From a virus: a stretch of DNA of 28,557 bases. The notes beneath the pieces were generated by a model, which was given only the letters and a program-made list of their open reading frames with translations, did no database searches and was not told where the DNA came from. Both the position numbers and the translations under genes were made by a program. Each line of letters opens with the position of its first letter. The first letter of the stretch is position 1. Below, piece after piece: positions 1 through 28,557 of the stretch. The stretch covers positions 1 through 28,557 of the IMG/VR virus record IMGVR_UViG_3300027759_000337; one strand, given 5' to 3'.

Positions 1-1
1 A

Positions 2-235
2 GCCACTTTGTCATTACAAGAGCGCTTGAACTTACGGGAGACTATGAGGCAATCGGAAGCAATGGAATGGATCAGGCGATTCAAAAAGAAATCTTTAGAG
101 GAAGGCAGGGGCGAGGCCCATTACTGGTTTCAGCAAGTAATAGCGGACATTGCCAAGAAACGAGGCCAGGCAGCTGCTGACGAACTACGCAAACGCATGA
201 ACAGGATTAAAAATGAGACAAGCAGCGAGGGTTGA
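2..235 (+). CDS. Small hypothetical phage protein, 5' end cut by window edge
   Basis: The reading frame is open from the first bases, so the true start may lie outside the window. Inside it the candidate starts are a TTG at 8 and an ATG at 43. The visible part (about 75 residues) is highly charged and predicted helical, with RRFKKKS near residue 25 and a terminal stretch containing KKRGQAAADELRKRM. It has no membrane segment. The helix-RG-helix pattern recalls small Burkholderiales phage proteins grouped as DUF7696-like, but I cannot confirm that. Its 3' end overlaps the nuclease-like gene starting at 213 by 23 bases, so the two are probably translated together within the NinB recombination block. 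Function is unknown. Confidence 0.6.
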   Translation, partial: ATLSLQERLNLRETMRQSEAMEWIRRFKKKSLEEGRGEAHYWFQQVIADIAKKRGQAAADELRKRMNRIKNETSSEG

Positions 236-479
236 CGCTAATCAGGAACAAATTGTTTCAGCACTAAGGGCTGCTGGCGCTTATGTTTGGATCATTAGCT
301 TGCCTGTTGATCTTTTGGTTGGATTTCGTGGTCACACATTCTTGGTGGAAATCAAAAGTACCTCTAAAAAGCGTTTAACGGGGCTACAAGCTAATTTTTT
401 TGACAATTGGTCTGGTAGTACGTTGGCTAGAGTTGACAGCCCTGAAGCGGCTTTACGCATGATTGGAGTTATCAAATGA
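213..479 (+). CDS. VRR-NUC/PD-(D/E)XK nuclease-like protein
   Basis: This 88-aa protein has the core of a PD-(D/E)XK nuclease fold. An acidic residue in SLPVDLLVGFRG is followed by a beta strand ending VEIKS (the ExK signature, about residues 46-49), then LTGLQANFFDNW and a final SPEAALRMIG. Small phage VRR-NUC proteins with this order are structure-specific DNA nucleases, often Holliday-junction resolvase-like; this is known of the family and not shown here. The ATG at 213 lies inside the previous gene, and the stop overlaps the next ATG as ATGA. Its neighbours, NinB and a YbcO-like protein, support a role in phage recombination or DNA processing. It is short for the family but contains the catalytic core. 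Confidence 0.75.
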   Translation: MRQAARVDANQEQIVSALRAAGAYVWIISLPVDLLVGFRGHTFLVEIKSTSKKRLTGLQANFFDNWSGSTLARVDSPEAALRMIGVIK

Positions 480-565
480 GCAATAAAGTTATTTACGCCC
501 TTTTGGTTGTTTTACTTATTGTCCATTGGGGTTTGGTTGCGTACTACATAGGATTTAAACCATGA
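476..565 (+). CDS. 29-aa single-span membrane micropeptide
   Basis: This very short gene encodes MSNKVIYALLVVLLIVHWGL followed by VAYYIGFKP. After a short basic N-terminus, almost the whole peptide is one hydrophobic segment (about residues 6-25), so a single transmembrane helix is expected. Its ATG overlaps the stop of the upstream nuclease gene as ATGA, and its own stop overlaps the NinB start as ATGA. It therefore fills exactly the space between two real genes, with translational coupling on both sides, which argues that it is translated. Function is unknown. Small inner-membrane peptides in phage early operons can modulate host membranes or exclusion, but nothing here shows that. Confidence 0.6.
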   Translation: MSNKVIYALLVVLLIVHWGLVAYYIGFKP

Positions 566-963
566 TTTTTACCTTGCACGACAGCCAACAAGCCCACACA
601 GTCCTAAAAGACCTGTGGCCCAAGATTAAAGAAACTCTCCAAGCGGGTAATCAACTGCGCTTAGAAATCAAAAAAGCTAAACGAAGCACCGATCAAAATG
701 CCCTGTTTCACGCACTTTTCAACAAAATTTCGTTAGAAATGGCAAAAGTAGGGTCTAAATGGGTGGCTGATGATTGGAAAAGATTATTGATTGACCAATG
801 GGCGCATGAGACAGGGCGCAAGATTGGCAAGGTTGCCCCAAGCCTGGACGGTGAAAGAGTTGTGCAGCTAGGACTACAAAGCCACAAGTTCACCAAAGAG
901 GAAGGCTCAGAGTTTATTGAGTGGCTTATGTGCTGGATGGCAGACAAAGGAATAGAAGCATGA
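562..963 (+). CDS. ninB: NinB-family recombination protein (lambda Orf-like)
   Basis: The 133-aa product matches the NinB/lambda Orf family, whose members bind single-stranded DNA and act as recombination mediators replacing host RecFOR functions. Visible hallmarks are KRSTDQNALFHALFNKIS (about residues 40-57), the WKRLLIDQWAHETG segment (about 72-85) and the C-terminal helix EEGSEFIEWLMCWM. Lambda Orf has 146 residues, so this is close to full length. The ATG overlaps the stop of the 29-aa gene, and the stop overlaps the following ATG. Together with the VRR-NUC-like and YbcO-like genes it forms a compact recombination block. The start is well determined because the family begins with a beta strand like IFTLHD. 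Confidence 0.9.
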   Translation: MIFTLHDSQQAHTVLKDLWPKIKETLQAGNQLRLEIKKAKRSTDQNALFHALFNKISLEMAKVGSKWVADDWKRLLIDQWAHETGRKIGKVAPSLDGERVVQLGLQSHKFTKEEGSEFIEWLMCWMADKGIEA

Positions 964-1115
964 ACTTTAACCAGGGTGAATTGGTGGACAGTCTTATTGA
1001 AGATTTGCTTTACACAATCAATAAATACGATGAGTCCCTTTACATGGCGACAATCATTGGCGCTTTGGAATTAGTTAAATTACAGCTAATTTACGAAGGA
1101 ATTGAAAATAAATGA
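960..1115 (+). CDS. Small hypothetical protein, 51 aa
   Basis: I chose the ATG at 960 because it overlaps the ninB stop as ATGA. An upstream in-frame start at 921 would lie deep inside ninB. The product is an acidic helical protein beginning MNFNQGELVDSLIEDLLY, with a central MATIIGALELVKLQLIYEG. The pattern LIxDLL-x-GALELVKxxL occurs in small uncharacterised phage proteins next to NinB. There is no membrane segment or metal motif. Its 3' end overlaps the next start in an ATGATGA arrangement at 1112, implying coupled translation. Function is unknown. Confidence 0.65.
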   Translation: MNFNQGELVDSLIEDLLYTINKYDESLYMATIIGALELVKLQLIYEGIENK

Positions 1116-1339
1116 TGTGTCCAGTTTGCAAAATCCGTGGTAATAAAGTTTTGGATACTAGGGCAAACCCAGAATTTATCCTTAGAAAACGTCAATGCTT
1201 AAACGGTCACAAGTACCAAACCAAAGAATATGCAATATCTGAAACATCAGTATGTGAGGAGTCAAAAGCTGTTGAAGCTAGTGGCAGCTCTCTCTTGTCA
1301 AAACTGTGGCATGGACAATGGCGTTCAGGCGGCCCATAG
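1112..1339 (+). CDS. NrdR-like zinc-ribbon protein
   Basis: The N-terminal 40 residues look like the zinc ribbon of NrdR-type regulators: CPVC at residues 3-6, a LDTRAN segment, RKRQC with Cys29, NGH with His33, and then YQTKE. The predicted Cys3-Cys6-Cys29-His33 site would bind one zinc ion. Unlike NrdR there is no ATP-cone domain, so it is more likely a small DNA- or RNA-binding protein. It starts at ATG 1112 overlapping the previous stop. The last 37 residues overlap the YbcO-like gene in another frame by 110 bases, and this tail is low in recognisable structure. The ribbon is convincing; the annotated C-terminus is less so. Confidence 0.65.
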   Translation: MMCPVCKIRGNKVLDTRANPEFILRKRQCLNGHKYQTKEYAISETSVCEESKAVEASGSSLLSKLWHGQWRSGGP

Positions 1340-1550
1340 TAATTGGGGCGGGGGTAAAGGCAAGGGAATTAAGGCAGACGACAATTTAGTGGCTGCGTTA
1401 TGCCTTAAATGTCATTACGAAATTGACCAGGGGGCGCATCTATCCAAAGATGAGCGCAAAGAAATGTGGCTAAAAGCCCACAAAGCAACGATTGAAACAC
1501 TTGGTAAGCGCTGGCCTACCGAAGTGCCAATCCCTTACTTACCCTTGTGA
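1230..1550 (+). CDS. YbcO/DUF1364-like HNH-type recombination nuclease
   Basis: The 106-aa product resembles the YbcO family (DUF1364), a lambdoid-phage nuclease group with an HNH-like metal site. Recognisable blocks are RSQKLLKLVAALSCQNCG (about residues 10-27), VQAAHSNWGGGKGKG with the AHSN motif, KADDNLVAALCLKCH (CLKCH holding the second metal pair and a histidine) and DERKEMWLKAHKATIETLG. Metal ligands would be Cys23, Cys26 and the later CxxCH. The ATG at 1230 gives the usual length; a GTG at 1254 is an alternative that would shorten the overlap with the zinc-ribbon gene. With NinB and the VRR-NUC-like protein it completes a recombination/resolution set. The 3' end overlaps a minus-strand gene by 16 bases. 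Confidence 0.85.
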   Translation: MQYLKHQYVRSQKLLKLVAALSCQNCGMDNGVQAAHSNWGGGKGKGIKADDNLVAALCLKCHYEIDQGAHLSKDERKEMWLKAHKATIETLGKRWPTEVPIPYLPL

Positions 1551-1705
1551 GCCTTGTCTAAGCCCTGTGCCTCATGTTGCTTCAATTCCTTTTCTACAGC
1601 CTTGATGCGTGACATTTCAGAGCGATGCTCAGAAACTTTTTCATAGTGCATAGGCTCACGGGGAGTTTTAGACTTTGCGGGCGTAATAGTAAATTTTGAA
1701 GCCAT
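1535..1705 (-). CDS. Small lysine-rich hypothetical protein on minus strand
   Basis: This 56-aa gene faces left within an otherwise plus-strand block. I chose the internal ATG at 1705 because an AGGA site lies eight bases upstream in the minus sense (CAGGATTTATC-ATG), matching the AAGGAnnnATC-ATG style of the phage's plus-strand genes. The product begins MASKFTITPAKSKTPREP and continues with a charged helix (SRIKAVEKELKQHEAQG). It is rich in Lys and Glu, has no membrane segment and has no known domain. Its start region abuts the dyad at 1729-1760, so it is probably divergently transcribed from the 1789 gene. Function is unknown. Confidence 0.55.
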   Translation of the reverse strand: MASKFTITPAKSKTPREPMHYEKVSEHRSEMSRIKAVEKELKQHEAQGLDKAHKGK

Positions 1706-1728
1706 GATAAATCCTGTTAAAATGGTGG

Positions 1729-1760
1729 TTGACATTGTGCCATATCGGACATAAAGTCAA
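1729..1760. promoter_or_regulatory. Divergent promoter with 32-bp imperfect dyad (candidate operator)
   Basis: Between the divergent genes at 1705 (minus) and 1789 (plus) lies TTGACA (1729-1734), a 17-bp spacer and TAAAGT (1752-1757), a reasonable sigma-70 promoter reading right. The same stretch is an inverted repeat: TTGACATTGTG (1729-1739) and, on the minus strand, TTGACTTTATG (1760-1750), identical at 9 of 11 positions. The left-reading half supplies a TTGACT -35 box, with only a weak -10 (CACAAT at a short 15-bp spacing). It could be a repressor operator, a bidirectional promoter, or both. Confidence 0.45.
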
Positions 1761-1788
1761 ATCCATAAATTCTTTGCAAGGAAAAATC

Positions 1789-2001
1789 ATGGGAAAAGCT
1801 GATACAACAATGGCTAAAAGTTCTACTGGTGCTACACCCCCCAAAGGTGCAGAATCTTCTGACCGTACAGGCGAGCGCATGGAAAAAATGCGTGGTGGCG
1901 TTGCTATGGGTAAAGAGGACAAGATGGGTGCTGATCACCAGTTCAATACTGGCAAGACAAACGGCATCTGCTACACCAAGACCAAATCAGAGTACCGCTA
2001 A
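1789..2001 (+). CDS. Small hypothetical phage protein, 70 aa
   Basis: The ATG at 1789 is preceded by AAGGA at the right distance; an upstream in-frame start at 1729 would overlap the promoter dyad and is less likely. The product begins MGKADTTMAKSSTG and is rich in Gly, Lys, Met and Thr. The first half looks disordered, and a more conserved-looking C-terminus contains MGKEDKMGADHQFNTGKTNG followed by ICYTKTKSEYR. It has no membrane or enzyme motif. It ends three bases before the zeta-like kinase start, so the two share an mRNA. Its position directly upstream of a zeta-like gene is where epsilon antitoxins sit, but its sequence does not resemble the helical epsilon fold. Confidence 0.65.
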   Translation: MGKADTTMAKSSTGATPPKGAESSDRTGERMEKMRGGVAMGKEDKMGADHQFNTGKTNGICYTKTKSEYR

Positions 2002-2004
2002 AAA

Positions 2005-2880
2005 ATGGCTGTCTCCCTGTCCTCCATGATGGGGATGGGACAGCCAGCCCCTGATAGGGCAGTTGCCCCTACCAACCCTATTGAACAGGCGTATTTCCAA
2101 CGCCTGATGCAAGCCTATCCGCAATTGATTCAGGAATATGCAGCGCATCCTGAGTCAAAGGGCGGGCGCATCATTAACACAGACGTTGCCAGGGAAATGT
2201 CCCCTGAATACAGAGCAGACCGCACAAAGTCAGCTGATGTGCATGAGCCATCTAGCGCTTTTATGAAGCAGCTGTATGCGGAAAAGCTAAAGAACCCCAC
2301 ACCCAAAGGCATGGATAACACCGTTGTCTTTAGTGCTGGTGGAACAGGCGCTGGCAAAACCACAGCCTTAGATTTATTGGAAAGTGTCGATCCCGCCTTG
2401 AAACGGTCGGAGATGATTTACGACACAAACATGAACAAGTTTGATTCAGCTGACAAAAAGATCAAACAGGCATTAGATGCCAAGCGCAAGGTTCGTATTG
2501 TTTACACTTACCGTGACCCAGCTGAAGCGTTGGAGTTTGGCGCTTTGAGTAGAGCCAGCCGCATGGAAAAAGAAAAGGGTTCAGGCCGCACCGTCCCAAT
2601 TGAAGAACATCTAAAGACTCATATTGGCGCACGCAAAGTCATTGAGGAACTCCAAGAGAAATACAAGGGCAACCCCAGGGTAAACATACAAATCGTTGAT
2701 AACTCCAAAGGTAAGGGTAAGGCTATTGCAAGCCAGCTTGACAAGCTACCTAAACTAGAGGAGAATGAAGTTCGTAGGAGGTTACATGAAACACTTGAGC
2801 GAGTTAGAAGCAGCGGCATTGGCGGCAAGGAGAGAATCTCTGATGCCATCTACCGTGGAACATCAGGAAAAATTCGCTGA
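2005..2880 (+). CDS. Zeta-toxin-like P-loop kinase
   Basis: The 291-aa protein has a clear P-loop, VVFSAGGTGAGKTTALDLL (Walker A at residues 112-120), preceded by a block GGRIINTDVAREMSPEY and VHEPSSAFMKQLY that is typical of phage zeta-toxin-like proteins. After the P-loop come IYDTNMNKFDSA and VRIVYTYRDPAEALEFG, corresponding to the substrate region and lid arginine of the zeta/chloramphenicol-phosphotransferase kinase group. Characterised zeta toxins phosphorylate UDP-N-acetylglucosamine and stop cell-wall synthesis; whether this one does is unknown. There is no MuF or secretion domain, and the C-terminus is basic (EVRRRLHETLERVRSSG). No strong ribosome site precedes ATG 2005, so translation may be coupled to the 1789 gene. 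A 64-aa gene overlaps its 3' end. Confidence 0.75.
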   Translation: MAVSLSSMMGMGQPAPDRAVAPTNPIEQAYFQRLMQAYPQLIQEYAAHPESKGGRIINTDVAREMSPEYRADRTKSADVHEPSSAFMKQLYAEKLKNPTPKGMDNTVVFSAGGTGAGKTTALDLLESVDPALKRSEMIYDTNMNKFDSADKKIKQALDAKRKVRIVYTYRDPAEALEFGALSRASRMEKEKGSGRTVPIEEHLKTHIGARKVIEELQEKYKGNPRVNIQIVDNSKGKGKAIASQLDKLPKLEENEVRRRLHETLERVRSSGIGGKERISDAIYRGTSGKIR

Positions 2881-2980
2881 TTACAAAGAAGGCAGAACCT
2901 TTGATTTAGAAAACAAGGGTTTTGCTGAACGCCTGGCTGCGGGACTCAACAAAGCAGTTTTGGCTAGTGAAGCAAAATGA
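2786..2980 (+). CDS. Small helical protein overlapping the zeta-like kinase
   Basis: I selected ATG 2786 because AGGAGG lies at 2776-2781, the strongest ribosome site in this block. An upstream start at 2765 would lose it. The 64-aa product begins MKHLSELEAAALAARRESLM and continues HQEKFADYKEGRTFDLENKG and FAERLAAGLNKAV. It is alanine- and charge-rich and almost entirely helical, with no membrane segment. The gene lies for 95 bases inside the kinase reading frame, so both products come from one mRNA but the small one has its own strong initiation signal. That arrangement would suit an antitoxin or modulator, but I see no sequence match to epsilon antitoxins. Its stop overlaps the next ATG at 2977. 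Confidence 0.6.
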   Translation: MKHLSELEAAALAARRESLMPSTVEHQEKFADYKEGRTFDLENKGFAERLAAGLNKAVLASEAK

Positions 2981-3198
2981 CTGAGAAATGCGAGATTTGT
3001 AAATACTTTCGTGACTCTCAGATTATGGGTAGTTGCAGACGCTACCCAGTATTACAAAACAAACACGCTAACGATTGGTGTGGCGAATTTGTAGTTGCCA
3101 TCATCCGTGAGGAGGATGTTTTACCCGTCCCTGTGGCGGGTCTTTTTTCACCTAAAAAACGAGGCAGACCAGCTAAACATGATAAAACCAATGAATGA
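2977..3198 (+). CDS. Cysteine-rich small protein with AT-hook-like tail
   Basis: The 73-aa product starts with MTEKCEICKYFRDS, continues GSCRRYPVLQNKHAND and then WCGEF. It therefore has four cysteines in a CxxC...C...C pattern (residues 5, 8, 20 and 35) that could hold a metal or iron-sulfur centre. This C-x2-C-xxF...CRRYP...WCGEF layout recurs in small phage and bacterial proteins of unknown role. After residue 38 the sequence changes to a hydrophobic linker encoded by a terminator-like hairpin, and then KKRGRPAKHDKTNE, which contains an AT-hook-like RGRP core. The start overlaps the previous stop as ATGA, and the 3' end overlaps the groES start by 20 bases. Function is unknown. Confidence 0.65.
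   Translation: MTEKCEICKYFRDSQIMGSCRRYPVLQNKHANDWCGEFVVAIIREEDVLPVPVAGLFSPKKRGRPAKHDKTNE
3123..3148 (+). terminator. Intragenic Rho-independent terminator-like hairpin
   Basis: ACCCGT (3123-3128) can pair with GCGGGT (3136-3141), with one G-U pair and a seven-base loop. It is followed after one C by six consecutive T (3143-3148). This is a normal-looking intrinsic terminator, yet it lies within the coding part of the cysteine-rich gene and 31 bases before the groES start. If active it would separate the zeta-like operon from groES and the packaging genes unless transcription is antiterminated. Confidence 0.5.
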
Positions 3199-3436
3199 TC
3201 GAGTGGTGATCAAGCCGCTTGTCAGAACCCTGTCAGAAATTATTTACGTCAACAACAAAGAACCCTTTAATGAGGGAACGGTTGTGGCAGTAGGCCCAAA
3301 GGTTTATGAAACCCAAGTGGGTGACTTTGTTAAGTACGGTAACGGGGATTATTTGAACTGGCCCACTCAGAAGATTGATGGGCAAGACTATCAAATTATT
3401 CAAGAAGCCGACATTTGTGCAATTGTTGAGGAGTAA
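3179..3436 (+). CDS. groES: GroES-like co-chaperonin (Cpn10)
   Basis: The 85-aa product from ATG 3179 starts MIKPMNDRVVIKPLVRTLSE, has the mobile-loop-like IIYVNNKEPFNEGTVVAVGP, then VGDFVKYGNGDYLNW and the C-terminal QEADICAIVEE, all typical of the Cpn10 fold. GroES forms a heptameric lid on GroEL. Phage versions such as T4 gp31 and those of several marine and freshwater phages alter the host GroEL cavity for folding of the phage coat protein. It is about ten residues shorter than bacterial GroES, and the loop lacks the usual GGIVL but keeps a hydrophobic IIYV. No groEL is present, so a host partner is implied. A start upstream of 3179 would run through the hairpin region and is unlikely. 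Confidence 0.85.
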   Translation: MIKPMNDRVVIKPLVRTLSEIIYVNNKEPFNEGTVVAVGPKVYETQVGDFVKYGNGDYLNWPTQKIDGQDYQIIQEADICAIVEE

Positions 3437-3438
3437 AC

Positions 3439-3603
3439 ATGGCGACTAAACCTGGCTTGTATGCCAACATCCACAAAAAGCAAGAACGTATCGAACGCCA
3501 AAAGGCCGAAGGTAAACCCGTAGAGCGCATGAGAACGCCTGGCTCAAAGGGCGCACCCACAGCAGCTGCTTTCAAACAATCTGCTAAAACGGCAAAGAAA
3601 TGA
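3439..3603 (+). CDS. Small basic phage protein (GLYANIHxKxERI family)
   Basis: This 54-aa protein starts MATKPGLYANIHKKQERIER, continues VERMRTPGSKGAPTAAAFKQ and ends SAKTAKK. The GLYANIHxK...ERMRxPGSKGAPTAxAFKxSAKTAKK pattern is one I recognise from many aquatic phages, where it has no assigned function. It is strongly basic and lacks a membrane segment, so a nucleic-acid-associated or virion-internal role is conceivable but unproven. It sits two bases after groES, behind a GAGGAG-like ribosome site at the end of that gene. Its stop overlaps the next start as ATGA. Confidence 0.75.
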   Translation: MATKPGLYANIHKKQERIERQKAEGKPVERMRTPGSKGAPTAAAFKQSAKTAKK

Positions 3604-3872
3604 AAAAGCACGACAAGCCCATAGAGCATAAAACTGTCGGGAAGGGTAAAACCTACAACCCCACAGAAAAAGGCGCTGGAATGACCGCTAAAGGCCGCGC
3701 TGAGTACAACGCCAAGAACAACGCTAACCTTAAACCGCCAGCCCCTAATCCAAAGACCAAGAAGGACGAAGGACGCAAGGCAAGTTTTTGTGCCAGGATG
3801 GAAGGCGTTGTAAAGAACTCAAAAGGCCCTGCTGAACGGGCTAAAGCATCATTAAAGAACTGGAATTGTTAA
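3600..3872 (+). CDS. DUF6321-like basic phage protein
   Basis: The 90-aa product is rich in Lys, Ala and Asn. Recognisable blocks are YNPTEKGAGMTAKGRAEYNA, NNANLKPPAPNPKTKKDEGR, KASFCARMEGVVKNSKGP and a terminal ALxNWNC-like ending. The GAGMTAKGRxxYN...NLKPP...R-x-SFCARM...WNC signature is found in phage proteins annotated DUF6321 and their relatives, without known function. Like its upstream neighbour it is very basic and predicted mostly disordered. ATG 3600 overlaps the previous stop by four bases, and the next gene follows two bases after its stop. Two cysteines, in FCARM and at the extreme C-terminus, are conserved features of the family. Confidence 0.75.
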   Translation: MKKHDKPIEHKTVGKGKTYNPTEKGAGMTAKGRAEYNAKNNANLKPPAPNPKTKKDEGRKASFCARMEGVVKNSKGPAERAKASLKNWNC

Positions 3873-3873
3873 C

Positions 3874-4035
3874 ATGAACAAAGAAGCAATCAACAAGCAA
3901 ATTGAAACCTTGATGAGTCAAGGCAAACAACTAGAAGTTCAATTACACATGATCAACGGTGCATTACAAGACTGTAATTATTGGTTGGCTGAACTTGATA
4001 AGCAAGCTGAACCCACAGAAGTGACAGACGTATAA
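3874..4035 (+). CDS. Small coiled-coil protein before terminase
   Basis: This 53-aa gene is too short for common ORF filters but fills the space between the DUF6321-like gene and the small terminase with one- to two-base gaps. The protein begins MNKEAINKQIETLMSQGKQL and continues EVQLHMINGALQDCNYWLAE. It has heptad-like hydrophobic spacing over nearly its whole length, consistent with a short coiled coil. Small proteins with a similar NGAxQDCxYWL motif occur in many phages, sometimes near packaging or tail genes, with no known function. No strong ribosome site is visible, so translational coupling is likely. Confidence 0.65.
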   Translation: MNKEAINKQIETLMSQGKQLEVQLHMINGALQDCNYWLAELDKQAEPTEVTDV

Positions 4036-4037
4036 AA

Positions 4038-4442
4038 ATGACCGAAGAAAAGCGCCCTGTTGGTAGACCGTCCAAATACGATCCAAAGTTTTGCGACGAA
4101 GTAATAGCCTTGGGCAAAATCGGTAAGAGCGTGGAACAAATTGCCTCAAGATTAGGGTTTTCCCTACGCACAATGTACGATTGGCGTGAAGCGCATGAGG
4201 AATTTTCGCACGCCTTGGAGGAAGCCAAGCAACATGAGCAAGCGTGGTGGGAAGATCAAGCCGATTCTTACATGGTTGAGACCAAAGACGGGCCGAGACT
4301 AAACGCAACGATTTGGTCAAGGTCAATGGCTGCACGATTCCCCAAGAAGTACCGTGAGCAAGTGAAACAAGAAATCACGGGTGCAGATGGCGCACCGCTG
4401 CTGTCAGGCATTCAAGTCACATTTGTAAAGCCAAGTGAGTGA
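4038..4442 (+). CDS. terS: Terminase small subunit
   Basis: The 134-aa protein carries an N-terminal GRPSKYDPKFCDEVIALG and a helix-turn-helix (KSVEQIASRLGFSLRTMYDW, about residues 31-50). It continues with HEEFSHALEEAKQHEQAWWE and an oligomerisation/tail segment with RFPKKYREQVKQEITG. This matches small terminase subunits that recognise viral DNA and regulate the large subunit during packaging. Its 3' end overlaps the large-terminase start by eight bases, supporting stoichiometric co-expression. The position two bases after the coiled-coil gene gives the start without ambiguity. Confidence 0.88.
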   Translation: MTEEKRPVGRPSKYDPKFCDEVIALGKIGKSVEQIASRLGFSLRTMYDWREAHEEFSHALEEAKQHEQAWWEDQADSYMVETKDGPRLNATIWSRSMAARFPKKYREQVKQEITGADGAPLLSGIQVTFVKPSE

Positions 4443-5718
4443 AATAGCCCAATCAATTGCCAAAGCGGAATTCCCGTTAAAGCTGCAATGCTTGTTTAAG
4501 CCCTCACGTTATAAAGTCCTGTACGGTGGACGAGGCGGGGCTAAGTCTTGGGGGGTTGCTAGGGCACTACTGATTAAAGGCGCTCAGAGTCCGATTAGAG
4601 TGCTTTGCGCCCGTGAATTCCAAACATCTATTAAAGATTCAGTCCACAAGCTGCTATGCGATCAGATAGAAGCATTAGGGCTGCTTGGGTTCTATGAAAT
4701 CACCCAGGCATCAATCAGGGCAAAGAACGGCACAGAGTTTAGCTTTGTCGGCCTAAAGAACAATGTTGCTAATGTGAAGTCCTATGAGGGCGTTGATGTG
4801 TGCTGGGTTGAGGAAGCGCAGACAACTAGCAGAATGTCTTGGAATGTATTGATTCCTACCATCCGCAAAGAAAACTCAGAGATTTGGATTACGTTTAACC
4901 CTGAGTTGGAAACTGATGAGACTTACCAAAGGTTTGTGCTTAACCCCCCTGAGAACTGCATTGTTCAAAAGGTTAACTGGTCAGATAACCCGTGGTTTCC
5001 AGATACCCTGAAACTTGAAAAGGATGCGCTTAAACACCGTGATCCACAGGCTTATAACGTGGTTTGGGAAGGTTTATGCCGACAGACGGTAGATGGGGCT
5101 ATCTTTGCCAAAGAAATGCAAATGGCAGAGTTAGACGGGCGCATTACCAAAGTTAACTATGACCCGACAAAGCCAGTTCATGCCATCTTTGACCTTGGGT
5201 GGTCTGATGCTACGGCTATTTGGTTTTTACAGTTTATAGGCATGGAAACTCGCCTGATTCGCTACATTGAGGGCAATCAGCAGACCATGAGCGACTACCT
5301 GGCTAAGATGCAGACCTTTGGTTATATGTACGACACGCTATGGCTGCCACACGATGCAGAGAACAAAACCCTTGCAGCCAATGGCAGAAGCATTGAGGAA
5401 ATTGTGAGGGCAGCTGGGTACAAGACCAAGATAATCCCCAAAACGCCTATTCTTGATTCAATCAATGCAGCCAGGACAATCTTCATCAATTGTTGGTTTG
5501 ATAGGGAGAACTGTCACGAAGGCTTGCAATGTCTTAGGCATTACCGTTACGATGTAGACCCAGAGACTAAGCAATTCAGCAGAACGCCACTACACGATAA
5601 TTATTCACATGGCGCTGATGCGTTTAGATACATTGGTCTGATGGTCAATGAGCCAAGACAGGCTAGAAGGCCAAGGCTGAACTTAAATTATGGTGGTCAA
5701 CATTCTTGGATGAGTTAA
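4435..5718 (+). CDS. terL: Terminase large subunit (ATPase/nuclease)
   Basis: The 427-aa protein is the DNA-packaging motor, which hydrolyses ATP to pump DNA through the portal and cuts concatemers. The N-terminal ATPase shows VLYGGRGGAKSWG (variant Walker A, residues 28-40), the Walker B-like VCWVEEA (122-128, with Glu126/127) and coupling motif WITFNP (151-156). The C-terminal RNase H-like nuclease has acidic residues in IFDLGWSDAT (Asp253), PHDAEN (Asp307) and HGADAFRYIG (Asp395). Length and motifs fit the Terminase_3/PBSX-type group used by many P22-like phages. The start is a GTG at 4435 inside the terS 3' end; no better ATG exists upstream of the P-loop. Confidence 0.95.
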   Translation: MSEIAQSIAKAEFPLKLQCLFKPSRYKVLYGGRGGAKSWGVARALLIKGAQSPIRVLCAREFQTSIKDSVHKLLCDQIEALGLLGFYEITQASIRAKNGTEFSFVGLKNNVANVKSYEGVDVCWVEEAQTTSRMSWNVLIPTIRKENSEIWITFNPELETDETYQRFVLNPPENCIVQKVNWSDNPWFPDTLKLEKDALKHRDPQAYNVVWEGLCRQTVDGAIFAKEMQMAELDGRITKVNYDPTKPVHAIFDLGWSDATAIWFLQFIGMETRLIRYIEGNQQTMSDYLAKMQTFGYMYDTLWLPHDAENKTLAANGRSIEEIVRAAGYKTKIIPKTPILDSINAARTIFINCWFDRENCHEGLQCLRHYRYDVDPETKQFSRTPLHDNYSHGADAFRYIGLMVNEPRQARRPRLNLNYGGQHSWMS

Positions 5719-5747
5719 AATGACTCCAAATCACTTAGGGCAACATC

Positions 5748-7829
5748 ATGGCTGATGATTACGACTCACGAATTCAGGAAGCAATTGACTTTCTCAAGTT
5801 TGCCAACGATGCAGACACAATGAACCGTCAAGAGGCTTTAGATGACTTGAAGTTTGGCGGTGGTGATCAATGGCCTGTAGAACTGCAAAACTCCCGTAAT
5901 CTTGAGTCCCGTCCCGTTATTACGGTGAACAAGGTGGACAATTATTGCCGCCAAGTCTCTAATCAACAACGACAGCAACGCCCCCGAATTAAAGTTCATG
6001 CAACAAATACGCATGAGGACATGGTGGACGCACAGACCATTAGCGGGATTATTCGGCACATTGAGGTTAACTCCAACGCTGATCATGCTTACGACAATGC
6101 GTTTGAATACGCAGTTCGCATGGGTTGGGGCTATATGCGGGTCAGAACTGACTACATTTCAGAGGATTCGTTTGATCAAGAAATCTACATTGATGCCATA
6201 GATAATCCATTTACCGTTTACTTTGACCCCAATTCAGTCCTACCAGACGGGTCTGACGCTGACCGTTGCTTAATCACAACAATGATGCGTAAGGATGAAT
6301 TCCGAAAGTTGTACCCTGACGCAGAAGATGGCGGCACAAGTTTTACCCAACGGGGAACGGGTGACTCACAATCTGAGTGGATTACCAAAGAGGATATTCG
6401 CCTGGCTGAGTATTACTACACGGTCAAAGAAAAGGCAAAGCTATACCTATTAAGCGATGGCACAGCGACATTTGCTGATGACAAAGACTTCTTTACTCGC
6501 CTAGCTGCTTACGGTATTGAAGTGGTTGATACCCGTGAGTCTTACAAGAAAACAATTAAATACTGCAAATTAACTGCGGTTGAAGTCTTGGAAGAACGTG
6601 ATTGGGCGGGCAAATACATTCCCATTGTCCCCGTCTATGGCAGACACATTGTTATTGGTGACAAGCGCAAGAAGTTTGGAATGATTCGCTATGCCAAAGA
6701 CCCGCAGCGGATGTATAACTTTTGGCAGACTTCCATCACAGAAGGCGTGGCATTAGCACCAAAAGCTAAATGGCTGCTTGCTGAAGGTCAGGATGAGGGT
6801 CATGAGAATGATTGGGCAAATGCCAACATCAAGTCATTCCCACTTCTAAGATACAAACAGACTGACATTGACGGTCGCCCCGCACCAGCACCAGTTCGAC
6901 TTCAGCCAGAGCCGCCACAAGCGGGCATTATGGCTGCGGCTATGGGTGTGGACAACGATATTAAAGCCATCATGGGCGTGTTTGACCCCGCACAGCTTGG
7001 TCAAGGCAACATATCAGGCAAAGCATTGAACGGTCAGCAACAACAAGTTGACCTGACAAACTTTGACTATTACGACAATTTGACCCGTTCAATTGCTCAC
7101 GTTGGCAAAATTTGCCTAGACCTAATTCCCAAGATTTACGACACAGAGCGTGTGATGAGGATCATTGGTGACGATGGCAAGCCTGAACTGTTGACCATCA
7201 ATCAGCGGGATTCTGTGGGCAGAGTGCTGAATGACATTTCTGTTGGTCAATATGATGTGGTGATGGAGACAGGCCCAGGCTACAACAGCAAACGTCAAGA
7301 GGCCGTGGAAAATATGCTGCCCCTCTTGTCAGCTGCGCCCGAGTTGATGCAAGTGGCGGGTGACTTGGTGTTTAGAAACATGGATTGGCCTGGTGCTGAC
7401 ATTATTGCTGACCGTTTGGCAGCTGCTAACCCAATGGCTCAGATTGACGACAAGTCTAAAGTGCCTCCCCAAGTTCAAATGCAGCTGGCTATGTCACAAA
7501 AGCAAATTCAGGAACTTACACAGGCGGTTCAGGCTAGAGATTTGATGCTGAAAAACCGCATGGATGTTGAGCAAATGCGTCAAGAAGCCGAAACACAACG
7601 CACCATGATGAAAGAGCAAGGCAGAACAAACGAGGCGCAGATTCGTGAGCAAAGTGACCGTGCTGAAATGCAAATGCGTGTGGAAGGCCAAGCACACGAT
7701 ACGGTCATTAAAACGCAGACGCAGCTTGAGATCGAAAGAATGAAAACTGAGATAGCTATTTTGTTGGCACAAATGGACAGAGCGACATTGAGAAACGCAA
7801 CCGCAGAGACTACAGAACGGGCTATTTGA
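5748..7829 (+). CDS. P22-type portal protein
   Basis: At 693 aa this is close to P22 gp1 (725 aa). Typical family features are the early GGGDQWPVELQNSR, the PVITVNKVDNYCRQVSNQQR block (about residues 55-74), YAVRMGWGYMRVRTDY and a Tyr/Phe-rich wing around FTVYFDPNS. From about residue 575 to the end the protein is a long Gln/Met/Glu-rich helix (QMQLAMSQKQIQELTQAVQ onward), corresponding to the C-terminal barrel/crown that P22-like portals insert into the head. It forms the dodecameric channel through which terminase packages DNA and ejection proteins leave. The start ATG 5748 has only a weak upstream AGGG. Confidence 0.93.
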   Translation: MADDYDSRIQEAIDFLKFANDADTMNRQEALDDLKFGGGDQWPVELQNSRNLESRPVITVNKVDNYCRQVSNQQRQQRPRIKVHATNTHEDMVDAQTISGIIRHIEVNSNADHAYDNAFEYAVRMGWGYMRVRTDYISEDSFDQEIYIDAIDNPFTVYFDPNSVLPDGSDADRCLITTMMRKDEFRKLYPDAEDGGTSFTQRGTGDSQSEWITKEDIRLAEYYYTVKEKAKLYLLSDGTATFADDKDFFTRLAAYGIEVVDTRESYKKTIKYCKLTAVEVLEERDWAGKYIPIVPVYGRHIVIGDKRKKFGMIRYAKDPQRMYNFWQTSITEGVALAPKAKWLLAEGQDEGHENDWANANIKSFPLLRYKQTDIDGRPAPAPVRLQPEPPQAGIMAAAMGVDNDIKAIMGVFDPAQLGQGNISGKALNGQQQQVDLTNFDYYDNLTRSIAHVGKICLDLIPKIYDTERVMRIIGDDGKPELLTINQRDSVGRVLNDISVGQYDVVMETGPGYNSKRQEAVENMLPLLSAAPELMQVAGDLVFRNMDWPGADIIADRLAAANPMAQIDDKSKVPPQVQMQLAMSQKQIQELTQAVQARDLMLKNRMDVEQMRQEAETQRTMMKEQGRTNEAQIREQSDRAEMQMRVEGQAHDTVIKTQTQLEIERMKTEIAILLAQMDRATLRNATAETTERAI

Positions 7830-7867
7830 GTTTTAAAAGAATTTGTGGTAAAAACCACTAAACCTTA

Positions 7868-7903
7868 CCTGTGAGGCTCACAGGGTCAAATCGTTGGGAA
7901 ACG
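7868..7903 (+). promoter_or_regulatory. Paired hairpins in scaffold-gene leader
   Basis: The 75-base gap before the scaffold gene holds a perfect 8+1+8 palindrome, CCTGTGAGGCTCACAGG (7868-7884). It is followed by CGTT-GGGA-AACG (7892-7903), a four-pair stem capped by a GNRA-class GGGA loop. The loop contains the only Shine-Dalgarno-like bases, five bases before ATG 7905. Neither hairpin has a T tract, so this is not a terminator. Translational control of the scaffold gene is inferred by analogy with P22, whose scaffold regulates its own synthesis after transcription. Confidence 0.4.
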
Positions 7904-7904
7904 T

Positions 7905-8804
7905 ATGTCCGATAAAGAAGCGGGTCAAGTATTGACTAGCGAGAATGCAGCAGAATTTTATGCAAACAGATTAGGTTTAGCTGAATCCCCTGCGGAAACT
8001 GAGGCGGTTGAGGAGACTCCCGAGCCAGTAGCCGAGGAAGAACAGAGTGAACCGAAAGAGGCAGAAAAGGAAGCAAACCAAGAGGGTGAGCGCAAGCAAA
8101 ATCCTAAACTTGAAAAGCGGTTCTCAGAGATAACCAAGCAACGTGAGGATGCTAGGCAAGAAGCCCAGCGGGAACGCCAAGCTAGGGTAGATTTGGAACA
8201 GCGTTTGGCGGCACTAGAGCAACAGAGACAGCCACAAGCATCTTATGTTGATCAAGAGCCACAACCAAGCCAGTTCGCTGATGCGTTTGAATATGCGAAG
8301 GCTCTAGCTGAGTTTTCGACAGAAAAGGCGTTAGCGGAACGGGACAGGCAAGTTGCCCAGGCGAGAGAACAGGAAGCGCAACAAAAGATTATCCAATCTT
8401 GGGCGCAGAAAGTTCAGGATGCTAAAGCAGAATTGCCCGATTTTGATGATTTGGTCGCATCAAGTGACGTAGTTGTAAACAACGCAGTCCGTGATGCAAT
8501 TCTGGAGAGTGATGTAGGCCCAAGAATCCTGTATCACCTAGCTGAAAACAATGACCTAGCCAAAAGAATTGCCAGCTTGAGTCCAAATGCAGCGCTTAGA
8601 GAGATTGGGAGACTAGAAGCAAAGTTTGAGGTGAAACCTGAGACTAAGCAGACAGCCCCTGTTGTAAGAAGTAAAGCACCAGCACCGATTCAACCGATTC
8701 GTGGTGGTCAAGGTCAGCCTGATGTTCCTATGTCCGCTAATGGCGAATGGCATGGAAGCTACCAGGCGTGGAAATTGGCACGCAAAGCGGGAAAAATTCG
8801 GTAA
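7905..8804 (+). CDS. Scaffolding protein (P22 gp8-like)
   Basis: The 299-aa product, against 303 aa for P22 gp8, lies between portal and coat as expected. It is extremely charged: an acidic N-terminal part (EEEQSEPKEAEKEANQEG), then a long coiled coil (KRFSEITKQREDARQEAQRE and VDLEQRLAALEQQ). Another helix contains AEFSTEKALAERDRQ, and the protein ends in a short basic helix (YQAWKLARKAGKIR). In P22 such a C-terminal helix-turn-helix binds coat subunits and directs procapsid assembly, with the scaffold later leaving the shell. Sequence identity to known scaffolds cannot be judged by eye, but position, size and composition agree. The leader has unusual hairpins. Confidence 0.85.
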   Translation: MSDKEAGQVLTSENAAEFYANRLGLAESPAETEAVEETPEPVAEEEQSEPKEAEKEANQEGERKQNPKLEKRFSEITKQREDARQEAQRERQARVDLEQRLAALEQQRQPQASYVDQEPQPSQFADAFEYAKALAEFSTEKALAERDRQVAQAREQEAQQKIIQSWAQKVQDAKAELPDFDDLVASSDVVVNNAVRDAILESDVGPRILYHLAENNDLAKRIASLSPNAALREIGRLEAKFEVKPETKQTAPVVRSKAPAPIQPIRGGQGQPDVPMSANGEWHGSYQAWKLARKAGKIR

Positions 8805-8828
8805 ACCTAATCTTTTTGGAGTATTTAA

Positions 8829-10085
8829 ATGGCTAATAATTTATTGACGATAAGCAAGATCACCAACGAAGCGTTGATGGTTTTGGAAAATGAGTTGACT
8901 TTCACAAGTGAAGTTGACCGTAACTATGATGACCAGTTCGCTGTTGTCGGTGCAAAGATTGGTAACACAGTCAATGTCCGCAAGCCTGGTCGTTTCATTG
9001 GTACAACTGGCCCTGCGCTGAACGTAGAAGATTTTAACGAGACTTCAGTTCCCGTTACTTTGTCTACACAGTTTCACGTTGATACCCAGTTCACCACACA
9101 AGACTTGGCATTGTCCTTGGATATGTTCTCTGACCGTGTGTTGAAGCCCGCTATTGCAGCGATTGCCAACAAGATTGACCGTGACGGTATGTCTATGGCT
9201 ACTCTGCAAACTGCTAACATCGTTGGCACAGCTGGCACACCCCCAACAGGCTTGATCACATACCTGACTGCGGGCGCTTACCTTGACTCTGAAGGCGCAC
9301 CCCGTGACGGTCGTAGGTCTTGCATCGTTGAGCCTTTCACATCAGCAACCATTGTTGATAGCTTGAAGGGTTTGTTTGTTCCTCAAGAAGCCATTGGCGA
9401 TCAGTACCGTAAAGGTTTGATGGGCCGTGACTCTGCGGGCATGAACTGGAAGATGGATCAGAACGTGGTAAGCCAAACCTTTGGCTCTAACTCCACTACT
9501 ACTGTGACTGCTTCTGTTGCTACCACAACTGCAACGGGCTTCCTGACTTCTGGTTGGGCATCTTCAAGCACTATCACTTTGACAGCGGCTAACACGGGAA
9601 CAATGAATTTGAATGCTGGCGACACCATTCAGATTGATGGCGTTTTCGCAGTTAACCCACAGAATCGTCAGGCTTATGGCACAAACAAACTCCGCAACTT
9701 TGTTGTGAAGTCTACCGTTGCTATTGCTTCTGGTTCTTCTGTCTCTGTTGTGGTTAGCCCTGCCGTAATTACTGCGGGTCAGTTCCAAAACGTGTCTATT
9801 CCTACAACCTCTGCCACAGCCGCTGTGACTCAGTTCAATAAAATTGGTACTGTTTCCCCACAGAACATCATCATGCACCGCAATGCGTTCACATTGGCAG
9901 TAGCCGATTTGGAATTGCCTGAAGGTGTGCATTTTGCTGGTCGTGCAAGCGATAAGGAAATCGGTTTGTCAATGCGTGTTGTGCGTCAATACACCATTAA
10001 CAATGACTCCATTCCTACACGTTTGGACGTTCTGTATGGATGGGCCCCCCTCTATCCTGAACTCGCTTGCCGAGTTGCAGCCTAA
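8829..10085 (+). CDS. Major capsid (coat) protein, P22 gp5-like
   Basis: At 418 aa the protein is near P22 coat length (430). The HK97-fold part begins NLLTISKITNEALMVLENEL, has VDRNYDDQFAVVGAKIGNTV and NVRKPGRFIGTTGPALNVED, and later FHVDTQFTTQDLALSLDMFS. A central beta-rich insertion domain runs from about residue 210 to 340, with DTIQIDGVFAVNPQNRQAYG and TNKLRNFVVKS, equivalent to the P22 I-domain that helps the subunit fold. The C-terminal part includes MHRNAFTLAVADLELPEGVH and ends PLYPELACRVAA. It builds the icosahedral shell on the scaffold and may be the client of the phage GroES. Its ATG is preceded by GGAG. Confidence 0.95.
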   Translation: MANNLLTISKITNEALMVLENELTFTSEVDRNYDDQFAVVGAKIGNTVNVRKPGRFIGTTGPALNVEDFNETSVPVTLSTQFHVDTQFTTQDLALSLDMFSDRVLKPAIAAIANKIDRDGMSMATLQTANIVGTAGTPPTGLITYLTAGAYLDSEGAPRDGRRSCIVEPFTSATIVDSLKGLFVPQEAIGDQYRKGLMGRDSAGMNWKMDQNVVSQTFGSNSTTTVTASVATTTATGFLTSGWASSSTITLTAANTGTMNLNAGDTIQIDGVFAVNPQNRQAYGTNKLRNFVVKSTVAIASGSSVSVVVSPAVITAGQFQNVSIPTTSATAAVTQFNKIGTVSPQNIIMHRNAFTLAVADLELPEGVHFAGRASDKEIGLSMRVVRQYTINNDSIPTRLDVLYGWAPLYPELACRVAA

Positions 10086-10092
10086 TGGTCAA

Positions 10093-10111
10093 GGGGGGCT
10101 AATCACCCCCC
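10093..10111 (+). other. G6/C6 stem-loop after the coat gene
   Basis: Seven bases after the coat stop, six G (10093-10098) face six C (10106-10111) across a seven-base CTAATCA loop. The following GTTATTAACTT is not a proper T tract, so strong termination is unlikely. Such a stem could stabilise the abundant coat mRNA 3' end or cause partial termination, lowering expression of the downstream genes. The next ribosome site (AAGGA) begins about 17 bases further on. Confidence 0.45.
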
Positions 10112-10140
10112 GTTATTAACTTAATTTAAGGAAACATATC

Positions 10141-10566
10141 ATGGCAAATCCAGGCCCAGCAAGTAGCACAACGATTCACCCATCCAATTTGGCATCTAAC
10201 CAAGCAATTCGTCTTTTAGGCGTTGCAATTGGTGTGAATGTCAATACTACGGGTGATCAAGCTGTTATCGCAATCAACAACTCCACAAACTACTCTGTTA
10301 GCAACGTGGTTTTCACTAACGCTTCAATTTCATTGACAACTGCCGCAGCGGGTCTGTTTACAGCCCCTAGCGCAGCGGGTACAGGAATTGTCGCCAATGC
10401 CGCTTTGTCGGCTTTGACATCCTCAACTGTAGTGTCACAACGCACCGTTGCTGCCACAGGCATTCAAACAGGTCAAAACCTGTATTTGAATGTTGGCACA
10501 GCACAAGGCGCAGCCGCCACAATGGATGTTTATGTCTATGGCTACGACTTCAGCACATTCAGCTAA
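10141..10566 (+). CDS. Putative beta-rich virion protein downstream of coat
   Basis: The 141-aa product is rich in Ala, Thr, Ser and Val, with few charges. It contains alternating strands such as QAIRLLGVAIGVNVNTTGDQ and NSTNYSVSNVVFTNASISLT, ending in MDVYVYGYDFSTFS. This composition and its place directly after the coat gene suggest a head decoration or other capsid-associated protein; no specific family is recognised. It has a strong AAGGA ribosome site and an ATC-ATG start context shared with other late genes. A strong terminator follows the gene, so coat and this gene may form one transcription unit. Sequence alone does not prove it is in the virion. Confidence 0.65.
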   Translation: MANPGPASSTTIHPSNLASNQAIRLLGVAIGVNVNTTGDQAVIAINNSTNYSVSNVVFTNASISLTTAAAGLFTAPSAAGTGIVANAALSALTSSTVVSQRTVAATGIQTGQNLYLNVGTAQGAAATMDVYVYGYDFSTFS

Positions 10567-10588
10567 ATACTGATGTGATGTGAGAAAG

Positions 10589-10620
10589 AGCCACTCTTAA
10601 AAGGGGTGGCTTTTTCTTTA
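10589..10620 (+). terminator. Rho-independent terminator in the late operon
   Basis: AGCCACTC (10589-10596) pairs with GGGTGGCT (10604-10611), including one G-U pair, around a seven-base loop, and TTTTTCTTTA follows. This is the clearest intrinsic terminator of the window and sits in the 93-base gap after the 10141 gene. TACAAT (10629-10634) and TTTAAT (10634-10639) could serve as -10 boxes just beyond it, but I see no good -35. Confidence 0.75.
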
Positions 10621-10659
10621 TTTGGCGTTACAATTTAATCATTCTCTAAAGGAATTATC

Positions 10660-10983
10660 ATGCCCTCTACGACTATTACCCGTGGCAATGCCTTGCAAAC
10701 ATTTTATGTTGGCCCGTCTTTGACCCCTGCCGCAGTTGCCACAGCTACCACAGCGGCTCAAACATTCACAGTCCCAGGTCTTTTGTCAACAGATTACGTC
10801 ATGGTGTCTTGTCAAGCGGCTCAAACAGCGGGTGTTTTTATCGCTGACGCACGTTGTTCTGCCGACAATACACTAAGCATCCAATTTGGAAATGTTACTG
10901 CGGGATCGTTAACCCCTACCGCTGGCACATACATCGTGGATGTGATTCGTTTTGAAGGCCCATTACCCACAACGGCTGGTTAA
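10660..10983 (+). CDS. Putative beta-rich structural protein, 107 aa
   Basis: The protein starts MPSTTITRGNALQTFYVGPS, continues AAQTFTVPGLLSTDYVMVSC, AGVFIADARCSADNTLSIQF and GSLTPTAGTYIVDVIRFEGP. The TFTVPGL...DYV...ARCSADNTLSIQFGN...TPTAGTY pattern is known to me from other phage late regions, where it is annotated only as hypothetical or structural. It is beta-rich, nearly uncharged and has no signal peptide or membrane span. It follows a terminator and begins the run of small structural genes before the fibres, behind AAAGGA. It could be a head-associated or fibre-associated protein. Confidence 0.65.
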   Translation: MPSTTITRGNALQTFYVGPSLTPAAVATATTAAQTFTVPGLLSTDYVMVSCQAAQTAGVFIADARCSADNTLSIQFGNVTAGSLTPTAGTYIVDVIRFEGPLPTTAG

Positions 10984-10985
10984 TC

Positions 10986-11333
10986 ATGTCTAATACAACT
11001 GTATTGCGCCCCGTAGGAGTCACAACCGCCATTTCGGTGGCGGCTTCTTCTACTACCGCCACGCAGATTAAGGCAAGCACCAATGACCAAGTTAACTATG
11101 CCTCTTTCATCAACACGGGTGCTACCTATGTTGCTGTGAGCCTTGGCGATGCTAACATGGCTGCGGCAGTCTTGCCCGTCAGCGGTTCAACCACAGGGAA
11201 CTTTGTGTTACCCGCCTCTATGACAGTTCCAATTGTCTTGGCAGTACCCGCAAGCCCTTATTACGTCCGCATGATTGGTTCAGCCGCTGGCCCGTCAATT
11301 GTTTATGTGACTCCTGTTGGCGATCAATCATAA
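10986..11333 (+). CDS. Putative beta-rich structural protein, 115 aa
   Basis: The product begins MSNTTVLRPVGVTTAISVAA and contains QIKASTNDQVNYASFINTGA, TYVAVSLGDANMAAAVLPVS, NFVLPASMTVPIVLAVPASP and YYVRMIGSAAGPSIVYVTPV. It is a small Ala/Val/Thr-rich beta protein of the type seen among phage decoration or attachment proteins. No specific domain is recognised. It follows the 107-aa gene by two bases and precedes the first fibre by nine, so the three are co-expressed. A virion role is inferred from context. Confidence 0.65.
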   Translation: MSNTTVLRPVGVTTAISVAASSTTATQIKASTNDQVNYASFINTGATYVAVSLGDANMAAAVLPVSGSTTGNFVLPASMTVPIVLAVPASPYYVRMIGSAAGPSIVYVTPVGDQS

Positions 11334-11342
11334 AGAGGCGCT

Positions 11343-13601
11343 ATGGCTGACCCTGCCAAGACAGTAGATCAAAACATTCTGCCTGTCCAGGCGCTGTTTA
11401 ATTTAGACAATACGTTTAATACATTTATTGGTCAGGGTCAGCCTTTTTACGCCACAGTAAACCCGTCCCAATCGGGACTGAGCATTACAAACAGCACAAT
11501 TAATAGCACCACAATCGGTGCTTTAGTGCCATCTACGGGTGTTTTTACAAGCATTCTGACAACAACAGGGCAAATTACCACTACGCCAACAGGCACAACA
11601 GACATTGCCAACAAGCAATATGTGGATGCGGTTGCCCAAGGGTTAAACCCCAAGCAAGCGGTTAAATGCGCCACATTAACGAATATCACGTTGTCGGGCC
11701 TACAGACAATTGACGCTTACACCACATTGGCGGGTGATCGGGTTTTAGTCAAGAATCAAACAATAACGTCACAAAACGGCATTTATGTTGCTTCTGCGTC
11801 CACTTGGACAAGATCAACTGACATGGATGTGTGGGCAGAAGTGCCAGGCGCTTATGCGGTGGTTTTGTACGGTGGTCAGGCTCAAACTGCTTGGGTTTCG
11901 ACTTCCTCTGACACGGGAACAATTAACGTCACCGCCATCACGTTTGTTCAGTTTGCGGGAAATAGCACTTACTTTGCGGGAACGGGTCTTAGCCTGGCTG
12001 CAAACACGTTCTCAATCACAAACACAGGCGTTACAGCTGCTGCCTACGGGTCTGCATCTAAAACCCTGACAGCCACAGTTAACGCACAAGGCCAACTGAC
12101 TGTTTTAGCAGACACAAACATTGCAATTACCAACGCCCAAGTTTCAGGCTTGGGAACAATGTCTACTCAGAACGCCAACAATGTGGCAATCACGGGCGGC
12201 ACAATCACAGGAACGCCCATCAGCGGATCAACTGTGGGTGGCAGCACAATTACTGCGTCTGTTCAGTTTGACGGTGCTGGAACGGGTTTAACAGGCACAG
12301 CAACAAGCCTTTCAATTGGTGGGAACGCTGCCACAGCGACAACGGCAACGACTGCCACAACTGCGACAACAGCAACAAATTTAGCGGGTGGTGCAACGGG
12401 TTCAGTTCCTTACCAAAGCGCAGCAGCAACAACTGCAATGTTGGGTGCGGGAACGAACGGTCAAGTTTTAACTTTAGCAAGCGGTGTTCCATCTTGGGCA
12501 ACCCCCACAACGGGAACTGTGACTTCTGTTAGCGGCACAGGGACAGTCTCAGGAATTTCCCTAAGTGGCACAGTCACCACATCGGGTAATTTGACTTTGG
12601 GCGGCACATTAGATTTGTCAGCGCCTCCCGCTATTGGTGGAACAACGGCTAACACGGTAAGAGGCACAACAATTACGGCAACAACTAAGTTTGTTGGCCC
12701 GTTCTTTGAGGCAGCTACAAGTGCGGGCGGTGCTTTGCGTAATTCAGGCGGGACAAGTCAATTGTCTTGGGGTGCGGGCGGTGGTGACAACCTTACATTA
12801 AGTGTTTCCACTAACATCAATGGTGCAAATGCTCAGATTGACATTAGTCCTACAGGGACGGGTCATGTCCACATGAAGCCAACAGGGACAGGCGCTATTG
12901 AGATTGCCCCGACAAACCTTGGCACGATTAACAATATGTCTATTGGTGCTACTACGGCATCAACGGCTAAATTTACAACAATTGATTTCAGCAGCACTTT
13001 GGCTGTGTCGGGGTCAACGGGATCGTCAGGTCAAGTTCTTCAGTCTAACGGTGCGTCAGCCCCCACTTGGGTGACTCCAACGGCTTATGCAACGGTTACT
13101 GATGACACAACCACTAACGCAACCCGTTACCCCTTGTTTGCAGCCGCTACAGCGGGTAATTTAACAACTGAGTATGTTAGTTCTACCAAGTACCAATTTA
13201 ACCCGTCTACGGGGCTTTTAACGGCAACAGGGTTTAGCGGGTCAGGGGCGAATCTGACAAGCATTCCAAACGCTGCCCTGGTTAACTCAAGTGTGACCAT
13301 AGGCTCAACGACTATTGCTTTGGGTGCGTCATCTACCACTTTGGCGGGCTTGACTTCTGTCACATCGACAACCTTTGTGGGTGATTTGTCGGGAAATGCG
13401 ACAACCGCAACAAGCGCAACAACTGCAACAAACGCAACGAATGTGGGTGTTACCGATAACACAACAACGAATGCAACCTATTACCCAACATTTGTGAGTA
13501 ACACAACGGGTAATTTGCCTATCACGGTTTCATCCACAAAGTTAAAATACAACCCAAGCACAGGCGCATTAACCGCCAATCAGCTAATCATTGCACCGTA
13601 A
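11343..13601 (+). CDS. Tail fibre protein 1 (repeat-containing)
   Basis: At 752 aa this is a large, Thr/Ser/Gly/Ala-rich, trimeric-fibre-like protein. Residues about 88-206 form a domain widespread in phage fibres: DIANKQYVDAVAQGLNPKQA, GDRVLVKNQTITSQNGIYVA, STWTRSTDMDVWAEVPGAYA and a closing ITFVQFAG. Thin-shaft repeats follow, including FDGAGTGLTGTA, two Ala-Thr-rich stretches (from 12327 and 13392), and NGQVLTLASGVPSWATP. Two DNTTTNAT...NPSTGxLTA modules near the C-terminus are homologous to each other. There is no C-terminal chaperone domain, unlike the next gene, so assembly may need a partner. It probably links the tail to receptor-binding parts or binds the host surface itself. Confidence 0.85.
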   Translation: MADPAKTVDQNILPVQALFNLDNTFNTFIGQGQPFYATVNPSQSGLSITNSTINSTTIGALVPSTGVFTSILTTTGQITTTPTGTTDIANKQYVDAVAQGLNPKQAVKCATLTNITLSGLQTIDAYTTLAGDRVLVKNQTITSQNGIYVASASTWTRSTDMDVWAEVPGAYAVVLYGGQAQTAWVSTSSDTGTINVTAITFVQFAGNSTYFAGTGLSLAANTFSITNTGVTAAAYGSASKTLTATVNAQGQLTVLADTNIAITNAQVSGLGTMSTQNANNVAITGGTITGTPISGSTVGGSTITASVQFDGAGTGLTGTATSLSIGGNAATATTATTATTATTATNLAGGATGSVPYQSAAATTAMLGAGTNGQVLTLASGVPSWATPTTGTVTSVSGTGTVSGISLSGTVTTSGNLTLGGTLDLSAPPAIGGTTANTVRGTTITATTKFVGPFFEAATSAGGALRNSGGTSQLSWGAGGGDNLTLSVSTNINGANAQIDISPTGTGHVHMKPTGTGAIEIAPTNLGTINNMSIGATTASTAKFTTIDFSSTLAVSGSTGSSGQVLQSNGASAPTWVTPTAYATVTDDTTTNATRYPLFAAATAGNLTTEYVSSTKYQFNPSTGLLTATGFSGSGANLTSIPNAALVNSSVTIGSTTIALGASSTTLAGLTSVTSTTFVGDLSGNATTATSATTATNATNVGVTDNTTTNATYYPTFVSNTTGNLPITVSSTKLKYNPSTGALTANQLIIAP
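12327..12377 (+). repeat. ACN/GCN low-complexity tract in fibre 1
   Basis: This 51-base tract encodes alternating Ala-Thr-Thr triplets (ATATTATTATTAT pattern) after GGN. Codons vary between GCC, GCG, GCA, ACA, ACG and ACT, so the protein pattern is kept more strictly than the DNA. A shorter related tract (GNATTATSATTATNAT) is at 13392-13439. Such tracts are common in phage fibre shafts. Confidence 0.7.
13098..13577 (+). repeat. Two related 42-43 residue fibre modules
   Basis: Copy one (13098-13226) encodes TDDTTTNATRYPLFAAATAG through NPSTGLLTA. Copy two (13452-13577) encodes TDNTTTNATYYPTFVSNTTG through NPSTGALTA. The shared skeleton is TDxTTTNATxYPxF...TxGNL...VSSTKxxxNPSTGxLTA. They are diverged at the DNA level and separated by a 225-base linker that carries the second Ala-Thr tract. 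Confidence 0.75.
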
Positions 13602-13610
13602 GGAAACATC

Positions 13611-15263
13611 ATGGGAACTTTAGTCTTTCAGGCAACACTAGGCGGTGCGGTCAATATCATTGGCCCGAATATCGCCAACACCATTAACTTCACTCTCCCA
13701 AGCGCTGATGGCACAAGCGGTCAGACTTGGACAACCAATGGCAGCGGAGTGTTGTCATTTGGTACATTGGGGATTGCGGGTGGCGGTACAGGACAGATTA
13801 CTGCAACAGCCGCATTCAATGCTTTAGCGCCTAGCCAATCAGGACAATCAGGCAAATATCTGACAACTGACGGGACTAATACATCTTGGGGAACAAACCC
13901 CTTGGGTACGGTGACTAGCGTTGCAGTATCGGGTGGCACAACGGGCCTGACCACTTCAGGCGGCCCAATCACCACATCTGGCACGATTACCTTTGCTGGC
14001 ACGTTGGCTACCTCGAATGGCGGCACAGGATTAAGTGGTGCTACTCCATTCACATCAGGCGGTGTGGTTTACGCATCTAGTTCTAGTGCATTGGCTACTG
14101 GCTCTGCGCTTACTTACAACGGAACAAGTTTAAGTATAGGTATAAGTGCTTCTTCACCAGCTTCAAGATTAAACGTAAGTGTTGGAAATGTAAGCACATT
14201 AGGTGCGCCAGCAAGTATGGGATTGTCTATTGATAGCAATGACAACAATATAGTTGTTGGCAATCTCTCTCAAATTGGTTTGGGTTTAAGAAATGTTTAT
14301 CAACCATCTTATATTTCCTATATTGTTACAAGTGCGGCAGCATATTCAAAAGGTGATTTGGTATTTGGCACGAGAAGTGTAACAACCGATGATGCACCAT
14401 CTGAAAGACTACGCATTACAAGCGCAGGCAATGTAGGCATTGGTACAAGTTCGCCAGTAAAGCCCTTGCACATCATCTCCTCTTCTGGGCCACAAATTTT
14501 AATGGAGCCATCATTAGGTAGTGGCAATACCGAACTTATGATTGGTAGGGGTTATAGCTTGTCTGGCACACCCGCTACAGTAGGCACAAAAAGTTTTATT
14601 CAGTGTGCGTTTGAAGGTTCAGACGACAACGCTTACAGCCCATTTGGATACGTTACCACAGCAGTTGGCAATCGTGTGGCAATTGCTACTGCTTTTTATA
14701 TTGAAACAAAATCAGCGGGTGCTTCTGCCCCAGCAGAACGCATGAGAATAGACTCTAGCGGTAACTTGCTGGTGGGGACTACGAGTGCGTTAGCTGGTGG
14801 TGGAAAAGTTCAAGTTTTAGGCGCAACTACAACTGCCGCTATGACAGTACAAGTTGGGACAGATGGTTACCCAGCTATTAGCTTTAACAATGCGGCTGGC
14901 TCACAGCAAGGATATATTCAAACTAATAGTTCAACTGTTCTTTATGTTTCAGTATCAGACTATCGACTAAAGAACACCATTGCACCAATGACAGGTGCAT
15001 TGGCTAAAGTGGCTCAACTTAAACCAGTTACTTACAAGTGGAATTTAAACGGCTCTGATGGTCAAGGCTTTATTGCTCACGAATTGGCTGAAGTTTGTCC
15101 TGATGCTGTAAGTGGTCAAAAAGATGCAGTAGATGCTAATGGCAATCCTAAATACCAAGGCATTGATACATCATTCTTGGTGGCTACATTGACTGCGGCT
15201 ATTCAAGAACAACAAGCAATCATTGAATCACTCAAGGCACGACTTGATGCCGCTAATCTTTAA
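13611..15263 (+). CDS. Tail fibre protein 2 with Peptidase S74 chaperone domain
   Basis: The 550-aa fibre starts MGTLVFQATLGGAVNIIGPN and TLPSADGTSGQTWTTNGSGV, a common attachment-type N-terminus. Next come IAGGGTGQITATAAFNALAP and NGGTGLSGATPFTSGGVVYA. The middle carries two copies of an ER(L/M)RI...GNxxxGT motif (ERLRITSAGNVGIGTSSP and ERMRIDSSGNLLVGTTSA). Residues 449-550 form the Peptidase S74 intramolecular chaperone: SDYRLKNTI with catalytic-type Ser449 and Lys454, LKPVTYKWN, GFIAHELAEVCPDAVSG and a terminal coiled coil. In this family the domain trimerises the fibre and then cuts itself off before the Ser. Codon and base use become visibly more AT-rich from about 14110, suggesting a recombined receptor-binding part. 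Confidence 0.9.
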   Translation: MGTLVFQATLGGAVNIIGPNIANTINFTLPSADGTSGQTWTTNGSGVLSFGTLGIAGGGTGQITATAAFNALAPSQSGQSGKYLTTDGTNTSWGTNPLGTVTSVAVSGGTTGLTTSGGPITTSGTITFAGTLATSNGGTGLSGATPFTSGGVVYASSSSALATGSALTYNGTSLSIGISASSPASRLNVSVGNVSTLGAPASMGLSIDSNDNNIVVGNLSQIGLGLRNVYQPSYISYIVTSAAAYSKGDLVFGTRSVTTDDAPSERLRITSAGNVGIGTSSPVKPLHIISSSGPQILMEPSLGSGNTELMIGRGYSLSGTPATVGTKSFIQCAFEGSDDNAYSPFGYVTTAVGNRVAIATAFYIETKSAGASAPAERMRIDSSGNLLVGTTSALAGGGKVQVLGATTTAAMTVQVGTDGYPAISFNNAAGSQQGYIQTNSSTVLYVSVSDYRLKNTIAPMTGALAKVAQLKPVTYKWNLNGSDGQGFIAHELAEVCPDAVSGQKDAVDANGNPKYQGIDTSFLVATLTAAIQEQQAIIESLKARLDAANL

Positions 15264-15274
15264 AAGGAAATATC

Positions 15275-15565
15275 ATGACTACCACTTGGACTATCTCAAC
15301 CCTTGAGCGTGAAACCTCAAACGGCTTTGTAACGATTGCACATTGGCAAGCCACAGCAGTAGATGGAGAGTATTCAGCCTCTACCTACGCAACTTGCTCA
15401 TGGGCTGATGGCACACCAACGATTCCCTATGCAGACCTAACACAAGAAACAGTCCTTGGATGGGTCTGGGCTAATGGTGTGGATAAACAAGCCACAGAAG
15501 ATGCTCTGGCGGCTAACATTGCTTTGCAGAAGAATCCTGTAACTGCTAGTGGGACACCTTGGTAA
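15275..15565 (+). CDS. DUF7936-like small protein after fibre
   Basis: The 96-aa protein contains TTTWTISTLERETSNGFVTI, AHWQATAVDGEYSASTYATC, TIPYADLTQETVLGWVWANG and the ending KNPVTASGTPW. I associate this pattern with phage proteins called DUF7936, usually next to fibre genes; the name is from memory and the function is not known. Its place directly after an S74-type fibre suggests a fibre-associated or fibre-assembly role. It has a good AAAAGGAAA ribosome site. The next gene starts within its stop codon and appears to be a diverged paralogue. Confidence 0.75.
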   Translation: MTTTWTISTLERETSNGFVTIAHWQATAVDGEYSASTYATCSWADGTPTIPYADLTQETVLGWVWANGVDKQATEDALAANIALQKNPVTASGTPW

Positions 15566-15879
15566 TGATCTGCCAATGGTCAATCACGGGGACTCAAGCC
15601 CAAGATGGTTTGATTCTCTGTGCCAAATATTATGTGACTGCAAAGGAAGATGACCTTTCTGTTGAGACAGAGGGTTATTGGACATTTGACAGCCCAAAAC
15701 TATCTGTTCCTTTTGACCAAGTGACAGAGGAAATGATTGTTGCTTGGATTGAAAAAGAGACTATGCGAGATGGCGTTTGCGTAATAAAATCAAGGTTACA
15801 AGAACAATTAAATTCTCTGAGCAAAAGCCAATTTACGCCCCCTCCTTGGCAACCTCAGACTTTCACCGTGGAAATGTAA
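15565..15879 (+). CDS. Diverged paralogue of the preceding DUF7936-like protein
   Basis: I chose ATG 15565, which overlaps the previous stop (TAATG); a TTG at 15559 is an alternative. The 104-aa product begins MICQWSITGTQAQDGLILCA, followed by KYYVTAKEDDLSVETEGYWT, LSVPFDQVTEEMIVAWIEKE and an ending FTPPPWQPQTFTVEM. It shares the skeleton W-x-I...G...A...P(F/Y)-x-x-(L/V)T-x-E-x(2)-x-x-W...L...PW with its neighbour, though overall identity is low. Tandem duplication followed by divergence is likely. Function is unknown but is presumably related to the adjacent fibres. Confidence 0.65.
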   Translation: MICQWSITGTQAQDGLILCAKYYVTAKEDDLSVETEGYWTFDSPKLSVPFDQVTEEMIVAWIEKETMRDGVCVIKSRLQEQLNSLSKSQFTPPPWQPQTFTVEM

Positions 15880-15888
15880 GGAAACACT

Positions 15889-16869
15889 ATGGCTGTGCCT
15901 TTTGACATTGTTAGCCGAGCGCTAAAAGACATTGGCGCATTAGAAGCTGGTGAAACCCCGACTCCTGACGCAGCGCTTGATGCGTTTGAAATGCTGAACG
16001 ACATAATTGACCAATGGTCAAACGAAAACATGATGGTTTTCAATGTCACAGAAATTATTTGCCCCGTCATTCCAGGACAAACCCAATACACGATTGGCCC
16101 TAACCCATCGACTCAGAACTTTATCGGTGCGTCTTTTACAGGCTCAATTGCGGGAAATATCCTCACGGTGACAGCTATTGCTTCAGGCGCTATTGCCCAA
16201 GGGCAAACGCTAAGTGGTACGGGAATCACATCAGGCACAAAAATTACGCAGTTTTTGACGGGTGCGGGTGGCAACATCAACGAAACAGGCACATACCAAG
16301 TCAACATCAATCAAACTGTTGCATCTACTGCAATCACGGCCTACTACCAAAAGCCATTAAATCTTGATTCTGCGTTTGTCAGGGTTAACACCACATCTAA
16401 TGGTCAACCCATTACAGGCGGTGGTTTGGACTACCCAATGTCGGTTTTGGAATTACACAGTTATCAAATGATTGGTTTAAAGACGCTAAGTGGCCCGTGG
16501 CCCAAGGCGGTTTACTTTAACCCAGGCGCTGATTCGGGAAATCTATTTATTTGGCCTAGCCCATCCCAGGGCGAAATGCACTTGTTTGCAAATACCTTGT
16601 TTAGCCGTTATGACTCAATGTATGAGGACATAGCGCTACCACAAGGCTATTCAATGGCTCTCAGATGGTGTTTGGCAGAGCGTTTAATGCCCATGTATGG
16701 CAAAGCCTCACCAACGCAAATAGCGATGATTCAGACGTTTGCAGGGCAAGCCAAAGCAACGCTGAAGCGCACAAACATGAGTCCGCTGCAAGTGTCACGT
16801 TATCCTGATGCTTTGTTAGTCAACAAGTCAAAAGATGCTGGATGGATATTAACTGGCGGCTTTATTTAA
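15889..16869 (+). CDS. Head-completion/head-tail connector protein (P22 gp4-like) with inserted beta-module
   Basis: The 326-aa protein starts [20 protein letters not shown] and [20 protein letters not shown], the usual helical start of gp4-like connectors that dock under the portal. The C-terminal half has [40 protein letters not shown] and [20 protein letters not shown], also typical. Between them, residues about 81-151, lies an extra beta-module ([20 protein letters not shown] then [16 protein letters not shown]) which recurs twice in the next protein. P22 gp4 is only 166 aa; the insert and the longer C-terminal part explain the difference. It should seal the packaged head together with the gp10-like protein downstream. 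Confidence 0.8.
16129..16341 (+). repeat. Beta-module copy 1 (inside gp4-like protein)
   Basis: This region encodes residues 81-151, including [34 protein letters not shown] and [17 protein letters not shown]. It shares the ordered motif FTGS...LTVT...SG-I...Q-L-x-G-x-G(I/V)...T-x-IT...TG-x-GG...GTY...QTVAS with copies 2 and 3. The stretch TTTACAGGCTCAA is identical in copies 1 and 2. Confidence 0.8.
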
Positions 16870-16878
16870 GGGACTACC

Positions 16879-18864
16879 ATGCCAGATTTCGGTTTTGTAG
16901 GCGCATCATACGAAGCACCAAGCATTTACCAAGATGCTCAAGAGTGCATCAATTTCTTTCCTGAAGTTGACCCTGCCAAGCAGCAAGGTGAACGTGGGGT
17001 GGTTGCGCTTTATCCAACGCCAGGCTTAACCGTCAAAGCAGTTTTCCCTAACCAACAAGAAGTTCGTGGATTGCACGCTGTCTCAGGCGGTGAGCAATTG
17101 ATTGCGGTCTGTGGGCCTTACGTCTATGCTTTAACAGCTAACCTTGTCCCATCTGTGATTGGGCAGCTTAATTCAAGCACAGGAATAGTGAAAATTACCG
17201 ACAACGGGATCAACGTCTATATTGTGGACGGTGCTTATCGTTACACATGGTACATATCAAGCCCCGCAGCAGCTATATTTACAGGCTCAACAAGCGGCAC
17301 AACATTGACCGTGACAAGCATTTCTAGCGGAACAATTGCCATCAATCAGTCTTTGTATGGCATTGGTGTTTTGCCTGAAACCGTGATTACTGCACTTGGG
17401 ACGGGAACTGGCGGGACGGGTACATACACAATCAACAGAAGTCAAACCGTGGCCTCTGGGACTATGAGTACGGCAACCGTGGGCGCTGTGGTTACTGCAA
17501 CGATTGCGGGGTTAACAATGACCGTTTCTGCGGTCACTTCAGGCGTTCTCCATGTTGGACAGACCGTTCAGGGCGTTGGCGTGACTTTGGGAACAATCAT
17601 TACCGCTTTGGGTACAGGATCAGGCGGGATTGGAACTTACACGTTAAGCGTGGCAAGTACGGTAGCCGTTGGCGTAACCATGTTTGGCATTAACTTTTCT
17701 GTTTTGCCATCCACAGACGGTGCGTTTAGCGGTGCAAACACGGTGGATGTGATTGACAACTACATTGTCTACAACAACCCAACGACTCAGGAATGGGGAT
17801 CAACTGACCTTTTGTCACCCATTTCGCCACAAACAAGTTACTCATTAAAAGACGGTGCGCCTGATGATTTAGTGGCTTTGATCGTTGATCACCGTGAAGT
17901 TTATTTGATGGGTGAGATTTCCTCAGAAGTTTGGACTGATGTGGGAACTGTGCCTTTCCCATTTCAAAGGATTCCTGGCACATCTACCCAACACGGCATT
18001 GCAGCGCCCTTTTCCCTTTATCGACTTGGGAATTCATTTGCTTACGTTTCACGAAATAATCGTGGACAAGCGCAGATCATGCAAATGCAAGGGTACATCC
18101 CACAAAGGATTTCCACTCACGCAGTAGAAAACACATTAGCCAATAAAAATGTTGACGATGCGATTGCGTGGACTTATCAGCTAGAAGGCCATGAAGTTTA
18201 TGTGGTGACATTCCCCACTTTAAATTTGACTTGGGCTTATGACAGTACCACTCAAATGTGGCACAAATGGCTTTATACGACAGACGAAAACGAATATGAG
18301 CGTCACCGTGGTAACTGCTGCGCTGTGTTTCAAGGTTTGGTCATTATTGGTGACTATGAAAACGGCAAACTGTACGAATTAGACAAGACCAATTACACAG
18401 ACGATGGTCAAAAAGTCCGCAGATTGCGTAGAGCGCCCCACTTGGTGACTGAGTTTCAGAGGCAATATTTTGATGAATTGCAGATTCAGTTTCAGCCAGG
18501 CGTGGGGACAACGGGTTTGTCAGCGCCTTTTGGTCGCAACATTCAGAATCCTTATTACATACCGCCTGATGGCACATTGGTAATTGGGCCTTTGGATACT
18601 GTTTTCTTGAGTGATTTAGCTACAATCAACCAAAACACACCGACAACTTTTCCACAAGCAATGCTGCGGTGGTCAAGTGATGGTGGTTCTACTTGGTCAA
18701 ATGAGCATTGGACGGGCGTTGGTCAGCTTGGTAAATATAAAAATCGTGCCATTTGGCGCAGATTGGGAACGGCCCGTGACCGTATTTTTGAAGTTGTGGT
18801 GACTGATCCTGTGAACTTTGTCATCATTTCAGCAAACCTTAAAGTGCAAGGGGCAGATAACTAA
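16879..18864 (+). CDS. P22 gp10-like tail hub/DNA-stabilisation protein with two inserted beta-modules
   Basis: The 661-aa protein carries gp10-family landmarks: [73 protein letters not shown] and DGAYRYTW. Later blocks are [40 protein letters not shown] and [16 protein letters not shown]. In P22, gp10 forms a hexameric ring below gp4 and stabilises packaged DNA. Two consecutive modules (about residues 131-197 and 203-269) interrupt the early part. Removing them leaves about 520 aa, near the 472 aa of P22 gp10. It starts nine bases after the gp4-like gene, behind AAGGGA, and its stop overlaps the next start. Confidence 0.85.
17269..17469 (+). repeat. Beta-module copy 2 (inside gp10-like protein)
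   Basis: This region encodes residues 131-197, with [57 protein letters not shown] and SGTMS. It matches copy 1 across the whole module and is directly followed by copy 3 after a five-residue linker. Confidence 0.85.
17485..17685 (+). repeat. Beta-module copy 3 (inside gp10-like protein)
   Basis: This region encodes residues 203-269, with [57 protein letters not shown] and AVGVTM. It has the same strand order as copies 1 and 2 and shares the ITALGTG-x-GG-x-GTYT core with copy 2. Confidence 0.85.
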
Positions 18865-19103
18865 TGGCTACTTCAGGACTTTCAAGTACACAACAAGTTA
18901 ACCCTTATCCACAAGCACCGTTTTTGGATGGGCAAACTAACCGTCCATCACGGTCATGGCAACAGTTTTTTCTTAATTTGCTAAATTTTAGTTCTGCCAC
19001 AACTGCAACGGCAGGGTCTGCAACGCTACCCGCTAATCCTGTTGGGTTTATAAATGTTACCGTCAATGGTCAGGCTTATAAAGTGCCTTACTACAATGTT
19101 TGA
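18864..19103 (+). CDS. Small putative structural protein between hub and ejection genes
   Basis: The 79-aa product begins [20 protein letters not shown], then LDGQTNRPSRSWQQFFLNLL and ends VGFINVTVNGQAYKVPYYNV. The RPSRSWQQFFLNL helix followed by a Gly/Ala linker and a VNG-x-x-x-KVPYYN end is a layout I have seen in short phage proteins after gp10-like hubs. It sits where P22 has gp14 and the needle gene gp26, but it is far too short to be a needle of the P22 type. It starts in the stop of the gp10-like gene (TAATG). Function is unknown; a tail-tip or plug role is possible. Confidence 0.6.
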   Translation: MATSGLSSTQQVNPYPQAPFLDGQTNRPSRSWQQFFLNLLNFSSATTATAGSATLPANPVGFINVTVNGQAYKVPYYNV

Positions 19104-19116
19104 GAAAGTTTAAGTC

Positions 19117-21114
19117 ATGGACAACACAATAAATTCATTAGTTTCCAAAACTGTTGGCGTGACAGATCAACAGATTAGAGACTTTTTGGCAAACAGTCCA
19201 ACTGATGACCAAATTGTCAAGGCGATGGAACAGTTTGGAGTTTCGCCTACTCAATTATCAAGCGTTGTTGGAATGCCTGAAGGTCAAGTGGTTGCCAGGA
19301 TTGCAGCGACTATCCCCCAAGGTCAGACAGTTATCGTTGGTGATACCCGTATTGCCCCCCAATATCAAACTAGTGGTTCAGGAATGGATCAACAGATTGG
19401 CGGTCTTGAGAATGTTTATGTTGAAAAAGTACCAACTTCAGATGTTAATTACAAATCTCCCGTTGGCACACCAATTCAGGTTTACAGTCCTACAGGCGAG
19501 TTAGTCAATACGATCAAAACTCAAAAAGAACAATCATTCTTTGGTGGTTTGATAGATGCGTTTAAAGACCCTGTAGTTTTAGCCGCTTTAGGCGGTGCTG
19601 CTTATGGTGGATTATTTGGCGGTGCAGGGGCAGCTGGTACAACATTTGCGGGTGAAGCATTGGCAGACGCAGGGTTACTATCAGGTGGTGGTGGAACTAC
19701 TCTAGGTTCTTTGGCTACAACTCCTTTTGCGGGTGAAACATTAGCTGATGCAGGGTTGCTTTCTGGTGGTGGCGGTGGAACTGCTGTTAGTTCTTTGGGT
19801 GCTGATTACGGCTTAGGCGGTGGTGTATCAAATGTTCCTGGCATAAGTGGTGGAACTGGCATTACAACTGGCTATTCAGGACTTGGAGTTAACCCTGGTA
19901 CTGTGGGCTTGGGTGCTGATGGTTTGGGCGCTGGCGTTACTGCGGCAAATGGTTTAACGGGCACAGGCGTGTTGACAGGTTCAACACTAGGAACAAATTT
20001 ATTAGGCAGTTCAGCGCTTAATAATTTGGCAAATACAGGCGTTTTAGCGGGTTCTACTCTTGGTACAAATTTATTGGGAGTTCCTCCAACTGCGTTAACT
20101 AATACTGGAGTTTTATCTGGTTCTAATCTTGGTACAAACTTATTGGGGACAGGCCCAACGTCTGGCTTAACAACTGGTGTAACTGGTCTTACCCCTACTG
20201 TTACTCCTACTGTTTTCCCGCCTGTAACTCCAATCACACCTTCAGTCATACCGCCTGTTGTCACTACACCTAAAACAATAATTGATCCTACAACTGGTCT
20301 TATTGCAAAAGCGGTTGGCGATGTTGCAAGTAATGTTGCTAATCAGCAAGGCATTACTGATGCTAGAAACTTGATCAACCAATACGGTACTCAAGCCGCT
20401 ACATCATTAGCTGATGCGTACAAAAATGCACAAGGTTTAAATACCGCTAACCGAGCAGATTTGACTAGCAATTATTCAAACGCATCAACTGTTTTAAATG
20501 ATTTGTATAACAAACAAGTTGGCTATCAGCAACCGTATCAAGACATTGGTCAAGCGGGTTCACAGGGATTGCTTGCTAATCAAGACTATTTAACCCGTCA
20601 ATTTACAAATGCTGATTTAAACGCTAATTTAGCCCCCAACTACGCATTCCAATTAGAACAAGGTCAGATGGCTAACAGGCGACTTGCTAACATGGGCGGT
20701 GGTAGCATGGGCGGTAATGCCATGCAAGGTCTGCAACGATACACACAAGACTATGCGGGCAATGCTTACCAAAATGCGTTTAACAACTTTAATACGCAAC
20801 GCCAAAACATTTACGGCAATTTGTCAAACATGGCAAACATTGGCACAACGTCAGCGGGTCAGTTAACAAACCTTGGTACATCATTAGGAGGCACTTATGG
20901 TAATTTGTCATCTAACTACGGTGGCAACCTTACAACAGGCTCTGGTCAGGGTATTGGTGCAGCAAATGCTTATGGATTGAACACAGCTAACCTTGCTACG
21001 GGTATTGGTGGTGCATTGGCAAGCAATGCAGCGCAGACGGGCGCAAACAATGCAACCATGTTGAGCAACCTTGGCAATACAGCATTGCTTAGCTCTATGA
21101 TCAAAGCGACATAA
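19117..21114 (+). CDS. Putative internal ejection protein A (gp7/gp20-like)
   Basis: The 665-aa protein follows the hub genes as P22 gp7, gp20 and gp16 do. Its C-terminal third has a pattern widespread in phage DNA-transfer proteins: LAPNYAFQLEQGQMANRRLA, NMGGGSMGGNAMQGLQRYTQ, DYAGNAYQNAFNNFNTQRQN and IYGNLSNMANIG. The N-terminus is helical (TDQQIRDFLANSPTDDQIVK). A glycine-rich hydrophobic stretch near residue 150 (VVLAALGGAAYGGLFGGAGA) could enter a membrane. The middle contains two families of short tandem repeats. Such proteins are packaged in the head and expelled with DNA to form a channel across the envelope. Assignment to gp7 or gp20 specifically is not possible. Confidence 0.7.
   Translation: MDNTINSLVSKTVGVTDQQIRDFLANSPTDDQIVKAMEQFGVSPTQLSSVVGMPEGQVVARIAATIPQGQTVIVGDTRIAPQYQTSGSGMDQQIGGLENVYVEKVPTSDVNYKSPVGTPIQVYSPTGELVNTIKTQKEQSFFGGLIDAFKDPVVLAALGGAAYGGLFGGAGAAGTTFAGEALADAGLLSGGGGTTLGSLATTPFAGETLADAGLLSGGGGGTAVSSLGADYGLGGGVSNVPGISGGTGITTGYSGLGVNPGTVGLGADGLGAGVTAANGLTGTGVLTGSTLGTNLLGSSALNNLANTGVLAGSTLGTNLLGVPPTALTNTGVLSGSNLGTNLLGTGPTSGLTTGVTGLTPTVTPTVFPPVTPITPSVIPPVVTTPKTIIDPTTGLIAKAVGDVASNVANQQGITDARNLINQYGTQAATSLADAYKNAQGLNTANRADLTSNYSNASTVLNDLYNKQVGYQQPYQDIGQAGSQGLLANQDYLTRQFTNADLNANLAPNYAFQLEQGQMANRRLANMGGGSMGGNAMQGLQRYTQDYAGNAYQNAFNNFNTQRQNIYGNLSNMANIGTTSAGQLTNLGTSLGGTYGNLSSNYGGNLTTGSGQGIGAANAYGLNTANLATGIGGALASNAAQTGANNATMLSNLGNTALLSSMIKAT
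19645..19776 (+). repeat. Duplicated FAGExLADAGLLSGGGG unit
   Basis: Two 51-base units (19645-19695 and 19726-19776) encode FAGEALADAGLLSGGGG and FAGETLADAGLLSGGGG, separated by 30 bases. One residue differs, while many synonymous positions differ, which suggests protein-level conservation after an older duplication. Confidence 0.85.
19963..20148 (+). repeat. Triplicated TGVLxGSxLGTNLLG unit
   Basis: Three 45-base units (19963-20007, 20035-20079, 20104-20148) encode TGVLTGSTLGTNLLG, TGVLAGSTLGTNLLG and TGVLSGSNLGTNLLG with spacers of 27 and 24 bases, giving a period of about 24 residues. Codons have diverged but the protein unit is nearly invariant. Confidence 0.88.
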
Positions 21115-21123
21115 GGATAAATT

Positions 21124-22581
21124 ATGGCTGACCTTTCATTTAACGTAAATTACGCTAAACCCCAAACAACAAGTCTTGGGGAAATGGTGAACATGGCTGG
21201 TGGAATTCAAAACTTCCAACAAGCGCAGCAATTAAATCCTTTGGCTTTGGAAAAGGCTCAGATTGAAAATCAAGTTTTAAAGCAAAAAAACGATGAGCGT
21301 TTGAGACTTCAAGAGTTCACAAGCAACCCTGACAATTGGCAGACCAACGGTCGCATTGACATGGACAAACTTAATTCTGTCATTCCAAAGATTGCACCGT
21401 TGACGGGTTCTGATGTGATCAGTTCATTGAGCCAATTGCACACAAGCCAAACAAATGCAACAAAAGCCAAAAATGCAATGACGCAAGATATGCGACAAAA
21501 TGTGGCTGGTCGTTTAGGAATTTTGGGGCGTTTAAAAATTGATGATCCACAAGTTGCTATTGAAGAATTAGATCGTTTTAAAGGCGAATTTCCTGATAGC
21601 CGTGAAATGCACGATTTGATTGATGCTTACAAAGTTCCATTAAGCAAAGCAAGCCGTGGGCCTAATATATATAGAGACTTTATTGCTCAAGAACAAGCAT
21701 TGTTATCGCCAGCGGCAAAAGAAACTGCGTTTGCGCCTACTATCAGCACAACAGCACAAGGTCAAACTATAACCACTCAACCAGGCGCTGGCGGTGCTTT
21801 GCCTACATCTACAGTTGGAGTTGCACAAGGCTTGCAAAACACTCCATTGCAGCCTGGCGGTGTTCCTGGTCAAAGACCTACTGTTGGCAATTTGCCGCTG
21901 CCTTACCCTGTCAGAAGCGCCTCACAACCCTATGCGCCCGAGCCAACAGAGGCGGCAGACCAAGCGTCAGGACAGGGCTACCGCACCCGTTTAATTGAGG
22001 CTCAAGGTACTTTGCCACAAAGCCGAAGGAATGTTGAGGAAGTAATTAAACAAGCTACAGGAATTGGTGCAAATCTTAAATTCCCTAGCGGTGGTGTTTT
22101 AGGTCAGTTAGAGCAAAGAATGCTTATGGCTATGAAAAGCGATGAGTACGATATGCTTGCCAAAGACTTGGCTAACATGGCTTTGTCTAATACAAAAGCG
22201 ATGGGTGGCGTTGGTAATACCGTGGCGGGCTTGGATATGCAAGCCGTGGCTAACGGTACGGTCAAAGTGCCAACAGGCGTATTGATTAACATTGCCCGCA
22301 GGGTTCAGGCCGATCAGACCAATATTGATATGCAAGCTAATGGCGCACAGAAGTTTGCACAGCAGTATGGCGACAACAATATTAAGGCTTATCAGCAATT
22401 GTGGAATGCCAATGCTGATACCAAGATTTTTGAAGTTATGAATCTTTACAAAGACATAACTGACCCAACCAAACGCAAGTTTGAGATTGAAAAACTGCTA
22501 GGAAGTGACCCCGCAAAGCGTCAAGAGTTTTACAATAAGTATCAGAACATTAAGAAATTGTCTGAAACTGGAGGCTTGTGA
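21124..22581 (+). CDS. Putative internal ejection protein B
   Basis: The 485-aa protein lies between two other large, non-fibre late proteins, the slot of P22 gp20 (471 aa). It begins MADLSFNVNYAKPQTTSLGE and has a Gln-rich helix (GGIQNFQQAQQLNPLALEKA). A Pro/Gln/Thr-rich, probably disordered linker spans residues about 200-275, and a helical C-terminal part contains QLEQRMLMAMKSDEYDMLAK, MALSNTKAMGGVGNTVAGLD and KVPTGVLINIARRVQADQTN. No enzyme motif is visible. Predicted structure and location fit an internal virion protein, but I do not recognise a named family. The preceding AAGGATAAATT gives a good start, and its 3' end carries the ribosome site of the next gene. Confidence 0.65.
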   Translation: MADLSFNVNYAKPQTTSLGEMVNMAGGIQNFQQAQQLNPLALEKAQIENQVLKQKNDERLRLQEFTSNPDNWQTNGRIDMDKLNSVIPKIAPLTGSDVISSLSQLHTSQTNATKAKNAMTQDMRQNVAGRLGILGRLKIDDPQVAIEELDRFKGEFPDSREMHDLIDAYKVPLSKASRGPNIYRDFIAQEQALLSPAAKETAFAPTISTTAQGQTITTQPGAGGALPTSTVGVAQGLQNTPLQPGGVPGQRPTVGNLPLPYPVRSASQPYAPEPTEAADQASGQGYRTRLIEAQGTLPQSRRNVEEVIKQATGIGANLKFPSGGVLGQLEQRMLMAMKSDEYDMLAKDLANMALSNTKAMGGVGNTVAGLDMQAVANGTVKVPTGVLINIARRVQADQTNIDMQANGAQKFAQQYGDNNIKAYQQLWNANADTKIFEVMNLYKDITDPTKRKFEIEKLLGSDPAKRQEFYNKYQNIKKLSETGGL

Positions 22582-25064
22582 TGGATGAACTTGGCGCACT
22601 CATTTTAGGCAAAGCGCCTGAATCTACTGCTTCCCCCAAAAAATTTACCACAGGTTTACCAAAAACGCAGTCTGAACGTGATCAAGAAGCATTGAGAATT
22701 TTTCAAGACGAACTTACAAACACACAAGATAAATTAAGCAAAACAACTGATCCGCAACAAAAAAGGCGTTTGCAGGGTGATGTAGATGCTTTGCTGAATG
22801 AAATTTCACGAAAGTCTAAAACACCACTACCGCCCAAACAAACGCAGCAACCGCAACAGCCGCAACAACAAGCCCCGCAAGATGAACTTGGGGCAATGAT
22901 TCTTGGCAAGCAAGCGCAGCCAGGCCAGCTAATGCAAGAAAGCACCGCTGGCGGTGGGCGTGGTTCTTATGCGGGCTTTGATCCACAAGCCAAAGCTATT
23001 GCTGAAGGTCAATCAACCCGTGGCCCAAGACAACCCGAAGGAACGGCATTAGGCCGCATGGCGGGTAACGTCTTAGGTCAAGTTCAAGAAGGCAAACGGG
23101 CGCTGGGTGAGATCATTACAGCACCGCTAGCTGGCATGGCAACAAGCGTTCTTGGCCCTGCAACGGGTATTGTGGCAACAATGCGTCACCCTGAATTTGG
23201 CTCACAAGCAGCTATCAGGGCGGGTCAAGAGCAATCCGAAAACTTACAACGGCAGCTGTCGCCTGAAGTCAGAACACCACAAGCACAAGCTGTTTTAGGC
23301 CAACTGCAAAAAGCGTTTGAGGCTTCTAAAGTTCCTCCAAACATCATGCCTGAATTGCAGGGTTTTGCACCATTGGCTGCGCCAGCTGCACAGCAAGCAA
23401 GACAGGCCGTAGGTCAAGCCGTTCAAGTTGGAAAGCAAATACCAGGCACTATTGGCAAACAACTTGGCGTTGGTGAATTAGAACTACAAAGACAATTTGA
23501 AGCCAAAGGCGGTCAGCCACAAGCACAGCCACAAGCCCCGCTTGGCAGCGTTGGTGCAGCCAAAGTTGAGGCCAATCCTTACGCTGGCGCAATTACTGGC
23601 GAAGAATCAGCAAGGGGTCAGTTTCCTCAGATCAAATTGTCTAAGACTGCTCAAGATGTGCCAGGTACTGAACAAACAACTAGAGCGCAAATTGCCAATG
23701 AAATTATGGGTGACACGGGTCAGGTTCGCCCTGGCGTTATTACGGGCAACGAAAACACGTTGCGTAATGAATACACCAAAGCAAAGATGGCTAACCCCAC
23801 TCCCGAGGGCGAATTGTTTAAACAACAGATTGCCAATGAACAAGTGGCGTTGTCTAACTATGCCCAAAAGCGTATTGAGAACACAGGCGCTAGTCCTACA
23901 TTGGTCACGCCTTATGAGCGTGGTCAGCGTATCAATGACACATTTGCTGGTCAAGATGGTTTGTCTGGTTTCTTTAAAAATGAAAAGACCAAACTTTATG
24001 ATGATGCAAAACTGACCGTTGGTGACAATCCCGTTCAATCTCCGACTTTAGAAAGTCTAATTAATTCCCCTCAATTCAAAGCTGAATTGAAAATTAGAAA
24101 ACAAGCTGACTTTACTGGCGGCTTAAAAGAATTGTTGGACTTGCACACTACACAAGGTTTGGAAGGCACATTACCAAGCAGCATTGCTGGATTAGAAAAA
24201 CTGCGTCAATCTTTGAATGCTCAATGGACTCCAGACAATGCTTATGCAATTCGCAAAGCTGTTGATGCTATTGATACAGACATTGCAAAAGCTGGCGGCC
24301 CTGGTCTTTATGAGAAAGCTAGAAGTCTGCACCAGGCTGAAAAGGTGCTGTTTGGCTCTAAAGGTATCAAAGAAATATTTGGTGAAATTGACCCTAATGG
24401 CGTTCAAAAAGCAACAGCCTTTGACGCAATTCCCCAAAAGCTAAACAGTATGCCCCTTGATCAATGGCGGCATATTTACGACACAGCTGAGAAAGTTTCT
24501 AAGGGAACAATTACTGGCCCTGTTGATAAAGCAACGGGTTTGCCAAAATGGACTGTTGAAGTTCCACAAGAACTGCGGATTTCTGCTGAATCAGCAATGA
24601 ACGAAATGCGTGGCAACCTTGCCCGTGAAATCTACCAAGCGGGCGCAGCCAAAGCGGGTGAGTGGAATCAAAACTCTGTCAATAAGATTTTGAACGCTAG
24701 AGCCGACAAGATCAAAGTGGCGTTTTCCCCTGAAGAACAAAAAGCATTCCACACATTAAATATGGGTGGTTACTTGATGCCTGGCGTTCACGGCTATGAG
24801 GGCGCTGGTCAGCAAATGCGTAGAGTTGGCATGATTGAAGGCAACCTTGGTAAGATTGGTGCAACTACTGGCGCAGCTGCGGGAACTGCAATCTTTGGCC
24901 CTGGCGTTGGTACTGCCGTTGGTGGCTATTTAGGCGGCAAAGCGGGCGTGGCGGGTTCAGAAAAACTTGCTACTAGAGCATTAGGTAAAGAAGCCCAAAA
25001 GTCTCAAAAAGAGATGCAAAAGGCTGCACAACTTGGCACTAAACTTTCAGACGTAGGAAAATAA
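22581..25064 (+). CDS. Putative large internal ejection protein C (gp16 position)
   Basis: I chose ATG 22581, which overlaps the previous stop and has GGAGG six bases upstream; a GTG at 22578 is less favourable. The 827-aa protein is the third of the ejection-like set. It begins MDELGALILGKAPES and repeats the motif as DELGAMILGKQAQ near residue 101, after a Gln/Pro-rich linker. Long helical stretches follow, such as LRQSLNAQWTPDNAYAIRKA. Near the C-terminus there is a glycine-zipper-like stretch, GATTGAAAGTAIFGPGVGTA then VGGYLGGKAGVAG, that could span a membrane. P22 gp16 (609 aa) acts last in ejection. A role in DNA delivery is inferred from position, size and the membrane-active tail; no catalytic site is seen. 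Confidence 0.65.
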   Translation: MDELGALILGKAPESTASPKKFTTGLPKTQSERDQEALRIFQDELTNTQDKLSKTTDPQQKRRLQGDVDALLNEISRKSKTPLPPKQTQQPQQPQQQAPQDELGAMILGKQAQPGQLMQESTAGGGRGSYAGFDPQAKAIAEGQSTRGPRQPEGTALGRMAGNVLGQVQEGKRALGEIITAPLAGMATSVLGPATGIVATMRHPEFGSQAAIRAGQEQSENLQRQLSPEVRTPQAQAVLGQLQKAFEASKVPPNIMPELQGFAPLAAPAAQQARQAVGQAVQVGKQIPGTIGKQLGVGELELQRQFEAKGGQPQAQPQAPLGSVGAAKVEANPYAGAITGEESARGQFPQIKLSKTAQDVPGTEQTTRAQIANEIMGDTGQVRPGVITGNENTLRNEYTKAKMANPTPEGELFKQQIANEQVALSNYAQKRIENTGASPTLVTPYERGQRINDTFAGQDGLSGFFKNEKTKLYDDAKLTVGDNPVQSPTLESLINSPQFKAELKIRKQADFTGGLKELLDLHTTQGLEGTLPSSIAGLEKLRQSLNAQWTPDNAYAIRKAVDAIDTDIAKAGGPGLYEKARSLHQAEKVLFGSKGIKEIFGEIDPNGVQKATAFDAIPQKLNSMPLDQWRHIYDTAEKVSKGTITGPVDKATGLPKWTVEVPQELRISAESAMNEMRGNLAREIYQAGAAKAGEWNQNSVNKILNARADKIKVAFSPEEQKAFHTLNMGGYLMPGVHGYEGAGQQMRRVGMIEGNLGKIGATTGAAAGTAIFGPGVGTAVGGYLGGKAGVAGSEKLATRALGKEAQKSQKEMQKAAQLGTKLSDVGK

Positions 25065-25065
25065 A

Positions 25066-25608
25066 ATGGCAGTCAATCTTTCCCCCATTGGTAACGGTTT
25101 TCAATTCTTTACCAATACAGGCATTCCCCTTAACGGTGGGTATATCTATACCTACCAAGCGGGGTCAAGCACTCCCTTGGCGACTTACACCACTTCAGCG
25201 GGGACGATTGCCAACACCAATCCTATCCAGTTGGGGACAAGCGGACGCACACCACAAGAAATTTGGTTGACTGAAGGCTTTTCTTACAAGTTCATTTTGA
25301 CCGACTCTGCCAATGTGCAGATTGCCACTTACGACAACCTTTATGGCATCTTGGGAACTAGCGCAGCTGTAACGCCAATTCCATCAGGTGCGATTGTGAT
25401 GTGGTCAGGCTCTATTGGTTCAATCCCTGCGGGCTACTACCTTTGCGATGGTCAGAACGGCACACCCGATTTGAGAAATCGTTTTGTGGTGGGTGCGGGT
25501 AATAGTTACGCTGTGGGCAATACGGGTGGCTTTACGTCAGCTGTAGCGGGTTCAGGCGGCACAAACTTGCCTTTGTACTATGCGCTTGCATTTATCCAAA
25601 AGAGTTGA
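25066..25608 (+). CDS. Short fibre with tail-collar domain
   Basis: The 180-aa protein has an N-terminal virion-binding type domain (NGFQFFTNTGIPLNGGYIYT, YQAGSSTPLATYTTSAGTIA, NPIQLGTSGRTPQEIWLTEG). This is followed by a tail-collar domain (PIPSGAIVMWSGSIGSIPAG, YYLCDGQNGTPDLRNRFVVG). The N-terminal type resembles head-binding domains of short-tail phage spikes and fibres. The collar domain is common in receptor-binding tips. No shaft lies between them, so it would be a stubby fibre or adaptor. It begins directly after the ejection gene and is followed by the lysis cassette. Confidence 0.85.
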   Translation: MAVNLSPIGNGFQFFTNTGIPLNGGYIYTYQAGSSTPLATYTTSAGTIANTNPIQLGTSGRTPQEIWLTEGFSYKFILTDSANVQIATYDNLYGILGTSAAVTPIPSGAIVMWSGSIGSIPAGYYLCDGQNGTPDLRNRFVVGAGNSYAVGNTGGFTSAVAGSGGTNLPLYYALAFIQKS

Positions 25609-25609
25609 T

Positions 25610-25813
25610 ATGGCTGAAATTGATTTGGTTAAATACGGGGTTCTTTGGCAAAAAGTTGAATCTATGGAGGCCAAAATTGACAAGATGGAAGCCCAACTAG
25701 ATACGCTGATTGAGTTAGCCAACAAAGGCCGTGGCGGTTTTTGGATGGGCATGGCCTTAGTGTCAGGCGTTTCCTCAATTTTTGGTTACATTTCACACTA
25801 TTGGTCAAAGTAA
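25610..25813 (+). CDS. Coiled-coil/one-span membrane protein (XhlA-like layout)
   Basis: I used ATG 25610, two bases after the fibre stop, and not the start at 25580 inside the fibre gene. The 67-aa product starts MAEIDLVKYGVLWQKVESME, continues with a coiled coil (AKIDKMEAQLDTLIELANKG) and ends with one transmembrane segment (GFWMGMALVSGVSSIFGYIS). N-terminal coil plus C-terminal anchor is the layout of XhlA-type lysis accessory proteins. Position at the start of the lysis cassette supports a holin-accessory or antiholin role, but no sequence family is certain. Confidence 0.65.
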   Translation: MAEIDLVKYGVLWQKVESMEAKIDKMEAQLDTLIELANKGRGGFWMGMALVSGVSSIFGYISHYWSK

Positions 25814-25817
25814 ATGA

Positions 25818-26105
25818 ATGCGCTGGCTCATTCTGCTTTTGTTGCTTGGGCTAGTAAGTGCGGTAGCTAAAAATGGCTGTCACGTTAGGGAGTTTTATGG
25901 CATTGGTTACACCGTCCATGACCCCACAGAGCGTCATAAGGAAATGCTGGCATGGCTGATCCACAACGCAGAGCATTGCAAGTCAAAAGATTATGTGGTG
26001 ATGTGGAACAATTTGCCTGATTGGGCGGGAACAGCCGACACAGTAATACTTAGATCAAAGATAATTTACGGGTACAAAGATGCGCTTGATCGGGAAAAGA
26101 AGTGA
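25818..26105 (+). CDS. Exported small protein in lysis cassette
   Basis: The 95-aa product has a clear N-terminal signal (MRWLILLLLLGLVSAVAKNG) and then CHVREFYGIGYTVHDPTERH, EMLAWLIHNAEHCKSKDYVV, MWNNLPDWAGTADTVILRSK and ends GYKDALDREKK. It is probably periplasmic after cleavage near VSA-VA. Cys21 lacks a good lipobox, so it is not an obvious Rz1-like lipoprotein; the two cysteines could form a disulfide. The block WNNLPDWAGTADxxxLRSKIIYGYKDAL looks well conserved and is familiar from other aquatic phages without function. It may act in lysis or superinfection control. Its stop overlaps the next GTG start. Confidence 0.65.
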   Translation: MRWLILLLLLGLVSAVAKNGCHVREFYGIGYTVHDPTERHKEMLAWLIHNAEHCKSKDYVVMWNNLPDWAGTADTVILRSKIIYGYKDALDREKK

Positions 26106-26341
26106 AGATCAGTTACGACAAATGGTATCCAATAGTTCAGCCAAACCCCGCAATGCAATCAGAAGTGTTTGCCAAGCGTGTAGAAAGATTAGACGCTGAA
26201 CGGGCTGTGCAAGTGCAAGTGGATAAACAAGTCAAAAAGTTTCATCAATATGAGTATGAAATTTATGAATACAGAATGCGACAGATTACGATAAACATTG
26301 ACATTACCAATCTGAAACGAAAAATTGATGCCCTTGTATGA
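26102..26341 (+). CDS. Small coiled-coil cytoplasmic protein
   Basis: This 79-aa gene starts with a GTG that overlaps the previous stop (GTGA). The product reads MKISYDKWYPIVQPNPAMQS, EVFAKRVERLDAERAVQVQV and DKQVKKFHQYEYEIYEYRMR. It is strongly helical and charged, with no signal or membrane segment, so it is not a classical spanin. Its location inside the lysis cassette between an exported protein and a two-span membrane protein is the only functional clue. Its stop overlaps the next ATG (ATGA). Function is unknown. Confidence 0.6.
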   Translation: MKISYDKWYPIVQPNPAMQSEVFAKRVERLDAERAVQVQVDKQVKKFHQYEYEIYEYRMRQITINIDITNLKRKIDALV

Positions 26342-26613
26342 CCAAGAAACCAATACTTACAAAACCACAAATAGAAGTGAAAGACAAACTAACGCTGTGG
26401 GTGACTTTAATGGTCAGCGCAACCCTGTGCATTTCTGTTTTGGCTATGGTAATCAGCTTTATGCTTGGCCTTTGGGCCAAAGAGGTGGACAACGCAGAAA
26501 TCTTCAAGATGATTTCACCCGCTTTTTCTACACTTATAGGCGGGATGATTGGATTCCTGAGTGGTATCAAACTTATGCAGAATGAAGATAAATCAAAATC
26601 TTGTAAGGATTAA
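26338..26613 (+). CDS. Two-span holin-like membrane protein
   Basis: The 91-aa protein has a short basic N-terminus, then two hydrophobic segments: about residues 18-46 (KLTLWVTLMVSATLCISVLA) and 60-80 (SPAFSTLIGGMIGFLSGIKL). A charged tail (QNEDKSKSCKD) follows. A small two-span protein with charged C-terminus beside an endolysin fits class II holins or antiholins. The EIFKMISPAFSTLIGGMIGFL segment is familiar from hypothetical phage membrane proteins. A second, three-span holin candidate is downstream, so this one may be antiholin or accessory. Confidence 0.65.
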   Translation: MTKKPILTKPQIEVKDKLTLWVTLMVSATLCISVLAMVISFMLGLWAKEVDNAEIFKMISPAFSTLIGGMIGFLSGIKLMQNEDKSKSCKD

Positions 26614-26615
26614 CT

Positions 26616-27110
26616 ATGTTTGAAGTTCTAAGCGGTGGTTTATTGGGTTCTATTTTTGGCGGCATTTTTAGGATGGCCCCCGAAGTCTTAAAGTGGCTTG
26701 ATAAAAAGAATGAGCGCCAGCATGAACTTAATATGTTTAAGTTCCAATGCGACTTGGAAGCGCAACGTGGTCAGCAAAAGTTAGCTGAGATTGGCGCACA
26801 ACGGGAAGCAGCCATTGATGTGGGCGTGATGGATGCTTTTAACAACGCAATTGTTCAACAGGCCGAAATGGTCAAAGCAGCTGGTGGCTGGGTAGCTTCC
26901 CTTTCAGCTTCTGTGCGCCCTATGGTGACTTATTGGGTTTTGTTTGTGTGGTCATTTATCCATGTTTGGTTTGCTTACAACGCTTGGTTAAATGGTGCGC
27001 CAGCTGTGGAAGTGTTTAAAACCATGATGACCCCTGACTTTTCAGCTTTGCTCTCAGGAACAATTAATTATTGGTTTCTTGACCGTACATTGTCTAAGAG
27101 GGGTATATGA
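26616..27110 (+). CDS. Holin of the 3TM family (GTA_holin_3TM-like)
   Basis: The 164-aa protein matches the 3TM holin layout. It has an N-terminal hydrophobic segment (LSGGLLGSIFGGIFRMAPEV, about residues 5-24) and a charged cytoplasmic coil (LDKKNERQHELNMFKFQCDL and EAQRGQQKLAEIGAQREAAI). Two C-terminal membrane segments follow: RPMVTYWVLFVWSFIHVWFA (about 101-120) and FSALLSGTINYWFLDRTL. Holins form inner-membrane holes that release the endolysin at a set time. The lysozyme downstream has no signal peptide, so it depends on such a holin. The end overlaps the lysozyme start as ATGA. Confidence 0.85.
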   Translation: MFEVLSGGLLGSIFGGIFRMAPEVLKWLDKKNERQHELNMFKFQCDLEAQRGQQKLAEIGAQREAAIDVGVMDAFNNAIVQQAEMVKAAGGWVASLSASVRPMVTYWVLFVWSFIHVWFAYNAWLNGAPAVEVFKTMMTPDFSALLSGTINYWFLDRTLSKRGI

Positions 27111-27550
27111 ACCTAGAGTTGGCTGCTGCTTTGTGTCGCCAGTTTGAGGGGTTTAGGTCTAAGCCTTACTTATGCCCCGCTAACGTGGCTACGATTGGTT
27201 ACGGGTCAACCTACTATTCAGACGGGCGCAAAGTGACCTTAGAAGATGCCCCTATGGATGAGCCTACAGCAAGGGCGCTGCTGATGGTGGAACTTGAGCA
27301 TACTTACTTGCCAGGCGTGTTGCGGCAATGCCCCATCCTTGCGACTGATGAGCGTAAGTGCAACGCCATCGTGGACTTTGTTTATAACCTGGGGAATGGG
27401 CGACTCCAAACTTCAACCCTCAAGCGTAAGATTAACGCAGGGGATTGGGAAGGCGCTAAAGAGCAATTGATGCTGTGGACAAAAGGGGGCGGCAAAGTAT
27501 TGCCAGGCTTACTCAAACGCAGACAAGCCGAGTGCGCCCTTATTTCTTAG
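27107..27550 (+). CDS. Endolysin, GH24 lysozyme family
   Basis: The 147-aa enzyme would hydrolyse the MurNAc-GlcNAc bond of peptidoglycan. The catalytic Glu14 is in FEGFRSKPYLCPANVATIGY. At the T4 Asp20 position stands Cys23, and the T4 Thr26 equivalent is Thr29. The C-terminal lobe has AIVDFVYNLGNGRLQTSTLK, INAGDWEGAKEQLMLWTKGG and VLPGLLKRRQAECALI, typical of the family. The CPANVATIGYG variant resembles the common CPAGVWTIGYG subgroup. There is no N-terminal signal, so export needs the holin. It overlaps the convergent minus-strand gene by 11 bases. Confidence 0.92.
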   Translation: MNLELAAALCRQFEGFRSKPYLCPANVATIGYGSTYYSDGRKVTLEDAPMDEPTARALLMVELEHTYLPGVLRQCPILATDERKCNAIVDFVYNLGNGRLQTSTLKRKINAGDWEGAKEQLMLWTKGGGKVLPGLLKRRQAECALIS

Positions 27551-27734
27551 CGTCTTTGATAAAACAACCAAAACTGCCGATTGTGTCTTTTCCAAAAGGA
27601 AGCGGCTCTATGCGCTTTGCGTAATCGTCAAGGGCATCGTTCCAACCAGCGTCATAAGCAGCGCATACAGCGTCTATAGAGGCTTCCTGAGCGCCTGTCA
27701 TGCGTAGCAAACTAATTAGATCGTCTTTGGTCAT
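27540..27734 (-). CDS. Small hypothetical protein, 64 aa
   Basis: This is the last gene of the minus-strand cluster, converging on the lysozyme gene. The product begins MTKDDLISLLRMTGAQEASI, continues DAVCAAYDAGWNDALDDYAK and ends RIEPLPFGKDTIGSFGCFIK DAKK. The pattern GWNDALDDYAKxI...FGxDTxxSFxxFI recurs in small phage proteins encoded in early regions, function unknown. It is acidic and helical, without membrane segment. Its start overlaps the end of the zinc-finger-like gene upstream by 23 bases. Confidence 0.65.
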   Translation of the reverse strand: MTKDDLISLLRMTGAQEASIDAVCAAYDAGWNDALDDYAKRIEPLPFGKDTIGSFGCFIKDAKK

Positions 27735-27897
27735 TTGTGGCTTTCAAATGTTTGCGTGTCACCCAACAAGTTTGACAAATCCACTTGTGACCCATATCAA
27801 TCCCGCCCTCTGGCGGTTTAATTTGATCACATCTATTACAAGATCGTAATTTATGGACGGGTTGATTTTGATTTAGTCCGAGTGGATACATTGCCAT
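27712..27897 (-). CDS. Small putative zinc-finger protein
   Basis: The 61-aa product contains LRSCNRCDQIKPPEGGIDMG and HKWICQTCWVTRK, giving two CxxC pairs (residues 20/23 and 42/45) about 19 residues apart, a plausible single zinc site. The remainder is basic (KHLKATNDQRRSN). A weak AAAGAGA lies before ATG 27897; an ATG two codons further in is an alternative start. It overlaps the winged-helix gene upstream by 25 bases and is therefore part of a minus-strand operon. A DNA- or RNA-binding role is possible. Confidence 0.6.
   Translation of the reverse strand: MAMYPLGLNQNQPVHKLRSCNRCDQIKPPEGGIDMGHKWICQTCWVTRKHLKATNDQRRSN
27803..27819 (+). terminator. Weak terminator candidate for the rightward late operon
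   Basis: CCGCC (27803-27807) pairs with GGCGG (27812-27816) around CTCT and is followed by TTTAATTTG on the plus strand. It lies about 250 bases beyond the lysozyme stop, within a minus-strand gene. The T tract is interrupted, so the call is tentative, but no better rightward terminator is visible after the late genes. Confidence 0.25.
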
Positions 27898-28193
27898 TCT
27901 CTTTCATTTCTGCCTGAATTGGATTTAACTGTGTTGCCTGTTAACTGGATAAGCCCAATTATTTTCATTTCGTTTAAGCGCCTGGCGACTTGATTACCGT
28001 CTAACATTGTCAAAGCTGAAATGCCATCTTTGCCCAACGGCCCGTAAAACTTGAGGCAATCAAAAATAACCTGGTGATGTTGGGGGGCAGCGTCTTTAAT
28101 TGATTCAGCTGCCTCAAATGACGTTACAGGATCGTTGGCCCTGACCCGTGGAAATTCGGGAAATATTTTGTCAAACATTCTTTTGTAGTCCAT
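27873..28193 (-). CDS. Winged-helix DNA-binding-like protein
   Basis: The 106-aa protein starts MDYKRMFDKIFPEFPRVRAN and DPVTSFEAAESIKDAAPQHH, then has a winged-helix core: HQVIFDCLKFYGPLGKDGIS, ALTMLDGNQVARRLNEMKII and GLIQLTGNTVKSNSGRNERE. The final strand is WQCIHSD. The DPxTSxxAA...H...L...GPLxKDGIxxxTxLxxxQVxRRLxELxxxGLI pattern is found in small phage helix-turn-helix proteins from replication or regulation regions. It probably binds DNA. An AGGAACAATC precedes the ATG, the same initiation context used by late genes. Whether it regulates early or late transcription cannot be said. Confidence 0.75.
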   Translation of the reverse strand: MDYKRMFDKIFPEFPRVRANDPVTSFEAAESIKDAAPQHHQVIFDCLKFYGPLGKDGISALTMLDGNQVARRLNEMKIIGLIQLTGNTVKSNSGRNEREWQCIHSD

Positions 28194-28264
28194 GATTGTT
28201 CCTAATAGGTGGGGGTACTAACCATTCGTCCGCAAGCAAAATTGCATGGCTTTCCCCCCGTTAA

Positions 28265-28489
28265 TCAAAAATCTATGTCATCGTCCTTTGGCAGACCTTT
28301 GTAATTATCTTCAGGATCATTCAAAAATGCCCGTCCATCCCAATTGCGTGGCTCAACATCAATAATCAACATTTCGCCCGCTTTGGTTTCAATTACGCTG
28401 CCAATAGCCCGATAGCGGTGTTTTGTTTTGCCCTCTTTATCTGTATAAGAACCAATAGAGGCTTTGACAATTTTTAGAGTTTTAGACAT
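28265..28489 (-). CDS. Small hypothetical protein, 74 aa, OB-like strands
   Basis: I chose ATG 28489 with GGAAA upstream and not the start at 28513. The product reads MSKTLKIVKASIGSYTDKEG, KTKHRYRAIGSVIETKAGEM, LIIDVEPRNWDGRAFLNDPE and ends in an acidic tail (DDDIDF). Alternating strands of the type KASIGSYxDKxGxxKxRYRxIGxVIETxxGEMLxxD recur in phage proteins of replication regions. The strand pattern and acidic C-terminus recall single-stranded-DNA-binding proteins, but this is a guess. It overlaps the partial gene at the window edge by eight bases. Confidence 0.65.
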   Translation of the reverse strand: MSKTLKIVKASIGSYTDKEGKTKHRYRAIGSVIETKAGEMLIIDVEPRNWDGRAFLNDPEDNYKGLPKDDDIDF

Positions 28490-28557
28490 TTTTAATTTCC
28501 ATAAGTTGAGCAATTTTTATATCAAGTTCATTTAAGAATTTGACAATTTCTTCTTCC
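28482..28557 (-). CDS. C-terminal fragment of a minus-strand gene cut by the window edge
   Basis: On the minus strand the frame is open from the right edge and reads EEEIVKFLNELDIKIAQLME then IKNV and a TAA stop at 28484-28482. The stop overlaps the start of the 74-aa gene, the same coupled arrangement seen throughout the phage. The visible part is a charged helix with heptad-like spacing. The rest lies outside the window, so nothing can be said about function. Confidence 0.5.
   Translation of the reverse strand, partial: EEEIVKFLNELDIKIAQLMEIKNV

Follow-up and report, generated by a model that had tools for sequence, protein, structure and literature searches.

The question raised by this locus is how one short protein segment could have come to be present three times in two neighbouring proteins of a phage neck, and what it might do there. 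The window, by which is meant the whole stretch of DNA that was analysed (28,557 nucleotides, 28.6 kb), is a fragment of a tailed, P22-like freshwater phage, with its genes in the order terminase, portal, coat, fibres with an S74 chaperone, adaptor, nozzle and presumed ejection genes. The fibre genes (11343-15263) lie just upstream of the adaptor gene, and adjoining the latter, a pair of adjacent genes, 15275-15565 and 15559-15879, both match DUF7936 (E 6e-26 and 3e-7), likely a gene duplication. The features on which the argument turns are the following, all by profile match:

15889..16869, + strand: gp4-like head-tail adaptor, 326 aa, one module (phrog_12985, E 2.2e-39)
16135..16335, + strand: module copy 1, adaptor residues 83-149, with a 4-residue insertion (NINE); missing from adaptors of 234-238 aa at the same junction
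16879..18864, + strand: gp10-like nozzle or head closure protein, 661 aa, two modules (phrog_578, head closure Hc3, E 8.1e-95)
17278..17466, + strand: module copy 2 (A), nozzle residues 134-196; own strand pattern, pLDDT 87-94 in the full-length model
17491..17679, + strand: module copy 3 (B), nozzle residues 205-267; strand pattern as in copy A, pLDDT 79-94

Both host proteins exceed their family profiles: residues 6-303 of the adaptor align to positions 6-219 of phrog_12985, which leaves some 84 residues in excess, and the nozzle has about 146 more than phrog_578. The N-terminal helical part of the adaptor is alignable with P22 gp4 (one homologue, L042, and only that one, matches Pfam SU10_adaptor, barely over its cut-off), and the AlphaFold model of the nozzle matches P22 gp10 (8eap_D; Foldseek E 3.7e-14; Z 31.0, 350 aligned residues, rmsd 3.7). 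As the initial annotation had stated, P22 gp4 (166 aa) and gp10 (472 aa) are shorter and the segments are absent from them. The nozzle of the window also has a second, unrelated insertion near its C-terminus (about residues 548-590, 18520-18648), which is found in L233 and is absent in L007 and L234.

One module in three places

The module is about 63 residues long. When copy 1 was searched against the window it was found in exactly three places, with E values of 1.3e-38 (itself), 8.5e-11 and 2.2e-8 (the two nozzle copies). The pairwise Smith-Waterman scores of the copies are 152, 133 and 166, as against means of 42-47 and a top of 72-80 for 2000 composition-preserving shuffles (z of 15.6, 12.9 and 16.4, respectively); as these scores lie 13-16 standard deviations over the shuffles, a common richness in Gly, Thr and Ser does not account for the match. 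The proposal that the same module occurs three times in adaptor and nozzle is thus borne out, and the segments first proposed for it (residues 81-151, 131-197 and 203-269) are present, with the slightly tighter profile limits listed above.

At the DNA level, the run TTTACAGGCTCAA (13 bases) is common to copies 1 and 2, at 16135 and 17278, as had been claimed. Of 200 random synonymous recodings of both proteins, 8 gave a run of at least 13 bases; for the two remaining pairs of copies the runs are of ordinary length. The identity exists, but, being in the range of synonymous recoding, it largely follows from the protein match and carries little weight as evidence of copying, and its reading as a sign of recent copying was rejected.

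Predicted fold of the module

For the module alone, the second copy was predicted with 94 diverse modules as the alignment, giving a small beta-barrel of mean pLDDT 95.9 and pTM 0.81. In the full nozzle model, which has a weak core (mean pLDDT 67.9 overall), the stretch 132-271 reaches about 80-94, and copies A and B have the same strand order. It can be predicted with high confidence that the module is an independently folding small beta-barrel.

The closest solved fold by Foldseek is a chain of 124 residues, 8eci_1, from the particle of Arthrobacter phage Bridgette (prob 1.00, TM 0.70, 26% identity, Z 6.8). Other structural matches are a domain of eEFSec (Z 7.1), a segment of the Mystique tail-tube entry (Z 5.5) and E1 chains (Z about 5), and among RIFT or EF-Tu domain 2-like barrels 5izm_A gives Z 7.1 over 66 residues and F1-ATPase barrels Z 4-5, values that, being under 8, may mean only a common arrangement. 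The best matches are barrels, Ig chains appearing only at E 6.8-9.5 and TM 0.22-0.26, with no Pfam Ig match; all the solved structures named above suggest a fold relationship at a level below that of a certain claim. No relative at the level of sequence was found among solved structures, nor any Pfam or NCBIfam model for the module. In the case of Pfam E1_FCCH (PF16190), E1 chains are among the structural matches, yet the adaptor, the nozzle and the three copies themselves fall short of the model (no match at E <= 0.1); it was matched directly beside a module in L276. Each copy alone does match the families phrog_21413 and phrog_38233 over their module stretch, with E from 1e-11 to 8e-15.

Insertion and order of gain

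Homologues that lack the module align cleanly around its boundaries, and this exact absence at the junctions decides the check proposed with the initial annotation in favour of insertion. The nozzles of MW202520 and MW202674, 57-59% identical to that of the window, are without the segment at the same junction while their adaptors carry the module, and the adaptors of Rhodoferax P26218, PAE2 and DSL-LC05 (234-238 aa) are without it at theirs. The adaptor of Xanthomonas PBR31 has at the same site an insert that looks like a divergent module, which the profile does not recognise.

Among 283 distinct nozzles, drawn by similarity from viral contigs and phage records, so that the frequencies are not population estimates, neither protein bears a module in 70 cases, the adaptor alone bears one in 64 and two in 7, and the nozzle has at least two together with at least one in the adaptor in 121, the remainder being without an adaptor in reach. 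Nozzle modules are therefore always accompanied by an adaptor module (121/121) and never by a bare adaptor, the adaptor module is found with a bare nozzle in 71 distinct relatives, and none of the 283 nozzles has exactly one copy. Median adaptor length goes from 237 to 325 and 395 aa with none, one and two copies, and median nozzle length from 479-492 aa without the pair to 663 aa with it.

Mapped onto the nozzle-core tree (118 dereplicated rows and 403 columns; long outgroup branches leave the deepest placements unsure, and the nesting is independent of them), the adaptor module requires one change and the nozzle modules one change, the latter inside the clade of the adaptor module, whereas at least two adaptor copies and at least three nozzle copies require five changes each. 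No loss was seen among the 71 dereplicated module-bearing lineages of this tree. The module entered the adaptor first and, as a pair, the nozzle later, and it has been retained in both.

In T7 and P22 the adaptor ring is made of 12 subunits; the nozzle or head-closure ring has 6. The absence of single-copy nozzles had suggested a stoichiometric matching, in which the 12 modules of the adaptor ring would face the 6 x 2 of the nozzle; this was rejected, as the nozzle pair is one evolutionary event and lineages with adaptor modules only, and adaptors with 2-3 copies, exist.

Divergence and selection

Between genomes, copies at one and the same position have on average 65-75% of residues in common, and copies at different positions 46-52%, be it within one genome or between two; the copies of the window clade resemble modules of unrelated phages (0.49-0.50) as much as they resemble one another. 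The module tree, built on only 63 columns, unites the adaptor copies in one group (support 99) and the first nozzle copies in another (92), and leaves most other forks unresolved. A derivation of the nozzle pair from the adaptor module was also considered: outside its own position a copy nearly always has its best match in an unrelated protein, in a comparison where modules of that kind greatly outnumber the others. The modules have not been recently copied between the adaptor and nozzle genes, and both recent tandem duplication and gene conversion among the three copies were rejected, given the clustering by position and the equal divergence within and between genomes.

Two earlier suggestions are thereby divided. 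That of a domain able to duplicate in tandem is right for some relatives, in which the module has been amplified, but not, as a recent event, for the nozzle pair, whose copies are equally divergent. That of a spreading domain which tolerates insertion is favoured by the independent fold, the clean junctions and the many virion families, but with one gain per gene, no loss and copies as divergent as those of unrelated phages there is no current spread in these genes.

The dN/dS values, which are rough with synonymous sites near saturation (pS about 0.5), are 0.090 for the adaptor module against 0.090 for its core, and 0.123 and 0.131 for the nozzle modules against 0.100; purifying selection acts on the modules of the window about as strongly as on the essential connector core. 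Site entropies revealed no hypervariable loop in the module, so that a conserved structural contact fits as well as adhesion.

Other inserts at the nozzle site and between the genes

The spacing between nozzle modules A and B is variable in the relatives, with inserts of about 90-270 residues. In two loci only (L072 and L158), the stretch between the modules has a relative in the tailspike of a short-tailed cyanophage, namely its receptor-binding domain (7eea_A; E 1.7e-7 with the segment of L072 and 2.5e-5 with the whole L158 protein); a carbohydrate-binding identity (CBM5/12) was rejected for this insert, as Pfam gives no match and the tailspike match alone stands. In L034, L039, L108, L173 and others, at least one copy of another repeated beta module (GTGTITGYTxPTTYYIIATN) separates the two nozzle modules. 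The tailspike-like stretch and this other repeat imply that the site takes several kinds of extra domain.

The gap between the adaptor and nozzle genes is also a hotspot, with one or more extra genes in about 55 of 219 (redundant) loci, among them L036, L142, L018, L028, L063, L132, L032 and L234, and none in the window. These are often free-standing genes resembling homing endonucleases (GIY-YIG-looking with NUMOD3, HNH_3-like, and another HNH-looking kind), or fibre genes.

Occurrence in other proteins and genomes

The search of the module against phage proteins found it in many other virion protein families. Those that PHROGs and Pfam can name are tail sheath (DUF3383), tail terminator, minor head, head, baseplate wedge, the structural protein phrog_587 and fibres, and among predicted viral proteins the fold appears in an HK97 capsid protein, a pectate-lyase spike and giant-virus collagen-like proteins (TM 0.83-0.96). 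The last are BFVD A0A1V0SCQ2 and A0A1V0SDM6 of Indivirus ILV1, with 52% and 37% identity; should this genome be metagenome-assembled, mis-binning is possible.

A scan of bacterial and archaeal genomes gave 54 module loci, in taxa that include Pseudomonadota, Actinomycetota, Acidobacteriota, Nitrospirota, Bacteroidota, Verrucomicrobiota and one archaeal MAG. A Roseicella GH5 cellulase (L264, 2160-6356) has two tandem modules at residues 948-1081, and a secreted GEVED protein has five copies, so that the module is not confined to phages. In one Paraburkholderia prophage region, 5 open frames spread over about 20 kb contain 7 copies between them; of 200 genomes in the family, 196 are free of the module. 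Carrier phages thus tend to bear several copies. The module is, then, promiscuous and mostly of the virion surface, belonging to phages and prophages across several phyla. When the bare module was run by tblastn against phage records there was no match, and the whole-protein query did find module-bearing records; low-complexity masking is the probable explanation.

Possible roles of the modules

The reading preferred here, to which we would give an even chance, is that these are outward-facing accessory modules, inserted in loops of two neck proteins, that make weak, many-valued surface contacts. An autonomous barrel, such as sequence and single-chain models show, could fold without disturbing the host protein, so that the connector would still assemble; the modules would face outward around the neck, and would there offer weak, many-valued contacts with cell-surface glycans or neighbouring tail parts, as proposed for phage Ig-like domains. 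The nameable host proteins are all virion or secreted, which points to surface display. In favour of this reading are also the independent fold, the clean junctions, the single gains and the constraint, the tailspike-related stretch that shares the nozzle site in L072 and L158 only, and the analogy of the phage Douge Ig-like domains (PMC13033339); the want of a hypervariable loop and the weak model of the nozzle core weigh against it. The original idea of a ring or outward decoration at the neck is plausible. A more specific form of this, which we put forward only tentatively, is a neck array with one barrel per adaptor and two per nozzle subunit (24 per virion if the P22 stoichiometry holds), built stepwise with the adaptor first and the nozzle only where the adaptor already had its module, not seen to be lost, and acting as a display site that also lodges pieces of tailspike receptor-binding domains; in other words, a host-contact organ at the DNA gate, composed of a single promiscuous domain which other phages bear on their sheaths, baseplates and heads.

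The chief rival, to our mind improbable, is that the adaptor and nozzle modules jointly form or extend a pocket in which a tail fibre or spike is docked. In T7 the fibre is held between the dock of the adaptor and that of the nozzle, while the adaptors of P22 and Sf6 have no dock (PMC6702177), and in Peru-2, too, the spikes are inserted where adaptor and knob meet (PMC13320782); exactly the two proteins that dock the T7 fibre carry the module here. The constant company of an adaptor module wherever the nozzle has its own, and the fibre genes just upstream or, in some relatives, between the two genes, would agree with such a pocket. The relatives with an adaptor module and a bare nozzle, however, make it clear that the pair is not obligatory, and docking does not account for the module in proteins of the sheath, terminator, minor head and capsid.

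In third place, and rather doubtful, is a bracing function, in which the modules would contact each other or adjacent subunits and strengthen the neck against the pressure of the DNA, as capsid cement proteins do. Bridgette has been reported with dimeric capsid cement proteins (PMC13033339), and the nearest Foldseek fold, 8eci_1, may be one of these; strong purifying selection and the lack of observed loss are also in keeping with bracing. The repeated gain of tandem copies and the variable spacing would nevertheless be odd for a fixed contact, and a brace is hard to reconcile with modules in fibres, spikes and secreted enzymes. That the modules are passengers, neutral or selfish, which recombination spreads and which loops tolerate as in-frame inserts, as the very wide range of host genes might suggest, is very unlikely in view of a dN/dS of about 0.1, close to that of the core, the lack of loss, and no sign of gene conversion between copies.

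The module is a second promiscuous family of virion modules beside the Ig-like domains, whose role is still argued, and one that sits in essential connector rings. Its ordered history can be placed on a tree, and the relatives with none, with the adaptor module only and with both are a natural control, which makes the role of an accessory domain testable; moreover, recognising the module would help to annotate many hypothetical phage proteins.

Comparison with known systems

No description of the module as a unit was found in the open-access literature, and we know of no report of an ordered entry of modules into connector rings. The families phrog_21413 (unknown) and phrog_38233 (tail fiber protein) contain it, at about 398-467 of 595 and 551-626 of 896, but these are long whole-protein families in which it is not defined as a mobile unit. 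Domain shuffling in phage proteins, the promiscuity of Ig-like domains and RIFT-type neck barrels are already known (PMC10684548, PMC13033339).

The docks of T7 gp11 and gp12 likewise add beta domains to the rings of adaptor and nozzle, at the surface of the neck; by their description they are jelly-roll barrels that hold a fibre, whereas the present module is also found in sheath, head and baseplate proteins. RIFT-related or cradle-loop barrels, which recur in phage tail and neck proteins (PMC10684548), are similarly small beta-barrels of phage structural proteins, although this is a grouping at the level of fold, in which membership of the module is only suggested by Z of 4-7.

A close parallel is that of the phage Ig-like domains, which (Fraser et al., 2006, as cited in PMC13033339 and PMC9230969) are found in many unrelated virion proteins with a presumed accessory role at the surface. 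Those of phage Douge label the host surface (PMC13033339), and the extra domains of sheaths have been proposed to aid adhesion or stability (PMC9230969). Like them, the module is a short beta domain, presumably accessory, present in several unrelated virion proteins (in their case capsid, tail tube, sheath and fibres); unlike them, it apparently has another fold, with EF-Tu-type domain 2 and F1 barrels as its nearest matches and not the Ig sandwich, measures some 63 residues, and is lodged inside the proteins of the connector rings.
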